Assembly: GCF_014596745.1 (NCBI RefSeq)
Contig: NZ_JABTCF010000005.1
Coordinates: forward strand, 248,001-312,000
Source of the DNA: Maribacter aquimaris
Lineage (GTDB): Bacteria; Bacteroidota; Bacteroidia; Flavobacteriales; Flavobacteriaceae
Reading direction: 5' to 3'
DNA: 64,000 bases
Positions 1 to 64,000 of this stretch are shown piece by piece. Both the position numbers and the translations under genes were made by a program. The stretch's first letter is position 1. Every line of letters begins with the position of its first letter. The notes below the pieces were generated by a model. That model worked only from the letters and a program-made list of their open reading frames with translations, made no database searches and was not told the DNA's origin.

Positions 1-1091
1 TTCAAAAAATCGGCGTTAAAACTGCTGTACGTATGCAATTCCAAACAGGCAATCACTTTTCTATCCGGGTATTGTTCCTTGACAGCATTCGTAGTTGCCA
101 TTACCTTGCTTGGTGAATGGGCAAAATCTTTGTACACCACGCAGGATTTACTTTCCGCAATTTTTTCCAAGCGTTTTGAAGCACCTGAAAATGTCGCTAT
201 AGCTTCATAAAAGTCATCTTCATCAACACCCATGTTTTGGCAAATCCACTTGGCACCCGCCAAATTACTGAGGTTATGCTTTCCAAAAATCTCAATAGGC
301 ATAGGTCCTTCCGGGGTTTCCAAAAGGGTTTGTCCGTCTTCCACAGTATATTCAGGAGTTCTATACGGTAACTTTCGTATCGCATTTTCAGAAGCCTCTA
401 CAACCTTTTTTACCTCCAAATCCTCTTCATTATAGGTTATACTCCCTCCTTTAACGATACTATCGACGAAGATCCGGAATTGCCCTACATAGTTTTCAAA
501 AGTTGGAAAAACATTGATATGATCCCAAGCTATGCCGCTCAACAGGGCGATATTGGGTTTGTAAAGATGGAATTTTGGACGCCGGTCTACAGGGGATGAA
601 AGATACTCGTCCCCTTCGAGCACTATAAAATCATTTTCCTCGGTCAGATGAACCATTCGGTCAAATCCATCCAATTGGGCCCCTACCATATAATCGACCG
701 CTATGTTATGGTAGTTGAGCACGTGTAAAATCATCGAAGTTATGGTCGTTTTCCCATGACTGCCCCCAATGACGACTCGGGTCTTATTTTTCGATTGTTC
801 ATAGAGAAACTCCGGATACGAATAAATGGTAACACCCAACTCTTGTGCCTTCAATAGTTCAGGATTATCCGGTTTTGCGTGCATCCCAAGTATGACGGCA
901 TCTAAACCCGTATGTATTTTCTCTGGATACCAACCAAATTCAGGAGGCAGTAGGCCTTTATCGGCCAAGCGCGTTTTTGAAGGTTCAAAAATAACATCAT
1001 CACTCCCAGAAATGATATAGCCTTTATGGTGAAGCGCTAGAGCAAGATTGTGCATGGCACTACCCCCAATAGCGATAAAATGTATTTGCAT
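1..1091 (-). CDS. mpl: UDP-N-acetylmuramate:tripeptide ligase Mpl, 3' end cut by window edge
   Basis: The frame opens at ATG 1091 and stays open to base 1, giving the first 363 residues of a Mur ligase of usually about 450. The start reads MQIHFIAIGGSAMHNLALAL, a Rossmann glycine loop in the Mpl rather than MurC style, followed by GSDD. The ATP-binding P-loop GGSHGKTT is near residue 110 and the Mur-type EGDEY segment follows. By family knowledge Mpl reattaches recycled murein tripeptide to UDP-MurNAc in the cytoplasm. MurC is the alternative, but the GGSAMHN start and the FGKHNLSNLAGA segment favour Mpl. The C-terminal domain lies outside the window. Confidence 0.88.
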   Translation of the reverse strand, partial: MQIHFIAIGGSAMHNLALALHHKGYIISGSDDVIFEPSKTRLADKGLLPPEFGWYPEKIHTGLDAVILGMHAKPDNPELLKAQELGVTIYSYPEFLYEQSKNKTRVVIGGSHGKTTITSMILHVLNYHNIAVDYMVGAQLDGFDRMVHLTEENDFIVLEGDEYLSSPVDRRPKFHLYKPNIALLSGIAWDHINVFPTFENYVGQFRIFVDSIVKGGSITYNEEDLEVKKVVEASENAIRKLPYRTPEYTVEDGQTLLETPEGPMPIEIFGKHNLSNLAGAKWICQNMGVDEDDFYEAIATFSGASKRLEKIAESKSCVVYKDFAHSPSKVMATTNAVKEQYPDRKVIACLELHTYSSFNADFL

Positions 1092-1347
1092 GAAGATTGA
1101 TTTATGCCACAAAGATAGGCATTGATCTCTCAGAAAAAAACATCAAAAACAGCTGCAGATCACCCATACACATCATCGATAAAATACCAAAATAATCGAC
1201 GAAAAACAATATAATTATGATCTCGGCTACTCAATTCGTAAGATTCACCCTTCAAATCCATGCTTTGACAACATTTATTATCGTACCCTATCCCTCCGAC
1301 TTACATTTGTTCAATGACAATATGCATCTTTCCAGTAATAAAATAAA

Positions 1348-4233
1348 ATGACCGACCGAAATTATATAAGAACCATTATGCAATTGGCCCTGTCTTTTTG
1401 CCTTGTTCTTTTCTCCGTAAATACAATGGCACAATGTGCAGGTACCGATAAGACCGTTACCATTTGCACAAAAGACGCCGATGATGCCAATAAAACCTTT
1501 GACCTTTTCACCCAACTCGGTGGCACGCCTACCCCTGGCGGCACGTGGTCAACCAATGACCCAGCCAATTTTTATGCCCTTGACCGCATTAATGGCATTG
1601 TAAACCTTTGGGAAGTTAAAAATTCTGGGCTACATGAGTTCACCTACACCAATACTTGTGGTGGCGTGAATGAATCGGCCACTGTGACCATCAACCTGGG
1701 TGGATACCCTGGCGAAGATAATATTGATGGTTCCGCTGATGCCTGCGGTGACGACCCCAGAGTAAACCTGCATAGTTACATAGGTGATGAAACAGAAGGT
1801 AAATTCCAAGACTTCAATGGCTCTTGGGCCGCTGTCACACCGGAAGCGGCCCCATACTTGTCCCTAAATTTTTTCGATGCCGAATCGGCAGGTCCGGGCA
1901 TTTACGAATTTACACACACCGTACCTGCTGTGGGTCCTTGTCCTAGTAGACAGGCTCGACTGCTTCTTGAAGTGCAAAGACCTGCCCATTCAGGTATAGG
2001 TTCCAATCTTACTGTCTGTACAACAGACGACCTATCGGGTTACACCGATTACGATTTAAATGATCTATTGGCCGATGAGGACATCAACGGTACTTGGTCC
2101 GAAGGATCTAATACCGACCAATTATCAGACCTTACCGACCACCTCATAGATATACAAGCTATTAGGGACCGCCACACCTTTGGTTCCTTCACTTTCACCT
2201 ATACCGTGTACCCAGCGCACGCCGTTTGTGATATTCACAGAACCCAGGTGGAAATAACAATCCTCCCAACGTTTCGTGGCACCATGAATGCATCAAACTA
2301 TTGCTCGGGCGCAACCAAATACCGAATCGATATCAGTGATTATGATGATACTTTGATTGCCGATGGCACCTATGATATCTCATATTTCCTTACCTCGGCC
2401 AGCGACACTGCCACCGGAGATAGCGAACTTGTGCTTTTAAATGACAAAACTGGCTTTTTTGAAATAGATGCGAACCTCATCACAGTGAATGAAAACACCA
2501 CTTTGAGCATTACCTCATTGGGCGATGCTGTATGTGCGGATATTGAAGTCACCCCCATTTCACTTTTGGTGAGTGACCCTAAAGCTACTGTAACCGATAC
2601 CTGTGAAAATGAAGACCTAACCGTCTCCCTAAGTACCATTTTCGACCCCTCTTTAAGTCCGGCAAACGGCCCATACGATATAAATTATACGATAACCGAA
2701 CCAAGTGGCACCAAAACCACATATCAAGCCAGTGCTGTACCATTTAATTCGGGAAGTGCCAATTTCACCATACCTGCTTCCCAAATTTCAGAAACAGGGG
2801 AACATACTTTTAGTTTCGAAGTAGATAGCGGTTTTCCCTTGGATTGTGAACTAACGGATACGGCAATGATCACCCCCATACCCGAAGCCATTGATTTGAA
2901 TCTTTTGGTCGATAATTCATGCGACGCCACCAGTATAGATGTAGTGATCAGCGCCCCAACATTAGCTGATGGCACGTATATGGTCACGTATGAGGTAGTT
3001 TCACAAGAGACCAATGCGGTACTTATAAACAACTCGATCAACTTTAACGGGGGTACGGCAGATTACGAAATAGATGTTGCCACCCTGGAACAAGGCAATT
3101 ACACTGTCACGGTAAAAAGCACCCAAAACGACACCACTCCTTGTAGAACGGAATTTGATTTTGAGGTAAGCGAGAATTTTGCTGTCGAAGGTATTCCTGC
3201 AATGCCCGAAGCCGAAGCCCAACAGACGTTTTGCCTGGCGGCCTTCACACCTGAATCACCCACTTTGCAAGATATCGTAGTGAGCGCCAACGGTGAAATC
3301 TTATTCTATGAAACCGCAACGGACATGGATATACTGCCTTTGGATACCCAACTCATTGATGGTGAGGACTATTTTATATCGAACATAGACCCCAACAACA
3401 ATTGTGAAGGTTCCGATAGGATTCAGGTTACGATTACCCTCTCCGACCCTGAGATGCCCACACTACTCGATGCAAATCCTGCCTTTTGTGGTTCGGAGAA
3501 TCCCACGGTAACCGATTTGAACACCAGCCTAACCAGTAATGGTGAAATAGTGTGGTATGAATCAGCTTCTGACGGAACCGCCCTAGAAGACAATACATCC
3601 TTAATAGACGGAAAGAGTTATTATGCCGCAACGGAAATCAATGGACTATGCCAAAGTTCCGGACGCATCGAAATTATTCCTACGGTATATGCATTGGAAC
3701 CGGCTTCCTTGGAATTCTCTACATTGGCCCTTTGTGGATTGGACAATCCTACCATAGGAAACTTACGGGATGCCGAAAGCAATAATGCCTATGATGTGCT
3801 TTGGTACGACACGGCCGAAAATGGCACTCCTTTGGATGAAAGTGAATTATTGATTACCGGAACCGTCTATTATGCGGAAAGCTACAACCCCGATACGGGC
3901 TGCATGAACCCAGATCGTATGGCCATTACTGTTGACCTTACCAACTGTAACCCGGAAGATTATGGATTTTTCATCCCTGATGGATTCTCCCCGAACGGCG
4001 ATGGCAGAAACGATACTTTTTTTATACCGAACATCGAAGTCATATTTCCTGAATTTACCCTTGAGATCATAAATCGCTATGGTGCGACCTTATTCAAGGG
4101 AGACCGGAATAATCCTGCTTGGAACGGTAAAAACGGAAACAGCACAGCCCCAAACGGTGTGTACTTCTACATTATTGATTATAACAAAGAAGGTCATAAC
4201 CCCGTACAGGGCAGATTATACCTCAACCGCTAA
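1348..4233 (+). CDS. Large secreted protein with T9SS type B C-terminal domain (gliding motility-associated family)
   Basis: 961 residues. A signal peptide spans about residues 1-29 (hydrophobic LALSFCLVLFSVNTMAQ). ATG 1348 or the in-frame ATG ten codons later could be the start. The body is rich in Cys, Thr and Asp and built of Ig-like modules. Three consecutive copies at about residues 620-705, 706-785 and 786-866 share an FC/LCG..NPT start and a W/FYxTAxxG core. The last 95 residues carry FSPNGDGRND and end with PNGVYFY and a GRLYLNR tail, the type B (CHU_C) sorting domain used for export by T9SS. It is followed after 3 bases by porP/sprF and then an OmpA protein, the usual partners. It is probably a cell-surface or released adhesin-like protein; its ligand is unknown. 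Confidence 0.88.
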   Translation: MTDRNYIRTIMQLALSFCLVLFSVNTMAQCAGTDKTVTICTKDADDANKTFDLFTQLGGTPTPGGTWSTNDPANFYALDRINGIVNLWEVKNSGLHEFTYTNTCGGVNESATVTINLGGYPGEDNIDGSADACGDDPRVNLHSYIGDETEGKFQDFNGSWAAVTPEAAPYLSLNFFDAESAGPGIYEFTHTVPAVGPCPSRQARLLLEVQRPAHSGIGSNLTVCTTDDLSGYTDYDLNDLLADEDINGTWSEGSNTDQLSDLTDHLIDIQAIRDRHTFGSFTFTYTVYPAHAVCDIHRTQVEITILPTFRGTMNASNYCSGATKYRIDISDYDDTLIADGTYDISYFLTSASDTATGDSELVLLNDKTGFFEIDANLITVNENTTLSITSLGDAVCADIEVTPISLLVSDPKATVTDTCENEDLTVSLSTIFDPSLSPANGPYDINYTITEPSGTKTTYQASAVPFNSGSANFTIPASQISETGEHTFSFEVDSGFPLDCELTDTAMITPIPEAIDLNLLVDNSCDATSIDVVISAPTLADGTYMVTYEVVSQETNAVLINNSINFNGGTADYEIDVATLEQGNYTVTVKSTQNDTTPCRTEFDFEVSENFAVEGIPAMPEAEAQQTFCLAAFTPESPTLQDIVVSANGEILFYETATDMDILPLDTQLIDGEDYFISNIDPNNNCEGSDRIQVTITLSDPEMPTLLDANPAFCGSENPTVTDLNTSLTSNGEIVWYESASDGTALEDNTSLIDGKSYYAATEINGLCQSSGRIEIIPTVYALEPASLEFSTLALCGLDNPTIGNLRDAESNNAYDVLWYDTAENGTPLDESELLITGTVYYAESYNPDTGCMNPDRMAITVDLTNCNPEDYGFFIPDGFSPNGDGRNDTFFIPNIEVIFPEFTLEIINRYGATLFKGDRNNPAWNGKNGNSTAPNGVYFYIIDYNKEGHNPVQGRLYLNR

Positions 4234-4236
4234 ACC

Positions 4237-5175
4237 ATGAAAGAAATAAAACAATATTTTATTTTCCTGATGCTGGTGTGTGCTGCGGCCCATGGGCAAC
4301 AAGACCCTCAATATACACAGTACATGTATAACATGAGCGTCATAAACCCTGCCTACACCAACAATGAACTGGGTATGTTAAATTTTGGGGCACTCTATCG
4401 CTCACAATGGAAAAATGCTGTGGGCAGTCCTAAAACGTTAACCTTTTTTGCACATGCCCCCATGAGCGATAAAGTGGAGATGGGACTCTCATTCATAACC
4501 GACGATATTGGCGATGGCGCACTCAAGGAAAACAACATCTATGCTGATTTTGCCTATATCCTGAAGTTGGATGAAAAGAGCAACCTGTCCTTAGGATTAA
4601 AAGGTGGCATCACCACTTTCGAGACCAATTTTAACGGTTTTATGCTTCCTGAATTTCAGGATGACCCTGCTTTTAACGAAAACCTGAACAACACTTTTCC
4701 GAATGTAGGTGTAGGTGCTTTTTACCATCGACAACATTTTTATGCCGGAATTTCCGCTCCCAACTTATTGACATCAAAACATCTGGAAAACAAAGACGGA
4801 ATCAATCGCATCGGTTCTGAAAAAATACATCTTTTTATGACTTCCGGCTATGTTTACGAACTGAACCCAGACCTTAAATTAAAACCTTCGGTGCTGGCAA
4901 AAATGGTTCAGGGCGCTCCATTGACTTTCGATGTTTCCCTTAACGCCCTCTTTCTAAATCGCTTTGAGGGCGGATTATCGTATCGTTTGGAGGATTCGGT
5001 AAGTGCCATGTTCAATATTGCGGCCACACCGGCCCTACGTATTGGCTATGCATACGATTACACCTTATCAAACCTAAGTACCTATAGCTCTGGCTCCCAC
5101 GAAATATTCATTCTTTTTAATCTCGATTTACTGGGCCTCGGCAAAGGATACGACAAATCACCAAGATTCTACTAA
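4237..5175 (+). CDS. PorP/SprF family type IX secretion outer membrane protein
   Basis: 312 residues with an N-terminal signal (IFLMLVCAAAHGQQDPQYTQYMYN). The QDPQYTQYM segment directly after the cleavage site is diagnostic of PorP/SprF. The rest alternates short amphipathic strands with turns, as expected of an outer membrane beta-barrel, and includes SLGLKGGI and a C-terminal FILFNLDLLG. In this family each paralogue sits beside a type B CTD protein and is thought to anchor or help secrete it. The gene lies 3 bases after the CTD protein and 2 bases before the OmpA gene, so the three are co-transcribed. It need not be the core PorP, because flavobacteria carry many paralogues. Confidence 0.9.
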   Translation: MKEIKQYFIFLMLVCAAAHGQQDPQYTQYMYNMSVINPAYTNNELGMLNFGALYRSQWKNAVGSPKTLTFFAHAPMSDKVEMGLSFITDDIGDGALKENNIYADFAYILKLDEKSNLSLGLKGGITTFETNFNGFMLPEFQDDPAFNENLNNTFPNVGVGAFYHRQHFYAGISAPNLLTSKHLENKDGINRIGSEKIHLFMTSGYVYELNPDLKLKPSVLAKMVQGAPLTFDVSLNALFLNRFEGGLSYRLEDSVSAMFNIAATPALRIGYAYDYTLSNLSTYSSGSHEIFILFNLDLLGLGKGYDKSPRFY

Positions 5176-5177
5176 AC

Positions 5178-7322
5178 ATGAAAAAAATACTATTCATACT
5201 GTTTACGCTGGGTCTTATGGTTCAAACCTTTGGCCAACAAGAACTCAAACGTGCAGACACCTATTTTGAACGCGCTTACTACAGTGACGCCATTCCCCTT
5301 TACGAGCAACTACTACCCCGTAATAAGAGCTCAAAACTTATAAAGAACCTGGCCGATTGTTATTACCACACCTTCAATATGAAGGCAGCCGCCCGTTGGT
5401 ACGGCTATCTGGTTTCCAATTATGGCGAAAGCGTTGACGAGGACTATCGTTTTAAACTCAACCAATCCTTAAAAGCCATTGGCGAATACGAAAAGGCCCA
5501 AAAAATACGTATCGATTTCTATTCCGAACAAAAACAGGACGATAAGGTATCGCAGCTTACAAAGGATTTCACCTACATTGAAAATATACGTGCCATTGGA
5601 GATCGCTTTAAAATTGAAAACCTTAACATCAACACGGCTACCTCTGAATTCGGTGCAGCGCGGATAGACTCCAATTTGGTATATAGTGCTTCGCGAAAAC
5701 ATGCTCCGGCCTTACCCAAGCTATACCGGTGGAACAACGAAAACTACCTGGATATCTATTCCCATCCAATGGATAAAATCAACTTGGGAGATAGTTTGAG
5801 CACTTCATTAAGCAACAACATCAATTCTAAAATGCATGAAGGCACCTTTGCCATCACCAAGGATCGAAAAACCATTTATTTCACCAGAAACAGCAAAAAG
5901 AAGACCGAGGACGACAAAATCAGCAACCTAAAAATCTACCGTGCCGAATATATTGATGGTGCTTGGAAAAATATCATAGCCCTCCCCTTCAATAGTGACG
6001 ATTTTTCTACGGAACACCCCGCTTTGAGTCCGGATGAAACGAAACTCTATTTTTCATCGGACCGTGAAGGCGGTTTCGGATCGTTCGACCTATATGCAGT
6101 CAGTATCCAAAAGGACGGTTTCTATGGCAATCCGATCAATTTAGGGAAGGAAATCAATACCGACAAAAAAGAGCAGTTTCCGTTTGTGGACAAAGAAGGT
6201 AACCTCTATTTTGCCTCTAATGGGCATCCCGGTTTCGGACTATTGGATATTTTTATTTCGAAAACGGAAAACGGAAATTTTGCAAAACCAGACAATCTCG
6301 GACTCCCCGTGAATAGCGGTTATGACGATTTCTCCCTGTCTATGGATCCCGATTCGAACACAGGCTACTTTTCATCGAACCGACCCGGAGGGAAAGGGAG
6401 CGACGACATCTATTCCTTCACAGAAACAAAACCACTGGTCATTGAGGATTGCAAACAGTTTATCGCCGGAATCCTAACGGACAAAACCACCAAACTACCT
6501 TTGTCCGATGCCAGTATTGTACTTGTTGACGCGAACGGAAACCGTATCGAAGAGATTACAACCTCAAAGGATGCTTCATTTAAGTTTCAGATCTCCTGCT
6601 CCAGCGAATATGGTATAAAGGCCCATAAGGAAGGGTATGAAGACAATTCAAGAAACATCGCTTCAGACATCGAAAGAAATGCCATAAAAGACGGCTCCCT
6701 TACGCTATACTCCATTGAGGAACGGGAAGCCCAAAAAGCAAAAACGCTATTAGCCAAGAAAGAAGCTGCGGAAAAAGCAGCCTTGGCCGAGATTAAAAGA
6801 CAAAAAGAACAGGCAAAAATCGCAGCATTGGAACGCCTTCAAAAAGAGCAGGAAATAGCCCACCAACAAAAGGCCGACCAAGAAAAGGAAAAACGGGAAC
6901 GCCTTAAAAAAATAGATGCGATCATTGCAAAGGAAGATGCCATTATTAAAGAAAAAGATCTCATCGTCATTAAAACCGAGGAAATCCATTTTGATTATAG
7001 TCTTTGGTATTTAAGACGGGAAGCACGTGAACGTTTGGCAAAGGTCATTGACATTATGAAACAAAACCCCGGTATGGTCATCGAAATCGGTACCCATACC
7101 GATATTCGTGGCAATGCGGAATACAACCGTAACCTCTCCCAAAAACGCGCCGATTCGGCCAAGGAATTTATGGTCAAAAACGGCATTGCCAAGGAACGGA
7201 TCATTGCCAAAGGGTATGGCGAATCACAACCCATTGTCGAATGTGAGACCGTAGCGAGTTGTACTGAGGAAGACCATGAGTGGAACAGAAGATGTGAGCT
7301 CATCGTTGTAAAATGGGAGTGA
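5178..7322 (+). CDS. OmpA family protein with TPR, PD40 propeller and carboxypeptidase-regulatory-like domains
   Basis: 714 residues. Signal peptide about 1-19 (ends TFGQQ), TPR-like helices about 20-150, a PD40/WD40-like propeller about 200-420 with repeated LYFSSDREGGFGSFDLY-type blades, and a carboxypeptidase-regulatory-like beta sandwich about 430-505 (GILTDKTTKLPLSDASI). A highly charged Lys/Glu/Ala coiled coil spans about 520-600. The OmpA domain covers about 605-714 with THTDIRG and NRNLSQKRADS, the peptidoglycan-binding signature. The architecture matches PorE-like proteins that tie T9SS components to the cell wall. It closes the three-gene operon and is followed by a strong terminator. 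Confidence 0.9.
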   Translation: MKKILFILFTLGLMVQTFGQQELKRADTYFERAYYSDAIPLYEQLLPRNKSSKLIKNLADCYYHTFNMKAAARWYGYLVSNYGESVDEDYRFKLNQSLKAIGEYEKAQKIRIDFYSEQKQDDKVSQLTKDFTYIENIRAIGDRFKIENLNINTATSEFGAARIDSNLVYSASRKHAPALPKLYRWNNENYLDIYSHPMDKINLGDSLSTSLSNNINSKMHEGTFAITKDRKTIYFTRNSKKKTEDDKISNLKIYRAEYIDGAWKNIIALPFNSDDFSTEHPALSPDETKLYFSSDREGGFGSFDLYAVSIQKDGFYGNPINLGKEINTDKKEQFPFVDKEGNLYFASNGHPGFGLLDIFISKTENGNFAKPDNLGLPVNSGYDDFSLSMDPDSNTGYFSSNRPGGKGSDDIYSFTETKPLVIEDCKQFIAGILTDKTTKLPLSDASIVLVDANGNRIEEITTSKDASFKFQISCSSEYGIKAHKEGYEDNSRNIASDIERNAIKDGSLTLYSIEEREAQKAKTLLAKKEAAEKAALAEIKRQKEQAKIAALERLQKEQEIAHQQKADQEKEKRERLKKIDAIIAKEDAIIKEKDLIVIKTEEIHFDYSLWYLRREARERLAKVIDIMKQNPGMVIEIGTHTDIRGNAEYNRNLSQKRADSAKEFMVKNGIAKERIIAKGYGESQPIVECETVASCTEEDHEWNRRCELIVVKWE

Positions 7323-7375
7323 CCCTTACCAAGAATTGAACAATTCATAAAAAATTATATCCACCCCGGACTTTG

Positions 7376-7407
7376 CCCCAAACCAGACTTATGGTTTGGG
7401 GTTTTTT
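7376..7407 (+). terminator. Rho-independent terminator after the T9SS operon
   Basis: Perfect 10-bp stem CCCCAAACCA / TGGTTTGGGG with loop GACTTA, then six T. It lies 54 bases after the OmpA stop and closes the T9SS operon before the cupin gene. Confidence 0.92.
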
Positions 7408-7454
7408 CTTTTCTGTCACTATTCTTTATATCTTCGTTAGCCAATACAAACACG

Positions 7455-7766
7455 ATGAACCTATCCGATATTCCTTCCAAAGAAATTATGCCGGGCTACC
7501 ACGGTAAACTGGTACATTCCGAAAATATGTCCATGGCCTTTTGGGAGGTAGAAAAAGATGCTGAAGTTCCCGAGCATTCCCATATGAACGAGCAGATCAT
7601 GCATGTAATGGAAGGTGAATTTGAATTTACTTTGAACGGTAACACCAAGGTATATGGTCCAGGGGATGTGGTCTTAATTGGTTCGAATGTTCCACATAGT
7701 GGCAAAGCCCTTACACCCTGTAAACTAATGGATGTATTTAGTCCAACAAGAGAAGAATACAAATAA
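7455..7766 (+). CDS. Small cupin domain protein
   Basis: 103 residues forming one double-stranded beta-helix cupin. The first cupin motif is visible as PEHSHMNEQIMHVMEGEFEF (two His and a Glu placed for metal binding). The second is PGDVVLIGSNVPHSG with the third His. This supports a metal-binding single-domain cupin, but the substrate cannot be read from the sequence. It lies 6 bases upstream of an SDR-fold gene and is probably co-transcribed with it. Small cupins next to short-chain dehydrogenases often act on the same small molecule (inference only). Confidence 0.85.
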   Translation: MNLSDIPSKEIMPGYHGKLVHSENMSMAFWEVEKDAEVPEHSHMNEQIMHVMEGEFEFTLNGNTKVYGPGDVVLIGSNVPHSGKALTPCKLMDVFSPTREEYK

Positions 7767-7772
7767 AGCGAT

Positions 7773-8558
7773 ATGAACATTTCACTCAAAGGTAAAAACG
7801 CATTGGTAGGTGGTAGTAGCCGAGGTATCGGAAAGGCCATTGCCGAACAACTGGCCGAAAGTGGGGCCAGTGTCACCCTAATGTCTCGCAGTGAGGAAAA
7901 ACTTCAAAAAATAATAGCCGGCCTGCCTACCGATCGAGGTCAAAACCATGGGTATCTCGTGGTTGATTTCACAGACTTTCAAAGCTATAGCAAAACGATT
8001 AATTCCTTTTTCGAAAGCAATCATGTGGATATCCTGGTCAACAACACCCAAGGTCCTGAGGCCGGAAGTGCACTAGAAAAGAATATTTCCGATTATCAAG
8101 AGGCCTTCGATCTACTATTTAAAACAGTTGTCTATACCACCGAACTTGCCTTAAAACATATGAAGGCCAATTCATGGGGTCGGATCATAAACGTAGCTTC
8201 GGTATCCGTAAAGGAACCATTGTCCTATTTGGCCCTTTCAAATACCATCAGGGCCGCTGTAGTTACCTGGGGCAAGTCATTGGCCAACGATGTAGGTCCG
8301 TTCCAAATTACAGTGAACAGTATTCTTACCGGATATTTCAATACGGAACGCATTGAACAACTAAACGCAAAAAAAGCGGAACAGCTAGGTATTTCGGAGG
8401 ATGACATTCTCGAAGATATGGAAGCCAAAGTACCCATAAGAAGAATCGGCGACCCCAGGGAATACGGGTATCTTGTTACCTTTTTGGCCTCTGACAACGC
8501 CGCATATATTACCGGTACCCAAATCCCCATTGACGGCGGGTTATTGAAGTCCCTATAG
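7773..8558 (+). CDS. SDR-fold protein with non-canonical active site
   Basis: 261 residues with a classical short-chain dehydrogenase fold. The NAD(P) loop GGSSRGIGKAIA is at 13-24, the NNAG element appears as NNTQG at 90-94, and the C-terminal TGTQIPIDGG is typical. The catalytic Ser is S143 (NVAS). Counting the usual twelve residues onward, the Tyr position is S156 and the Lys position is R160 (LSNTIRAAV instead of YxxxK). The Tyr-Lys pair needed for hydride transfer is therefore absent. A subgroup of SDR proteins carries an LSNxxR segment, but its chemistry is unclear to me. It follows the cupin gene with a 6-base gap. It could be an atypical reductase or a non-catalytic binder. Confidence 0.88.
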   Translation: MNISLKGKNALVGGSSRGIGKAIAEQLAESGASVTLMSRSEEKLQKIIAGLPTDRGQNHGYLVVDFTDFQSYSKTINSFFESNHVDILVNNTQGPEAGSALEKNISDYQEAFDLLFKTVVYTTELALKHMKANSWGRIINVASVSVKEPLSYLALSNTIRAAVVTWGKSLANDVGPFQITVNSILTGYFNTERIEQLNAKKAEQLGISEDDILEDMEAKVPIRRIGDPREYGYLVTFLASDNAAYITGTQIPIDGGLLKSL

Positions 8559-8673
8559 AACAAATGCCTTTTTAACCTGGGCGTGTGCGTGTTGAATGAT
8601 AAAGCCGGAAAGTAGGCATAACTTTTTCATAGCACCCTTTAACTCATCCTACAAACCCGATTACTCATTTATT

Positions 8674-8705
8674 ATTGTCGTTGGCATAGGTTTTGCACAT
8701 CTTTG
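8674..8705 (+). promoter_or_regulatory. Putative Bacteroidota-type promoter of the macroglobulin gene
   Basis: ATTG at 8674-8677, a 20-base spacer and CATCTTTG at 8698-8705 (one mismatch to TAnnTTTG). Transcription would start near 8712. This excludes the TTG at 8703 as a start codon and favours the ATGs at 8718 or 8724. Confidence 0.45.
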
Positions 8706-8723
8706 TTTACTAATTTTATGACT

Positions 8724-11700
8724 ATGAAGCATCTCATTGTAATACTAACCGTAATCCTGTTTTCGCAAATGTCACATTCCCAAAAAAACGATGAATCGTA
8801 TGAGGTGCTATGGAAAAATGTATCCCAATTTGAAAAGGAAGCCTTGACCAAGTCTGCCCTAGGAGTGGTACAAAAGATATCCAAGAAGGCAAAAAAAGAG
8901 CATAATTCCACCCAAATCGTCAAGTCGCTGCTTTATCGCTCGAAATATGCCATGACCTTGGAAGAGGATGCACAACTACAGATCATCAATGACTTTAAGT
9001 TAGCGATTGCCCAAGCGAAATCGCCAACCAAAAATATATTGGAGGGTTACTTGGCCAATCTATATTGGAAATACTTTCAACAAAACCGCTATCAATTTTA
9101 CAACAGAACCAAAACCGAGACAAAGATTGATTCGGTCGACTTCAGGACTTGGGACCTGACGACCCTCTTTGAGGAAATCAACATCCATTTTGAAAACGCA
9201 TTGGCCGACCCTAAAACATTACAACAAATCAAGGTCGGTTCCTTTAAGGAAATCCTAAACAAACAAGAAGGCTCGGAAACCTTCCGCCCTACCCTTTACG
9301 ATTTGCTTGCCCATACCGCACTTCAGTTTTACAAAAGTAATGAAACCCATATAACGCGACCCGCCAACAAATACGAAATCAATGATCCGGAAACCCTATG
9401 TGAGGCCTATCAATTCGTTCATCAAAACCTTACCACGACCGACGAAACCTCTTTACAAGTCAAGGCACTCAATGTATATCAGGAGTTGACACGGTTCCAT
9501 TTTGACGAACCCCGGTTAGAAGCTTTGGTCATGGCCGATATCGAGCGCATGGATTTCGTGTACCAGAACGCCACTTTCCCTAATAAGGAGACGTATTACG
9601 AGGAAACCTTAAAAAATTCGGCCGAACACCTAAAGCACCATAAGCTTTCAGCACTATACAACTATGAACTAGCCAAACTGTACAACATTCAGGGGCAAAC
9701 TTATCAGTCTAACAGCAACAAGGAACACCGTTGGGAACAGAAAGAAGCACTTAGCTTATGTGACAAGGTTATTGCCGAGTTTCCCGATAGTATGGGAGCC
9801 GATAAATGTAAGGCGCTACGGTTACAGATTCTAGCCCCAAGCCTTTCTATTGTAACGGAAAGCCATATTCCGGTGAACCAGCCTTCAAAACTATTGGCAA
9901 ACTATAAAAACCTAACGGAATTACAACTGACCGCCTATGTGGTCAACAACGACCAGATCAAGGAACTAAACAATCTTTATCCGCAAAAAAAGCAATTCGA
10001 CTTTATTCAAAAACTGAAACCGGCAAAAACTTGGTCGGCCCCGTTGCAAAATGAAAAAGACTACCAACAGCACAGTATAGAGGTATTGCTTCCTCCGTTG
10101 GAAAACGGACAATACATCCTCTTAGCTTCGCCAGAAAAGAAAAGCGATAAGAATTTTGCCTTCAGTCAAGTCCAAGTGTCCAATATGGCCTTGACAGAAA
10201 TCAGTAGCAGTTCGGAACAGCGCTACCAAATCATCGACAGAACTACGGGCCAACCCATTTCAAATGCAGAATTGACGTTTACCTATCTTAAAAATTACAA
10301 CAAACCCTATCTCTCCAGGACAGAACATACCGATAAAACGGGATTTGTAACCATACCCCTAACCGATGAAAACTGGAACGATGTACATATAAAAGTGAAC
10401 TATAATGGGGAGACCGCCTTCTTTGGGGAATATTATGTGAACAATAAACAAATAGAGCACAAAAACAACGATGTTCAGAACCGCATCTTTCTATTTACCG
10501 ACCGAAGCATCTACAGACCAGGGCAACCGGTTTACTTTAAAGGGATCCTTATGGAAACTTTTAAGGAAAAATCAGAGGTCGTGGCGAATGAAACCGTATT
10601 TGCCAGCCTGCATGACGTGAATGGCCAAAAAGTATCGGACCTTGAGTTCACCACGAACGAATTCGGTTCTTTTAATGGGGAATTCATGTTACCGAGCTCA
10701 GGCCTTACTGGGGAATTTCATATCGAAACCACTGCCTTTTCAAAAACGGCCCGGTACACCCAACATTTCTCCGTAGAGGAATACAAGCGCCCCAAATTCG
10801 AAACCTCGTTCAAGCCGGTCACCGAAAGCTACAAAGTAAACGATAGCATCACCGTTACAGGTGTCGCTACGGCGTATGCCGGAAGTAAAATTACCGATGC
10901 CAAAGTGAGCTATCGCGTAAAACGAGCCGTATATTTTCCACGTTGGTTCTATTGGCGCATGCCCTCTTACAACAATTCCCCCCAGGAAATAGCCCATGGT
11001 GAAACAACTACGGATGCTTCAGGCAACTACGACATCATCTTTAAAGCCATTCCGGATAATAGTGTATCAAAAGAAAACCTGCCCACCTTCAATTATGAAA
11101 TTACGGCCGACGTTACCGATATCAACGGAGAGACCCATAGCACCACCACCTTTGTATCGGTAGGTTACCATTCGGTAGTTGCCCATATCAACGCTCCCGA
11201 ACATTGGGATAAAATCAAAAACGAAGATCAAATACACATTTCGACCACAAACCTAAACGGACAGCCTGTTCCTTCAAAAGGAACATTGAAAATGTACAAA
11301 CTGCAAGCCCCCGAGCAAGTTTTGCGAGACAGGCCATGGCCAACGCCGGACTATAAAAACTGGAGCAAGGAGGAATACCGTACATTGTTTCCGCATGAAG
11401 CCTACGACAAAGAGGACAAAGCCGTAAACTGGAACAAAGGCAAACTGGTCTGGCAAACCGATTTTGATACTGAAAAATCTACGCAGTTCAGCATCAAGAA
11501 CCTTAAAAACCAGACATCGGGGAAATATATCATAGAACTCGAAACCGAGGATAAATTCGGCCTGCTTGTTCAAGAAAAGACCATAACCACGCTTATTGAT
11601 GAAGACGACAAGCAACTAGCGGACAACCGCTTATTCGATATCAAAACGGACAAAGAACGCTATAGTGCTGGTGACAAAGTAAAAGTCACACTTTACTCCA

Positions 11701-14700
11701 ATTCAGAAGACCTGACCGTAACGGTTTTTGTTGAAAAAGGAAAAAAGGTTGTCGACATCCACAAAGTACATTTGAACCAAAACTCAAAGTCCATTAGCAT
11801 ACCCGTGACCGAAGACGATTTGGGCGGCTTTGCCATCACCTATATGTATTCTGCCTATAATTCATTTCAATCGGGCAATATTTCGGTGGTCGTGCCTTAC
11901 CCTGAAAACCAACTTGAAATTGAAACCACCACTTTTAGGGACAAATTGCAACCCGGAACCAATGAAACATGGTCATTTAAAATAAAAGGGCCTCAAGGCG
12001 AAAAAACATCGGCAGAACTTTTGGCCAGTATGTACGACGCCTCCTTGGATGTTTATCGATATCATTCATGGAATTTCAATCCGCTTGCACGCCGTTCGTA
12101 TTACGCTTCCCTTTATGCCAATGCACGTACCAGTTACGGAACAAGCTCATTTCGCACCTATCTTGACATACCTGGTCATAGCTATGCTCACCAAGGGTTT
12201 GACTCTTTTAACTGGTTTGGATTACAATTTGGTTACAACAATTACTCCCGTGACTTCTTATCAAGAAAAATGATGAAGAGCCGGGAAGCTCCCCTAGGTA
12301 TAATGGCAGAGGATTCCGAATTCGAAGGAGTTGCCGAAATATCGGCCCAAGCTCCCCAAGGGAATGAAATGGATAAGGAGACCCCAAGTCCCGCACAGGC
12401 ACAATCCAATTCAAAAAACGACCCGGAAGCTGTGCAAATCAGAAAAAACCTTCAGGAAACAGCCTTTTTCTTTCCTGAACTTCGCACGGACAAAGAGGGT
12501 AATGTTTCTTTTAACTTCACCACGCCCGAAGCCCTTACCAAATGGAAATTACAATTGTTGGCACATACCAAATCTTTGCAGAGTTCGGTAAGATCCCTTC
12601 AGACCGTGACCCAAAAAGAGTTGATGGTCATGCCCAACGCACCTCGCTTTCTGCGGGAAGGCGATAAGATTACCTTAAGCAGTAAAATTGCGAACCTAAG
12701 TGATAAAAAATTATCGGGACAAGCAAAGTTGGTTCTAGTCGATGGTATTTCGGGGAAGGATATTTCCGATCAACTTTTAAATGCAAGGACCGAATATGCC
12801 TTTACGGTGGATTCCTTAGGAAACACCCAGGTTTCATGGCAATTGCAAATACCTGAAAACCTACAGGCGGTCCAATATACCGTAATAGCCAAAGCAGGGG
12901 ATTTTAGCGATGGCGAACAAAGTGTACTTCCTGTCTTGACCAACCGCATGTTAGTGACCGAGACCCTACCGCTATGGGTGCGAAGCAATCAGACCAAAAC
13001 CTTTGTATTGGAAAAGTTAAGGGACAATACCTCAACCACCCTTAAAAACCACAAACTCACCCTTGAGGTGACTTCCAACCCAGCATGGTATGCCGTACAG
13101 GCGCTCCCCTATCTTATGGAGTACCCGTACGACTGTAACGAGCAGACCTTTGCCCGATACTACGCGAACAGTTTGGCAAGCCACATTGCAAATTCCAACA
13201 AAAGAATTAGGGAAGTGTTCGACCAATGGGCCAATTCCGATGCCCTGATCAGCAACCTTGAAAAGAACCCAGAGCTGAAATCACTCTTGATTCAAGAAAC
13301 CCCATGGCTAAGGGATGCCCAATCGGAAACGGAACAGAAAAAACGCATTGCCCTATTGTTCGACCTCAACAAAATGAAGAACGAACAGGCCAATGCCTTG
13401 AACAAACTCCAACAAAACCAAATGTCCAATGGGGCCTGGCCATGGTTTAATGGTGGGCATGAAAACCGCTTTATCACCCAACATATCGTCACCGGACTGG
13501 GTCACTTGAAAAAACTTTCCGTCGTGCCCCAAGAAGAAGCCAAACAGAACGAAATGATTGTTAAGGCAGTTCGCTATTTGGATGATGCTTTTGTAAAGGA
13601 GTACGAACACATGAAGAAATATGCTTCCAACCTAAAGGATGACCATTTAAGTCAGACGCAAATCCATTATTTGTATATGCGCAGTTTCTTTAATGACATT
13701 GAAACCTCTAAGCAAGTCGATAAAATCGGATCTTATTACCTCAGTCAGGCCAAAAAATATTGGACAAAGAAAGGTCTCTATGCAAAAGGAATGTTGGCCT
13801 TAATACTGAATAGGACGGGCGATACTTCCACTTCCAATAAAATTTTAAGATCTTTAAAGGAGAACAGCATCGTTTCTGAGGAACTCGGTATGTATTGGAA
13901 GGAAAATACGGCTTCATGGCACTGGTACCAAGCTCCTATTGAAACACAGGCGCTCTTGATCGAGGCCTTTTCGGAAATAGAAAATGACACCACTGTGGTT
14001 GACAACCTTAAGGTTTGGTTGTTAAAGAACAAACAGACCAACCAATGGAAGACCACCAAAGCCACAAGTGACGCCGTGTATGCACTATTGTTGCAAGGCA
14101 GCGATTGGCTTTCGGTTACCGATGCCGTAGACGTTCGCTTGGGAGGTACCGAAATCCGCCCCGAAAAGTTGGAAAACACCAAAGTCGAAGCTGGAACGGG
14201 TTATTTTAAAACTTCATGGAACACCAATGAGATAGAGCCAAAAATGGCTGAGGTACAGCTTACCAAAAAAGGCGAAGGTATTGCCTGGGGTGCCCTATAC
14301 TGGCAATATTTCGAGGACCTGGATAAAATAACTTCGGCTGAAACACCCTTACAACTCAAGAAAAAATTGTTCTTAAAAAGGAATACCGACACAGGAGAGG
14401 AAATTTCGGAAATCACCAAAAGCACTCCTTTGAAAGTGGGTGATCTGGTACGCGTACGAATCGAACTTCGTTCTGACCGAGATATGGAATTCGTTCATAT
14501 GAAGGATATGCGCGCCGCCGGTTTTGAGCCTGTGAATGTAATTTCAAGGTATAAATGGCAGGATGGTTTAGGCTATTATGAAAGTACAAAAGACGCCAGT
14601 ACCAACTTCTTTTTCGATTATTTACCCAAAGGGGTATTTGTTTTCGAATACGACCTCAGGGTAAACAACGCTGGGGAATTCAGTAACGGCATCACAACGA

Positions 14701-14774
14701 TCCAAAGCATGTATGCTCCTGAGTTCTCAAGTCATTCCGAGGGGGTTCGTGTTAAAGTGAACAGTAATCAGTAG
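8724..14774 (+). CDS. Alpha-2-macroglobulin family protein
   Basis: About 2016 residues from ATG 8724 (ATG 8718 also possible). A signal peptide is evident (HLIVILTVILFSQMSHSQ). A helical N-terminal region of about 400 residues precedes the macroglobulin-type beta-sandwich domains. MG2-like features include FTDRSIYRPGQPVYFKG, found in bacterial A2M proteins. The bait/complement-like part contains FFPELRTDKEGNVSFNF. The thioester-type motif CNEQ, within YPYDCNEQTF, starts at base 13134 (residue about 1471) and is followed by the all-helical TED domain. Bacterial A2Ms trap or inhibit attacking proteases in the periplasm or envelope (family knowledge). No penicillin-binding protein 1C gene is adjacent. 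The stop codon lies inside a heptad repeat tract. Confidence 0.9.
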   Translation: MKHLIVILTVILFSQMSHSQKNDESYEVLWKNVSQFEKEALTKSALGVVQKISKKAKKEHNSTQIVKSLLYRSKYAMTLEEDAQLQIINDFKLAIAQAKSPTKNILEGYLANLYWKYFQQNRYQFYNRTKTETKIDSVDFRTWDLTTLFEEINIHFENALADPKTLQQIKVGSFKEILNKQEGSETFRPTLYDLLAHTALQFYKSNETHITRPANKYEINDPETLCEAYQFVHQNLTTTDETSLQVKALNVYQELTRFHFDEPRLEALVMADIERMDFVYQNATFPNKETYYEETLKNSAEHLKHHKLSALYNYELAKLYNIQGQTYQSNSNKEHRWEQKEALSLCDKVIAEFPDSMGADKCKALRLQILAPSLSIVTESHIPVNQPSKLLANYKNLTELQLTAYVVNNDQIKELNNLYPQKKQFDFIQKLKPAKTWSAPLQNEKDYQQHSIEVLLPPLENGQYILLASPEKKSDKNFAFSQVQVSNMALTEISSSSEQRYQIIDRTTGQPISNAELTFTYLKNYNKPYLSRTEHTDKTGFVTIPLTDENWNDVHIKVNYNGETAFFGEYYVNNKQIEHKNNDVQNRIFLFTDRSIYRPGQPVYFKGILMETFKEKSEVVANETVFASLHDVNGQKVSDLEFTTNEFGSFNGEFMLPSSGLTGEFHIETTAFSKTARYTQHFSVEEYKRPKFETSFKPVTESYKVNDSITVTGVATAYAGSKITDAKVSYRVKRAVYFPRWFYWRMPSYNNSPQEIAHGETTTDASGNYDIIFKAIPDNSVSKENLPTFNYEITADVTDINGETHSTTTFVSVGYHSVVAHINAPEHWDKIKNEDQIHISTTNLNGQPVPSKGTLKMYKLQAPEQVLRDRPWPTPDYKNWSKEEYRTLFPHEAYDKEDKAVNWNKGKLVWQTDFDTEKSTQFSIKNLKNQTSGKYIIELETEDKFGLLVQEKTITTLIDEDDKQLADNRLFDIKTDKERYSAGDKVKVTLYSNSEDLTVTVFVEKGKKVVDIHKVHLNQNSKSISIPVTEDDLGGFAITYMYSAYNSFQSGNISVVVPYPENQLEIETTTFRDKLQPGTNETWSFKIKGPQGEKTSAELLASMYDASLDVYRYHSWNFNPLARRSYYASLYANARTSYGTSSFRTYLDIPGHSYAHQGFDSFNWFGLQFGYNNYSRDFLSRKMMKSREAPLGIMAEDSEFEGVAEISAQAPQGNEMDKETPSPAQAQSNSKNDPEAVQIRKNLQETAFFFPELRTDKEGNVSFNFTTPEALTKWKLQLLAHTKSLQSSVRSLQTVTQKELMVMPNAPRFLREGDKITLSSKIANLSDKKLSGQAKLVLVDGISGKDISDQLLNARTEYAFTVDSLGNTQVSWQLQIPENLQAVQYTVIAKAGDFSDGEQSVLPVLTNRMLVTETLPLWVRSNQTKTFVLEKLRDNTSTTLKNHKLTLEVTSNPAWYAVQALPYLMEYPYDCNEQTFARYYANSLASHIANSNKRIREVFDQWANSDALISNLEKNPELKSLLIQETPWLRDAQSETEQKKRIALLFDLNKMKNEQANALNKLQQNQMSNGAWPWFNGGHENRFITQHIVTGLGHLKKLSVVPQEEAKQNEMIVKAVRYLDDAFVKEYEHMKKYASNLKDDHLSQTQIHYLYMRSFFNDIETSKQVDKIGSYYLSQAKKYWTKKGLYAKGMLALILNRTGDTSTSNKILRSLKENSIVSEELGMYWKENTASWHWYQAPIETQALLIEAFSEIENDTTVVDNLKVWLLKNKQTNQWKTTKATSDAVYALLLQGSDWLSVTDAVDVRLGGTEIRPEKLENTKVEAGTGYFKTSWNTNEIEPKMAEVQLTKKGEGIAWGALYWQYFEDLDKITSAETPLQLKKKLFLKRNTDTGEEISEITKSTPLKVGDLVRVRIELRSDRDMEFVHMKDMRAAGFEPVNVISRYKWQDGLGYYESTKDASTNFFFDYLPKGVFVFEYDLRVNNAGEFSNGITTIQSMYAPEFSSHSEGVRVKVNSNQ

Positions 14775-14880
14775 GCAGTTTACAGTGAACAGTGGACAGT
14801 AATCAGTGAACAGAGGGCAGTGGACAGTAATCAATTTACAGTGAACAATTAACAATGAGCAGTGAGCAGTGAGCGGTAAC
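14755..14880 (+). repeat. Heptanucleotide CAGTNNN tandem repeat overlapping the end of the macroglobulin gene
   Basis: Eighteen contiguous 7-base units: one degenerate AAGTGAA, then units such as CAGTAAT, CAGTAGG, CAGTTTA, CAGTGAA, CAGTGGA and CAGTGAG, with drifted forms CAATTTA, CAATTAA and CGGTAAC toward the right end. The period is kept exactly across 126 bases. The stop TAG (14772-14774) of the macroglobulin gene is inside the second CAGT unit, so the last residues (VNSNQ) are encoded by the repeat. Confidence 0.93.
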
Positions 14881-14954
14881 GGTAAAAACAATGATGATGA
14901 TTCTTGAGGGATATTCCTTAATTTGGTCTGAACATCCTAGGATTTAAAATATAG

Positions 14955-14986
14955 TTTATCCAAATTACTGATTTTCATTACCTTTA
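14955..14986 (+). promoter_or_regulatory. Putative doxX promoter
   Basis: TTTA at 14955-14958, a 20-base spacer, then TACCTTTA at 14979-14986 (one mismatch to TAnnTTTG), 27 bases before the doxX start. Confidence 0.45.
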
Positions 14987-15013
14987 AGCAGTAACAACTT
15001 AAACCCATGCATT

Positions 15014-15394
15014 ATGAACCCGAAAGTTTTTATGGTCTTACGAATACTTCTTGGCTTATTTGTCCTGGTATTTGGACTCAATAAGTTTTTCAACTTTATC
15101 CCTATGGACAACAGTGCTATGAGTGAGGCTGCCATGGGGTATATGGGTGGTTTGGCAAGTTCGAAAACAGTGATATTGGTAGGCGTCGTGGAGATTTTGG
15201 CTGGTTTGGCCTTCCTATTGAACAAATACGGTGCTTTAATGGCCCTTATCTTGATGAGTGTTTCAATAAATGCCGTTCTTTTTCATGCCACCTTGGAACC
15301 AAGTACTATCATGGGGTCACTTATTCTTATTGTCCTAAACATTGCCATGCTTATAGGGTATAAGAATAAATACAGGGATTTGCTTAACGGATAA
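15014..15394 (+). CDS. DoxX family integral membrane protein
   Basis: 126 residues, nearly all hydrophobic, with four probable membrane spans at about 7-29, 50-68, 73-90 and 98-116. The start VLRILLGLFVLVFGLNKFFNFIP, in particular the GLNKF motif after the first helix, is typical of DoxX/DoxD-like proteins. The role in flavobacteria is not established. Related proteins are linked to quinone or thiol redox stress in the inner membrane. It stands alone, convergent with the DUF4136 gene. Confidence 0.85.
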   Translation: MNPKVFMVLRILLGLFVLVFGLNKFFNFIPMDNSAMSEAAMGYMGGLASSKTVILVGVVEILAGLAFLLNKYGALMALILMSVSINAVLFHATLEPSTIMGSLILIVLNIAMLIGYKNKYRDLLNG

Positions 15395-15449
15395 ATCACA
15401 ATTCTTTATTAAGTAGGGACTTATTAATTCTTTCAAAAAAACAGCTTGT

Positions 15450-15977
15450 TTACTTTCTGGATTTTGGAGGGTACTTCGACAATACCTTTTCCACAATTTC
15501 CTGAAGTTTAAGTTCCCGCTCGACCGGTGTGTTATTTTCATTGAAACTGCTACTACTTACAGCTTGCCAAAACAATTGTTCTTTTTGGCTATCGATAAAA
15601 TCGAAAATGATTTCGCGTTGTACTTTTGCCTGTCCGATAGGAATGCCAACAGAAACACCCCCACCGACATTTCTTCCGGCTCCCCCTACCCCTAATCCAA
15701 CCGTATTGTTGTTTGGGGCTTGAAAGATTTCACTTTGGATATTGATAAAAAAGTCGGGCTCTTCAGAAAGCAGTAGCCCTTTACCTTGCATGGCCGCATC
15801 CAGAACCTTGATCAATCGTTTTTCCTCCAATGCACCCAAACCTGTTTCCAGGTCGCCGTAATAATTGTATGTGGCATAATTGGAGAAATCGGTATCCTTT
15901 TCATAATCGGTCTGCACACGTACCGCTTGGCACGACGCAAACAAAAGGACTATTAGGAGGTAGTATATACTTTTCAT
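15450..15977 (-). CDS. DUF4136 lipoprotein
   Basis: 175 residues. A lipoprotein signal with lipobox LFASC ends the first 16 residues. The mature part begins with VQTDYEKDTDFSNYATYNYY, the conserved start of DUF4136, and contains DFFINIQSEI and a glycine-rich loop (GLGVGGAGRNVGGG). The function of the family is unknown. It is predicted to sit in the envelope, facing the periplasm. It is a single gene between the convergent doxX and the co-directional obg. Confidence 0.85.
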   Translation of the reverse strand: MKSIYYLLIVLLFASCQAVRVQTDYEKDTDFSNYATYNYYGDLETGLGALEEKRLIKVLDAAMQGKGLLLSEEPDFFINIQSEIFQAPNNNTVGLGVGGAGRNVGGGVSVGIPIGQAKVQREIIFDFIDSQKEQLFWQAVSSSSFNENNTPVERELKLQEIVEKVLSKYPPKSRK

Positions 15978-16043
15978 CGCCTTTTAATTACCTAAATGTA
16001 AAGAAAAAACAACCTATATTTTAAGAAACAGCCTTTATTTCGA

Positions 16044-17045
16044 TTAACTGTTGAGCATTTTCCAAAGTTTATCCTTCAACTCTTGGATCCCAAACTGGGC
16101 AACGGAGGAAATGAACATATATGGTACATTGGCAAAATCCTTGTCTAACTCAATCTTCATTTCATCCATCAATTCCGTATCGAGCATATCACATTTAGAG
16201 ATGGCCACCAATCGTTCCTTATCCAAAAGTTCAGGATTGTACCGTCTTAACTCATCCAAAAGGATCTCATATTCCTTACTAATATCATTACTATCCGCGG
16301 GAATGAGGAATAGAAGCGTGGCATTTCGTTCTATATGCCTTAAAAAATAATGTCCAAGACCCTTCCCTTCCGCAGCACCTTCAATAATACCTGGAATATC
16401 GGCCATAACAAAACTTTGAAAATCGCGATACTCAACAATACCCAGATTGGGTTTTAACGTGGTAAACTCATAATCCGCTATTTTGGGTTTTGCGGATGTA
16501 ATGACCGACAACAACGTAGATTTTCCTGCATTGGGAAATCCTACCAAGCCCACATCGGCCAATAACTTCAATTCCATGGTAACATCGACCTCTTGTCCTT
16601 TTACCCCTGGTTGTGCATAGCGTGGTGTTTGGTTTGTGGAGGTTTTAAAATGCCAATTGCCACGACCTCCCATACCTCCTTCGACAAGTATTCTTTCTTC
16701 CCCTTCCTCAGTGATTTCGAATAGGACCTCGTTGGTTTCACTGTTTTTAAAAACCGTACCTAGGGGAACATCCATATACACATCTTCCCCATCAGCTCCG
16801 GAACTTCGGTTTTTACTGCCATGTTCACCGTGACCGGCCTTAAAATGATGTTTGAACTTGAAATGCACCAAGGTCCACAGATTTTTATTACCCCGAACAA
16901 TGACATGGCCTCCACGGCCTCCATCACCACCATCAGGACCACCCTTGGTAATATATTTCTCCCGATGCAAATGCACAGACCCCTTACCTCCATTACCAGA
17001 ACTGGCATGGATCTTCACATAATCAACAAAATTGCCTTCGGTCAT
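16044..17045 (-). CDS. obg: Obg family GTPase
   Basis: 333 residues, the normal length for a short Obg/CgtA. Residues 1-158 form the glycine-rich Obg fold ([38 protein letters not shown]). The G domain follows with P-loop GFPNAGKST, switch [11 protein letters not shown] and the base-recognition motif in its AISKCD form. It has no C-terminal OCT domain, as in other Bacteroidota. Obg binds the 50S ribosomal subunit and couples ribosome assembly to GTP/ppGpp (family knowledge). It lies downstream of hpt-adk on the same strand with a 124-base gap, so may be read with it. Confidence 0.95.
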
Positions 17046-17169
17046 TATTTAATGTATTTGTCATTAGCGCGACATGTGTTGAAACTATTTCAGCACGTCA
17101 GCAATCTATCTTCATGAAGATCAAGGTTTTTGACGATGATAGAAGAACTTAAAACAAGGTTAGGTTGGC

Positions 17170-18276
17170 CTACAGCTCCTCGATTACCTTACCCAAACGA
17201 CGGGTAATATCCTCGATAGCACCAATACCATTAACACTATGGTATTTCCCTTGGGTTTCATAATATGCCTGCAACGGTGCTGTTTTTTGGTTGTACTCCT
17301 CAAAACGATTCCTGATCTTGGACTCGTCCTGATCGTCTGTTCTACCGCTGACCTTACCACGCTCCAAAAGTCGTTGTATCAATACTTCGTCGTCCGCATC
17401 GAGGGCAAGGGTAGCGTCAATTCTCATTTCCTTGGTCTTCAAAAATTCATCCAAGGCTTTAGCTTGGGCTACGGTCCTTGGAAAACCATCAAAGATAAAA
17501 CCACTGGCATCGGTATGTTTTTCAACCTCATCCTGCAACATTTTAATGGTTACCTCATCGGGTACCAAATCGCCTTTGTCCATATACGATTTGGCCAAAT
17601 TCCCCAATTCTGTCCCGTTCTTTATATTGTAACGGAATACATCACCCGTTGAAATATGTTTTAAATTATACTGGTCTTTAAGAAATTCAGCTTGCGTACC
17701 TTTTCCGGCACCTGGTTTGCCGAAAAGAACTAGATTGATCATATGTTTTTCATTTAATTGGTAAACTTCTCTGAGGTTACGTCCCAACTCGTCATAATCG
17801 AGCCCGTATCCCACAATAAACTTATCGGGTATATCAATACCTATATAATCTATCGCATACTCCCCATTATACACTTCGGACTTGTAGAACAAACTAGCGA
17901 TTTTATACTCCTTTACATTGGTATTGTTGAAAAGGTGTATCAATTCCTTGAGCGTTCGCCCCGAGTCGATGATATCTTCCAAGATAATCACGCTCTTTCC
18001 CTCTAAATTATCCGGTGGATCCAACAGTGTCTCAACAATTCCTGTTGAGGTCAGACCTTGGTATGAACTTAATTTTATGAACGACACTTCACAAGGATGC
18101 TGATATTCCTTTAAAAAATCCGCTACGAACATAAAGCAACCGTTCAATACCCCTACAAAAACAGGCGTCTCATCCTTATAATCCGCAGCCACCTTTTGGG
18201 CAACCGATTTTACAGCCGCAAGAATCTGCGCTTCACTTAAGAATGGCTTAAAATATTTATCGTGTAGTTTTATCAA
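17170..18276 (-). CDS. adk: Fused hypoxanthine phosphoribosyltransferase-adenylate kinase
   Basis: 368 residues from TTG 18276. Residues 1-175 are a complete HPRT: FVGVLNGCFMF loop, PRPP-binding ILEDIIDSGRTL at 98-109, and a GYGLDYDELGRNL C-terminal loop. Residues 179-368 are a complete adenylate kinase: P-loop GKPGAGKGT at 186-194, DGFPRT, and a short LID with GRTDDQDE. The reading frame also extends upstream to ATG 18339, but a -7 box sits inside that extension and the TTG start restores the family start IKLHDKYFKPF. Together the halves salvage hypoxanthine/guanine to nucleotides and balance AMP with ADP. An internal ATG at 17742 could give free Adk. Confidence 0.93.
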   Translation of the reverse strand: MIKLHDKYFKPFLSEAQILAAVKSVAQKVAADYKDETPVFVGVLNGCFMFVADFLKEYQHPCEVSFIKLSSYQGLTSTGIVETLLDPPDNLEGKSVIILEDIIDSGRTLKELIHLFNNTNVKEYKIASLFYKSEVYNGEYAIDYIGIDIPDKFIVGYGLDYDELGRNLREVYQLNEKHMINLVLFGKPGAGKGTQAEFLKDQYNLKHISTGDVFRYNIKNGTELGNLAKSYMDKGDLVPDEVTIKMLQDEVEKHTDASGFIFDGFPRTVAQAKALDEFLKTKEMRIDATLALDADDEVLIQRLLERGKVSGRTDDQDESKIRNRFEEYNQKTAPLQAYYETQGKYHSVNGIGAIEDITRRLGKVIEEL

Positions 18277-18298
18277 TGGTTTAGGCTTTTTAGGATTG

Positions 18299-18306
18299 CA
18301 AAGATA
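18299..18306 (-). promoter_or_regulatory. -7 box of hpt-adk
   Basis: TATCTTTG on the minus strand matches the Bacteroidota consensus TAnnTTTG exactly. It lies 23 bases upstream of TTG 18276 and inside the longer ATG-initiated frame. No clear -33 element was found. Confidence 0.5.
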
Positions 18307-18359
18307 CCATTTTGATTTCTCTTTTTGAATCACAACCATTCAGTTTTAAGAATTCGATG

Positions 18360-18367
18360 TATTTTTG
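18360..18367 (+). promoter_or_regulatory. -7 box of purK-purE
   Basis: TATTTTTG matches TAnnTTTG exactly, 49 bases before the purK ATG. With the opposite box at 18299-18306 it forms a divergent pair serving purine salvage and purine synthesis. Confidence 0.45.
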
Positions 18368-18415
18368 TTACCGATATACAACGAACATTAACCCTAACCA
18401 CACGAATCGATACAC

Positions 18416-19570
18416 ATGGATTTTTTCTCATCTGACTTTAAACTGGGGATATTAGGAGGTGGCCAATTGGGCAAAATGATGTTGTATGAAACCCGGAAAT
18501 TCGACATACACACCAAAGTCATGGATGCCTCGAAAGATGCCCCGTCCAAAATAGGCTGTGACGAGTTTTTCATCGGGGACCTATTGGATTTTGATGCCGT
18601 CTACAATTTTGGAAAGAAGGTCGACGTACTTACCATCGAGATTGAGAATGTAAATACCGAGGCGCTCGAAAAGTTAGAACAAGAGGGCGTAAAAGTATAT
18701 CCTCCAACATCGGCATTACGCATTATACAAAACAAGGCCAAACAAAAGTTGTTCTATATCGATAACGATATTCCAACAGCGCCTTTTTCGCGTTTTGCCT
18801 ATGCCAGTGAAATGAAGGATAGCGTTGAATACGAAAGCCTTTCTTTTCCCTTTGTATGGAAAAGTGCCCAGTTCGGATATGACGGACAAGGGGTGAAAAT
18901 CATACGCAACATTGGTGATTTAGAAGGATTACCCCCTGGGGAGTGTATTACCGAGGACATGATTCCCTTTAAGAACGAACTCGCTGTAATCGTCGCCCGG
19001 AATGCAAAAGGCGATGTGACTACCTATCCCGTTGTTGAAATGGAGTTCCATCCTGAAGCAAACCAAGTGGAATACGTTATCTGTCCGGCGCGGATTGATG
19101 ACAAAGTTGCCCAAAAAGCCAAGGAAATCGCGTTAAAGGTTTCCAATAGCATACAACATGTTGGTCTATTGGCTGTCGAAATGTTTCAGACCGTAGAAGA
19201 CAAGATCCTGGTCAACGAGGTTGCCCCAAGACCACACAATAGTGGCCATTACAGCATTGAAGCCAGCTACACCAATCAATTTGAACAGCATATTCGGGCC
19301 ATTTTGAATCTTCCCTTGGGCAGTACCGAAAGTAAGGTAGCAGGGATAATGGTCAATCTAGTAGGTGCAGAAGGATATACCGGTGATGTAGTGTACCAAA
19401 ACATTGAAGAGATTTTGAAGTTGGATGGGGTTACCCCCCACATTTATGGCAAAAGACAAACAAGACCCTTTCGAAAAATGGGACATGTGACCATTGTAAA
19501 TGAGGACCTTCAGGAAGCCCGAAAAATAGCCCAACAAGTAAAAGAAACGATCAAAGTAATAGCGCGTTAA
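18416..19570 (+). CDS. purK: N5-carboxyaminoimidazole ribonucleotide synthase
   Basis: 384 residues, the usual PurK length. The start LGILGGGQLGKMM is the family signature. The central ATP-grasp domain shows PFVWKSAQFGYDGQGVKI and, later, NEVAPRPHNSGHYSIEA, which holds the metal-binding Glu/Asn and the AIR-binding loop. PurK uses ATP and bicarbonate to convert AIR to N5-CAIR, which PurE rearranges. purE follows 63 bases downstream, so the two consecutive steps of IMP synthesis are encoded together. The pair is divergent from the HPRT-Adk fusion. Confidence 0.95.
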   Translation: MDFFSSDFKLGILGGGQLGKMMLYETRKFDIHTKVMDASKDAPSKIGCDEFFIGDLLDFDAVYNFGKKVDVLTIEIENVNTEALEKLEQEGVKVYPPTSALRIIQNKAKQKLFYIDNDIPTAPFSRFAYASEMKDSVEYESLSFPFVWKSAQFGYDGQGVKIIRNIGDLEGLPPGECITEDMIPFKNELAVIVARNAKGDVTTYPVVEMEFHPEANQVEYVICPARIDDKVAQKAKEIALKVSNSIQHVGLLAVEMFQTVEDKILVNEVAPRPHNSGHYSIEASYTNQFEQHIRAILNLPLGSTESKVAGIMVNLVGAEGYTGDVVYQNIEEILKLDGVTPHIYGKRQTRPFRKMGHVTIVNEDLQEARKIAQQVKETIKVIAR

Positions 19571-19633
19571 GTGCCATAATCAAATACCAAGCCCTTGCAC
19601 AATGGGAATTTGGATTTAAAAATTTTGAACTTT

Positions 19634-20125
19634 ATGAGCAAAGTAGCCATAGTTATGGGAAGCACCAGCGACCTGCCGGTAATGCAGGATGCCATTGACA
19701 TCCTAAAAGGATTCGATATTGAGGTTGATGTCGATATAGTTTCGGCCCATCGCACCCCGGAAAAGCTGTTTGATTTTAGTAAAAACGCCCATAAAAACGG
19801 GATATCGGTGATTATCGCCGGTGCCGGCGGCGCGGCCCACCTACCGGGAATGGTGGCCTCTATGTCTCCCCTGCCCGTAATTGGCGTACCTGTTAAAAGC
19901 AGTAATTCGATAGATGGGTGGGATTCCGTTCTTTCGATCCTTCAGATGCCAGGAGGTGTCCCCGTAGCCACCGTAGCCTTGAACGGAGCCAAGAATGCAG
20001 GTATCCTCGCGGCACAAATCATTGGCAGCTCGGACAAATGCGTGCTCGATAAGATCATTCTTTACAAAGAAGGCCTGAAACAAAAGGTAATCGAAGGTGC
20101 GAAAGAAGTAAAGAAGATTAAATAA
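19634..20125 (+). CDS. purE: N5-CAIR mutase
   Basis: 163 residues from ATG 19634. The open frame extends 13 codons further upstream, but SKVAIVMGSTSDLPVM is the conserved PurE start. The mobile loop with the catalytic His is SAHRTPEK, and the AIR-binding segment GAGGAAHLPGM is intact. It ends with LKQKVIEGAKEVKKIK. A class I PurE of this length moves the carboxylate of N5-CAIR to C4. It works directly after PurK, encoded just upstream. Confidence 0.95.
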   Translation: MSKVAIVMGSTSDLPVMQDAIDILKGFDIEVDVDIVSAHRTPEKLFDFSKNAHKNGISVIIAGAGGAAHLPGMVASMSPLPVIGVPVKSSNSIDGWDSVLSILQMPGGVPVATVALNGAKNAGILAAQIIGSSDKCVLDKIILYKEGLKQKVIEGAKEVKKIK

Positions 20126-20175
20126 AAAAAGTATTAGACATTCAACGAAAAAAGAAAATAAAACCTGCTTTAAGA

Positions 20176-20502
20176 ATGAACTTTCCAACCATAATTTGCA
20201 GTCTTTTTGCCCTTTTTTCACTCATAACCCTATTCGTTTACAAGAATAGTTTTAATACACCATACTTAACAAGCCTTTATAGAGGTGCATTTCTCTTTTT
20301 TACGGTTTACCTGATTATTCAGGTTTCTGTTTTTATCAGATGGGAGTTTTTTATAGAAGATGGAGCTTCGGACACCGCTCGTAATTATAGTTTTATAACT
20401 GGAGCCGTATTCGCTTTATTCTTCACTTTGCTCTTTCTTGTAATCGACCTATTCCGTACTTATTTTAAAAACAAAACATTAAACAACACTACAATACATT
20501 AA
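20176..20502 (+). CDS. Small predicted membrane protein, unknown
   Basis: 108 residues with three likely membrane helices (about 4-22, 33-54 and 74-95) separated by short polar loops, and a Lys/Asn-rich tail. I do not recognise the family. Support comes from the intact frame, the hydrophobic periodicity, and the tight position between purE (50-base gap) and the M3 peptidase gene (5-base gap), which implies co-transcription. Codon use is more AT-rich than in both neighbours. Confidence 0.6.
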   Translation: MNFPTIICSLFALFSLITLFVYKNSFNTPYLTSLYRGAFLFFTVYLIIQVSVFIRWEFFIEDGASDTARNYSFITGAVFALFFTLLFLVIDLFRTYFKNKTLNNTTIH

Positions 20503-20507
20503 TCTTT

Positions 20508-22526
20508 ATGAGCAACCCACTTCTTCAATCTTTCGATACCGCACCCTTTTCCAAAATAAAAAACGAACATTTTAAACCTGCCTTTTTAGAAGCAATCGAG
20601 GATGCCCGGGCAGAAATTGATGCGATAACAGCGAATACCGCTGCACCAACTTTTGAAAATACCATTGAGGCATTGGAGTTTTCAGGACAGGAATTGGACA
20701 GGATCTCAAGTGTGTTCTTCAATTTGAATTCCGCTGAGACGAATGAGGAAATCCAAAAAATAGCCCAGGAAGTATCGCCCTTACTATCCGAATTCAGCAA
20801 TGACATAACGTTAAACGAAGCACTTTTCAAGAGAATAAAGTCCGTTTACGAACAAAAAGACCAACTTGACCTCACGGTAGAACAAGATACGTTACTCGAC
20901 AAAAAGTACAAAAGCTTTAGTCGTAATGGGGCCAATTTACCTGAAGACAAAAAACAACGCTTACGAGAGATAGATACCGAACTCTCCAAACTCAAATTAA
21001 AATTTGGAGAAAACGTTTTGGCCGAGACCAACTCCTTCGAAATGCATCTCACCGATGAAAATGACCTGGACGGATTACCGGAGGGCGAAAAGGAGGCCGC
21101 TGCACAAATGGCCAAGTCGAAAAACAAAGAAGGTTGGTTGGTAACCCTGGACTACCCCAGCTATATTCCATTTATGAAATATGCCAAGAACAGGGAACTC
21201 CGCAAAAAACTTTCCTTAGCCTTTGGCAGTAAGGCTTTTCACAATAACGAATTTGACAATCAGGAAAACGTACTCATGATCGCCAATCTTCGTCATGAAA
21301 GGGCTGTTCTCCTAGGCTACCCATCACACGCCCATTTTGTTTTGGAAGAACGTATGGCCGAAACACCTGATAAGGTTTATGATTTTTTAAATGAACTTTT
21401 GGTCAAGGCAAAACCCGCAGCTGAAAGGGAGTTTAAGCAATTGGAAGATTTCGCCAAGGAATTGGACGGCATAGATCGGTTGCAGAAATGGGATGGCTCT
21501 TACTATGCCGAAAAATTGAAACAGAAGCTTTTTAACCTTGATGACGAAAAATTAAAGCCCTATTTCAAGTTGGAAAATGTAATAGCCGGGGTTTTCAAGG
21601 TTGCCGAAAAATTGTTCGGATTGCATTTTACCGAAGTCTTTGACATAGACACGTACCACGACGAGGTAAAAACGTACCGCGTAACCGATGACAAGAATAA
21701 CCTTATTTCCTTGTTTTATGCCGATTTCCACCCAAGGGCCGGCAAGCGTGGTGGCGCATGGATGACCTCCTTTAAGCCCCAATATGTAAAAGACGGAGAA
21801 AATGTTCGTCCACATATCTCCAACGTTTGTAATTTCACCCGTTCAACACCGAGCAAGCCTTCCTTATTGACCTTTAATGAAGTCACCACCTTACTCCACG
21901 AATTTGGCCATGGTCTACACGGTATGCTTGCCAACACGACATATCCAAGCCTTTCGGGCACTTCGGTATATTGGGATTTTGTAGAACTCCCAAGTCAGGT
22001 TATGGAAAATTGGTGTTATGAGAAAGAAGCCTTGGAGCTTTTCGCCACTCATTACGAAACCGGCGAAACCATCCCTATGGAATTGATAAACAAAATAAAG
22101 GAATCCGCTACTTTCCACGAAGGCATGGCCACTTTACGCCAATTGAGTTTTGGATTTTTGGATATGTCTTGGCACGGTGCCGACCCTTCGAACATCAAAG
22201 ACGTAAAAGCCCATGAAAACAAGGCCTTCGAAGGTACCCAACTCTACCCTGATACTGTAGAAACCTGTATGAGCACAGCCTTTTCACATATTTTCCAAGG
22301 TGGTTACTCCTCTGGGTACTACAGCTATAAGTGGGCCGAGGTCTTAGATGCGGATGCCTTTGCCTATTTTAAGGAAAAAGGAATCTTCAATAAAGAGGTT
22401 GCCACAAAATTCAAGGAACATGTCCTATCCAAAGGGGGTACTGAAAAACCGATGGTTTTATACAAACGCTTTAGGGGTGCCGAACCAAAGGTTGAAGCCC
22501 TGTTAAAGAGAGCCGGATTATTATAA
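20508..22526 (+). CDS. M3 family oligopeptidase (thimet/Dcp type)
   Basis: 672 residues, normal for bacterial M3 enzymes (oligopeptidase A/peptidyl-dipeptidase). The zinc site HEFGH is at 464-468 within LLHEFGHGLHGML, with the downstream third-ligand helix VELPSQVMENW. The C-terminal IFQGGYSSGYYSYKW segment lines the substrate channel in this family. There is no signal peptide (start SNPLLQSFDTAPFSKIK), so a cytoplasmic role in degrading short peptides is likely. The OpdA and Dcp variants cannot be separated by eye. The gene ends before a long terminator shared with the convergent rhodanese gene. Confidence 0.92.
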   Translation: MSNPLLQSFDTAPFSKIKNEHFKPAFLEAIEDARAEIDAITANTAAPTFENTIEALEFSGQELDRISSVFFNLNSAETNEEIQKIAQEVSPLLSEFSNDITLNEALFKRIKSVYEQKDQLDLTVEQDTLLDKKYKSFSRNGANLPEDKKQRLREIDTELSKLKLKFGENVLAETNSFEMHLTDENDLDGLPEGEKEAAAQMAKSKNKEGWLVTLDYPSYIPFMKYAKNRELRKKLSLAFGSKAFHNNEFDNQENVLMIANLRHERAVLLGYPSHAHFVLEERMAETPDKVYDFLNELLVKAKPAAEREFKQLEDFAKELDGIDRLQKWDGSYYAEKLKQKLFNLDDEKLKPYFKLENVIAGVFKVAEKLFGLHFTEVFDIDTYHDEVKTYRVTDDKNNLISLFYADFHPRAGKRGGAWMTSFKPQYVKDGENVRPHISNVCNFTRSTPSKPSLLTFNEVTTLLHEFGHGLHGMLANTTYPSLSGTSVYWDFVELPSQVMENWCYEKEALELFATHYETGETIPMELINKIKESATFHEGMATLRQLSFGFLDMSWHGADPSNIKDVKAHENKAFEGTQLYPDTVETCMSTAFSHIFQGGYSSGYYSYKWAEVLDADAFAYFKEKGIFNKEVATKFKEHVLSKGGTEKPMVLYKRFRGAEPKVEALLKRAGLL

Positions 22527-22616
22527 CCCGGACCCAAATACGCACCGTTCCCCACGACATGGAAAACGAGCAGCGACATGTAGCGGGATAGCCTAAAAAA
22601 ACTTGTCTGTAGTATG

Positions 22617-22660
22617 GAAGAAAGCCACAATCGGGAAAATCCTCGATTGTGGCTTTCTTC
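22617..22660. terminator. Bidirectional terminator between M3 peptidase and rhodanese genes
   Basis: A perfect 17-bp stem (left arm GAAGAAAGCCACAATCG, right arm its complement) with a 10-base loop. A-rich and T-rich ends on both sides suit both convergent genes. Confidence 0.88.
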
Positions 22661-22686
22661 ATTTTCCGATATCGTGCGATAAAAGG

Positions 22687-23043
22687 TTATTGCTGCGCTT
22701 CCTTATACGCTACGTAACCTCCTTTTAGACTATACACCTGCTTGTACCCTAATGAATCCAAATATCTTGTGGCACTAGCACTGCGTTTACCACTACGGCA
22801 ATACAGGTAAATGGTTTTATCCTTATCGATTGTTTCGAACCCTAGCTTAAAATCATCGCTCTTCCAATCAATATTCATGGCATTTACCAAATGCCCATCA
22901 TTATATTCCTTTGGTGTTCTAACATCTACCAATAAAATGGTATCCAATTCCGTCTGGGGAACTTCCGTTATATGCTTTTCCTTGATTTGTGAACAGCTTA
23001 CGCTCACAAATAACACAATACCCATCAATAAAACTATTCTCAT
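22687..23043 (-). CDS. Rhodanese-like domain lipoprotein
   Basis: 118 residues from ATG 23043. A short signal ends in the lipobox VSVSC, then one rhodanese domain: LLVDVRTPKEYNDGHLVNAMNID and the active loop YCRSGKRSASA with the catalytic Cys. The C-terminal LKGGYVAYKEA closes the fold. Single-domain rhodaneses carry persulfide sulfur or act as redox partners; lipidation places this one in the periplasm. The start is chosen over an upstream TTG because it gives a proper signal peptide. Confidence 0.88.
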   Translation of the reverse strand: MRIVLLMGIVLFVSVSCSQIKEKHITEVPQTELDTILLVDVRTPKEYNDGHLVNAMNIDWKSDDFKLGFETIDKDKTIYLYCRSGKRSASATRYLDSLGYKQVYSLKGGYVAYKEAQQ

Positions 23044-23116
23044 ATTGGAATCTCTTTTTTTCAAAAATAGGTATAATCATTAAATTTAAATTATTTTTGA
23101 TGGCAGCAATAAATTC

Positions 23117-23671
23117 ATGACAGACCACCAATTACATCCCGAAACTTGGGTAGACAGATACGCTGACTATCTTTTCAACTATGCAGTGACCCGGGTCAGT
23201 GATGCGGAAATTGCAAAAGACCTGGTACAGGAAACCTTTTTTGCCGGTTTAAAATCAGCTACCAATTACAAAGGTACCGCTGCCGAACGCACTTGGCTTA
23301 TTGCCATTCTCAAAAGAAAGGTAATCGATTATTATCGAAAGATCAATTCAAATAAAGGCAAAGCTGAAGTGCGCATGGGCTACAGCAGTCAAATGGATGC
23401 TGATGGTGATTGGCTCGAAGAACAGGTTGCCGACCCTTTAAGCATACTTGAAAACGATGATATCGAAAACGAGGAATTAGGCTTGGCCATCCAGGAGTGT
23501 ATTTCAAAATTGCCCAAAAAACAATCCTTGGTATTCACCTTGAAAACAATTCAAGGTATGGATACGGAAGATATTTGTAAAGAACTGGACATAAACCCGT
23601 CTAATCTATGGGTGATGATCCATAGGGCTAGAACCGCTTTGATGGACTGTCTTAACAAAAATTGGTTTTAA
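23117..23671 (+). CDS. ECF-type RNA polymerase sigma factor
   Basis: 184 residues. Region 2 is seen at about 12-80 (DYLFNYAVTRVSDAEIAKDLVQETFFAGL, then TWLIAILKRKVIDYYRK). Region 4 is at about 125-180 with LPKKQSLVFTLKTIQG and the DNA-binding helix DICKELDINPSNLWVMIHRAR. There is no sigma 1.1, as expected for group 4 sigma factors. A -7-like TATTTTTG lies at 23092-23099. The next gene begins two bases after the stop and encodes a tiny zinc-finger protein that is probably its anti-sigma or regulator. The promoter set it controls is unknown. Confidence 0.92.
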   Translation: MTDHQLHPETWVDRYADYLFNYAVTRVSDAEIAKDLVQETFFAGLKSATNYKGTAAERTWLIAILKRKVIDYYRKINSNKGKAEVRMGYSSQMDADGDWLEEQVADPLSILENDDIENEELGLAIQECISKLPKKQSLVFTLKTIQGMDTEDICKELDINPSNLWVMIHRARTALMDCLNKNWF

Positions 23672-23673
23672 AT

Positions 23674-23901
23674 ATGATATCGTGCGAAGAAGCAGCTATT
23701 ATCTGCAACAAGGAACAATATAAGGAGGCAACTTTTACCGAAAAGTTCAAATTGATCATACATCTTTTCTTTTGTAAGACCTGCTCCAAATTCTCTAAAA
23801 AAAACTCCGAACTCACATCACTCTGCGACAAGGCCCATTTACACGCATTACCTGAAAGGGACAAGGTGAAAATGAAAAAGGAAATCAACGAAAAGATTTA
23901 G
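23674..23901 (+). CDS. Small ZAS-like zinc-finger protein, probable anti-sigma partner
   Basis: 75 residues from ATG 23674, two bases after the sigma gene. It begins MISCEEAAIICNKEQYKEAT and carries HLFFCKTC, an H-x3-C-x2-C motif as in zinc anti-sigma (ZAS) domains, plus Cys at positions 4 and 11. It has no membrane helix and no sensor domain, so if it is an anti-sigma factor it is a minimal soluble one. Tight coupling to the ECF gene supports that role; direct proof is lacking. Its stop overlaps the convergent UbiA-like gene by 4 bases. Confidence 0.78.
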   Translation: MISCEEAAIICNKEQYKEATFTEKFKLIIHLFFCKTCSKFSKKNSELTSLCDKAHLHALPERDKVKMKKEINEKI

Positions 23902-24722
23902 AACAAATATACCAATACCCAAATAAGTCCGCACCACAATAAAGGAATCGACTCCACCCAAAAGGAAGAAAAATATTTAGACTGATTCCGTTTGGTCACG
24001 AACATGAGTCCACCCAAGACCAAAAAAAGCACCCCTTTTGCAATCAGTTCACTTTCTGAGATCACATCCTTGAAATACGTTAAGATAAAAAACAAAAGTA
24101 CCAGAAGGGCCCCAAAAACCTTCGTTCGCATCACCCCGACACGCTGAGGAATCGTCTTCAATCCAGGTTCGTCATAGGCCAAATCCCTAATCTCAAACGG
24201 AATCAGCAATACCAATACCAAAAGAATACGCTGCACCACCTCTACCCAAACGTCCCAAACCAAAACCTTTTGTGTCCCGACCATGGGTAAAACAACCGTA
24301 ATTCCGGACCAAACCAAGGCGACTACCAATATCTTTAGTCCACCAAGACTTCTTAAATTGCGGGCCCTTGGCAATACCGGCAAAGCATAAAAACCGGTCA
24401 AGACAGCCAATATGGACAGAATCAACCAGGTATCCATACTTAAAAACCAACCGTGGTAACAGGTAAGGACAAAACAAATAAAACTGAAAAATTGGATGTT
24501 TTTATGGTATCTATTTCCTACCAATAAATACTTTTCGGCCTCAACCCCGTATTTGATGAAATTATAATTGACAATGGTACCAAAAAAAACAAAATACATG
24601 AGGTGACCATCCAATTCGACATTAAAAAAAAAGGTCGTGGCCTTTACCAATGATACTACAGCCAAAGCTACATGTATACTAGCATCCAGATAAAAATCGA
24701 ACAGTCGCTTCATGAAGTTCAT
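23898..24722 (-). CDS. UbiA-like membrane protein
   Basis: 274 residues from ATG 24722 (ATG 24713 also possible). Seven to nine hydrophobic segments cover nearly the whole length. PVLPRARNLRSLGGLKILVVALVW and PFEIRDLAYDEPGLKTIPQRVG resemble the conserved segments of the UbiA prenyltransferase superfamily, but the first Asp-rich motif is weak. Enzymatic activity on prenyl diphosphates is therefore uncertain. It is convergent with the ZAS gene (4-base overlap) and divergent from gcvP. Confidence 0.6.
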   Translation of the reverse strand: MNFMKRLFDFYLDASIHVALAVVSLVKATTFFFNVELDGHLMYFVFFGTIVNYNFIKYGVEAEKYLLVGNRYHKNIQFFSFICFVLTCYHGWFLSMDTWLILSILAVLTGFYALPVLPRARNLRSLGGLKILVVALVWSGITVVLPMVGTQKVLVWDVWVEVVQRILLVLVLLIPFEIRDLAYDEPGLKTIPQRVGVMRTKVFGALLVLLFFILTYFKDVISESELIAKGVLFLVLGGLMFVTKRNQSKYFSSFWVESIPLLWCGLIWVLVYLF

Positions 24723-24820
24723 CGGGCAAAAATAACCAAACTGTTTATAACCCTTTGATTTCGTTAAAAACTTTAGTCCTTTAGACCAACAATACACTTA
24801 ATTTAGAAGGATTAAATTCC

Positions 24821-24828
24821 TAAGTTTG
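24821..24828 (+). promoter_or_regulatory. -7 box of gcvP
   Basis: TAAGTTTG matches TAnnTTTG exactly, 21 bases before ATG 24850. A TTG at 24826 overlaps the box, so the longer frame from that TTG is unlikely to be translated. Confidence 0.55.
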
Positions 24829-24849
24829 CCCATCAAAATACTGCAGATT

Positions 24850-27705
24850 ATGAGAACAGATTTGTTTGCTTCGCGCCATATTGGAATCAATGAAGGAGAC
24901 CTTCAAGAAATGCTTAAAACCGTTAAGGCCGAAAGTTTAGATCAAATAATCGATGAAACCATTCCTTCGGATATCCGATTGACCCAACCCCTTCAGTTAT
25001 CCAAGGCGATGAGCGAGCACGGATTCCTATCGCACATCAAAGCATTATCCTCAAAAAACAAACTATTCAAATCGTATATAGGCCTTGGTTATCATGAGTC
25101 CATCACTCCTTCCGTCATTCTGAGGAATATCTTGGAAAATCCAGGGTGGTACACGGCATACACCCCATATCAGGCCGAAATCGCACAAGGCAGGTTGGAA
25201 GCTCTTTTAAACTTTCAAACCGTCATTGCCGATCTCACCGGAATGGAACTGGCAAATGCATCACTTTTGGATGAAAGTACCGCTGCAGCCGAAGCCATGT
25301 CCATGTTATTCGACGTTCGTACCAGAGCACAAAAGAAAGACAATGTCGTTAAATTCTTTGTATCCGAGGAAGTCTTACCACAAACCATATCCTTGCTACA
25401 AACACGATCTAATCCGTTGGGCATCGAGTTGGTCATTGGAAATCATAGTCAATTTGAATTTGGATCGGACTTTTTTGGGGTATTATTACAATACCCAGGT
25501 AAATACGGACAGGTTTATGATTATTCCCCTTTTGTGGCAAAGGCCAAGGAGAACGAAATAAAAGTAGCGGTTGCCGCCGATATCCTAAGCTTGGTCCTTT
25601 TGACCCCTCCAGGGGAATTTGGGGTTGACGTGGTCGTAGGTACCACCCAACGTTTTGGGATCCCTTTGGGCTATGGTGGTCCACATGCAGCCTTTTTTGC
25701 CACCAAGGAGGCGTATAAAAGAAATATACCCGGACGGATCATTGGCGTGACCAAAGATGCCGATGGACAGCCTGCCTTGCGAATGGCGCTACAAACACGG
25801 GAACAACATATAAAACGCGATAAGGCAACCTCCAACATCTGTACCGCCCAGGTACTTTTGGCGGTCATGGCGGGAATGTACGCTGTATATCACGGTCCAA
25901 AGGGATTAAGATATATCGCAACCAAAGTGCACAACCAAGCAAAAATCCTACACCAAGGTCTTTTGGGATTAGGTTATGAAACCTTGAACACAGCGTTTTT
26001 CGATACACTTAAAATCAATGTTACCGATTCCGACAAGCTTCGGGCAATAACTGAAGACAAAGGCATCAATTTCAATTATATCGACAAGGGCACCGTATCC
26101 ATTTCAATACATGAAGCAACGGATGAACAAGATCTGAATTCCATTTTCGCTTGTTTTGCACAACTGAAAAACCAACAGGAAAGCCTTTCTTTTTCCGAAC
26201 CATTTAACGAAGTGATTCCCATCGCACTTTCGCGAAAAAGCGCTTTCTTAGAAAATGAGGTATTCAACAAGTATCATTCGGAGACAGAACTGATGCGCTA
26301 CATCAAGAAATTGGAGCGCAAAGACCTATCGTTAAACCATTCTATGATTTCGTTGGGTTCCTGTACCATGAAATTGAATGCCGCCAGTGAAATGCTGCCC
26401 CTAAGCTGGGCAGAATGGGGCAATATACATCCTTTTGTTCCTTTGGAACAAGCCCAAGGCTACCAAGAAGTTCTTCACGAATTGGAAAAAGACCTGTCGA
26501 CAATCACAGGTTTCGCAGCCACCTCGATACAACCTAATTCCGGTGCCCAAGGTGAATATACCGGATTAATGGTCATTCGGGCCTATCACAAGTCCCAAAA
26601 AGAAGACCACCGTAATATTTGCCTAATCCCTGCATCGGCCCACGGCACGAATCCAGCATCGGCTGTCATGGCAGGCATGAAAGTGGTCGTAACCAAAACC
26701 GATGAAAAAGGGAATATCGATATTGTAGATCTAGAGGAGAAAGCCAAATTGCATTCTGAAAACCTAGCCGCATTGATGGTCACCTATCCATCTACGCATG
26801 GGGTTTTCGAATCATCGATAAAACACATCACCAAGATCATTCATGACCATGGCGGGCAAGTATATATGGATGGCGCCAATATGAACGCCCAAGTAGGACT
26901 TACCAATCCGGCCACTATCGGTGCGGATGTATGCCACTTGAACCTTCACAAAACCTTTGCCATTCCCCATGGAGGTGGTGGTCCCGGCGTGGGCCCCATC
27001 TGTGTGGCCGAACAACTGGTGCCTTTCCTACCCGGCAACCCATTGGTCAAGACCGGAGGAAGCCATGCGATTACCGCCATCTCAGGAGCCCCCTGGGGCA
27101 GTTCGCTAGTGTGCTTGATTTCCTATGGATATATTAAAATGCTAGGGGAACAAGGGTTGACAAACAGCACTAAAATAGCCATACTTAACGCCAACTACAT
27201 CAAAGAACGACTAAGCGGTAGGTTTGATGTTCTTTACACCGGGGAAAATGGTCGTGCAGCCCATGAGATGATCATTGACTGTCGTCCGTTCAAGCAAAAC
27301 GGCATCGAAGTTACCGATATCGCCAAGCGTCTTATGGATTATGGATTTCATGCCCCCACCGTTTCCTTCCCGGTTGCAGGTACGCTGATGATCGAACCTA
27401 CCGAGAGCGAAAGCAAAACCGAATTGGATCGTTTTTGTGATGCATTACTGGCCATTCGCAATGAAATAGATTTGGCCGTGGAAAACCCCGAAAACAACCC
27501 CTTAAAAAATGCCCCCCATACCATTGCGATGCTAACGAGTGAAGATTGGGCATTTCCATATAGCCGACAAGAAGCGGCTTTTCCGTTACCCTATGTTTCT
27601 GACAACAAGTTTTGGCCAACGGTAAGAAGGGTTGATGATGCCTATGGAGATCGTAATCTTATTTGCAGTTGCACACCCATTGAAGCCTATATTGAATCTG
27701 AATAA
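24850..27705 (+). CDS. gcvP: Glycine dehydrogenase (decarboxylating), P-protein
   Basis: 951 residues from ATG 24850, the single-chain form with both halves fused. The N-terminal half starts [17 protein letters not shown] and contains [11 protein letters not shown] and [10 protein letters not shown]. The C-terminal half holds the PLP site [16 protein letters not shown] with the lysine at residue 701, and [14 protein letters not shown]. The P-protein decarboxylates glycine and passes the aminomethyl group to lipoyl-GcvH. The other cleavage genes are not in this window. No glycine riboswitch-like leader fits in the short upstream region. Confidence 0.97.
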
Positions 27706-27796
27706 CACTATAAACCCCCGTAAACAGATGCCATTTTATTAATCTTTAATACATTTGTTTAATAATTTATTTATATCAAATAATCTTGAACATCGT

Positions 27797-27829
27797 ATTG
27801 TTACACCGTTTTATTTCCCTCTAAATTTA
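27797..27829 (+). promoter_or_regulatory. Putative promoter of the FabH-like gene
   Basis: ATTG at 27797-27800, a 21-base spacer, then TAAATTTA at 27822-27829 (one mismatch to TAnnTTTG), 34 bases before ATG 27864. Confidence 0.45.
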
Positions 27830-27863
27830 GGGATTGGGTAACTTGCGTAAAATTTTATCAATA

Positions 27864-28922
27864 ATGAGCATAGCCATTACCGGAACAGGGTCTTTTAGAC
27901 CATCCATCATCATTGAAAACTCATATTTCGAAAAAAACACTTTCTTGAATAGCGATGGGACCGTCATCGAGGGTCCGAACGACGTCATCATAGAAAAATT
28001 CAAATCAATTACGGGTATTGAGCAAAGACGCTACGCAAAAAAAGAGTTGAAAACCTCTGACTTAGGTCACTTAGCAGCAGCAAAAGCTATTGAAAATGCC
28101 GGTGTTGACAAAGAAACATTGGACTACATCATATTTGCCCATAATTTCGGTGACCTGTCCGTTGGCCAGATCCAAGGCGACACCCTTCCAAGTCTCGCCA
28201 CACGTGTAAAGCATAAATTGGATATCAAAAATCCAAAATGCGTGGCTTATGATATGCTTTTTGGTTGTCCCGGATGGATTGAAGGCGTCATACAGGCCAA
28301 CGCATTCATTAAAGCGGGAATGGCAAAAAAATGTTTGGTTATTGGTGCTGATACACTTTCAAGGGTGGTCGACGAATATGACCGTGACACAATGCTATAC
28401 TCAGATGGTGCCGGTGCCGCAATTATTGAGGAGACTGAAGGCAAGGGACAATTCCTAAACTTTGAAACAGCTACTTATGCCAATGACGAGGCCTTTCATT
28501 TGTTTTTTGGGAAATCGTATAACAAGGACCTTAAAGAAGATAGACGTTACATAAAAATGTACGGTCGAAAAATTTATGAGTTTGCCATATCCCATGTACC
28601 ACAAGCGATGAAAGAATGCTTGGATAAAACCGGAAGGGACATTTCCGAAGTCAAAAAAATATTCATCCATCAGGCCAACGAAAAAATGGATGAGGCCATT
28701 GTAAAAAGGTTCTATAGACAATACAAACTTAAACCCCCAACAGGTATTATGCCAATGACCATTGGCAGATTGGGAAACAGTTCCGTTGCCACGATACCCA
28801 CCCTTTATGACAAAGTAAGAAAAGGGAACATTGAAGGCCACAGTATCCAAAAAGGTGATGTGGTACTATTTGCCAGTGTGGGTGCCGGCATGAACATCAA
28901 TGCCATGGTATACGAAGTTTAA
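27864..28922 (+). CDS. 3-oxoacyl-ACP synthase III (FabH-like)
   Basis: 352 residues from ATG 27864 (the upstream TTG extension lacks family sequence). It has a thiolase fold with an intact KASIII triad: Cys135 in MLFGCPGW, His269 in FIHQANEK, Asn305 in GRLGNSSVAT. The Trp after the active Cys and an insertion near residue 35 (SDGTVIEGPND) set it apart from housekeeping FabH. It may start a particular acyl chain or act in a ketosynthase side pathway. It is a single gene, followed by its own terminator. Exact substrate unknown. Confidence 0.88.
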   Translation: MSIAITGTGSFRPSIIIENSYFEKNTFLNSDGTVIEGPNDVIIEKFKSITGIEQRRYAKKELKTSDLGHLAAAKAIENAGVDKETLDYIIFAHNFGDLSVGQIQGDTLPSLATRVKHKLDIKNPKCVAYDMLFGCPGWIEGVIQANAFIKAGMAKKCLVIGADTLSRVVDEYDRDTMLYSDGAGAAIIEETEGKGQFLNFETATYANDEAFHLFFGKSYNKDLKEDRRYIKMYGRKIYEFAISHVPQAMKECLDKTGRDISEVKKIFIHQANEKMDEAIVKRFYRQYKLKPPTGIMPMTIGRLGNSSVATIPTLYDKVRKGNIEGHSIQKGDVVLFASVGAGMNINAMVYEV

Positions 28923-28949
28923 ATTTCGCACACATCCTAAATAAAGAAT

Positions 28950-28986
28950 TGCAGAGGTATATGGTTATGCCTCTGCATATTTTTTT
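28950..28986 (+). terminator. Terminator after the FabH-like gene
   Basis: Stem TGCAGAGG / CCTCTGCA with a 12-base loop, followed by AT and seven T. Confidence 0.88.
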
Positions 28987-29051
28987 AACTTCGTACCTAC
29001 TATAGAATGACCAACCTTTTATTAGGGGCATCAAAATAACGCTTAGTTTAG

Positions 29052-29576
29052 ATGTACGAAAAAACATTTCCCAATAAACGATTCGAGAAAACCCTGTCTT
29101 TTTTAGAAAAGCACATCACCACCCAAGAAACGATTTTGGACTTAGGGGTTGAAAATCCATTTTCCAAGATCATGAAAGAACATGGATATACGGTCAGCAA
29201 TACACAAGGAGAGGATTTAGACCTGGATTTCGAGACAATAACCCATAGTAAGACCGATGTGGTCACGGCCTTTGAGATTTTTGAACATCTTATCGCCCCA
29301 TTCAATGTGCTACGTGAAATAAAGGCCGACAAACTTATTGCCAGTATTCCATTGCGATTGTGGTTCTCCCCCGCCTACCAAAGCAAAACCGATCCTTGGG
29401 ACAGGCATTATCACGAATTCGAGGATTGGCAATTCGATTGGCTATTGGAAAAGGCCGGATGGAAAATCATTGACAGGGACAAATGGACGAATCCCGTTAA
29501 AAAAATAGGATTTAGACCCCTTTTACGAAGCTTTACCCCAAGATATTATATCGTTTATGCCGAAAGGATAAGATAG
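29052..29576 (+). CDS. Class I SAM-dependent methyltransferase
   Basis: 174 residues. Motif I appears as ILDLGVENPFSKIM (glycine-poor, with DLG), motif II as DLDLDFETI and the post-motif as DVVTAFEIFEHL, which is the Methyltransf_11 layout. The C-terminal HYHEFEDWQFDWLLEKAGW is typical of small cap-less methyltransferases near glycosyltransferases. The acceptor cannot be named. The next gene, a family 2 glycosyltransferase, starts 21 bases downstream on the same strand, so both probably act on one surface glycan or lipid. Confidence 0.82.
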   Translation: MYEKTFPNKRFEKTLSFLEKHITTQETILDLGVENPFSKIMKEHGYTVSNTQGEDLDLDFETITHSKTDVVTAFEIFEHLIAPFNVLREIKADKLIASIPLRLWFSPAYQSKTDPWDRHYHEFEDWQFDWLLEKAGWKIIDRDKWTNPVKKIGFRPLLRSFTPRYYIVYAERIR

Positions 29577-29597
29577 GCAGCGCATAAAAACACTAAT

Positions 29598-30452
29598 TTG
29601 AAGTATTACATTGTTATACCCGCACATAACGAAGAAGCCTTTTTAGAGGAAACCTTAAGGTCGTTGTCGGTACAAACCCTACAACCCAAAAAGGTTATCA
29701 TCGTCAATGACAATTCCTCCGATGGCACTGAAAAGATCATTGACACTTTCTGCAACAAGTACAACACCTACCTAAAACTGAATACGAGCTCGTCTAAGGA
29801 ACATCTTCCGGGCAGTAAGGTAATCAATGCTTTCCGCAAAGGATTGGCGCTCTTAGACGATGAATATGATTTTATCGTTAAGCTCGATGCCGATCTGATC
29901 CTTCCCAAAAACTACTTTGAAACCATTGCCTCGGTTTTCAACGAAAATAAAAATATCGGTTTAGCCGGTGGATTCGTGTATGAGCTCGATTCGAACAACG
30001 AATGGACCCTGAACCACCCCATGAACAAAAAGCACGTACGAGGTGCTTTTAAAGCCTATTCAAAGGCATGTTTCAAAAGTATCGATGGACTTAGAAATGC
30101 TATGGGTTGGGATACTGTGGATGAATTATTGGCACAATACCACGGTTTTGAGATCAAGACCTTGGATGAGTTAAGGGTAAAGCATTTGCGACCCACAGGA
30201 AAAGCCTATAATGCAAAAGCGAAGTTGATGCAAGGCGAAGCCATGTACGCCATGGATTATGGATTCTTACTGACATCCATAGCCTCTTTAAAAATGGCTT
30301 TGAAACAGAAAAACACAAAAACCTTTTACCATAACATGAAGGGCTTTTTCAAGGCCAAGGCAAACAAGCTTCAAAAAATGGTCTCCCCAGAGGAAGGAAA
30401 GTTCATTCGCAAGCTCCGATGGAAAGGTATTAAGGGAAAAATCATTGCCTAA
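29598..30452 (+). CDS. Family 2 glycosyltransferase
   Basis: 284 residues from a TTG start at 29598 that gives the standard KYYIVIPAHNEEAFLEETL. The GT-A fold shows IVNDNSSDGTE and the metal-binding DAD in FIVKLDADLILP, with the later acceptor-side WDTVDE motif. There are no membrane helices, so it is a cytosolic or peripheral enzyme. No ATG is available upstream without a stop, which makes the TTG start credible. It is paired with the methyltransferase upstream and ends at a bidirectional terminator. Confidence 0.9.
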   Translation: MKYYIVIPAHNEEAFLEETLRSLSVQTLQPKKVIIVNDNSSDGTEKIIDTFCNKYNTYLKLNTSSSKEHLPGSKVINAFRKGLALLDDEYDFIVKLDADLILPKNYFETIASVFNENKNIGLAGGFVYELDSNNEWTLNHPMNKKHVRGAFKAYSKACFKSIDGLRNAMGWDTVDELLAQYHGFEIKTLDELRVKHLRPTGKAYNAKAKLMQGEAMYAMDYGFLLTSIASLKMALKQKNTKTFYHNMKGFFKAKANKLQKMVSPEEGKFIRKLRWKGIKGKIIA

Positions 30453-30457
30453 AAAAA

Positions 30458-30487
30458 AAACATCCTAACAATAATGCTAGGATGTTT
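30458..30487. terminator. Bidirectional terminator between glycosyltransferase and ompH
   Basis: Stem AAACATCCTA / TAGGATGTTT with a 10-base loop. An A-run on the left and a T-rich tract on the right (to about 30,504) serve both convergent genes. Confidence 0.88.
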
Positions 30488-30509
30488 CTTTATTATTTTT
30501 TTTAAAGAA

Positions 30510-31019
30510 TTAGAAGCCCAATTCCTTTTTAACTTCAGGAAGAAGGTCTTTACCTTTCGCCACTATCAATCCACCACCGGCTTGGGCATCGATCACGTAA
30601 TCGAAACCTTGTGCTGCCGCTACCTTTTCAATAGCTGCTTTTGCTTTTTCGGAGATTGGAGCGAACAATTCGGCTTGCTTCTTTTGAAGTTCTTGTTGGG
30701 CATTTTGTTGTGCCTCACCAATGTTTTTCTCGAACACTTGCAATTCCTGTGCTCTTTTTTGGTTTTCCTCTTCAGATTTAGAGGCAGACTCATTTGAATA
30801 CTGAGTGTATTTGTTTTTCAACTCTGTCATAGAGCTCTCGATATCTGCCCTATAGGTTTCTTGAAGCTTCTTTAATTCGGCTTCTGCTGATTTCATTTCA
30901 GGCATTTGGGACAAAAGTTGGGTTACATCAATATGGGCAACTTTACTTTGTGCTTGTACAAAACTTGTTGCCGCAACGAACAAAACCAAGGCAACTACTA
31001 TTTTCTTTACTTCTTTCAT
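30510..31019 (-). CDS. OmpH/Skp family periplasmic chaperone (first copy)
   Basis: 169 residues from ATG 31019. Signal peptide KIVVALVLFVAATSFVQAQ, then VAHIDVTQLLSQMPEMKSAEAELKKL, the OmpH start. A long coiled coil at about 45-115 is rich in Glu, Gln and Lys, and the C-terminal strand segment is QGFDYVIDAQAGGGLIVAKG. By homology it binds unfolded outer membrane proteins in the periplasm and hands them to BamA. It is the last gene of the bamA cluster, 45 bases after a second ompH. Confidence 0.92.
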   Translation of the reverse strand: MKEVKKIVVALVLFVAATSFVQAQSKVAHIDVTQLLSQMPEMKSAEAELKKLQETYRADIESSMTELKNKYTQYSNESASKSEEENQKRAQELQVFEKNIGEAQQNAQQELQKKQAELFAPISEKAKAAIEKVAAAQGFDYVIDAQAGGGLIVAKGKDLLPEVKKELGF

Positions 31020-31064
31020 GATTTCCAATTAAAATATTTGAGTATTAATTTAAGTTAATGATTC

Positions 31065-31898
31065 TTACTTGTTATTTGTATCTTCTTCTTCAATTTCCTT
31101 TTCCCGTTCTTCAATCTTGGCCTTCTTTTTGGCCTCCCTTTCCTCTAGGAGTTTCTTCCTTCTTTCGTCATAGGCCTTTTTACGCTCTTCCCGAATCTTC
31201 AATTGTTCCGCCCTTTTTTCCTCAGCGGTCTTTGTTCTGGCCTCTTCTGCCTGTTTGGCCATCGCTTTTCGCTCTAGCAAGGCATCACTCATCTCTTCTT
31301 CCTGCACGTCCCCATCTTCAAAATCGGACAACCTATTCTTGGCATTTGTTTTCCTAGGCTTACTTATTTTCCTGGTCCTAGCGATACCCCGCAATACCAG
31401 ATCACTGATATCATGTCTTTTTTCGGAATACAACATTACAACATCCGCAGATTTATCAAAAATAAAATCATACTTTTTATTTGCCCCGATTTTTTGTACC
31501 TCATTAAAAACCTGATCTTGAATCGGCTGGATCAATTGTCGCTTTTGCAAGACCAAATCACCCTGAGGACCAAAACGATCTTGTTGGTATTCGATCATCT
31601 CCTTTTCAAGAATCTGTATCTCCTCTTCCCGTTCCGCGATCAACTCATTGGTCAACAGCACTTTTTCAGCCATTAGATCCTTCTTCATTTGCTCAACAAC
31701 ACTCTGTTTTTGCTCAATCTCAACTTTCCACTTTTGGACCTTATTTTCCAATTGGGCAGTCGCATCACGATATTCCTCAACATTTTCCAGTATGTACTCC
31801 ATATCCACATAAGCCATTCGAACACCCCGCTGGGCAAACGAATGCAATGTGCAAAGCATCAAGAATACGATTATAAGAACTTTTGTTTTTGGTTTCAT
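31065..31898 (-). CDS. OmpH/Skp family protein with long charged tail (second copy)
   Basis: 277 residues. Signal peptide VLIIVFLMLCTLHSFAQ, then VRMAYVDMEYILENVEEY (OmpH start), the coiled coil, and KYDFIFDKSADVVMLYSEKRHDISDLVL ending the Skp core at about residue 170. About 100 further residues are almost wholly Lys, Glu, Arg and Ala, a long charged helix not present in the first copy. It lies between bamA (90 bases upstream) and ompH. The tail may bridge the periplasm or bind other envelope parts (inference). Confidence 0.9.
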   Translation of the reverse strand: MKPKTKVLIIVFLMLCTLHSFAQRGVRMAYVDMEYILENVEEYRDATAQLENKVQKWKVEIEQKQSVVEQMKKDLMAEKVLLTNELIAEREEEIQILEKEMIEYQQDRFGPQGDLVLQKRQLIQPIQDQVFNEVQKIGANKKYDFIFDKSADVVMLYSEKRHDISDLVLRGIARTRKISKPRKTNAKNRLSDFEDGDVQEEEMSDALLERKAMAKQAEEARTKTAEEKRAEQLKIREERKKAYDERRKKLLEEREAKKKAKIEEREKEIEEEDTNNK

Positions 31899-31988
31899 TT
31901 TGATTCCGTTTTAATACATAGAAAATATCGTGCCAAAAATACTAAAACTTTTAAAATGAATGGTTTAGCTTATGCCACGATTCTTAAA

Positions 31989-34589
31989 TTAAAACTGTTG
32001 GCCAATAATGAAGTGTGTTTGCCATCCACTAGGTCCAGTTGAACCTGAGCTATAGTCTTCATCGAAGCCATAACCAAAGTCAATTCCCAGTAAACCGAAT
32101 GCCGGCATAAATATACGTAGCCCCACTCCAGCCGAACGTTTTATTTCAAACGGATTAAACTCCTGAAAATTGTTGAAACCATTACCACCTTCCATAAAAG
32201 CCAAGCCATAAATCGATGCTGATGGCTTTAAGGTCAATGGATATCGTAGCTCCATAGAGAATTTATTGTACACTAAGGCACCATCCAGCTGGCCGGTATC
32301 CGGATTAAATGGGGTCAACGCTTGGTTATCATACCCTCGCAACTGCACTACATCCCTACCATCCAAGGTAAAATTACCCATACCATCACCACCAACATAA
32401 AAACGTTCAAAAGGCACATCGCCCACGGCACTGTTGTAACTACCCAAGAATCCTAACTCGGCATTGGTTCGTAGTACCAAATCACCAACAAGCGTCGTAT
32501 ACCAATCCCCTTTGAATTTTACCTTATAGTATTCCAACCACTTAAAACGTTCTTGATCCACTTCTTCCAATCGCGCCGTATCCTCGGCATCCAATCCACC
32601 TTCTTGGGCCCTTTGTATCGTAAGATCCGTACTCTCTTCTTTCAAGCCACTGTAATCCTTATTGCTAAACAAGGAGTAAGGGGGAGTGAATTTACCCGTA
32701 ATCTCAAAATTGGAACCTCCCCTTGGGAATATCCTACCCCCAGCGGTGGCATTTCTTGAAATACCCAATGTATAGGTAAACGCATTGGATTTACCATTAC
32801 CGAAGTTGAACAAGCCCAAACTATAATTGTTGAATTCATAGAGTTGATACCCCAAAGAATGTGAAATCACGAAGAAATCATCGGGCCATTGTACTTTTTT
32901 CGCCAACCCTGCTGAAATTCCCGTAATGGAAAACCCTTCGTCCTTATTTACATCTATACTACCTGAACTGGTATAACTGGCACGGAATTGCTTGGTTTGG
33001 GATAATGAGAGATTAAAACGTACCGGTTTTTTACCACCCAACCAAGGTTCCGAGAAGTTCAAACTGTACACCCTATAGGTCTTACTGGCCTGCAAACGTA
33101 CCGCAAAACTCTGACCATCACCCATGGGCACGGGCTTATAAGCTTCCCCATTAAAAATATTCCGCAAAGAAAAATTACTGAAGGATAGCCCTAAGGTACC
33201 GATGAAACCACCGCCCCCATATCCCCCTTGGAGTTCGATCTGGCTCGATCCCGATTCAACAAGACCATAGTCCAAATCCACAGTACCCTCATTAGGTTTC
33301 GGATTGATAATATCCGGTTTGATCTGTTCCGCATCGAAGAAACCAAGTTGCCCCAATTCACGAATACTCCTTATAATATCTGACTTGTTATATTTTTGAC
33401 CGGGACGGGTCCTTAATTCCCTAAAAATAACGTGGTCATTCGTTTTGTCGTTCCCATTGATCGTAACATGATCCAAGAAGGTTTCCTTACCCTCTACAAT
33501 ACGGATCTCAAAATTAATCGTGTCATTCTCAGCAGAAACCTCTACTGGGTTTATACTTGAAAACAAATAACCGTTATTTTGGTACAAGCTTGTGACATCA
33601 TTGGCATCGGGCTTGGTATCATCGGCAATACGCTCGCGCAACAACACCCCATTATAGGTAGACCCTTTTTTAATGCCCAAAACACGGCTTAATACCTGAT
33701 CCGAATAGACACTGTTACCCACGAAATCAATATCACCGAAATAATACTTGTTTCCTTCTTCAACATTGATCTTGATATTGATATTGTTCTCATCAACATT
33801 AATGATGGTATCTGAAAGAATCCTAGCATCCCGGTAACCGTTCTCCGCATATTTATCCATCAATAGCGTCAGATCGTTTTCATAATCATCCTCGATGAAC
33901 TTGGACTTCTTCCAAAAGCGGCCCAATTTCTTTTTCTTGGTCTTCTTAAAGGCTTTTCGCAATTTTTTTGCAGGTAATTTTTCATTGCCTTCAAAAACAA
34001 TATCCTTTATTTTAACCTTATCACCCTTATCAACATTTACGACCATACTCCTAGCATTGGTTTGCGAGGTATCCTTGACCGTAATAATATTGACCTTAGT
34101 ATTAAGGTATCCCTTTTTCTTGTATTTGTTAGTGATATAGTTTTTACTATTCGCAATAAGACTTTCGGTTATCTTTTTCCCTTTCTTAAGATCCGTATCC
34201 TTTAAAATCTCATCGATCTTACCGTCTTTTACACCATTCATCTTCACCTTGGACAAGGTGGGACGCTCAATGATGTTCAATTCCAGGAATACATTCTCCC
34301 CTTGGACATCGGTAACATAGAATGCGATATCGGTAAAAAGTTCCAATCCCCACAGTTTGTTGATGATGGCACTGATCTGTTCCCCGGGAAGGGTAATCGG
34401 CTGCCCTACCCTCAAACCGGTATAGGTTTTTACTGTCTGCTCATTATAACTTTGTAGCCCCGTTACTTCGAGACCCCCAAGAATATACTTTTTGCCATCT
34501 TCATAAGAAGCTTCCTGTGCAGAGGCAATAGTGACAATAAAAAATAATAAGAAAGTAATAATGGGTTCAAGGGACATGAACCTTTTCAT
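31989..34589 (-). CDS. bamA: Outer membrane protein assembly factor BamA
   Basis: 866 residues from ATG 34589 (ATG 34577 is an alternative). The signal peptide ends IVTIASAQ. POTRA domains run from about residue 30 (LGGLEVTGLQSYNEQTVKT) to about 430, with repeats such as VFEGNEKLPAKKLRKAFK and IDFVGNSVYSDQVLSRV. The Omp85 barrel follows and ends in GIDFGYGFDE and a terminal IIGQQF. A Lys-rich stretch (AFKKTKKKKLGRFWKK) in a POTRA is notable but typical of Bacteroidota. It inserts beta-barrel proteins into the outer membrane. uppS is directly upstream (4-base gap) and the two ompH genes follow. Confidence 0.95.
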   Translation of the reverse strand: MKRFMSLEPIITFLLFFIVTIASAQEASYEDGKKYILGGLEVTGLQSYNEQTVKTYTGLRVGQPITLPGEQISAIINKLWGLELFTDIAFYVTDVQGENVFLELNIIERPTLSKVKMNGVKDGKIDEILKDTDLKKGKKITESLIANSKNYITNKYKKKGYLNTKVNIITVKDTSQTNARSMVVNVDKGDKVKIKDIVFEGNEKLPAKKLRKAFKKTKKKKLGRFWKKSKFIEDDYENDLTLLMDKYAENGYRDARILSDTIINVDENNINIKINVEEGNKYYFGDIDFVGNSVYSDQVLSRVLGIKKGSTYNGVLLRERIADDTKPDANDVTSLYQNNGYLFSSINPVEVSAENDTINFEIRIVEGKETFLDHVTINGNDKTNDHVIFRELRTRPGQKYNKSDIIRSIRELGQLGFFDAEQIKPDIINPKPNEGTVDLDYGLVESGSSQIELQGGYGGGGFIGTLGLSFSNFSLRNIFNGEAYKPVPMGDGQSFAVRLQASKTYRVYSLNFSEPWLGGKKPVRFNLSLSQTKQFRASYTSSGSIDVNKDEGFSITGISAGLAKKVQWPDDFFVISHSLGYQLYEFNNYSLGLFNFGNGKSNAFTYTLGISRNATAGGRIFPRGGSNFEITGKFTPPYSLFSNKDYSGLKEESTDLTIQRAQEGGLDAEDTARLEEVDQERFKWLEYYKVKFKGDWYTTLVGDLVLRTNAELGFLGSYNSAVGDVPFERFYVGGDGMGNFTLDGRDVVQLRGYDNQALTPFNPDTGQLDGALVYNKFSMELRYPLTLKPSASIYGLAFMEGGNGFNNFQEFNPFEIKRSAGVGLRIFMPAFGLLGIDFGYGFDEDYSSGSTGPSGWQTHFIIGQQF

Positions 34590-34593
34590 ATCG

Positions 34594-35334
34594 CTAGTTG
34601 AGTTGTTCGCTAGTTTTTCCAAATCTTCGTTCTCTGTTCTGATAATCTATTATGGCACCTATTAAATGATGTTCTTTAAAATCGGGCCAAAATACATCTA
34701 TGAAATATAATTCAGCATACGCAATTTGCCATAATAAAAAATTGCTTATCCGGTGTTCTCCACTGGTTCGGATGAGCAAGTCCACATCAGGTAAATTGTG
34801 CGTGTAAAGATGGTTATTTATAATGGTTTCATCAATATTTTCAGGAGAAATTATATTATTTTTAACTTTGATAGCAATCTGTTTCACAGCGTTCAACATT
34901 TCGTCCCGGGCCCCATAACTCAGTGCCAAGGTCAAGGTCATTCCTGTATTTCCCTTGGTTTTATCCATTACTTCAAGAAGTTCTTCATAGGCCGTTTTTG
35001 GCAACGCCTTAATATCCCCAATCGTATTCAACTTCACATTGTTCTTGTTGAATGTCTTAAGCTCTTTCTTGAGGGAAGACACCAAAAGCCGCATCAAAGT
35101 ATCAATTTCAAATTTTGGTCGGTTCCAGTTTTCGGTGGAAAAAGTGTAGAGGGTAAGGTAATCCAAGCCGATTTTAACACAGCTCTCAACGGTTCTTCTT
35201 ACGGTAGTAACGCCATTTTCATGGCCAAAAACCCGAAGTCTACCTTTCTGTTTGGCCCAACGACCGTTACCGTCCATAATAATGGCGATATGCCTTGGTA
35301 ATTTTTGGTCGTCGATTTCTTCGATAGTATTCAT
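34594..35334 (-). CDS. uppS: Isoprenyl transferase (undecaprenyl diphosphate synthase)
   Basis: 246 residues from ATG 35334; the longer frame overlaps the upstream gene. IAIIMDGNGRWAKQKG holds the diphosphate-binding loop with Asp21, and RTSGEHRISNFLLWQ and WPDF complete the cis-prenyltransferase signatures. It makes the C55 lipid carrier for cell wall and glycan precursors at the inner membrane. It sits between a DUF6089 gene (7-base gap) and bamA (4-base gap), linking lipid carrier supply with outer membrane assembly in one operon. Confidence 0.96.
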   Translation of the reverse strand: MNTIEEIDDQKLPRHIAIIMDGNGRWAKQKGRLRVFGHENGVTTVRRTVESCVKIGLDYLTLYTFSTENWNRPKFEIDTLMRLLVSSLKKELKTFNKNNVKLNTIGDIKALPKTAYEELLEVMDKTKGNTGMTLTLALSYGARDEMLNAVKQIAIKVKNNIISPENIDETIINNHLYTHNLPDVDLLIRTSGEHRISNFLLWQIAYAELYFIDVFWPDFKEHHLIGAIIDYQNRERRFGKTSEQLN

Positions 35335-35341
35335 GTAAGTA

Positions 35342-36037
35342 TCACTCAAAACAATCGGAACAGGGTTTTCTGCCAAAGGTATACGTTAATGTAACCCCTG
35401 AGAAAACATACCAATCGTCACTAAAAATATTTCCAAAATCAACATCCAATTGTTGATTCACATTCGATTTTTCAGGATTACTGGCATCCAAATTGTCGGT
35501 AAAGGTATACCTTGCCCCAACTTCCGCACCAATAATCAAGAACTGATTCAATCTCTTTTTAAGTCCCACGACCATAGGAATGGCCAATGAACCATCCTTT
35601 TGATCGATACTCAATTGCTGACCTGCATCTATATAGTCGTAGTCATATCTAAAATAGGTAAACCCTGTATATATATATGGCGTAAAAGCAGTACCCAACC
35701 GATGTAAATTATAATCAATAAAATTAAACTCCAGACCTGCCGAAGCTTCAAAGATGGAATTATTAACCACATAACCCCTTTGTTGTCTAGCGGTCATACT
35801 CGATTTTGAATCGTCGGCTGTAAATTTACCATAAATTAAGCTAGCACGCCAAGCATAACGTTTACTTTTATTCCATTTGAACAATCCCCCAATGGCAATA
35901 TCCGAGGGTGCTATGAAATTTGTCCTACCAACATCACCAATGTTATTGGCACCACCAACAAAAGCCCCTATCTCATAAGTCTGTGCATTCAACGAAACAC
36001 AAAGCAAAAAAAGAATTGAAAAAAAATAATTCTTCAT
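35342..36037 (-). CDS. DUF6089 family outer membrane beta-barrel protein
   Basis: 231 residues. Signal peptide FFSILFLLCVSLNAQ, then TYEIGAFVGGANNIGDVGR, the typical DUF6089 beginning. Alternating strands such as YAWRASLIYGKF and YIYTGFTYFRYDYDY suggest an eight-stranded barrel. The end TFGRKPCSDCFE has a CxxC. The function is unknown. It is almost always found just before uppS-bamA in flavobacteria (from memory of that gene order), so a role in envelope assembly is plausible. Confidence 0.85.
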   Translation of the reverse strand: MKNYFFSILFLLCVSLNAQTYEIGAFVGGANNIGDVGRTNFIAPSDIAIGGLFKWNKSKRYAWRASLIYGKFTADDSKSSMTARQQRGYVVNNSIFEASAGLEFNFIDYNLHRLGTAFTPYIYTGFTYFRYDYDYIDAGQQLSIDQKDGSLAIPMVVGLKKRLNQFLIIGAEVGARYTFTDNLDASNPEKSNVNQQLDVDFGNIFSDDWYVFSGVTLTYTFGRKPCSDCFE

Positions 36038-36150
36038 AAATTCAACATAGTTTGCAAATTAAACCCTAATAGGGACATACCCACATTAGCAATACATATA
36101 TGTACCCACATGATAAACAGCTTTTGGGCACAAATATTGTTTTCTATGGC

Positions 36151-37032
36151 TCAATTGCGCTTATCTTCCCCCCATAATAATTTATTACGCAGTGTATTTA
36201 AAAAACTATCGGAAGTATATTCTATCATATTTATGGTAAAATGTGCCTTTCTAATTTCAATAACCGTACCGTTCTCCAATGTAGCAATCCGGGAATCCAA
36301 GGAAATAAGATGATGGTCTTCCCGTCCTAAAACCTTTAATCGAATGACCGTGTCATCGGAAATCACCAAAGGCCTAGCATTCAGGTTATGCGGGGCAATA
36401 GGGGTAAGCACCAAGGATTTTGCCGTAGGAACTATCACAGGCCCACCACAACTCAGGGAATACCCTGTGGAACCTGTCGGTGTGGAAACAATGAGTCCGT
36501 CTGCCCAATACGAGGTCAGATACTCCCCATTAAGATGGGTTTCTACCGTAATCATAGAGGTGGTATCCTTTCTACTTACGGCAATCTCATTCAATGCGAA
36601 ATTCAGCGGCCCTATTTCATCGGACTGGGTTCCGGCATCGACCTCAACCAAACTTCTTTCCACTATCGTATAGGCCCCTTGCACAAACTCCCGCACAACT
36701 TTACGGACATCCTCTTTCTTGATCGTCGAAAGAAAACCCAAACGCCCGGTATTGACCCCAACAATGGGAATACCCAAATCGCGCACATAGGTTGTTGCCC
36801 TTAATATCGTACCATCACCCCCGAAGCTAACGAACATATCATAAGAACCATCCAACCCGGTGGTTTCATTAAACGACCTGCAATCACCAACATTCGATTT
36901 TTTGGACAAATGGTATTTAAATTGTTCTTCAATAGCTACTGTCGCCGATGCCTTTTTGAGCTCATCGAGCAACTCACCCACATAATCCATCGTTGAATCC
37001 TGGTATACTTGTCCGTATATAGCAACTTTCAT
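36151..37032 (-). CDS. nadK: NAD kinase
   Basis: 293 residues, the normal length. The catalytic GGDGT is at residues 71-75 inside MFVSFGGDGTILRA. The NE motif appears as FALNEIAV and the substrate-binding TPTGSTGYSLSCGGPV follows. It phosphorylates NAD with ATP to give NADP in the cytoplasm. It starts the line nadK, DUF6089, uppS, bamA, ompH, ompH on the minus strand, separated from DUF6089 by 113 bases. Confidence 0.97.
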   Translation of the reverse strand: MKVAIYGQVYQDSTMDYVGELLDELKKASATVAIEEQFKYHLSKKSNVGDCRSFNETTGLDGSYDMFVSFGGDGTILRATTYVRDLGIPIVGVNTGRLGFLSTIKKEDVRKVVREFVQGAYTIVERSLVEVDAGTQSDEIGPLNFALNEIAVSRKDTTSMITVETHLNGEYLTSYWADGLIVSTPTGSTGYSLSCGGPVIVPTAKSLVLTPIAPHNLNARPLVISDDTVIRLKVLGREDHHLISLDSRIATLENGTVIEIRKAHFTINMIEYTSDSFLNTLRNKLLWGEDKRN

Positions 37033-37173
37033 CTATTGTTTTTCTTATTTCTTTCATCGACCAGACGCATGTAACCACGTACCGACCTATAAATATAATG
37101 GGGATTTATAAAAGCTCGCCCACACCGATGAAAGCCCCGATCAACATCAAGGACAATCACGGTTTTTCTCTAA

Positions 37174-37830
37174 TTAAACGTTTAGGTATTTATCCAAGTA
37201 GTCAGACCTTTGTTTAAGGTCATCAATAAACTGATCTTCCACATTCCCAAAAAGGATCGTGTAATTATAGCGCCTGAAAGTATGTAGGACCTCATTCATA
37301 CTCGTACCACTTATTTTAATCGTAATCTGTACTACCCCGTCCCGTATCTGGGAAATAAATCCTCCTATGAACTTACTATTGTTACTTTCAACAATCTGTA
37401 CAATCTCACTAAAGGAATAATCCCGCTGTTCCTTGGCCACTACCAGAATGCCTCCTGGTTCCGTAAAAAAAGGCATATCGATAAAAACACTGACAATATC
37501 GGTAATATCATAATACCCGAGAACGTCATTACCCTCACTTATAACCGGTACCAAAGTAGCCTCATTTCTCGCAAAAGTCTCCAATACATCGAACCAACTG
37601 GTTTCTTCACGAACAAAAAACGATTCCAGATTGTATTTGAAATCCTCAATTTTCTTGTCCACGTCAAAATGCTCCAAATCATTTTCATTGAACACCCCCA
37701 AAAACTTCTTCCCATCTACAATGGCAATATGTGAGTAGGTGTTCTCCATGAAGAACTTAACCAAATTACCTAAAGGCTCATCGACCTCAAAGACAGGTAT
37801 TGTGGTAATTATGTGTGTTTGAATCTGCAT
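37174..37830 (-). CDS. CBS-pair protein with ACT-like C-terminal domain
   Basis: 218 residues. Two CBS motifs span about 1-130: VDEPLGNLVKFFMENTYSHI with IVDGKKFLGVFNENDL, and ETFARNEATLVPVISEGNDVLGYYDITDI. The remainder, RDYSFSEIVQIVESNNSKFIGGFISQ through TFRRYNYTILF, has the beta-alpha-beta pattern of an ACT domain. CBS pairs bind adenine nucleotides; CBS-ACT proteins (AcuB-like) usually regulate other enzymes. It lies upstream of nadK in the same direction with a 141-base gap and is divergent from pdxJ. Confidence 0.85.
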   Translation of the reverse strand: MQIQTHIITTIPVFEVDEPLGNLVKFFMENTYSHIAIVDGKKFLGVFNENDLEHFDVDKKIEDFKYNLESFFVREETSWFDVLETFARNEATLVPVISEGNDVLGYYDITDIVSVFIDMPFFTEPGGILVVAKEQRDYSFSEIVQIVESNNSKFIGGFISQIRDGVVQITIKISGTSMNEVLHTFRRYNYTILFGNVEDQFIDDLKQRSDYLDKYLNV

Positions 37831-37920
37831 AGCTCAAAATTAAACGCAAAATACTAATTAAATATATCAAAAGGCATGCCTATTTCGTATTTTTGCCATG
37901 AAAACACTAGATATATCCCA

Positions 37921-38634
37921 ATGACCAAGCTCAGTGTAAATGTCAACAAAATTGCAACCTTGAGGAATTCAAGGGGAGGCAATGTACCGAACCTATTAAA
38001 GGTAACCAAGGATATCGAATCTTTTGGTGCCCAAGGAATCACCATACATCCCAGGCCGGATGAAAGGCATATCAGATACCAAGATGCAAGGGATTTGAAA
38101 AAATTGGTGACCACGGAATTCAACATTGAAGGCAACCCTATCCAAAAATTCATGGATTTGGTTCTGGAAGTACAACCTACACAAGTCACCTTGGTTCCCG
38201 ATGCCCTGAATGCCATTACCTCCAATGCGGGTTGGGACACCATTACCCATAGAGGTTTTTTAAAAGAAGTGATCACTACCTTTAAGCAAAACAACATAAG
38301 GACATCCATATTTGTTGACGCCGACCCCAAAATGGTAGTGGGGGCCGCTGAAACCGGTACAGATCGTATTGAACTCTACACGGAAAGTTTTGCAGAGGCT
38401 TTTGACAAAGGGGACATGAAAGGCATTGACCCTTTTATTAAGGCTGCCCAAACAGCAAATCAATTGGGATTGGGCATAAACGCCGGCCATGATTTAAGTT
38501 TGGACAATATCAAATACTTTAAGGACAACATCCCGAACTTGCTGGAAGTCTCCATTGGCCACGCATTGATTTGCGAATCGCTCTATATGGGATTGGAGAA
38601 CGTTATAAACATGTATTTGAACAAACTAAAATGA
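37921..38634 (+). CDS. pdxJ: Pyridoxine 5'-phosphate synthase
   Basis: 237 residues from ATG 37921. It starts TKLSVNVNKIATLRNSRGGN, with an Asn-Lys-Ile-Ala form typical of Bacteroidota, then ITIHPRPDERHI with the catalytic His and NEG-like NIEGNP. The TIM-barrel end reads GINAGHDL and EVSIGHALICESL. The enzyme condenses 1-deoxyxylulose 5-phosphate with 3-amino-2-oxopropyl phosphate to give PNP. The stop overlaps the start of the next gene (ATGA), so the two are translationally coupled. Confidence 0.96.
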   Translation: MTKLSVNVNKIATLRNSRGGNVPNLLKVTKDIESFGAQGITIHPRPDERHIRYQDARDLKKLVTTEFNIEGNPIQKFMDLVLEVQPTQVTLVPDALNAITSNAGWDTITHRGFLKEVITTFKQNNIRTSIFVDADPKMVVGAAETGTDRIELYTESFAEAFDKGDMKGIDPFIKAAQTANQLGLGINAGHDLSLDNIKYFKDNIPNLLEVSIGHALICESLYMGLENVINMYLNKLK

Positions 38635-39404
38635 ACCCCGTATTACATTCAAATATTCTAGGAAGCGGCAAACCCCTATTGATATTACATGGTTTTTTGG
38701 GAATGTCCGATAATTGGAAAACCTTAGGGTCAAAATACAGCGAACATGGACTACAAGTTCATTTGATCGATCAACGCAACCATGGCCGAAGTTTTCATGC
38801 TGAAGAATTCAACTATGATATCCTAGCCGAGGACCTCAGAAACTATATTGAACAACACGAATTAAGGGATGTCATCATCCTCGGGCATTCCATGGGAGGA
38901 AAGACCGCCATGCAGTTTGCGGTACGCCATCCCGATCTAATCCAAAAATTGATCGTTGCCGATATCGCCCCTAAATACTATCCGCCCCACCATGAATACA
39001 TCATCAACGGACTGAACCATCTTGATTTCGGGGCAATCAAATCCAGAGGGGAAGCCGATTCCGAATTAAGCAAATACATACAGGAAAAAGGCATACGCCA
39101 GTTTTTATTGAAAAACCTCTATTGGGTCGAAAAAGGAAAACTTGCCTTCCGGTTCAACTTAGAGGTCCTATCCCATAAAATGGAAGAAATAGGGGAAGGC
39201 CTCAGCACCATAGACCAATATAATGGTCCTACCTTATTCCTCCGTGGCGATAAATCAGAATACATTACCCCTTCAGATAGCGAGATCATTCGCAGACATT
39301 TTCCGAACGCGGTCATTGAGTCAATCGATCATGCCGGCCATTGGCTTCACGCGGAAAATCCTACCCAGTTTTTCAACAAGACCTTTGATTTCATAAAGTC
39401 GTAA
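38631..39404 (+). CDS. Alpha/beta hydrolase (YbfF-like esterase)
   Basis: 257 residues from ATG 38631, which overlaps the pdxJ stop by 4 bases. The oxyanion segment is LLILHGFLGMSDNW. The nucleophile elbow is GHSMGG with Ser87, an acid is likely in LFLRGDKSEYI, and the His is in DHAGHWLHAENP. The pattern matches YbfF-type acyl-CoA/ester hydrolases. There is no signal peptide. The substrate is unknown, and coupling to pdxJ gives no clear hint. Confidence 0.9.
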   Translation: MNPVLHSNILGSGKPLLILHGFLGMSDNWKTLGSKYSEHGLQVHLIDQRNHGRSFHAEEFNYDILAEDLRNYIEQHELRDVIILGHSMGGKTAMQFAVRHPDLIQKLIVADIAPKYYPPHHEYIINGLNHLDFGAIKSRGEADSELSKYIQEKGIRQFLLKNLYWVEKGKLAFRFNLEVLSHKMEEIGEGLSTIDQYNGPTLFLRGDKSEYITPSDSEIIRRHFPNAVIESIDHAGHWLHAENPTQFFNKTFDFIKS

Positions 39405-39450
39405 CAAATTCCTCTTTTTATTATGCGTGCATAATTTTTTTACCATAAAT

Positions 39451-39481
39451 ATTGCGAATCTCATAATTTTATTTAAATTTG
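39451..39481 (+). promoter_or_regulatory. Promoter of the SGNH lipoprotein gene
   Basis: ATTG at 39451-39454, a 19-base spacer, then a perfect TAAATTTG at 39474-39481. Transcription is expected near 39,488, thirty bases before the ATG. It is one of the best promoter matches in the window. Confidence 0.6.
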
Positions 39482-39517
39482 GATTTATCGTAAAAAACTA
39501 ATTAACTCAACGACATA

Positions 39518-41101
39518 ATGAAAAAGATTCCCTTAATACTGGCTATTTTTGGCTTATTGATTATTTCCTGTAGCGATGATGACCCCGTAGTGGACCCCAC
39601 ACCAACTGACCCTGTTGAAGTAACATACACCAGTGGGTCAGCCGATTTCTCCAACTATGTAGCCGTAGGCAACTCTTTGACAGCAGGCTATTCCGATGCT
39701 GCCCTTTTTATAGACGGCCAAACCAATTCGTTCCCTACCATGCTAGCTTCCAATTTTGCTTTGGCAGGTGGGGGTGACTTCAACATTCCATTTATGGCCG
39801 ACAACTTGGGTGGCGCCACCTTAGGGGGCACGCCGCTCCTAGGCAATAGACTGATTTTGTCTTTTGCATCAGGTTCCCCGACCCCTACCCCAGTATCAGG
39901 TACAGGCTCCACGGAAATAACAAACACCCTGTCGGGCACCTTTAACAATATGGGGGTCCCCGGAGCGAAAAGCTTTCACTTAGGAGCTCCCGGTTACGGA
40001 AATGCCGCCGGAGTCGAGGCCGGATTGGCCAATCCTTACTTTGCACGATTTGCCTCTAGTGCGACGGCCACCATCATTGGTGATGCTGTTGCCCAAAACC
40101 CAACATTCTTTTCCCTTTGGATAGGCAATAACGATATATTAAGTTACGCTACCGGTGGTGGCGTGGGCGTTGACCAAACAGGGAACTTGGATCCCTCTAC
40201 CTATGGAGGTTCGGACATTACCGACCCCAATGTTTTTGCAAATGTCTATGACGGACTTTTACAGGCATTGACCGCCCAAGGTGCCAATGGTGTAGTGGCG
40301 AACATCCCCGATATCACCACCATACCTTATTTTACAACGGTACCACACAATCCTTTAGACCCGACCAATCCCGATTTCGGACCCCAAATACCCACTTTGA
40401 ATGCGACATTCGCACAATTAAATGGGGTTTTTGAATATTTAGGCGTTCCGGAAAGAGCCATTGAATTCTCAACGACCAGTGCTAGCTCCTTGGTTATCCG
40501 CGATGATTCGCTAACCGATTTGTCCGCCCAAATCACCCAAGTTCTAATGGGAGGTGGACTTGATGCCGGTACTGCAGGGGTTTACGGTTATCTATATGGA
40601 CAAGCCCGTATGGCAAACGAAGATGATTTAATAGTGTTCCCTAGCCAAACCGTAATTGCCAAATTGAATGAGGAAGCCTTTGCCACTTTACAGAACCTAG
40701 GTTTACCCGCTGCCAATGCCGGACAATTGGCCATTAATGGAATCACATATCCCATGGATGACAAATGGGTACTCACCCCAGCAGAACAAATGTCGGTTGC
40801 AACCGCCCATGCGGCATACAACCAAACCATAGAAACCTTGGCAACCCAATACGACCTGGCATTTGTCGATGTCAATGCTTTTCTGACAACGATTGCCAAC
40901 GAGGGAATTCAATTGGACGACGGAAGTACGGTCACAGCCACTTACGCCACAGGCGGTGGATTCTCACTTGACGGTGTACACCCTTCACCTAGGGGTTATG
41001 CCTTATTGACCGTTCTTTTTGTCAAATCCATAAACGAAAAATACGGATCTAATCTACCCGGTGTAAATCCATTGAATTATAAAGGTCTTTACATTAATTA
41101 A
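39518..41101 (+). CDS. SGNH/GDSL hydrolase family lipoprotein
   Basis: 527 residues. The lipoprotein signal ends LLIISC (Cys about residue 18), followed by an acidic SDDD and a Pro/Thr linker, a form often linked with surface export in Bacteroidota. Block I is VAVGNSLTAGYSDAAL (GNSLT in place of GDSL, with the Ser intact). Block III is SLWIGNNDILSYA with Gly and Asn, and block V is SLDGVHPSPRGYALL with Asp-x-x-His. All SGNH residues are therefore present. It is a probable outer membrane esterase with unknown substrate. It has its own promoter and terminator. Confidence 0.9.
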   Translation: MKKIPLILAIFGLLIISCSDDDPVVDPTPTDPVEVTYTSGSADFSNYVAVGNSLTAGYSDAALFIDGQTNSFPTMLASNFALAGGGDFNIPFMADNLGGATLGGTPLLGNRLILSFASGSPTPTPVSGTGSTEITNTLSGTFNNMGVPGAKSFHLGAPGYGNAAGVEAGLANPYFARFASSATATIIGDAVAQNPTFFSLWIGNNDILSYATGGGVGVDQTGNLDPSTYGGSDITDPNVFANVYDGLLQALTAQGANGVVANIPDITTIPYFTTVPHNPLDPTNPDFGPQIPTLNATFAQLNGVFEYLGVPERAIEFSTTSASSLVIRDDSLTDLSAQITQVLMGGGLDAGTAGVYGYLYGQARMANEDDLIVFPSQTVIAKLNEEAFATLQNLGLPAANAGQLAINGITYPMDDKWVLTPAEQMSVATAHAAYNQTIETLATQYDLAFVDVNAFLTTIANEGIQLDDGSTVTATYATGGGFSLDGVHPSPRGYALLTVLFVKSINEKYGSNLPGVNPLNYKGLYIN

Positions 41102-41122
41102 TAGAAAAAAAATTATACTTTT

Positions 41123-41152
41123 AAAGGTATCGGGAAATCCCGATACCTTTTT
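41123..41152 (+). terminator. Terminator after the SGNH lipoprotein gene
   Basis: Perfect 12-bp stem AAAGGTATCGGG / CCCGATACCTTT with a four-base loop AAAT, followed by T residues. Confidence 0.9.
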
Positions 41153-41172
41153 AATTTATAAACACGTCTTTT

Positions 41173-41514
41173 ATGAAACTAATCTTACGCATTCTCTTAA
41201 GCGCCTTGGCTGTGGTAATTCTCGCAAAAGTGCTCCCCGGCGTTGGGGTTGATACCTACACCACTGCTATAATAGTGGCCATAGTATTGAGTCTTTTGAA
41301 TTTTATTGTCAAGCCTATTTTAGTGTTATTGACCTTACCTGTGACGATTTTGACATTGGGACTTTTCCTTTTGATCATTAATGCTATCATCATTTTATTG
41401 GCCGATAACCTAATAACCGGGTTTTCAGTGGACAATATTTGGTGGGCGTTATTATTCAGCCTACTTCTTTCCTTTTTACAATCGATCCTTTTTTCTTTAC
41501 TCAAAGAAGACTGA
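41173..41514 (+). CDS. Phage holin family 4 (DUF360-like) membrane protein
   Basis: 113 residues with four membrane spans (about 5-22, 30-50, 53-76 and 88-108). The NFIVKPILVLLTLPVTILTLGLFLLIINA pattern is the hallmark of this family, which is widespread in chromosomes and is called holin-like only by topology. No lysis genes are nearby, so this is not evidence for a prophage. The role is unknown. It is a single gene between the SGNH terminator and the trigger factor promoter. Confidence 0.85.
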   Translation: MKLILRILLSALAVVILAKVLPGVGVDTYTTAIIVAIVLSLLNFIVKPILVLLTLPVTILTLGLFLLIINAIIILLADNLITGFSVDNIWWALLFSLLLSFLQSILFSLLKED

Positions 41515-41553
41515 CCAGATCGATTTACAGATTGGAATACAGCTACTTAAAAA

Positions 41554-41585
41554 GTTGCTCGAGTATTTAAAATATACTACTTTTG
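41554..41585 (+). promoter_or_regulatory. Promoter of the trigger factor transcript
   Basis: GTTG at 41554-41557, a 20-base spacer and a perfect TACTTTTG at 41578-41585. The start near 41,592 gives a leader of about 135 bases before tig, which contains a 14-codon ORF. Confidence 0.6.
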
Positions 41586-41611
41586 CATCCCATTTTAATT
41601 AACCGATTAAA

Positions 41612-41656
41612 ATGCAAGGCTGGTCCCCACCATATTATTATAACGGGTGCCATTAA
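41612..41656 (+). CDS. Possible 14-codon leader ORF upstream of tig
   Basis: ATG 41612 to TAA 41654-41656 encodes MQGWSPPYYYNGCH. It lies inside the predicted tig leader, about 20 bases after the expected transcription start, and ends 71 bases before the tig ATG. PP followed by three Tyr is the kind of sequence that slows ribosomes. GCAAGG (41614-41619), at the start of the ORF, can pair with CCTTGC further down the leader. Short ORFs occur by chance, so this needs conservation to be believed. Confidence 0.3.
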   Translation: MQGWSPPYYYNGCH

Positions 41657-41727
41657 AAAAATAACCCCTTGCTTCCGGTAGACAAAGCTATCGAGAAGAA
41701 GGATTTATGCTAAATTAAGATACGCAA

Positions 41728-43050
41728 ATGAATATCACGAAAGAGCAGATTGACGATTTAAATGCAGTTGTAAAGGTTGCCATTACCAAAGAAGACTATC
41801 AAGACAAGGTTGAGAACATTCTAAATGATTATAGAAAGCAGGCCAATATCCCCGGTTTTAGAAAAGGCCATGTTCCTATGGGACTTATCAAAAAACAATA
41901 CGGCAAAGCTGTTTTGGTTGACGAGGTCAATAAATTGATCCAAGACAACCTAAACAAATATTTGACTGAGGAAAAATTAGATGTCCTTGGAAACCCATTA
42001 CCAAAACAACAGGACAATTTTGATTGGGAAAACGATCAATTGGACTTTGAATTCGAATTGGGCCTAGCTCCTACTTTTGAGGTTCCTTTAAAGACCAAAA
42101 AAGCCTTGACATACTACAAGATCGTCGCTGACAAGAAAATGATCGATGAGCAGGTTGAGCGTATTCAAAAACAATATGGCAAATTGGTCAATCAAAAAGA
42201 AGTAGCCAAGGATTTTGAGGTTATCGGTACTTTTAAAAACGATGCTGAGGAAATTGAAAATAAAACAACAATAGAACTTGATAAGGTCAAAAGCAAAAAA
42301 GCCTTAAAAAGCTTTTTGGGCAAAAAAGTGGGTGAGGAAGTCACTCTTGCCACCAAAGGCCTTTTTAAGGAAGATTACCTACTATCAAGTGTATTGGGCG
42401 TATCCCAAGAAAAAGCCAAGGACCTGGACATTGAAGTTGCCTTTACTATTGAGGAAATCAATGAAAGGGAACCAGCGAAACTTGATCAAGAATTGTTCGA
42501 CAAACTTTTCGGCAAGGATGTTGTTAAATCCACTGAGGAGTTGAAAGACAAAATCAAGGAAGATTCCGAGAAGCAATTTGAACAACAGTCAGATCAAAAA
42601 TTATTGAATGACATTACCGAGTATTTCATTGAAAATACCAAATTTGACCTACCTGCGGAATTCTTGACCAAATGGATCAAAATGACCGGTGAGGAACCAC
42701 TTTCCGATGACCAGGCGAATGAAGAGTTTGAAAAATCGGAAAAAGGATTGCGCTACCAATTGATTGAAGGTAAGATCATCAAGGATCACGATATTCAAAT
42801 CCAATTTGACGAGCTTAAGGATTTTGCCAAAGGATTCATTAAGACACAAATGGCCCAATTTGGACAATTGAATCCCCAAGAAGAGGAATTGGACAATATT
42901 GCCGCTCGGGTATTGGGTAATCAGGATGAAGTTAAAAGACTTTCTGAACAGCTAATGAGCCAAAAGCTGCTTACCTTATATAAGGAAAAAGTGAATTTAA
43001 AGACCAAAGAGGTCACTTATGAAAACTTCGTAAAAGAAGTTTACGGATAA
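41728..43050 (+). CDS. tig: Trigger factor
   Basis: 440 residues. The ribosome-binding part includes RKQANIPGFRKGHVPMGLIKKQYG, the conserved signature helix-loop. The middle PPIase-like domain is diverged, as in other Bacteroidota. The C-terminal helical arm runs to VTYENFVKEVYG. It is the ribosome-associated folding chaperone. It is followed by clpP and clpX on the same strand, the common tig-clpP-clpX order, and separated from them by a terminator-like hairpin. Confidence 0.95.
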   Translation: MNITKEQIDDLNAVVKVAITKEDYQDKVENILNDYRKQANIPGFRKGHVPMGLIKKQYGKAVLVDEVNKLIQDNLNKYLTEEKLDVLGNPLPKQQDNFDWENDQLDFEFELGLAPTFEVPLKTKKALTYYKIVADKKMIDEQVERIQKQYGKLVNQKEVAKDFEVIGTFKNDAEEIENKTTIELDKVKSKKALKSFLGKKVGEEVTLATKGLFKEDYLLSSVLGVSQEKAKDLDIEVAFTIEEINEREPAKLDQELFDKLFGKDVVKSTEELKDKIKEDSEKQFEQQSDQKLLNDITEYFIENTKFDLPAEFLTKWIKMTGEEPLSDDQANEEFEKSEKGLRYQLIEGKIIKDHDIQIQFDELKDFAKGFIKTQMAQFGQLNPQEEELDNIAARVLGNQDEVKRLSEQLMSQKLLTLYKEKVNLKTKEVTYENFVKEVYG

Positions 43051-43111
43051 ATTTTGGGCCAAAAAGCAAAATCCTTTGCTATATATGTCTCATTAAAATA
43101 AGTATCTTTAC

Positions 43112-43143
43112 GGTGCCGAAGCTTTGGTTTCGGCACCTTTTTT
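43112..43143 (+). terminator. Terminator-like hairpin between tig and clpP
   Basis: Stem GGTGCCGAA / TTCGGCACC, loop GCTTTGGT, then six T. A -7-like TATCTTTA (43103-43110) lies just before it, so the hairpin may end tig transcripts or lie at the 5' end of a clpP transcript. Confidence 0.8.
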
Positions 43144-43168
43144 ATCTAAAATATTGAAGACAAACCAC

Positions 43169-43849
43169 ATGGATTACGGAAAAGAATTCAAAAATTACGC
43201 AATAAACCATCAGGGAATCAACAGCATGTATTATGATAAGATCATGAGCAGCATGTACCCGATGAACATGACACCAAATATCATTGAGGAAAGACAATTG
43301 AATGCCATCGCCATGGATGTCTTCTCCCGACTAATGATGGACAGGATTATTTTCCTTGGAACTGGAATCAACGACCAAGTTGCCAACATTGTACAAGCAC
43401 AATTGTTGTTCTTGGAAAGTGCTGATGCCTCCAAAGACATACAGATCTATATCAATTCACCAGGTGGTAGTGTTTACGCAGGACTCGGTATTTATGATAC
43501 CATGCAATTCATTAAACCCGATGTTGCCACTATCTGCACAGGCATGGCCGCTTCAATGGGCGCGGTTTTATTATGCGCCGGGCAAAAAGGCAAGCGCAGT
43601 GGTTTAACCCACTCCCGTGTTATGATCCACCAACCCATGGGTGGCGCACAAGGGCAGGCGAGTGATATTGAAATTACCGCAAGGGAAATCCTAAAATTAA
43701 AAGATGAGCTTTATGAGATCATCTCCAAGCATTCCGGACAAACTTTGGAAAAAGTACAAGAGGACAGCGACAGGGATTACTGGATGAAAGCAGAGGAAGC
43801 CATGAAATATGGTATGATCGATGAGATTCTAGTAAGGGATAAAGACTAA
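43169..43849 (+). CDS. clpP: ATP-dependent Clp protease proteolytic subunit
   Basis: 226 residues from ATG 43169 (the longer frame begins within the terminator hairpin). The start DYGKEFKNYAINHQGINS is the Bacteroidota-type propeptide. Active sites: Ser129 in CTGMAASMGAV, His154 in RVMIHQPMGG, and an Asp in DRDYW. The INSPGGSVYAGLGIYD loop is intact. Fourteen subunits form the cytoplasmic proteolytic barrel, fed by ClpX, which is encoded 95 bases downstream. Confidence 0.97.
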   Translation: MDYGKEFKNYAINHQGINSMYYDKIMSSMYPMNMTPNIIEERQLNAIAMDVFSRLMMDRIIFLGTGINDQVANIVQAQLLFLESADASKDIQIYINSPGGSVYAGLGIYDTMQFIKPDVATICTGMAASMGAVLLCAGQKGKRSGLTHSRVMIHQPMGGAQGQASDIEITAREILKLKDELYEIISKHSGQTLEKVQEDSDRDYWMKAEEAMKYGMIDEILVRDKD

Positions 43850-43872
43850 AAACGACTAAGAAACAAAGAAAT

Positions 43873-43896
43873 ATTGCCCATGTTCCCATGGGCGAT
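43873..43896 (+). other. Hairpin between clpP and clpX
   Basis: ATTGCCCATG / CATGGGCGAT forms a 10-bp stem (one G-T pair) with loop TTCC and no T-run, so it does not look like a terminator. A second weaker stem TTCTATC / GATAGAA follows at 43912-43934. These may set transcript processing or clpX expression. Confidence 0.55.
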
Positions 43897-43944
43897 AAAC
43901 CAAAATCAAAATTCTATCGTTATTCTTGATAGAAAATAAATGTT

Positions 43945-45180
43945 ATGGCAAAAGAAAATTTAGAATGTTCTTTTTGTGGAAGGAAAAAACCAGAGACCAA
44001 TCTATTGATTGCTGGTTTGGATGCACACATATGTGACCGATGTATAGAACAGGCCCATGGTATCGTTGCCGAGGAGTCGAACCAATCGAAAAACAGTGAT
44101 CTGTCTTCGGAGTTGGTTTTGAAAAAACCCTTGGAAATAAAAGAATTCCTAGACACATTCATCATAGGTCAAAATCAGACCAAAAAAGTAATGTCTGTAG
44201 CGGTTTACAATCACTATAAAAGATTGTTACAACCACTCGGAAAGGAAGATGACATAGAAATCCAAAAAAGTAATATCATAATGGTAGGCCAAACAGGTAC
44301 AGGTAAAACCCTGATGGCCAAAACCATTGCCAAGATGTTAAATGTTCCTTTGGCCATTGTTGACGCCACCGTACTTACCGAAGCTGGTTATGTGGGTGAG
44401 GACGTGGAAAGCATATTGACCCGTTTACTACAAGCCGCCGATTATAACCTTGAGAAAGCCGAACGCGGTATTGTTTTCATAGATGAAATAGATAAAATTG
44501 CGCGTAAAAGCGACAATCCTTCCATAACCAGGGACGTATCCGGGGAAGGTGTACAACAAGGACTTCTTAAACTCTTGGAAGGCACCATGGTCAATGTACC
44601 GCCTAAAGGTGGGCGAAAACATCCCGATCAAAAATTCATTGAGGTAAACACAGAGAACATCCTCTTTATCGCCGGTGGTGCTTTTGATGGTATTGAACGT
44701 GCCATCACAAAACGATTGAACATGCAAGCCGTAGGTTACAGTGCCTCTAAGGCCGATGACCATATCGATGAGGACAATATTCTACAATACATCATTCCTA
44801 GGGATTTAAAGGAATTTGGACTTATCCCTGAAATTATTGGAAGGTTACCCGTATTGACATTCATGAATCCTTTGGACAAGAAAACATTACGATCAATCTT
44901 AACCGAGCCTAAAAATGCCATCATAAAACAATATGAAAAGTTGTTCGCGATGGATGGCATCACGTTCACAATAACAGAGCAGGCCTTGGATTACATTGTC
45001 AATAAGGCTATTGAATATAAATTAGGTGCAAGGGGTCTCCGATCATTGTGCGAAGCCATATTCACCGATGCCATGTTTGAAATGCCCAGTAATGGTGAAA
45101 CTGAATTCAAGGTATCCAAACCTTATGCCGAGGATAAATTATCCTTTGAGACCATCAAGAAACTAAAAGCGGTTTCTTAA
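43945..45180 (+). CDS. clpX: ATP-dependent Clp protease ATP-binding subunit ClpX
   Basis: 411 residues. The N-terminal zinc-binding domain uses Cys8, Cys11, Cys30 and Cys33. The AAA+ domain has Walker [10 protein letters not shown], Walker [12 protein letters not shown], and the pore and sensor segments [17 protein letters not shown] and [11 protein letters not shown]. The ClpP-binding IGF-like loop is not resolved by eye. It unfolds tagged substrates and feeds them to ClpP. Its 3' end overlaps the convergent hydrolase-like gene by 26 bases. Confidence 0.97.
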
Positions 45181-45742
45181 GTTGTACAACTTTGGTTTTC
45201 GAAGCGGTTTTATGGGTGGCAAGTGATAAGAGATCTTTAGCTATTTTCTTGATGATTTCATCTTCCTTATAAAGATCATGTCCGAAATCAAGGATGATTT
45301 CGGTATCCATTTCCAATTCACCCAATTGGTCTTCGGATGGCACATTGGCATCCAGATCACCATAAACCAAGGTTGTGGGAATGGTCGACCCTTGGCCATC
45401 ATCATATAGACCAGAGGCAGATACAGCATATAATGATTTCATGGGAAGCCCTTGCAAACCGGCTTTCCATGCTATCTCCCCTCCAATACCAAATGCCAAA
45501 TATTGACAGGGTTCCTTCTCCTTTTGCTGCAATCGACCAATTGCCGTTTGAAGTCCCCCGTGTACAAATGCATCCTTTAGATGTTTGTCTGAACAATCAA
45601 TGTCAACGTCAATATTTGCCAATTTCTGGCTATCATAATAGGTGACCTTAAAATACTGCTGAAGATATACTAAATAAGCAGTAGCCCAAACTCCTTTTTT
45701 TGCACCCCACATATCCGATATAACAACAAGTTTTTCTGCCAT
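45155..45742 (-). CDS. Alpha/beta-hydrolase-like protein, unknown
   Basis: 195 residues from ATG 45742 (ATG 45757 also in frame). [30 protein letters not shown] and [18 protein letters not shown], then LDFGHDLY, resemble the beta strands and the Asp/His loops of an alpha/beta hydrolase, but the nucleophile elbow reads GIGGE with no Ser. It may be a degenerate, non-catalytic member. The last 26 bases overlap the end of clpX on the other strand. Confidence 0.68.
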
Positions 45743-45813
45743 GATAGGAAAAATCATTTAGTTAATAGTTAGCTTGACTACTAAATTCTTCCTTTCATTT
45801 CAAAAATCACTAT

Positions 45814-47328
45814 TTATTGGTTTATCTGAAGTAATTCCTCGATATAGTCCCTTTTGTTGGATAATCTGGGTATTTTATGCTGCCCCCCCAATTTATTCTT
45901 TGACTTCAACCAATCATAGAACAGATTCTCCCTTGCCGCATGTACCACGGGCATTTTCAAGGTAATGTTATTATAACGTTTTGCCTCATAATCAGAATTG
46001 AGCGATTTCAGGGCATTGTCCAAAACCTCGGTAAAATAATCCAGATCTTCCGGCGCTTTCCTAAATTCAATAATCCATTCATGAGCCCCCTTGTCCCTTC
46101 CAGACATAAAAATCGGGGCTGCCGTATAATCCTTTATTTCCGCCCCTGTCTTGGCACAAATCCTTTTAAGGGCCTCCTCGGCATTCTCAATGATCAATTC
46201 CTCCCCAAAAACGTTGATAAAATGCTTTGTTCTGCCGGTAATACGAATCCGGTATGGGTTGGTCGAGGTAAATCGAACCGTATCCCCAATTTTATAACGC
46301 CAAAGCCCTGAATTGGTCGTAATAATAATGGCATAATTCTTTTTCAGTTCCACTTCCCAAAGGGGAATGGCCTTTTGTTCCGGCGTATTATAGGTATCCA
46401 TGGGAATAAATTCATAAAAAATACCATAATCAAGCATCAATAAAAGATCATTGGCATTGTTCCTGTCCTGAATGGCAAAGAAACCTTCCGAGGCATTGTA
46501 TATCTCATAATACTTGAAATTTTTCCGCGGAAGCAAATTTTGATATTGCTCTTTATAGGGAACGAAACTCACCCCTCCGTGAAAATAAACCTCTAGGTTT
46601 TCCCATACTTGAAACAGGTTATCCTTTCCTGCATCCTGGAGTACATTGTTCAATAGCACCAACATCCAAGAAGGTACACCGGCCAAACTTGTTACATTTT
46701 CCTGGGTACTTTCATGAATAATAGCCTTAAGCTTGCTCTCCCATTCACTCATAAGCGACACCTTGTTGCTCGGTGTACTGCTAAATTCTGCCCAAAGCGG
46801 CATATTATCAATCAAAATCGCCGATAAGTCCCCAAAGAACGAATCATTGTCCTTATACAATTCCTTACTTCCCCCCAAGCGGAGACTTTTCCCCGTAAAC
46901 AACTGGGAATCTTCATTATTGTTCAGATACAGGCATAAAAGATCCTTCCCGGATTTATAATGGCAATCTTCCAAGGCTTCCGAACTTACTGGAATAAACT
47001 TACTCTTGGCGTTTGTAGTACCACTGCTTTTCGCAAACCACTTGATCGAGGTCGGCCAAAATACATTCTGCTCCCCTTTCCGGGTACGTTCGATCATGGG
47101 TTCTATTTCCTCATAGGAGGTAATGGGCAAACGTTCACGAAAGGTTTCATAATTGACAACCGTCTCAAAACCATAGGTCCGGCCAATTTCAGTATCCTCA
47201 GCAATTTCCAACAATTGATGCAACACCTCTTCCTGCACCTCGGCTGGATATTTTAAAAAAAGTTCGATTTGGTGATAACGTTTTTTGAGCAACCAGCTTG
47301 CGATGGAATTAAACAGGGGTATCGGCAT
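45814..47328 (-). CDS. GH3 family acyl-adenylating enzyme
   Basis: 504 residues. The ATP/adenylate motif is WFAKSSGTTNAKSKFIPVS, followed by YNASEGFFAIQD and, near the end, the GRTKHFINVFGEELIIENAEEAL hinge region. This is the GH3 (plant auxin-responsive) fold within the ANL adenylase group. In plants it joins acyl acids to amino acids; the bacterial substrate is unknown. There is no signal peptide. It is a single gene, divergent from the DUF2797 gene. Confidence 0.9.
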   Translation of the reverse strand: MPIPLFNSIASWLLKKRYHQIELFLKYPAEVQEEVLHQLLEIAEDTEIGRTYGFETVVNYETFRERLPITSYEEIEPMIERTRKGEQNVFWPTSIKWFAKSSGTTNAKSKFIPVSSEALEDCHYKSGKDLLCLYLNNNEDSQLFTGKSLRLGGSKELYKDNDSFFGDLSAILIDNMPLWAEFSSTPSNKVSLMSEWESKLKAIIHESTQENVTSLAGVPSWMLVLLNNVLQDAGKDNLFQVWENLEVYFHGGVSFVPYKEQYQNLLPRKNFKYYEIYNASEGFFAIQDRNNANDLLLMLDYGIFYEFIPMDTYNTPEQKAIPLWEVELKKNYAIIITTNSGLWRYKIGDTVRFTSTNPYRIRITGRTKHFINVFGEELIIENAEEALKRICAKTGAEIKDYTAAPIFMSGRDKGAHEWIIEFRKAPEDLDYFTEVLDNALKSLNSDYEAKRYNNITLKMPVVHAARENLFYDWLKSKNKLGGQHKIPRLSNKRDYIEELLQINQ

Positions 47329-47408
47329 TTTTTGGGTATCTTTAGCAACCTAAAATTAACGTTTATAGTTATCATTTTCAAATAGAATATCGAATAAGAA
47401 TTTCTTTT

Positions 47409-48203
47409 ATGCAATACGAGGGAGTACTACGAAAAATGCAGACTGAAATGGGACAACCCATACAGTATTACATGCTTTTTAAAGACAATTTTCTTAATGT
47501 AAACCAGGTCTTGAATCGGGAAATACAGATTGATTTCATTAAATATGAATGCCTTAATTGTGGTAGGGACCTACCTATTTTCAGACAAGGATTTTGTAAA
47601 TCCTGTTTTTTTGAAACACCTTCCGCGGGAGATTGGATCATGAGGCCCGAATTAAGTACTGCCCATTTGGACAAAGAGGATCGGGACCTTGCCTATGAAA
47701 AAAAGGCGCAATTGCAACCGCATATCGTTTATTTGGCCAATTCGAGCAATATTAAGGTAGGGGTTACCCGTAAGTCCCAGGTACCGACACGTTGGATCGA
47801 CCAAGGTGCCCATGAGGCCATAGAAATCGTGGAAGTACCCAATAGGTATTTGGCAGGAATTACGGAAGTCGCCCTAAAAGACCATATTGGCGATAAGACC
47901 AATTGGCGTAAAATGTTGACCAATACTATTGACGATGAGGATTTAATTACGTGGCGCGATAAACTCAGACCCTACATCCCCGAAGAGGCTGCTCAATATT
48001 TCATTGAAAACAACCATGAGACCCATATGGCGTTTCCCGTTCTGGAATATCCTGAAAAAGTAAAAAGCCTAAACCTTACCAAAACACCCAGTTACAAAGG
48101 GGTGCTAAAAGGTATAAAAGGGCAATATCTCATCTTCGAGGACAATACCGTTTTCAATGTCCGTAGCAGCGAAGGTTATTATGTCTCGATACGTATTAGT
48201 TAA
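47409..48203 (+). CDS. DUF2797 domain protein
   Basis: 264 residues. A treble-clef-like CLNCGRDLPIFRQGFCKSCFF (two CxxC pairs) lies at about 53-73, followed by HIVYLANSSNIKVGVTRKSQVPTRWIDQGA, which has the GIY-YIG-like pattern of DUF2797. The function is unknown. The nuclease resemblance suggests binding of nucleic acid (inference). Its 3' end overlaps the convergent AsmA gene by 8 bases. Confidence 0.85.
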   Translation: MQYEGVLRKMQTEMGQPIQYYMLFKDNFLNVNQVLNREIQIDFIKYECLNCGRDLPIFRQGFCKSCFFETPSAGDWIMRPELSTAHLDKEDRDLAYEKKAQLQPHIVYLANSSNIKVGVTRKSQVPTRWIDQGAHEAIEIVEVPNRYLAGITEVALKDHIGDKTNWRKMLTNTIDDEDLITWRDKLRPYIPEEAAQYFIENNHETHMAFPVLEYPEKVKSLNLTKTPSYKGVLKGIKGQYLIFEDNTVFNVRSSEGYYVSIRIS

Positions 48204-50928
48204 CCGAATCCTTTTCCGTTTCAGTTTCCTTTTTATTTTTACCACTTAAAAGTCCACCTAAGATATTCTTGGTCGCTTCCTTCACCGTATTGGTAGCCGG
48301 TGTAGTAGTGGTGTCACTCTTTTGGGCAACGGTATCTTTCTGGGATGTTTTACTGCCTCCTAAAATATTCCCTAAAACCCCTTTTACAGCCTCTTTGGTA
48401 TTATCCTGTGAAGTGGCGGTGGAATCCTTATCCTTTGAGTTTCCTCCTAGGATATCACCAATGAGTTCATTGGCCTTATCCTTGCCTTGATTGAGCAGCT
48501 TCTGTTTTTGTACATCCACTAATTTTGTAGTCAAACTTTTAACCCCTGAAGTTAAATCGGTATTAACCTCTGGACTTGTATAACTGCCGCCGATTGAAGC
48601 AGTAACCGGAATAGTAAGGTTTTCAAGTTCCTTATCATCAATTTTAGCGATTAGCGAACTTACTTCGGTTCCTAAATATTTCGCAGGAACATCCAAGGTA
48701 GCGGTATAACTGAGTTTTTGATCAAAGGTATGGCTACCATCAACCTTAATGGCAATATCCTGATAGGCGATGGTAAATGGCTTGACCTTTACAACACCGT
48801 CCTCAAAGGATAGTGCTGTCTTCAAACCTTTCAAGTCCAACTTATCCATATTGATGAAATTGAACTTACTGTCTAAAGCAGAAAGTACTTTAGCCTGACT
48901 GGTATTGATCTCAGGTGATAACAACTCTGCCAGCATATTACCCGTAATCGTGGTTAGGTCTGGTGTAAAATCATCATTAAGGCTACCCGACAATTCAATA
49001 TCGGAATTCAATTTACCTTGTATGGCCCCTGCTATCGGTGCCAACACCTTGAACAATTCCATCGACTTGAAACTTTCCCCAATACCCAATTGGTCCATTC
49101 CCAATTTCATGGCAAAGGTCGGTGTCCCATTCTTTGTAGAAACCTCTCCATCAAAAGCTACCTTACCATTAAACAATGAGGATGTCATATTGCTAAGTAC
49201 CGCTTTTTCGTCATAGATCCTTAAAGTACCCTTTACATCCTTCAAGGTCAGGTTATCATAAAGCACCGTTCCCGCCGATGCATTGATAGTACAATCCAAG
49301 AACGAAGGGATTTTCAATTGTTCTTCAGGGTTGGAACCCCCTTCGGTCGAACTGGCATCTTCGGTAGTCATAAAATCACTAACTGCAAAAGTGTTTGAAT
49401 TCAAATTGAAAACACCTTCAACCTTTTCATCATTGAACATAAAACCCAATAGGTTATTAATACTACCTTTCGCACTAAAATCGGTCTGCCCCGTTTTACC
49501 TTCCAAACTATTCAGGGTAACTGTTGAGGGATTAAAGGTCATTGCCGCATTTTTTATACTTACGGGATTCTTAAACTCCGGGGAGCTATATTCAAAACCA
49601 CTGAGTTGCATCTTACCTGATGTCTTGGTGTTTTCATACTGTTTTTTCTCTATTGAGGCCATATCAAAGGCGGTGGTCACATCGGCATCCAGGATACCCG
49701 AAAGTTTCATGTCATCACCAATGGGATATGCCTTGGATATATTGGCGAGATCCATTTTACCATCCAAATGTGCATTTACCTTGGTATTGCCCATAAGGTC
49801 CTTGATTTTTGAGGAAAGATTGAATTTATCCCCATCGATCATAAAGGAAGCCTTCTTGATTTCAACATAAGTATCCTCGGTAACACCCGTAGTATTGAAC
49901 AATGTTACGTCCAATTGTATGTTCTTCACGGTTTTGGGCAAATCCGGATATTTAAAGGATGCATTATCGGATGCAATTGCAATCCTGAATGTTGGTATAT
50001 GCCCTTCGTCTACAATACCCTTAAACTCCCCTTCAACGGTACACGCTCCCGTAGTGGTCACATTTTCGATGCTTTTCGTATAGGCTTCAGGAATCAACGC
50101 AAGAAAGTTCTTGAAATCCGAAGAAGGGGTCTTGAAATTAATATCCACTTCCTGGTTTTCATCATTTAACTTCACAAAACCATCAAAGACCAATGGCAAT
50201 TGATTCACCATAGCCTCATTTTTCAAGAAGGTATATTTGTTTTCTTCAAGATCGACCCCTATCATGGCATCTAGCTTAATTGTATTGTCACTAAGGTATT
50301 CCGTGCTATCCATCGAAAACGACACCAATGCCTCCGTGGTCGTATCGAATTCTGATTTGGCCAATGATAAATCCCCAGAGCCCTTATGCTGAAGTTTACT
50401 CAAAACCAAGGTCATACCCCCTGCCAGATCATCATAAACGATTTTAGAATCCGTAATTTCATAAGACTGTAACTCTAACATAAAGCCTTCGGACGCAGAT
50501 TCTTCCGAAGAATCATCTACACCTTCTTTACCTACATCATAAGACGCTTTGCCTTCGGCATTTACCTTAATATTCAAAAGTGCCCCATCAACCGTCAACG
50601 ATTTAATGGCAATCGCTTCCCCGGCATTTTTAAAAAGCTCCCCAATGCCCATTTTTAACGCCATCTTATTGGCAGCAAAAAGGGTATCGCCTTCGAACGG
50701 AGCCTTATTGATAAAGGAAACATCATTTAAGGTTACTTCGGCACTAGGAAAACTTTTGATCAGGCTCAACTTGGCTTCTGAAAAGTCCAAGGTGGCATTC
50801 ACATTATTATTGACGTTGTTTTTAAGGATATCGCCAATTTTAGCCTCCAAGATGAAAGGTGCGGCAATAAGGATTCCTACGAAGAGCACAAAAATCACTC
50901 CTACTATTTTCAACATTTTCTTTTTCAT
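48196..50928 (-). CDS. AsmA-like protein
   Basis: 910 residues. A single N-terminal membrane anchor (IVGVIFVLFVGILIAAPFIL) is followed by a long beta-rich periplasmic body with AsmA repeats (VNATLDFSEAKLSLIKSFPSAEVTLNDVSF). The AsmA_2-like C-terminal segment runs to LTSGVKSLTTKLVDVQKQKLL. The last 90 residues are low complexity and contain repeated ILGG blocks between Lys/Asp/Thr stretches. AsmA-like proteins form bridges that move lipids between membranes (family knowledge). It lies downstream of the queuosine precursor transporter on the same strand. Confidence 0.9.
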   Translation of the reverse strand: MKKKMLKIVGVIFVLFVGILIAAPFILEAKIGDILKNNVNNNVNATLDFSEAKLSLIKSFPSAEVTLNDVSFINKAPFEGDTLFAANKMALKMGIGELFKNAGEAIAIKSLTVDGALLNIKVNAEGKASYDVGKEGVDDSSEESASEGFMLELQSYEITDSKIVYDDLAGGMTLVLSKLQHKGSGDLSLAKSEFDTTTEALVSFSMDSTEYLSDNTIKLDAMIGVDLEENKYTFLKNEAMVNQLPLVFDGFVKLNDENQEVDINFKTPSSDFKNFLALIPEAYTKSIENVTTTGACTVEGEFKGIVDEGHIPTFRIAIASDNASFKYPDLPKTVKNIQLDVTLFNTTGVTEDTYVEIKKASFMIDGDKFNLSSKIKDLMGNTKVNAHLDGKMDLANISKAYPIGDDMKLSGILDADVTTAFDMASIEKKQYENTKTSGKMQLSGFEYSSPEFKNPVSIKNAAMTFNPSTVTLNSLEGKTGQTDFSAKGSINNLLGFMFNDEKVEGVFNLNSNTFAVSDFMTTEDASSTEGGSNPEEQLKIPSFLDCTINASAGTVLYDNLTLKDVKGTLRIYDEKAVLSNMTSSLFNGKVAFDGEVSTKNGTPTFAMKLGMDQLGIGESFKSMELFKVLAPIAGAIQGKLNSDIELSGSLNDDFTPDLTTITGNMLAELLSPEINTSQAKVLSALDSKFNFINMDKLDLKGLKTALSFEDGVVKVKPFTIAYQDIAIKVDGSHTFDQKLSYTATLDVPAKYLGTEVSSLIAKIDDKELENLTIPVTASIGGSYTSPEVNTDLTSGVKSLTTKLVDVQKQKLLNQGKDKANELIGDILGGNSKDKDSTATSQDNTKEAVKGVLGNILGGSKTSQKDTVAQKSDTTTTPATNTVKEATKNILGGLLSGKNKKETETEKDSVN

Positions 50929-50979
50929 ATTACAATAGCTTATTAATTAAGAATATAACTCTAGGAACCAAGGATTATT

Positions 50980-51690
50980 TTATACTTCCAAATTTATTTC
51001 TTCCCCCAATTTCAACCCAAAGCGTTTCCTTAGCAGATATACGAATAAATATAGAAAAGGGGTGTCGAGAAAGGCAATTAAAACTTTGAACAGGAAACCG
51101 CTGACCACCAAGCCAAAGAACATGTGCCAGGGCAACACCTTGAACAGGCACAAAAGGCTGACCACCGTAAAGGTATCTATGAATTGCGACAAGAAGGTAG
51201 AGAAGTTATTCCGTAACCAAAGGTGTTTGCCATGGGTCAACCTTTTCCAAAAATGATATATGGCAATATCGACATATTGGGCGAACAAATACGCCAACAT
51301 CGATGCCAGAACCGCAATCGGTGATAGGGCGAACACCTTACTGAAGGTAGTATTGTCCACTGGTGAGTTCGCTATTGCAGGAACATGTTCGGCCAAAAGC
51401 ACGATACCCATTGAAAAAAAAGACGCAAAAATACCTGCTGTCACTATCTGATTGGCCTTCTTCTTCCCATAGACCTCTGAAATAAGATCGGTAATCAGGA
51501 ATGTAATGGGATAAGGCAAAATACCCACAGAGATTTCAAAGAGATTCGCCCCAAAAACAGTAAAGTCCCCGAAAGGTTTCCAATAAAAGAATTTTTGGAA
51601 AATCAAGTTCGAAACCACCAATGAAGTAATGAACATAGCGCCCAAATAGAGATAAACAGTAAAAGCAAACCTTTTATCCTTAGGATTCAT
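50980..51690 (-). CDS. Queuosine precursor transporter (VUT/YhhQ family)
   Basis: 236 residues with six membrane segments. PYPITFLITDLISEVYGKKKANQIV is the VUT family signature, and the later AQYVDIAIYHFWKRL and NNFSTFLSQFIDTF segments hold its conserved polar residues. In E. coli YhhQ imports 7-deazaguanine precursors for tRNA queuosine. It starts 3 bases after the sppA stop and is probably co-transcribed with it. Confidence 0.9.
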   Translation of the reverse strand: MNPKDKRFAFTVYLYLGAMFITSLVVSNLIFQKFFYWKPFGDFTVFGANLFEISVGILPYPITFLITDLISEVYGKKKANQIVTAGIFASFFSMGIVLLAEHVPAIANSPVDNTTFSKVFALSPIAVLASMLAYLFAQYVDIAIYHFWKRLTHGKHLWLRNNFSTFLSQFIDTFTVVSLLCLFKVLPWHMFFGLVVSGFLFKVLIAFLDTPFLYLFVYLLRKRFGLKLGEEINLEV

Positions 51691-51693
51691 AGG

Positions 51694-53454
51694 CTATTTT
51701 ATATCCAATACAAAAGGCATTCTTGCCTGGATTCCTTCTTGCTCCATTGCCGACTTCATTTGTTTTAGTATATCGTATGTTTCCACTCCGATTTCCTCCT
51801 TGACCAAATTTTGTCCTATTTTTGTTTTGGCACTGTTCACATCTTCCATAAAACGTTCAAAACCGGACTTATACTTTGGGTATTTTTTTATGCCATAGGT
51901 ATTGATTTCGGCCAATTCGGCTGCAGCAGCTATGGCATCATTCAAATTACCCAGTTCATCGACCAAACCTAATTTCTTGGCTTCCGCCCCACTCCATACA
52001 CGGCCTTGGGCCAAGCTATCGGCTTGTGCTACGGTAATATTACGCCCTTGTGCCACACGATCCAGGAATGTTCCGTAAATCTCTTCAATTCCGTCCTGCA
52101 CCACCTTTCTGAAATTATCGGTCATGGGCTCAAAAACGGAATAATCGACCGAATTTTTGTTCGTACCCACCTGCTCTGCATTAATACCGATTTCCTTCGC
52201 CAATCCATTGATATTCGGAATGGTACCAAATACCCCGATTGAACCCGTAATCGTAGTGGGTTCCGCAAAGATCTTATCGGCCCCTGCCGCGATATAATAT
52301 CCTCCCGAAGCGGCAACGTCACCCATTGAAACCACTACCGGTTTCTTTTCCTTGGCCAATTCTATTTCACGCCAGATGATATCCGAAGTCAATGCGCTTC
52401 CCCCTGGGGAATTGACCCGTAGGACAATCGCTTTCACCTTATCGTCCTCAACGGCTTTTTTCAAGGCCTTGGTAATAAGACCTTGACCAATAACATCAGG
52501 ACCTCCTTCACCATATAATATTTCCCCTTGGGCAAAAACTACCGCAATCTTGTCATCCCCTTTTTGAATGATTTTTTTATTGGATCTTTTTAAATAATCG
52601 ACCAAGGCCACCATATTCATCTCATCCCCTTCATTCAAGGACAAGGCTGAACGAAGTTTCGTCTCATATTGATCGTAGAACAAAGTATCATCTATCAATC
52701 CCGAAGCCTTGGCATATTTTGGGGACCTACCCCCCAAGGTATCCGCGATGATATTCACATTCGCCTCACTTATATTCCTTCCATCGGAAATACCGGCGAC
52801 CATGTTACCCCATAACGAACCCAACAATTCCTTGATCTGTGTCCTATTCGCCTCACTCATTTCATTGGCCAAAAAAGGCTCTACGGCACTTTTGTACTTA
52901 CCGTGACGGATGACCTCCATTTTCACCCCGGTCTTCTCTTGCAAATCCTTATAAAACAACACTTCAGAGGAAAGCCCCTTAAAATCCATTCCTCCAACGG
53001 GATTCAAAAAAACCGAGTCCGCCACACTGGCCAAATAATAATCCTTCTGTAAATAATAGTCTGCAAAGCTGTAAATGAACTTCCCACTTTCCTTAAAATC
53101 CTTCAATGCCTTACGCAACTCTTGGGTCTGCGCAAGACCGGCCATCAAAAAATTATTATTGATACTTATCCCTTTGATATCCGAATCCGTTTTAGCTACT
53201 TCAATCGCATGCAATACCTCATCCAATCCTAGTGCCTGACCAAATAAACCGGCAAATGGATCAGCCTCATTATCCCCAACATAATCATTCACGGGTTGTT
53301 GTAGTTGTAATTCCAAAATCGATTTCTCCTTGATTACGATTCCATCACCTGCATCCGCAATCAAACTTAAAAAAATCATCCCCATAAATAACATAATCCC
53401 AAAAGCGATCAAACAACCAATTATGGCCGCCAAAAGATTTCTCAAAAAATTCAT
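51694..53454 (-). CDS. sppA: Signal peptide peptidase SppA, long form
   Basis: 586 residues from ATG 53454. The N-terminal membrane helix NLLAAIIGCLIAFGIMLFMGM is followed by two tandem ClpP-like domains. The N-terminal half holds the Lys region FADYYLQKDYYLASVAD. The C-terminal half holds the nucleophile in SMGDVAASGGYYIAAGAD and GSIGVFG. The length fits the 67-kDa type that works as a tetramer on the outer face of the inner membrane, degrading released signal peptides. It is divergent from folK-dnk. Confidence 0.94.
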   Translation of the reverse strand: MNFLRNLLAAIIGCLIAFGIMLFMGMIFLSLIADAGDGIVIKEKSILELQLQQPVNDYVGDNEADPFAGLFGQALGLDEVLHAIEVAKTDSDIKGISINNNFLMAGLAQTQELRKALKDFKESGKFIYSFADYYLQKDYYLASVADSVFLNPVGGMDFKGLSSEVLFYKDLQEKTGVKMEVIRHGKYKSAVEPFLANEMSEANRTQIKELLGSLWGNMVAGISDGRNISEANVNIIADTLGGRSPKYAKASGLIDDTLFYDQYETKLRSALSLNEGDEMNMVALVDYLKRSNKKIIQKGDDKIAVVFAQGEILYGEGGPDVIGQGLITKALKKAVEDDKVKAIVLRVNSPGGSALTSDIIWREIELAKEKKPVVVSMGDVAASGGYYIAAGADKIFAEPTTITGSIGVFGTIPNINGLAKEIGINAEQVGTNKNSVDYSVFEPMTDNFRKVVQDGIEEIYGTFLDRVAQGRNITVAQADSLAQGRVWSGAEAKKLGLVDELGNLNDAIAAAAELAEINTYGIKKYPKYKSGFERFMEDVNSAKTKIGQNLVKEEIGVETYDILKQMKSAMEQEGIQARMPFVLDIK

Positions 53455-53525
53455 TGTAAACGTATTATTATTCGCAGCCAAAGATAACCAAAGTGAATTT
53501 GTTTTATTTACTTTGTCCCATTATT

Positions 53526-54671
53526 ATGGACAAACTCAAAAAAGCCTATATTTCAATTGGCAGTAATCTGGGGAATCGCCTACAGAACCTACAAAACGCC
53601 ATATTTCTATTAGACGCCGAAGTAGGTCGTATCCCTTTGGTTTCCAGAGTCTATGAAAGTGAATCCTGGGGGTTTGATGCAGACGATTTTCTAAACGCCT
53701 GTATCGTAATCGAAACCTATTTGACGCCCCAAGAGGTTCTGGAAAAAATATTTTCCATTGAAAAAAAACTCGGTAGGGAACGCAGCTTGAAAAACGGATA
53801 TGCATCAAGGACGATTGATATTGATATCATCTATTTTGAAAAGGAAATACTCCAAACCGATGCATTGACCATTCCACATCCGAATTTAAGGAAGCGTAAA
53901 TTCGTTCTCTTGCCGCTGGCGGATATCGCCCCCCAATTTTATCATCCGATCTACAACAAGGATACACGCAACTTGATACAGGAATGCAAAGACCAAACCC
54001 GGGTAGAAAAAACCAAACTCAAACTCCATAAGACCAAAAAAGAGCTGTTTGCCTCCTTGAACTTTATGGCCATCGAAGGTAATATTGGGGCAGGAAAAAC
54101 CACCTTGGCCCATAAAATAGCGGAAGACTTCAATGGCAAGTTGGTCTTGGAGCGTTTTGCCGACAACCCTTTCCTACCAAAATTCTATGAAGACCAAAGC
54201 CGTTATGCCTTTCCGTTGGAAATGTCCTTTCTAGCCGATCGATACCAACAATTTACCGATGATACATCACAGTTTGACCTTTTCAAGAATTTTATGGTCA
54301 GTGATTACGATATCTACAAATCATTGATTTTTGCACAGGTAACGTTACAGAGCGATGAGTTCAACCTTTATCGAAAACTCTTCAACCTAATGTACAAAGA
54401 GGTGCAGAAACCAAGGATTTATGTTTACCTCTACCAATCTACCGAAAGGTTGCTCGAAAACATCAAAAAGCGCGGCAGATCCTATGAACAGAGCATTGAA
54501 TCAACCTATTTGGATAAGATAAACAAAGGTTATTTCGATTTTTTCAAAAGTTATCCTGAGCAGAACACCCTCATTATCGATGTTGGGGATTTGGATTTCG
54601 TTGCCCACCCACAAGACTATGATGCTATTCTTGGGAAAATCCAGGATTTTGCCATCGACTTAAAATTTTAA
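53526..54671 (+). CDS. folK: Fused FolK-deoxynucleoside kinase
   Basis: 381 residues from ATG 53526. Residues 1-160 are a complete HPPK: AYISIGSNLGNRLQNL, LGRERSLKNGYASRTIDIDII with the Asp pair for Mg, and PHPNLRKRKFVLLPL. A Lys-rich linker spans about 160-178. Residues 180-381 are a deoxynucleoside kinase: P-loop GNIGAGKT at 185-192, LERFADNPFL, SFLADRYQQF and a LID with RGRSYEQSIE. One chain thus combines folate pyrophosphorylation with dNMP supply. No stop codon or frame break separates the halves. A terminator follows. Confidence 0.93.
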   Translation: MDKLKKAYISIGSNLGNRLQNLQNAIFLLDAEVGRIPLVSRVYESESWGFDADDFLNACIVIETYLTPQEVLEKIFSIEKKLGRERSLKNGYASRTIDIDIIYFEKEILQTDALTIPHPNLRKRKFVLLPLADIAPQFYHPIYNKDTRNLIQECKDQTRVEKTKLKLHKTKKELFASLNFMAIEGNIGAGKTTLAHKIAEDFNGKLVLERFADNPFLPKFYEDQSRYAFPLEMSFLADRYQQFTDDTSQFDLFKNFMVSDYDIYKSLIFAQVTLQSDEFNLYRKLFNLMYKEVQKPRIYVYLYQSTERLLENIKKRGRSYEQSIESTYLDKINKGYFDFFKSYPEQNTLIIDVGDLDFVAHPQDYDAILGKIQDFAIDLKF

Positions 54672-54766
54672 GAAATATTTCACATATTACTTGTTTAAAA
54701 CCATAGGTTTTCATTAATTAGCACCTGCTATTGAGCAACTAACTAACTCAAACTATATATCGGAAG

Positions 54767-54793
54767 ACCCTGATGGAAACATCAGGGTTTTTT
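54767..54793 (+). terminator. Terminator after folK-dnk
   Basis: Perfect 9-bp stem ACCCTGATG / CATCAGGGT with tetraloop GAAA and six T. It abuts the end of the convergent RNA methyltransferase gene. Confidence 0.93.
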
Positions 54794-55322
54794 ATGGGTT
54801 CATTTTAGACCAAAGATCCCAAATAACGATTCCCGCACTTACAGAGATGTTCAAGGAATGCTTGGTACCATATTGCGGAATCTCTATCACCCCATCACTG
54901 GCATTCACCACTTCTTGGTCAACCCCTTTTACTTCGTTCCCTAAAACCAAGGCATATTTCAATGACGCATCGACCGAAAATCGATTCAGTAGTTCAGCAT
55001 TTTCGGCCTGCTCCACCGATATCACCTGATAGCCATCCAATTTCAACTGCGCCACCAATTCCAAGGTATCCTTTCGATACTCCCATGAAACACTCTCAGT
55101 GGCCCCCAAGGCCGTTTTGCGTATATCTTTATGGGGAGGGGTGGCCGTAATTCCACAGAGATATATTTTCTCGACCAAAAAGGCATCTGCCGTTCTGAAG
55201 ACCGAACCTATGTTATTCAAACTTCGAATATTATCGAGTACTATGACCAAGGGTGTTTTTTTTGCTTCCTTAAAAGCCTTGACATCCAATCGGTTTAATT
55301 CTTCATTCTTTAATTTGCGCAT
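54792..55322 (-). CDS. SpoU/TrmH family RNA methyltransferase
   Basis: 176 residues from ATG 55322; the longer frame lacks family sequence. SPOUT motif 1 is VLDNIRSLNNIGSVFRTADAF, motif 2 ALVLGNEVKGV, and motif 3 IEIPQYGTKHSLNISVSAGIV. It lacks the N-terminal substrate-binding domain, as TrmL/TrmH-like enzymes do. It methylates a 2'-OH of tRNA or rRNA; the site is not readable. It is divergent from mutS. Confidence 0.92.
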   Translation of the reverse strand: MRKLKNEELNRLDVKAFKEAKKTPLVIVLDNIRSLNNIGSVFRTADAFLVEKIYLCGITATPPHKDIRKTALGATESVSWEYRKDTLELVAQLKLDGYQVISVEQAENAELLNRFSVDASLKYALVLGNEVKGVDQEVVNASDGVIEIPQYGTKHSLNISVSAGIVIWDLWSKMNP

Positions 55323-55462
55323 AGTTACTTTTTTGGCGTCTCCGGATGTGATAAAGCCGTAAAACTTTTCCGAAAATATCAACAATCATTTCTAATGCCT
55401 ATCAAAAACTGTACATTCGTTTTCGATAGATTGGGCACAAAAATAAACTAATAAATTCGCTT

Positions 55463-58084
55463 TTGGCAGACAAGAAAAAAACAAAGAAGGTCACCCCCTT
55501 GATGAAGCAATACAACACCATCAAGACGAAATATCCTGATGCATTGCTTTTGTTCCGGGTTGGCGATTTTTACGAAACCTTTGGCGAAGATGCCGTTAAG
55601 GCCTCCAAGATCCTGGGCATCATCCTTACCCATCGTAACAATGGAGGTGACCGTACCGAACTGGCTGGTTTTCCCCATCATTCTTTAAACACCTATCTCC
55701 CTAAATTGGTAAAGGCAGGGCAACGTGTTGCCATTTGCGACCAATTGGAAGACCCTAAACTCACCAAGAGCATCGTAAAACGCGGTGTTACTGAATTAGT
55801 GACCCCTGGGGTCGCCCTGAATGACGATATCCTAAATGCCAAAACGAACAATTTCCTATGTGCCGTCCATTTTGGAAGAAAACTGTTGGGGGTTTCATTC
55901 TTGGATATTTCCACAGGTGAATTTTTAGTGGCCGAAGGCAATGAGGAACAGATAGACAAATTGCTGCAAAACCTGGGACCCAATGAGATTTTGGTATCCA
56001 AATCCCACAAGACGGAGTTCCTATCTGTTTTCGGCAACCAATACCATACTTTTTTTACCGAGGACTGGTTGTTTCAAGAAGATTATGCCTTGGAAACCCT
56101 GACCAACCATTTTAAGACCAACTCTCTCAAAGGATTCGGGGTCGATCAATTGCGAAACGGGATTATTGCCGCTGGGGTGGTCCTCCACTATTTGTCCGAG
56201 ACCCAACACCGGCAATTGCAACACATCAACACCATAAAACGCATTGCAGAGGAAGAGTATATTTGGATGGACCGCTTTACCATCAAAAACCTTGAACTCT
56301 ACCATTCGCCCAACAACAATGCCGTGACCCTTTTGGAAGTTATTGACCATACAATTTCCCCTATGGGCGGCAGAATGTTGAAACGTTGGTTGGCACTTCC
56401 CTTGAAGAATATTGAAAAAATCCGTAGACGACACCAGGTGATTTCCTATTTGATCAAGGAAGAAACCGACTTTGGAAAATTACGCCAATATATGAAACTG
56501 ATGGGTGATTTTGAACGGTTGATCTCCAAGGTCGCCACTGGAAAAATAAACCCGAAGGAAGTCGTACTGCTTAAAAACTCCTTGGAGGCCATACTTCCCA
56601 TTAAACAACTGACCAAAGACTGTCCAAATGAGGCCCTGCGCCTTATCGGCGATCAATTGCATTCCTGTGATATGTTACGGAGCAAGATCAAGGAAATGAT
56701 CAACGAAGAGGCCCCAGTAAACGTTAATAAAGGGAGTGTCATTGCCAAGGGATATTCCGAGGAATTGGATGAACTTCGAGGCTTGGCTTTTTCCGGAAAG
56801 GAATATTTGGATAAAATGCTGGAAAGGGAGACCGAAAAAACCGGTATTTCCTCATTGAAAATCGCATCCAATAATGTTTTTGGCTATTATATTGAGGTTC
56901 GGAACACCCATAAGGACAAGGTTCCTGAAACATGGATACGGAAACAGACCTTGGTCAATGCCGAACGCTATATTACGGAAGAACTAAAAGAATACGAGGC
57001 AAAAATACTGGGTGCCGAAGAACGCATCCTGACCCTGGAACAACAATTATTCGCCCAATTGGTGGTCTGGATGCAGGAATATATAGTACCTGTACAAAAC
57101 AATGCTTACCAAATCGCCACCTTGGATTGTCTTTGCGGATTCACCCAATTGGCCAAAAGCAATGATTACAACGAGCCAATGCTCAATGATTCCACCGAAC
57201 TGGAAATCATAGGGGGCCGCCATCCGGTCATAGAGAAACAACTGCCCCTTGGGGAAGCCTATATCACGAACGACGTTATCCTCAATCGGGAAAACCAACA
57301 GATCATTATGATCACGGGGCCCAATATGAGTGGTAAATCGGCCATCTTGCGACAAACCGCCTTGATCGTATTATTGGCCCAAATGGGTAGTTTCGTACCT
57401 GCCGAATCGGCCCAAATCGGATATGTGGATAAGATTTTCACCCGTGTGGGCGCCAGCGACAATATTTCCATGGGTGAATCTACCTTTATGGTTGAAATGA
57501 ACGAAACGGCATCCATATTGAACAACCTCTCGGAGAGAAGTCTCATTCTTTTGGATGAGATCGGGCGTGGCACCAGTACGTATGACGGCATATCGATTGC
57601 TTGGGCGATTTCAGAATATCTGCACGAGCATCCCGCGAGGGCGAAAACGCTTTTCGCCACCCATTATCACGAACTCAATGAAATGGCGTCGACTTTTGAC
57701 CGCATCAAGAATTACAATGTATCGGTAAAAGAGTTGAAGGACAAGGTGCTATTCCTACGAAAGCTTACCCCTGGGGGCAGCGAGCATAGTTTTGGGATCC
57801 ATGTAGCAAAAATGGCGGGAATGCCACAACAGGTCATACAGAAAGCCAATAAGATCTTAAAAAAATTGGAGAAATCACATTCCAGTGAGGAGCTGACAGA
57901 CAAGTTGCATGCCGCACAAGATGAAATGCAACTGAGCTTTTTTAATTTGGACGATCCTTTATTGGAACAGATCAAAGAGGAAATCATTCACTTAGACATC
58001 AACACCCTCACCCCGGTAGAGGCTTTGATGAAGTTAAATGAAATAAAAAGATTGCTTACCAAAAATAAGAAGGCTTCGTCCTAA
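55463..58084 (+). CDS. mutS: DNA mismatch repair protein MutS
   Basis: 873 residues from TTG 55463, which gives [20 protein letters not shown], the expected start. The mismatch-reading F-x-E is in [11 protein letters not shown]. The ATPase has Walker [21 protein letters not shown] as Walker B, and ATHYHEL. The C-terminal region ends at a short helix-turn-helix-like tail ([17 protein letters not shown]). It recognises mismatches and recruits MutL. A palindromic repeat follows directly after the stop. Confidence 0.97.
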
Positions 58085-58144
58085 ACCTACAAGGTTTTTA
58101 AAACCTAGTAGGTTTAAATCTTTGGTTTATGAAACCTTGTAGGT
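58085..58144. repeat. Complex palindromic repeat after mutS
   Basis: Outer arms ACCTACAAGGTTT (58085-58097) and AAACCTTGTAGGT (58132-58144) are perfect complements. Between them a second palindrome AAACCTA-G-TAGGTTT (58101-58115) repeats the same motif in a slightly changed form. It can fold into alternative hairpins. It may act as the mutS terminator (no T-run) or be a dispersed intergenic element. Confidence 0.85.
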
Positions 58145-58283
58145 CTGGGGAATTGGGGACGAAAACCCAGCAATTTCCGTGGAATTTGAGAGTTTGAATA
58201 TTTTAAAAGGAAATTTCTTTGCTTTTTATAGAATTGTATTAAATTTGCATCCGCATCACAAACGATGTGTAGTTCTTTTAAAT

Positions 58284-58356
58284 GCGAAAATAGCTCAGTT
58301 GGTAGAGCATCACCTTGCCAAGGTGGAGGTCGCGGGTTCGAATCCCGTTTTTCGCT
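58284..58356 (+). tRNA. tRNA-Gly (GCC)
   Basis: 73 bases with all arms: acceptor GCGAAAA / TTTTCGC, D-arm AGCTCAGTTGGTAGAGC, anticodon loop TTGCCAA on a CACC/GGTG stem, T-arm GCGGG-TTCGAAT-CCCGT, discriminator T. CCA is not encoded. Confidence 0.96.
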
Positions 58357-58357
58357 C

Positions 58358-58384
58358 AAAACGCTGCTTGTCAGCGTTTTTTTA
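58358..58384 (+). terminator. Terminator after tRNA-Gly
   Basis: Stem AAAACGCTG / CAGCGTTTT with loop CTTGT and a T-run. It separates the two tRNA genes. Confidence 0.88.
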
Positions 58385-58455
58385 TTTGAGTCCGTTTCAA
58401 GTAGTGCTTCCGAAGGCTTTCGGGAGACAAACACAACTTAGAAGGCCGACCAAAG

Positions 58456-58539
58456 GCTCGAGTGGTGGAATTGGTAGACACGTTGGACTTAAAATCCAAT
58501 GGACATTAGTCCGTACGGGTTCAAGTCCCGTCTCGAGTA
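58456..58539 (+). tRNA. tRNA-Leu (TAA)
   Basis: 84 bases. Acceptor GCTCGAG / CTCGAGT, anticodon stem-loop TTGGACTTAAAATCCAA with anticodon TAA, a long variable arm (TGGACATTAGTCCGT), T-loop TTCAAGT, discriminator A. It is the last recognisable chromosomal gene before the mobile element. Confidence 0.96.
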
Positions 58540-58545
58540 CAGAAG

Positions 58546-58586
58546 AAAACCTCAATCATCTAACTATCAAGATGTTGAGGTTTTTT
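58546..58586 (+). terminator. Terminator after tRNA-Leu
   Basis: Outer stem AAAACCTCAA / TTGAGGTTTT with an inner CATCT / AGATG stem and a T-run. Confidence 0.88.
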
Positions 58587-58733
58587 GTTTTTACTTTTTG
58601 TACGATTATTGTACTTATTTAAATTCTACCCGGTTTTATAAAATCATTTGAGTCCTTTTTGAAAAATGTTTTTTTTTAGAACTGCATTAGTACACAATAA
58701 TTTTTTATTTAATTCAAAATCAACTACTTAAAT

Positions 58734-58750
58734 AATGTAGTTACTACATT
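58734..58750. repeat. 17-base palindrome near the element border
   Basis: AATGTAGT-T-ACTACATT, perfect arms of 8 bases with one central base. It could be a recombinase or regulator binding site. Confidence 0.6.
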
Positions 58751-58863
58751 CCATCCCATTATTGCGGTGAAATTTTAGGGGAGGGGGTCCCCATCCACAC
58801 CATCGGCGCGTTGTTAGATTGTATAATCCCATCAAATAGCCTAAATAGATTGAAAGCAAGAAA

Positions 58864-58901
58864 AACCCCTCACAGTTTTTTATTTAAAACCGGGAGGGGT
58901 T
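58864..58901 (-). terminator. Terminator of the element operon
   Basis: Read on the minus strand: AACCCCTC, a 22-base loop, GAGGGGTT, then TTT. It lies 26 bases after the last gene of the operon. Confidence 0.8.
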
Positions 58902-58926
58902 GCCAAGAGCAATTTAAGAATGAAAC

Positions 58927-59640
58927 CTATTTAACCAAAGGTAGGAACGCTTTAAAATTCTCTATCAATCGATTAACCTCAGCATCACTTTTAACCCTTC
59001 CAAATCCGGAAGCTTTTAATACCATAGTCCTAAAATATGGAAGTACGTCCTTTGTTTTGAGTGAGGTAAGCCCGAATTTATTATCTAGGCAGTTCAGATA
59101 AAGATTATTCCTTTTATCTCTAAAAAACTGAATACCGATTTCAAGGGCAATACCCGCGACGATTTGCCCTAGTCTCTCGATTGTATCAATACGCTTTAGA
59201 TTTTCGTCGAGGTTTATTTCAGCATCGATAACCACCTCTATCAATTCATTCAAATAATCCTCGGAAGATTTCCTCTTGCCTTGTTGCATTTTATACTTAC
59301 CGGCTTCCGTAATAAGCCCGTTATAGAGCTGATATTTATCAATCTTATAACCGGACCATTCGGTCAATTTTTGCGCCGCTTCTTCAAAATCAGTTGATTT
59401 CATGTGTGTAGTGCTTAATCCCTTCACTTGTGCGCTGATATTATAGTCGTCTTTGATCAAGAAAATCACGCCATTCTCAAGAGAGGATTGGAAAGCGGCC
59501 TCAAATATTATTTGCCTGTTTTGTTGTTCCGAATGGTTCCTGTTTAAGTCCGCCTTAGGTAAGCTCTTTGTTGTTGTCGCGGCTATTTTAACGGCCATTT
59601 TTGCTCTTGCTATTTCTTGCATTTGTTTGAAATTTTTCAT
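58927..59640 (-). CDS. Element-encoded hypothetical protein (237 aa)
   Basis: 237 residues, mostly helical by composition and with no membrane segment. A Lys/Thr-rich N-terminus (ARAKMAVKIAATTTKSLPKA) precedes a Gln/Asn-rich part. The frame uses acidic and basic residues evenly, as a soluble protein would. I do not recognise the family. The ATG overlaps the stop of the previous gene (ATGA), so it is translationally coupled as the last gene of the operon. It could be a structural or packaging-interfering protein, or an accessory replication protein (speculation). Confidence 0.8.
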   Translation of the reverse strand: MKNFKQMQEIARAKMAVKIAATTTKSLPKADLNRNHSEQQNRQIIFEAAFQSSLENGVIFLIKDDYNISAQVKGLSTTHMKSTDFEEAAQKLTEWSGYKIDKYQLYNGLITEAGKYKMQQGKRKSSEDYLNELIEVVIDAEINLDENLKRIDTIERLGQIVAGIALEIGIQFFRDKRNNLYLNCLDNKFGLTSLKTKDVLPYFRTMVLKASGFGRVKSDAEVNRLIENFKAFLPLVK

Positions 59641-60218
59641 TTTTTCCAGTTTTCAAATTCATCTATTAATTGCTGCGGATCAATTTGCTCCGCTTGGCTT
59701 ATTTTATTCAAAATCTTCATATATCGCTTGGTAGGTCTGCCCCGGCAATACTTTTTGAAGTACTTATCATTAAGCTGGTCATAACATGAATCAAGCTCAA
59801 AGTAAGCTGCAAAGCGTTTATCCATCTCTCGCCATTTATGGGATCGTGTTTGCTTCCTATAAAGCGCTCCCGGCAGAACAGAGAAATGAACAAATCGCCC
59901 ACCGTAAAAGCTAAGTTTACGAGCCTTTTTCCCGCTAATCGGGCAAATAAACTCGTAAATAGTCCCCTTGCCTAGATTTGATAGCCTTGATACCAAAGGG
60001 ATTGTATCCCTTATCCTTTGCCCCTCATAATTATAGCCTATTTCAAGGCGCGAATCATTATCGTTCATAACCCCTACGGCCCTTACCTCAACCCCTCCTA
60101 CATAAAAGAAACCTCCGTTTAATTGCCCTTCTTTAAAGAATCCGGCTTTTCTAAGAGGCCCGGCGGTTATAGAGGGGAGTTCGTCAATAATAATCGGCAA
60201 TCTACTTTTCCGTCCCAT
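59637..60218 (-). CDS. Element-encoded hypothetical protein with degenerate Zn-ribbon-like segment (193 aa)
   Basis: 193 residues from ATG 60218. The centre reads IYEFICPISGKKARKLSFYGGRFVHF followed by ALYRKQTRSHKWREMDKR. This resembles the CPxCGxRCRxLY...YxSQxxSR layout of a family found in genomic islands, but only one Cys remains, so metal binding is unlikely. The C-terminus is basic (KKYCRGRPTKRYMK) and could bind nucleic acid. It overlaps the primase gene by 17 bases and the next gene by 4. Function unknown. Confidence 0.78.
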   Translation of the reverse strand: MGRKSRLPIIIDELPSITAGPLRKAGFFKEGQLNGGFFYVGGVEVRAVGVMNDNDSRLEIGYNYEGQRIRDTIPLVSRLSNLGKGTIYEFICPISGKKARKLSFYGGRFVHFSVLPGALYRKQTRSHKWREMDKRFAAYFELDSCYDQLNDKYFKKYCRGRPTKRYMKILNKISQAEQIDPQQLIDEFENWKK

Positions 60219-61272
60219 AAATATCAGCTATATCTTGCCCATCCGAACAGTTAGTATCTTCAACGTATCTACTAATTGACAAGCTCTTAACTAACCCTTC
60301 TATTTTAGCCCCTTTAGCTTTCCAGTCATTGAATTCCCCTTTATCAGGAAAAAGAACAATATCCCGAGACTGCAAGCCTTCAAAAAGCCCAGGCTTTAAA
60401 TTTTGCTTGCTACCACAAGCAAGCCAAAGATGCTGGGGACAATGGATGCTCATAATTATTGCGGTTTTCTCGCTCTCAACTATACAAACGGTCTTATCGT
60501 AATCGCTTGTAAGCAAATGCCGCCCATACAAACATTGCTGTAAATTGAAAGTATGTTCTTTATCAACGTTGTGAATCCAATTAATATGGGGGTAGGGTTC
60601 TTTTATCCTTTTCCCTGTTTCCGGATTATAGAGCATCACTTTACCGGCGTGGATCCGTTCTTGCTCATCTATTTGCCAAAAGACTGTTGAATTGTCCCAA
60701 AAATGGTTAGTCCCGGTCAATAAGTACTCAACGCAAGCCGTATTAACGGCGTCCTTTGCGAAGTTTGCCTGCAAGTAGGTAGTAAGGTTATCCTTTACCT
60801 TGACATCAATTAGCTCTAAGCTATGATAGCTTGGTTTCGGTTCTTCATACACAACCGCTGGGATTGTTTTAGGCTCGTCCTCCCCAAAGTATTTGATATC
60901 AGTAGTTGAAAAGGTTAATTTGCTATTGCTTAGAAACCAATCCGTAATATAACAGAAAGCATCCCCTTGCTCAAATATTTGACTCTTAGGCACAATCTCA
61001 ATTATTCCTAATGTATCTACAACTTTCATGGCTTTGGCTGAAATGCTCCGTGCCGATAAGAAATCAACACGGTTGCATTTTCTGCCTTTGATAGCTGGGG
61101 ATTTGTGGTAACCACAAGAGCTTTCCCGATCACAACGCCCAAGGTTTTGATCGTCTAAGTATTCATTTGTTTTGACATCCACATACCTAACAAAACGACG
61201 TTTGCCGCAACTAGGGCAAATATGCTTTTTGGGGCTTGGATCTAATCTATATCTAAAATTCCCTTGATTCAT
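60202..61272 (-). CDS. Primase-like protein with Zn finger and Toprim-like domain (DUF6371 type)
   Basis: 356 residues from ATG 61272 (GTG 61275 also possible). The N-terminal Zn finger is HICPSCGKRRFVRYVD with a later GRCDRESSCGYHKSP (CxxC and Cx5C), as in CHC2-type primase fingers. A Toprim-like C-terminal part has VCIVESEKTAIIMS and IVLFPDKGEFNDW, holding the conserved Glu and Asp. It matches DUF6371-type proteins of Bacteroidota mobile elements. It likely makes primers for the element's own helicase, encoded just upstream with a 20-base overlap. Confidence 0.82.
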   Translation of the reverse strand: MNQGNFRYRLDPSPKKHICPSCGKRRFVRYVDVKTNEYLDDQNLGRCDRESSCGYHKSPAIKGRKCNRVDFLSARSISAKAMKVVDTLGIIEIVPKSQIFEQGDAFCYITDWFLSNSKLTFSTTDIKYFGEDEPKTIPAVVYEEPKPSYHSLELIDVKVKDNLTTYLQANFAKDAVNTACVEYLLTGTNHFWDNSTVFWQIDEQERIHAGKVMLYNPETGKRIKEPYPHINWIHNVDKEHTFNLQQCLYGRHLLTSDYDKTVCIVESEKTAIIMSIHCPQHLWLACGSKQNLKPGLFEGLQSRDIVLFPDKGEFNDWKAKGAKIEGLVKSLSISRYVEDTNCSDGQDIADIYGTEK

Positions 61273-62812
61273 CACTCAATTTTTTAGATATAAGAACAAC
61301 CATTCCGGGAGCCATCCGCTTAGAGTTGATATTGTAATGAGCCAAGCGCTTGGAAAAATTAGTCTTGCTAACTGGCTTAAAACCATCTTCGGAGCAAAAT
61401 CGCCTATACTCTTGGTAAAGGGATTTTAACAAGGTGTAGGCATTGTTAGATGGCTCGTAACCCTCCTCATCAATAAATTGTTTAACGCTATCACTTTGCT
61501 TTTTATATTGGTCGAGGGCCTTTTCAATCGCTTCGCATTTCGTATAATCCGATTGAGCTAAAAGCCGCTTCAAACCATCCAAAACCCAATTGAAGACCCC
61601 TGACAACTCGTTTTGCGTTATCTTCTTACTAAGGTTCACATCTTTTTTATTGTCTGGAATCGATACATCAAAATGAATCACAAGGAACCTTCGAAAAAAA
61701 GCTCGGGTGTGTTGAACATCTTTAGGGAGTTCATTACAATTGAAGATTAACTTTGCGTAATCCTTAACATTTAACGGTTCTCCATAAGGTAAACGGGCTT
61801 CAACCGGCTCACCACTTGCGAGTTGTTTGAATAAATTTATTTCCAAACGCCCGTTCATTTCGCTAGCATAGTTTACCAGTACATCCGCAATTTTGGCCCG
61901 GTAATAACCAGAATTATCGGTTAAGGATTGTAACGAATAATTACTTACATTTTCCTTTCCCAAAAGGGCGTTGATAATTTCAAAGAATACGCTTTTACCA
62001 TTCGCCCCTTCGCCATATAAGATCAACACTTTTTCAAGCTTCAATACGGATGTAGATATAAAAACGCTTGCTATATATTCGGCTAAAACTTTCTGTTTAT
62101 TAACATCGGGCAGAACCTCATCAAGATACTTTTGAAATAAGGGGGCTTTTGCTCTCGGGTCATATTTAAAAGGTAACTGATGTTTTAAGAAGTCGCCGCG
62201 ATCAAAGGGTCTTAATTGCTGTTTGGTTGCGCTAATCTCAAAGGTTCCGTTTTGCAGATTGATAAATACCTTTTCTTTATCAGCTTCCGGCGTTAGCAAA
62301 TAAGCCACGGCCATGAACGTCCTATATAGATCTTCTGAGAACTTAAAGGATTTAGCCGTAAACCTATCGACACCCATTGCCATGGCCGTACGGCCTAGGA
62401 AATATTGAAAACGCTCTTTGTCAACCGCTTTCCAGTATTCGCCGTTGTAGATATAAATAAAGCCCGACCTTTTACAAAGGCCCCAATCATTAGTTTCTGC
62501 GATCGTTAATAGTTGTTCAATACACAATATCAAATAGTGATTTCGGTTAAGCTTATAACTCCCTAATTGTTTTTGAAGTTGCTGGTATCTCTTTACCTCC
62601 TTTGTATTCTTTTCAGAGTAACTACCATCTTTTTCAAAGACAAAAGTTTTTAGCTCTTTTATCTCGGCCTTAATTATCTCAATGTCCGGAAAGGCTAACA
62701 ATTTAAAATCAATCGGTCCAATTTGATCGAGAAGGATATCTAGTATATCGCTTGACTTACTAGGGGTTTGGGCAGAAACAATCCTTTCTGCTTTCATAAT
62801 TACATCTTCCAT
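61253..62812 (-). CDS. P4/D5-type replicative helicase
   Basis: 519 residues from ATG 62812; a TTG start at 62839 would overlap the previous gene. A D5_N-like region includes VFINLQNGTFEI. The SF3 ATPase has Walker A GEGANGKS at about 267-274, NYASEMNGRLE as the Walker B region, and LIFNCNELPKDVQHTRAFFRRFLVI with sensor and arginine-finger residues. The C-terminal part (FIDEEGYEPSNNAYTLLKSLYQEYRRFC) is the winged helix of P4 primase-helicases. The primase domain itself is missing and is supplied by the next gene. It drives autonomous replication of the element. Confidence 0.88.
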   Translation of the reverse strand: MEDVIMKAERIVSAQTPSKSSDILDILLDQIGPIDFKLLAFPDIEIIKAEIKELKTFVFEKDGSYSEKNTKEVKRYQQLQKQLGSYKLNRNHYLILCIEQLLTIAETNDWGLCKRSGFIYIYNGEYWKAVDKERFQYFLGRTAMAMGVDRFTAKSFKFSEDLYRTFMAVAYLLTPEADKEKVFINLQNGTFEISATKQQLRPFDRGDFLKHQLPFKYDPRAKAPLFQKYLDEVLPDVNKQKVLAEYIASVFISTSVLKLEKVLILYGEGANGKSVFFEIINALLGKENVSNYSLQSLTDNSGYYRAKIADVLVNYASEMNGRLEINLFKQLASGEPVEARLPYGEPLNVKDYAKLIFNCNELPKDVQHTRAFFRRFLVIHFDVSIPDNKKDVNLSKKITQNELSGVFNWVLDGLKRLLAQSDYTKCEAIEKALDQYKKQSDSVKQFIDEEGYEPSNNAYTLLKSLYQEYRRFCSEDGFKPVSKTNFSKRLAHYNINSKRMAPGMVVLISKKLSDESREF

Positions 62813-62813
62813 G

Positions 62814-63059
62814 TTACGCAGTTTTTTTGTTGATTCCAAGTTGTTTTAAAATGCCATTGCTAACCTCTATTATAAATGAACGGCTTTTAAATTGTTCCCA
62901 GGAACAAGCGAACACCGCGACACATTCCCCGTTGATTTCGGAGCTTACCAAAACATAGCCGGGAATGAAGAACTTTCTTGCCTTATGTTCAATGAATTTT
63001 ATATCTTTGCCCTTATCGCCGCGAAACGATATTGGGCCTTGTTTACTCTTTGTATTCAT
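62814..63059 (-). CDS. Element-encoded small protein, unknown
   Basis: 81 residues. A basic N-terminus (NTKSKQGPISFRGDKGKDIK) precedes a short beta-rich core (FFIPGYVLVSSEINGECVAVFACSW). I do not recognise the family. It starts 8 bases after the excisionase gene and ends 1 base before the helicase ATG, so it belongs to the same transcript. Its position between xis and the replicase is common for small regulators of element replication. Confidence 0.7.
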   Translation of the reverse strand: MNTKSKQGPISFRGDKGKDIKFIEHKARKFFIPGYVLVSSEINGECVAVFACSWEQFKSRSFIIEVSNGILKQLGINKKTA

Positions 63060-63067
63060 GGCCTTTT

Positions 63068-63352
63068 TTATTTTTTTACAGGGGTTAAAGATTCAAGTAA
63101 TTCGGATTTTTTGTAATAACGGCGGTTGCCAATCCCATAGGCTTTGACCTTTCCTTTATTGGTCCAATGCCATAGCGTGGAAGAATCGATTTGGAACAAT
63201 TTACAGACCTCATCCCGACAAAGGAGAATGTCCCCAATTTCTTTTTTAACTAAGGCTGAATTTAGTTTTTCCAAGCCCTGTGATAGGCGCTCATCGATTA
63301 ACTTGCCTAGATCCTCCTTAGACAAGTTTTGCAGTAAAATTGAATTTGACAT
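63068..63352 (-). CDS. Excisionase-like helix-turn-helix protein
   Basis: 94 residues. After an N-terminal helical part the domain reads LLCRDEVCKLFQIDSSTLWHWTNKGKVKAYGIGNRRYYKKSELLESL, the MerR/Xis-type winged helix (HTH_17). Such proteins bend DNA for excision or act as activators in mobile elements. It is the first gene of the minus-strand operon, directly below the regulatory region. Confidence 0.88.
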   Translation of the reverse strand: MSNSILLQNLSKEDLGKLIDERLSQGLEKLNSALVKKEIGDILLCRDEVCKLFQIDSSTLWHWTNKGKVKAYGIGNRRYYKKSELLESLTPVKK

Positions 63353-63376
63353 TATTAAAATTTTAAATTAATGCCT

Positions 63377-63407
63377 CAAAATTACCCTTCACGGAAAGCA
63401 ATTAAAA
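63377..63407 (-). promoter_or_regulatory. Putative promoter of the element operon
   Basis: Minus strand TTTT (63407-63404), a 19-base spacer and a perfect TAATTTTG (63384-63377), 24 bases before the excisionase ATG. Confidence 0.5.
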
Positions 63408-63689
63408 GACCAGTTTTCGATAATAATCAACGGAATTCAATCTAATCGAAAGATGGTAGTAATAGTTGTTTGAAATGGCTGGTTTTCAGTAATTTGAAAA
63501 TTTATAAATTTTTTTTAGTGTTGATATATTGGTGTAAGCCACCCTTAAAACCGAACTGTTTAAAAGTAGAATTGATTAACTTTAAGCCTAGATGGACAAA
63601 AGATAAGTTAGGACACTATCTCGGCGAACCAAAAAAATATTGAAAGTTTAAATAAAGGATTTGTTATCTTAGTTCCTCGCATAAAAGAT

Positions 63690-63711
63690 ATATAGATCAT
63701 TTGATCTATAT
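63690..63711. promoter_or_regulatory. Palindromic operator candidate
   Basis: ATATAGATCA-TT-TGATCTATAT: perfect 10-base arms with a 2-base centre. It lies just after the expected transcription start of the rightward gene and 32 bases before its GTG. The size and symmetry suit a dimeric repressor. Confidence 0.65.
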
Positions 63712-63742
63712 TCCTACGTTACCGCCAATTAAAAAAAAATTA

Positions 63743-64000
63743 GTGCAAGAAACAGAACGCATATCAAAAGAATTATTGGGAGAAGAAGCTTCCATTTGGT
63801 TTACGGAACAACTTAATGATTTAAGTATTTTGATAAAGGCTCCAATCAATACTTGTAAATCATTAATTAATGACTGCGGAGCAGAAATAATAATAGGAAA
63901 AGATAATACGTTAGATAAACCAATTATCCATACAGGAATAAGAATACTTGATGATAAGGTTAATCCATTATTATTAACAGGTTCTCATAGATATCGTGAA
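63743..64000 (+). CDS. Unknown AT-rich protein, 5' part only
   Basis: From GTG 63743 the frame stays open for 86 codons to the window edge; the in-frame TTG at 63701 would add 14 residues and would overlap the palindrome. It starts VQETERISKELLGEEASIWF and continues with SILIKAPINTCKSLINDCGAE. No family is recognised and it does not look like a tyrosine recombinase start. Codon use is much more AT-rich than in the core genes to the left, suggesting cargo or recent arrival. The rest lies outside the window. Confidence 0.65.
   Translation, partial: MQETERISKELLGEEASIWFTEQLNDLSILIKAPINTCKSLINDCGAEIIIGKDNTLDKPIIHTGIRILDDKVNPLLLTGSHRYRE

Follow-up and report, generated by a model that had tools for sequence, protein, structure and literature searches.

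A candidate phage-satellite-like island integrated at a tRNA-Leu gene of Maribacter aquimaris

At the right-hand end of the window, by which we mean the whole 64,000-nucleotide stretch of Maribacter aquimaris DNA that was analysed, six tightly coupled minus-strand ORFs, all of them present, lie beside a tRNA-Leu gene, followed by the first part of a cargo gene. The features, in window positions unless contig C23, which carries the window, or contig C24 of the same assembly is named, are:

58284..58357, plus strand, tRNA-Gly(GCC), host flank (ARAGORN, Rfam)
58456..58540, plus strand, tRNA-Leu(TAA), integration target (ARAGORN, Rfam)
58526..58547, plus strand, attL, 22 bp, covering the tRNA-Leu 3' end plus the next 7 bases
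58927..59640, minus strand, w237, with homologues in loci L104 (38%) and L147 (29%)
59637..60218, minus strand, w193, a recurrent element-end gene
60202..61275, minus strand, putative primase with Zn_ribbon_16 and DUF6371 (Pfam, 75.5 and 191.5 bits)
61253..62839, minus strand, SF3-type replicative helicase (Pfam, D5_N 55.2, DUF5906 63.9 and Pox_D5 25.1 bits)
62814..63059, minus strand, small ORF, in a slot that holds a gene of 88-103 aa in several relatives
63068..63352, minus strand, HTH_17 regulator of Xis/AlpA type (Pfam, 40.6 bits)
63701..64000, plus strand, 5' part of a 413-aa cargo ORF that runs to C23:312942, outside the window
63718..63727, plus strand, start of a cassette-like unit (GTT and 7 further bases), whose reverse complement stands without a mismatch at the 413-aa ORF's end (C23:312924)
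G000:C24:4692-4713, attR, an exact 22-bp copy of attL

The ORFs of the operon are spaced by +8, -26, -23, -17 and -4 bases (mechanical starts), and the ORF, Pfam and tRNA calls agree with the sequence-only reading, which had described coupled Xis, small ORF, helicase, primase and two further genes beside tRNA-Leu. In PHROGs, the HTH_17 protein matches HTH (2.6e-5) and excisionase (0.00096) families, and the small ORF weakly matches PHROG 1812 (E 0.0048), which carries no assigned function. The helicase, a "DNA primase" in PHROGs (3.9e-79), contains a Walker A motif (GEGANGKS) and a LIFNCNE motif. Its relatives occur in 15 of 397 genomes of the family at E<=1e-60, its own genome counted, and the only PDB relative of its profile at E<=0.001 is 7ola ("DNA primase", 6e-8), presumably a protein of the satellite SaPI5. 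The DUF6371 gene is found in 11 of 99 relatives, again with its own genome counted. Its product had been called Toprim-like, which holds as far as the motifs VESEKTA and FPDKGE go, if we are right to take these as Toprim-like; a PDB search gave no relative at E<=1, and a first, single-sequence viral scan gave none. The split of the replicase into a D5 helicase and a DUF6371 protein, which had been proposed as characteristic of Bacteroidota and little studied, is borne out in that the pair is repeated across Flavobacteriaceae and in phage contigs, and in that, in the passages of the literature searched, DUF6371 appeared only in a Tn4555 gene list (PMC13183296). Pfam gave no match above cut-off for the small ORF, w193 or w237. 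The AF2 model of w193, a gene present in 12 of 397 family genomes, has a pLDDT of 88.2, and the best model of w237 reaches 84.5, the other four lying between 43.8 and 69.4. At E<=0.001 neither fold found a match, w193 in PDB and BFVD and w237 in BFVD; w237 has no PHROGs match, and no relatives of the two were found in IMG/VR with scan patterns built from two sequences each.

Judged from its sequence, the locus beside tRNA-Leu is an integrated mobile element, a conclusion that follows from three observations. First, C24:3253-4530 encodes a tyrosine integrase with an intact reading frame (PF00589 47.5 bits, SAM_5 39.6 bits), C24 running from cargo at its start through the integrase to attR. Second, the exact att copy on C24 repeats the tRNA-Leu end, such that the integrase at the far end and the 22-bp repeat bound the element. 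Third, the congener G007 has an empty site, where tRNA-Leu matches C23 at 97% up to att and the sequence past att matches C24:4786-4889 (80%) and then C24:10881-12000 (87%); this site rules out a fixed chromosomal locus. Where relatives' loci hold tRNA-Leu, tRNA-Gly and MutS adjoin it. The integrase and second tRNA-Leu end beyond the window, and the empty site in a related genome, are what the sequence-only reading had proposed to look for, and its remark that no integrase precedes the edge is correct within the window and not on C24.

C23 stops 1.6 kb beyond the window, and the element comprises 11.8 kb assembled on the ends of C23 and C24 together with an unassembled repeat between them. A stretch of 118 bases is common to the ends of C23, C24, C21 and C14 and, reversed, to the start of C5, and a second of about 114 bases is common to the starts of C24, C9, C14 and C3 and, reversed, to the end of C13. 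The gap repeat was not found whole anywhere in the assembly, its C23-end part had no match in 11 other genomes of the genus that were searched, and contig C14 may belong to the gap or lie elsewhere. The middle of the element being unassembled, it could conceal a relaxase or a packaging gene.

Cargo occupies the slot between xis and int. The 413-aa ORF, whose true start may fall after 63718, matches NERD at E 0.004 with 18.1 bits, under the cut-off of 22.1. A 549-aa cargo protein matches the AriAB profile PDLC02982 of PADLOC over residues 19-516 (E 4.1e-37) and, weakly, the solved AriA (E 0.0008). Cassette starts are complementary to cassette ends, with three exact 10-base pairs on the element's two ends against a background of four in the 64-kb window. 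Of five attC-like sites compared with shuffles in DNA folding, four gave z values of -2.49 to -6.61, two of these being equalled by 2-3 of 200 shuffles, and the fifth gave +0.66. Among the accessory genes of 10 relatives, none of the 10 had a PADLOC match (E<=0.01), so that nothing supports defence as the slot's general role.

The order int, accessory gene, xis, helicase, DUF6371 gene is repeated in other Flavobacteriaceae. It recurs in L104, L105, L106, L107 and L109 with direct repeats of 14-16 bp, and repeats of 15-49 bp were present at half of a second set of loci (5 of the 10). Altogether, direct repeats of at least 14 bp were found at 10 of the 15 loci tested (none at L147, L149, L154, L155 and L157), spaced 6.7-9.4 kb apart, and 9 of those 10 lie at tRNA or tmRNA ends. 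Control zones gave repeats of at least 14 bp in 7 of 710 cases, with a 95th percentile of 13, just below the 14-16 bp repeats; what counts in favour of these short repeats is their position at a tRNA or tmRNA end. Strains with related elements include Maribacter polysaccharolyticus D37, Bizionia saleffrena HFD, Wocania arenilitoris and Salinimicrobium sp. TH3, the elements of the first three being short. A 93-aa Wocania gene (L107/L091) was considered as a terminase small subunit and rejected (DUF1804 E 0.026, below cut-off; PHROGs matches weak or of unassigned function).

The same early module, from int through accessory gene, xis, small ORF and helicase to primase in the element's order, opens two phage contigs from IMG/VR, L112 and L126, with helicases 57-61% identical to that of the element and, in L112, a primase 48% identical. 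Unlike the element, both carry late genes after the module: L112 has portal, head morphogenesis, TerS, TerL and tape measure genes, and L126 has TerL and a structural-type protein. Neither is matched by the w193 and w237 profiles. Among 25 loci, a TerL profile built from L112 and L116 gave no match beyond these two and L126, and L112 TerL has no relative in the element's own genome. The two phage helicases nest within a set of element helicases in the tree (97/95); in the integrase tree the phage pair sits on a long branch, its position open. SF3 helicases of similar kind occur in 1216 of 50,697 phage records, a single one of which covers 80% of the query, and since such helicases are common in phages, the helicase alone is not diagnostic.

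We consider it likely, with a probability of about 0.6, that the element is an integrated, phage-satellite-like mobile island, PICMI-like in design but in Bacteroidota. No capsid, portal, terminase or other virion structural gene was recognised among the assembled ORFs searched (PHROGs, Pfam), nor was a gene for a terminase small subunit or for capsid redirection seen in the assembled element. Of the two lifestyles suggested from the window, a small ICE is the less probable, as Pfam searches of the assembled ORFs gave neither a conjugation gene nor a relaxase; the other, a PICI-like lifestyle, fits better. The lack of recognised genes for virions, packaging or conjugation, together with the module common to phages, suggests that the element may be carried in helper-phage particles. 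The HTH_17 protein would help the integrase to excise it, the SF3 helicase and the zinc-ribbon/DUF6371 protein, a presumed primase, would replicate the excised circle, and a helper phage would package it. The cargo between xis and int consists here of cassette-like units with integron-like ends, and the AriAB (PARIS-like) protein encoded among them may guard the host, and hence the element, from other phages. We advance only tentatively the broader proposal that Flavobacteriaceae harbour minimal phage satellites of a so far undescribed family, of about 7-9 kb, with the layout int-cargo-xis-helicase/ATPase-DUF6371-w193 at tRNA or tmRNA ends, an early module shared with temperate phages, and an ability to load integron-like units (here AriAB/PARIS-like and weakly NERD-like genes).

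The main rival, which we regard as unlikely, is an IME of the Tn4555/Bacteroides mobilizable-transposon kind, excised by Int and Xis and replicated by the helicase together with the DUF6371 protein; a conjugative system resident in the same cell would transfer it, with a Mob protein acting in trans or encoded in the unassembled part, as the gap would allow. The gene list given in a section of PMC13183296 for Tn4555 (integrase, TnpC, excisionase, AAA ATPase, DUF6371 protein) resembles the element in uniting integrase, excisionase, ATPase and DUF6371 protein within one small element, and a 10,057-bp circular record, probably Tn4555-like, adds a mobilization protein and CfxA to such a set. A further 11 records with DUF6371 relatives are plasmids, of which 4 are predicted to be conjugative and 7 to be non-mobilizable. 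Unlike the Tn4555-type elements, the assembled element shows no relaxase or Mob family among its Pfam matches, nor do the accessory genes of seven repeat-bounded relatives (L105, L106, L107, L109, L148, L150 and L151); moreover, the Tn4555-type ATPase has no annotation beyond AAA family, nothing w193-like is annotated beside it, and the complete int-to-primase module is present in phage contigs.

Those contigs could also be read in favour of a decayed prophage, the early region of an L112-like temperate phage that has shed its late genes and can no longer move. The identical early gene order, the intermixed helicases and one w193 relative near a tail-like gene (L190) agree with such decay, which we nevertheless think quite improbable, for the reduced layout, similar size and terminal repeats are found across genera and sites, the reading frames of the integrase and of all six operon genes are open, and w193 recurs among the family genomes, the viral scan made having given no relative of it. 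Least probable of all is a tRNA-targeting island resembling tycheposons and spread by vesicles or natural transformation with no need of a phage helper, which an integrase, helicase/primase and cargo lacking packaging genes would fit equally well; no sign of vesicles or competence came up in searches aimed at other genes, and the module common to phages favours a phage route.

Phage satellites are best known from Proteobacteria and Firmicutes. In the literature searched nothing joined "phage satellite" and "Flavobacteriaceae", and a paper matching "phage satellite" and "Bacteroidota", PMC12324425, concerns a different, archaeal element. With related elements in named, sequenced strains and phage contigs that share the module, satellites of Bacteroidota become directly testable. 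Elements of this sort may also acquire defence genes in the form of integron-like units, and w193 is singled out for study as one recurrent uncharacterised gene.

Three further known systems bear comparison with parts or the whole of the phage-satellite-like island. First, the 549-aa protein resembles PARIS (AriA/AriB), in its fused AriAB form, in matching the AriAB profile over most of its length, and differs in that Pfam gives an AAA domain without a separate DUF4435. Second, as in a CALIN (an integron cassette array without integrase), ORF starts (GTT and 7 bases) pair without mismatch with a site at the ORF end, and some candidate sites fold better than shuffles; unlike in a CALIN, the cores GTTACCG, GTTAGCT and GTTGTGC keep just the GTT of the integron consensus GTTRRRY. 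A search of the assembly for an integron integrase (TIGR02249) gave nothing over the cut-off, the top score being 74.2 bits versus 265. Third, and closest in overall design, are the PICMIs, phage-inducible chromosomal minimalist islands of Vibrionaceae, which a section of PMC10803314 describes as 6.1 kb long, with one gene being a defence system. The element targets tRNA-Leu, and its relatives tRNA or tmRNA ends, instead of fis, and for this reason we do not class it as a PICMI; it also differs in its Bacteroidota host, in its separate zinc-ribbon/DUF6371 gene by the helicase and its w193 end gene, and in having no known helper. Nevertheless, it holds PF00589, PF12728 and PF19263, three profiles named in the PICMI search model, and thereby the combination of a PF00589 integrase, an AlpA/HTH_17 protein and a DUF5906 or DUF3987 protein that the model specifies. 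Both designs consist of a small set comprising a tyrosine integrase, an HTH_17/AlpA-type regulator, a DUF5906 protein and a few uncharacterised genes, set between direct repeats at comparable size, 6.1 kb in PICMIs versus 6.7-9.4 kb in the Flavobacteriaceae relatives.

The tRNA genes and the six ORFs of the sequence-only reading are all present as described in the Maribacter aquimaris genome (4.86 Mb, 27 contigs). Pfam recognizes HTH_17 in the Xis-like ORF, D5_N, DUF5906 and Pox_D5 in the helicase, and Zn_ribbon_16 plus DUF6371 in the presumed primase; three of the six operon proteins have no Pfam family above the cut-off. With ORF starts placed mechanically, genes overlap at four of the five junctions. 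Elsewhere in the window (53493-54671), an HPPK domain (folate biosynthesis, 126 bits) and a deoxynucleoside kinase domain (138 bits) are joined in a single ORF.

The operon had been read as part of an integrated element, with no integrase before the window's edge. A 425-aa tyrosine integrase was found outside it, on contig C24, together with an exact second copy of the 22-bp tRNA-Leu 3′ end, and the empty site sought in a related genome is present in G007, of the same genus. There, MutS, tRNA-Gly and tRNA-Leu are followed by the genes found from C24:10919 onward in M. aquimaris. At base level, G007 is 97% identical to C23, the contig that holds the window, up to the att sequence, and past it matches C24:4786-4889 (80%) and then C24:10881-12000 (87%). 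Because G007 matches first C23 and then C24, the two contigs are neighbors in the ancestral order, with the element inserted between the att copies. The element comprises 7,116 b on C23, 4,713 b on C24, and an unassembled piece.

Features of the element (L009, end of C23; L010, start of C24)
Window 58526-58547: attL, at the tRNA-Leu(TAA) 3′ end
Window 59637-60218, minus strand: w193, protein of unknown function
L009:8109-8507: 132-aa ORF
L009:8524-8641: first stretch common to five contig ends
L010:1-114: second stretch common to five contig ends
C24:4692-4713: attR

Nothing in the G007 stretch compared matches the roughly 6 kb right of attR (C24:4890-10880), which are a difference separate from the element. 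Lying between attR and the conserved flank, this region encodes a GH28 protein and an esterase with an AXE1 domain, and a short piece (L010:4924-4950) resembles sequence on its far side. The tRNA-Leu end itself is an integration hotspot, with other integrase-bearing insertions or remnants in two compared genomes: in G003, a second copy lies 2.5 kb off, with an ORF having an integrase domain (L057:8492-11036), and in G009, a copy adjoins another tyrosine integrase (L059:8934-10364).

Right of the window, 1,641 b of C23 remain. They complete a 413-aa ORF (NERD, E 0.004, below the cut-off) and encode the 132-aa glycine-rich ORF, which repeats YTGPGGG-type units within a cassette-like unit and had no match in a Pfam search; the first shared stretch follows. 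C24 starts with the second, followed in order by a 237-aa ORF, a 549-aa AriAB-like protein and the integrase, on the strand opposite to both. Since each stretch stands at five contig ends, a single repeated piece, present about five times in the genome, probably interrupts the assembly.

For the 413-aa, 237-aa and AriAB-like ORFs, the first ten bases of the unit (GTTACCGCCA, GTTAGCTGTA and GTTGTGCTCA, respectively) recur as an exact reverse complement at the unit's end; for the 132-aa ORF, nine complementary bases were seen by eye. The background of such pairs is 4 in the 64-kb window, 1 in each of the C5, C21 and C24 ends, and 2 in C13. There are 15 in the first 20 kb of C9, 8 in the first 20 kb of C3 and 7 in C14, of which 4, 1 and 5, respectively, are made up of one repeated word, GTTGCACAAG; C9:20001-40000 has 5, one of them this word. 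Since GTTGCACAAG looks like an insertion-sequence remnant, its pairs should not be counted. When folded as single-stranded DNA, four of five attC-like sites fold better than shuffles, and one does not. No integron integrase exceeds the family cut-off in the assembly, and sub-threshold tyrosine recombinases occur in 14 of 14 control genomes as well. The unit ends, without such an integrase above the cut-off, lead us to term the cargo units integron-like. The IntegronFinder 2.0 paper gives integrons as few in Bacteroidetes (PMC9024848), and cassettes within phage genomes have already been described (PMC9892861). C9 (L066), C3 (L070) and C14 (L068) carry runs of ORFs, mostly on one strand, with attC-like sites between them; defence-like genes on C14 encode a 704-aa AAA_15 plus DUF4435 protein (AriAB-type), a Schlafen/AlbA_2 protein and a DEAD-box helicase.

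Relatives were found with the primase search in 11 of 99 genomes and with the helicase profile (E<=1e-60) in 15 of 397 family genomes, both counts including M. aquimaris. A scan of genome contigs gave 8 loci, all Bacteroidota by record title. In the five with complete surroundings (L104, L105, L106, L107 and L109), int is followed by one or more accessory genes, xis, the helicase and the primase, in that order; in four of them a small gene separates xis from the helicase.

Direct repeats at relatives
L104: 14 bp, no tRNA gene call at this site
L105: 16 bp, tRNA-Ala
L106: 16 bp, tmRNA
L107: 15 bp, tmRNA
L109: 16 bp, tRNA-Ser
Second set: L148, tRNA-Arg; L150, tRNA-Ser; L151, tRNA-Arg; L152, tRNA-Ala; L158, tRNA-Ala

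In the second set of ten loci, these five have direct repeats of 15-49 bp, and L147, L149, L154, L155 and L157 have none in the zones tested, which were picked by hand beside the tRNA and beyond the integrase. Control zones gave a repeat of 14 or more in 7 of 710; repeats in the first-set control (730 zone pairs) reached 13 bases at the 95th percentile and 92 at most. The repeats in relatives lie 6,659-9,395 b apart. The L148 and L151 integrases, missed by our own profile, were confirmed by Pfam. Cargo of the M. aquimaris element sits between xis and int, the slot where type I R-M-like genes were seen by eye in G075. A human faecal phage record (L171, MT835758, 18,987 b) encodes a tyrosine integrase, 265-aa and 92-aa proteins, and a helicase 49% identical to ours, with bacterial-looking genes adjoining; it is possibly a gut relative.

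A profile built from seven members placed w193 in 12 of 397 family genomes, five of which (M. aquimaris, G245, G273, G276 and G344) are also among the 15 helicase genomes. Seven further loci were fetched (L185-L191). The gene lies directly behind a DUF6371 gene in L187 and L189 and two genes behind one in L185; the ATPase before it is DUF3987 in L185 and L189 and AAA_25 in L187. L186 and L188 have an integrase and xis, with no recognized primase. In L190 (8856-16097), some genes separate the w193 relative from a gene that resembles a tape measure gene (PhageMin_Tail, 9e-7, below the cut-off), and L191 holds fragments. The AlphaFold model of w193 is confident (pLDDT 88.2), and neither PDB nor BFVD gave it a match at E<=0.001. 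A role in replication or packaging would be a guess.

The primase profile matched 14 viral contigs and the helicase profile 4, two of them closely (59-61%). The full order, with an accessory gene (acc2) after int and the small gene before the helicase, occurs in phage contigs L112 and L126. L112 continues with genes for portal, head morphogenesis, TerS, TerL and tape measure (PHROGs); L126 has a structural-type protein and, by our own profile, a TerL. The helicase tree has 20 rows and a midpoint root, with good support for 7 of its 17 inner branches; in it, both phages group with Salinimicrobium (91/87) within an eight-row set (97/95), and the window's helicase falls just outside that set (93/90). 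In the 12-row integrase tree, the phages sit on a long branch, their position open. The two trees do not give a direction of exchange between phage and element. Of 60 genomes searched for relatives of the L112 TerL, 4 have one, which in G013 is close (58%); none was found in M. aquimaris.

Judging from the protein families, Int and the HTH_17 factor would excise the element, the SF3 helicase and the DUF6371 protein would replicate it, and a helper would package it. For PICMI115, of the phage-inducible chromosomal minimalist islands of Vibrionaceae, the published account reports that excision required alpA, int and iolg and that circle copies were fewer after prim removal (PMC10803314). SCCmec offers a precedent for a mobile element with a separate primase-helicase pair (PMC7581432). 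The satellite-like island is a kind already known; what sets this one apart is its host phylum, its target sites, w193, the cassette-like cargo, and a helicase and a DUF6371 protein encoded by separate genes.
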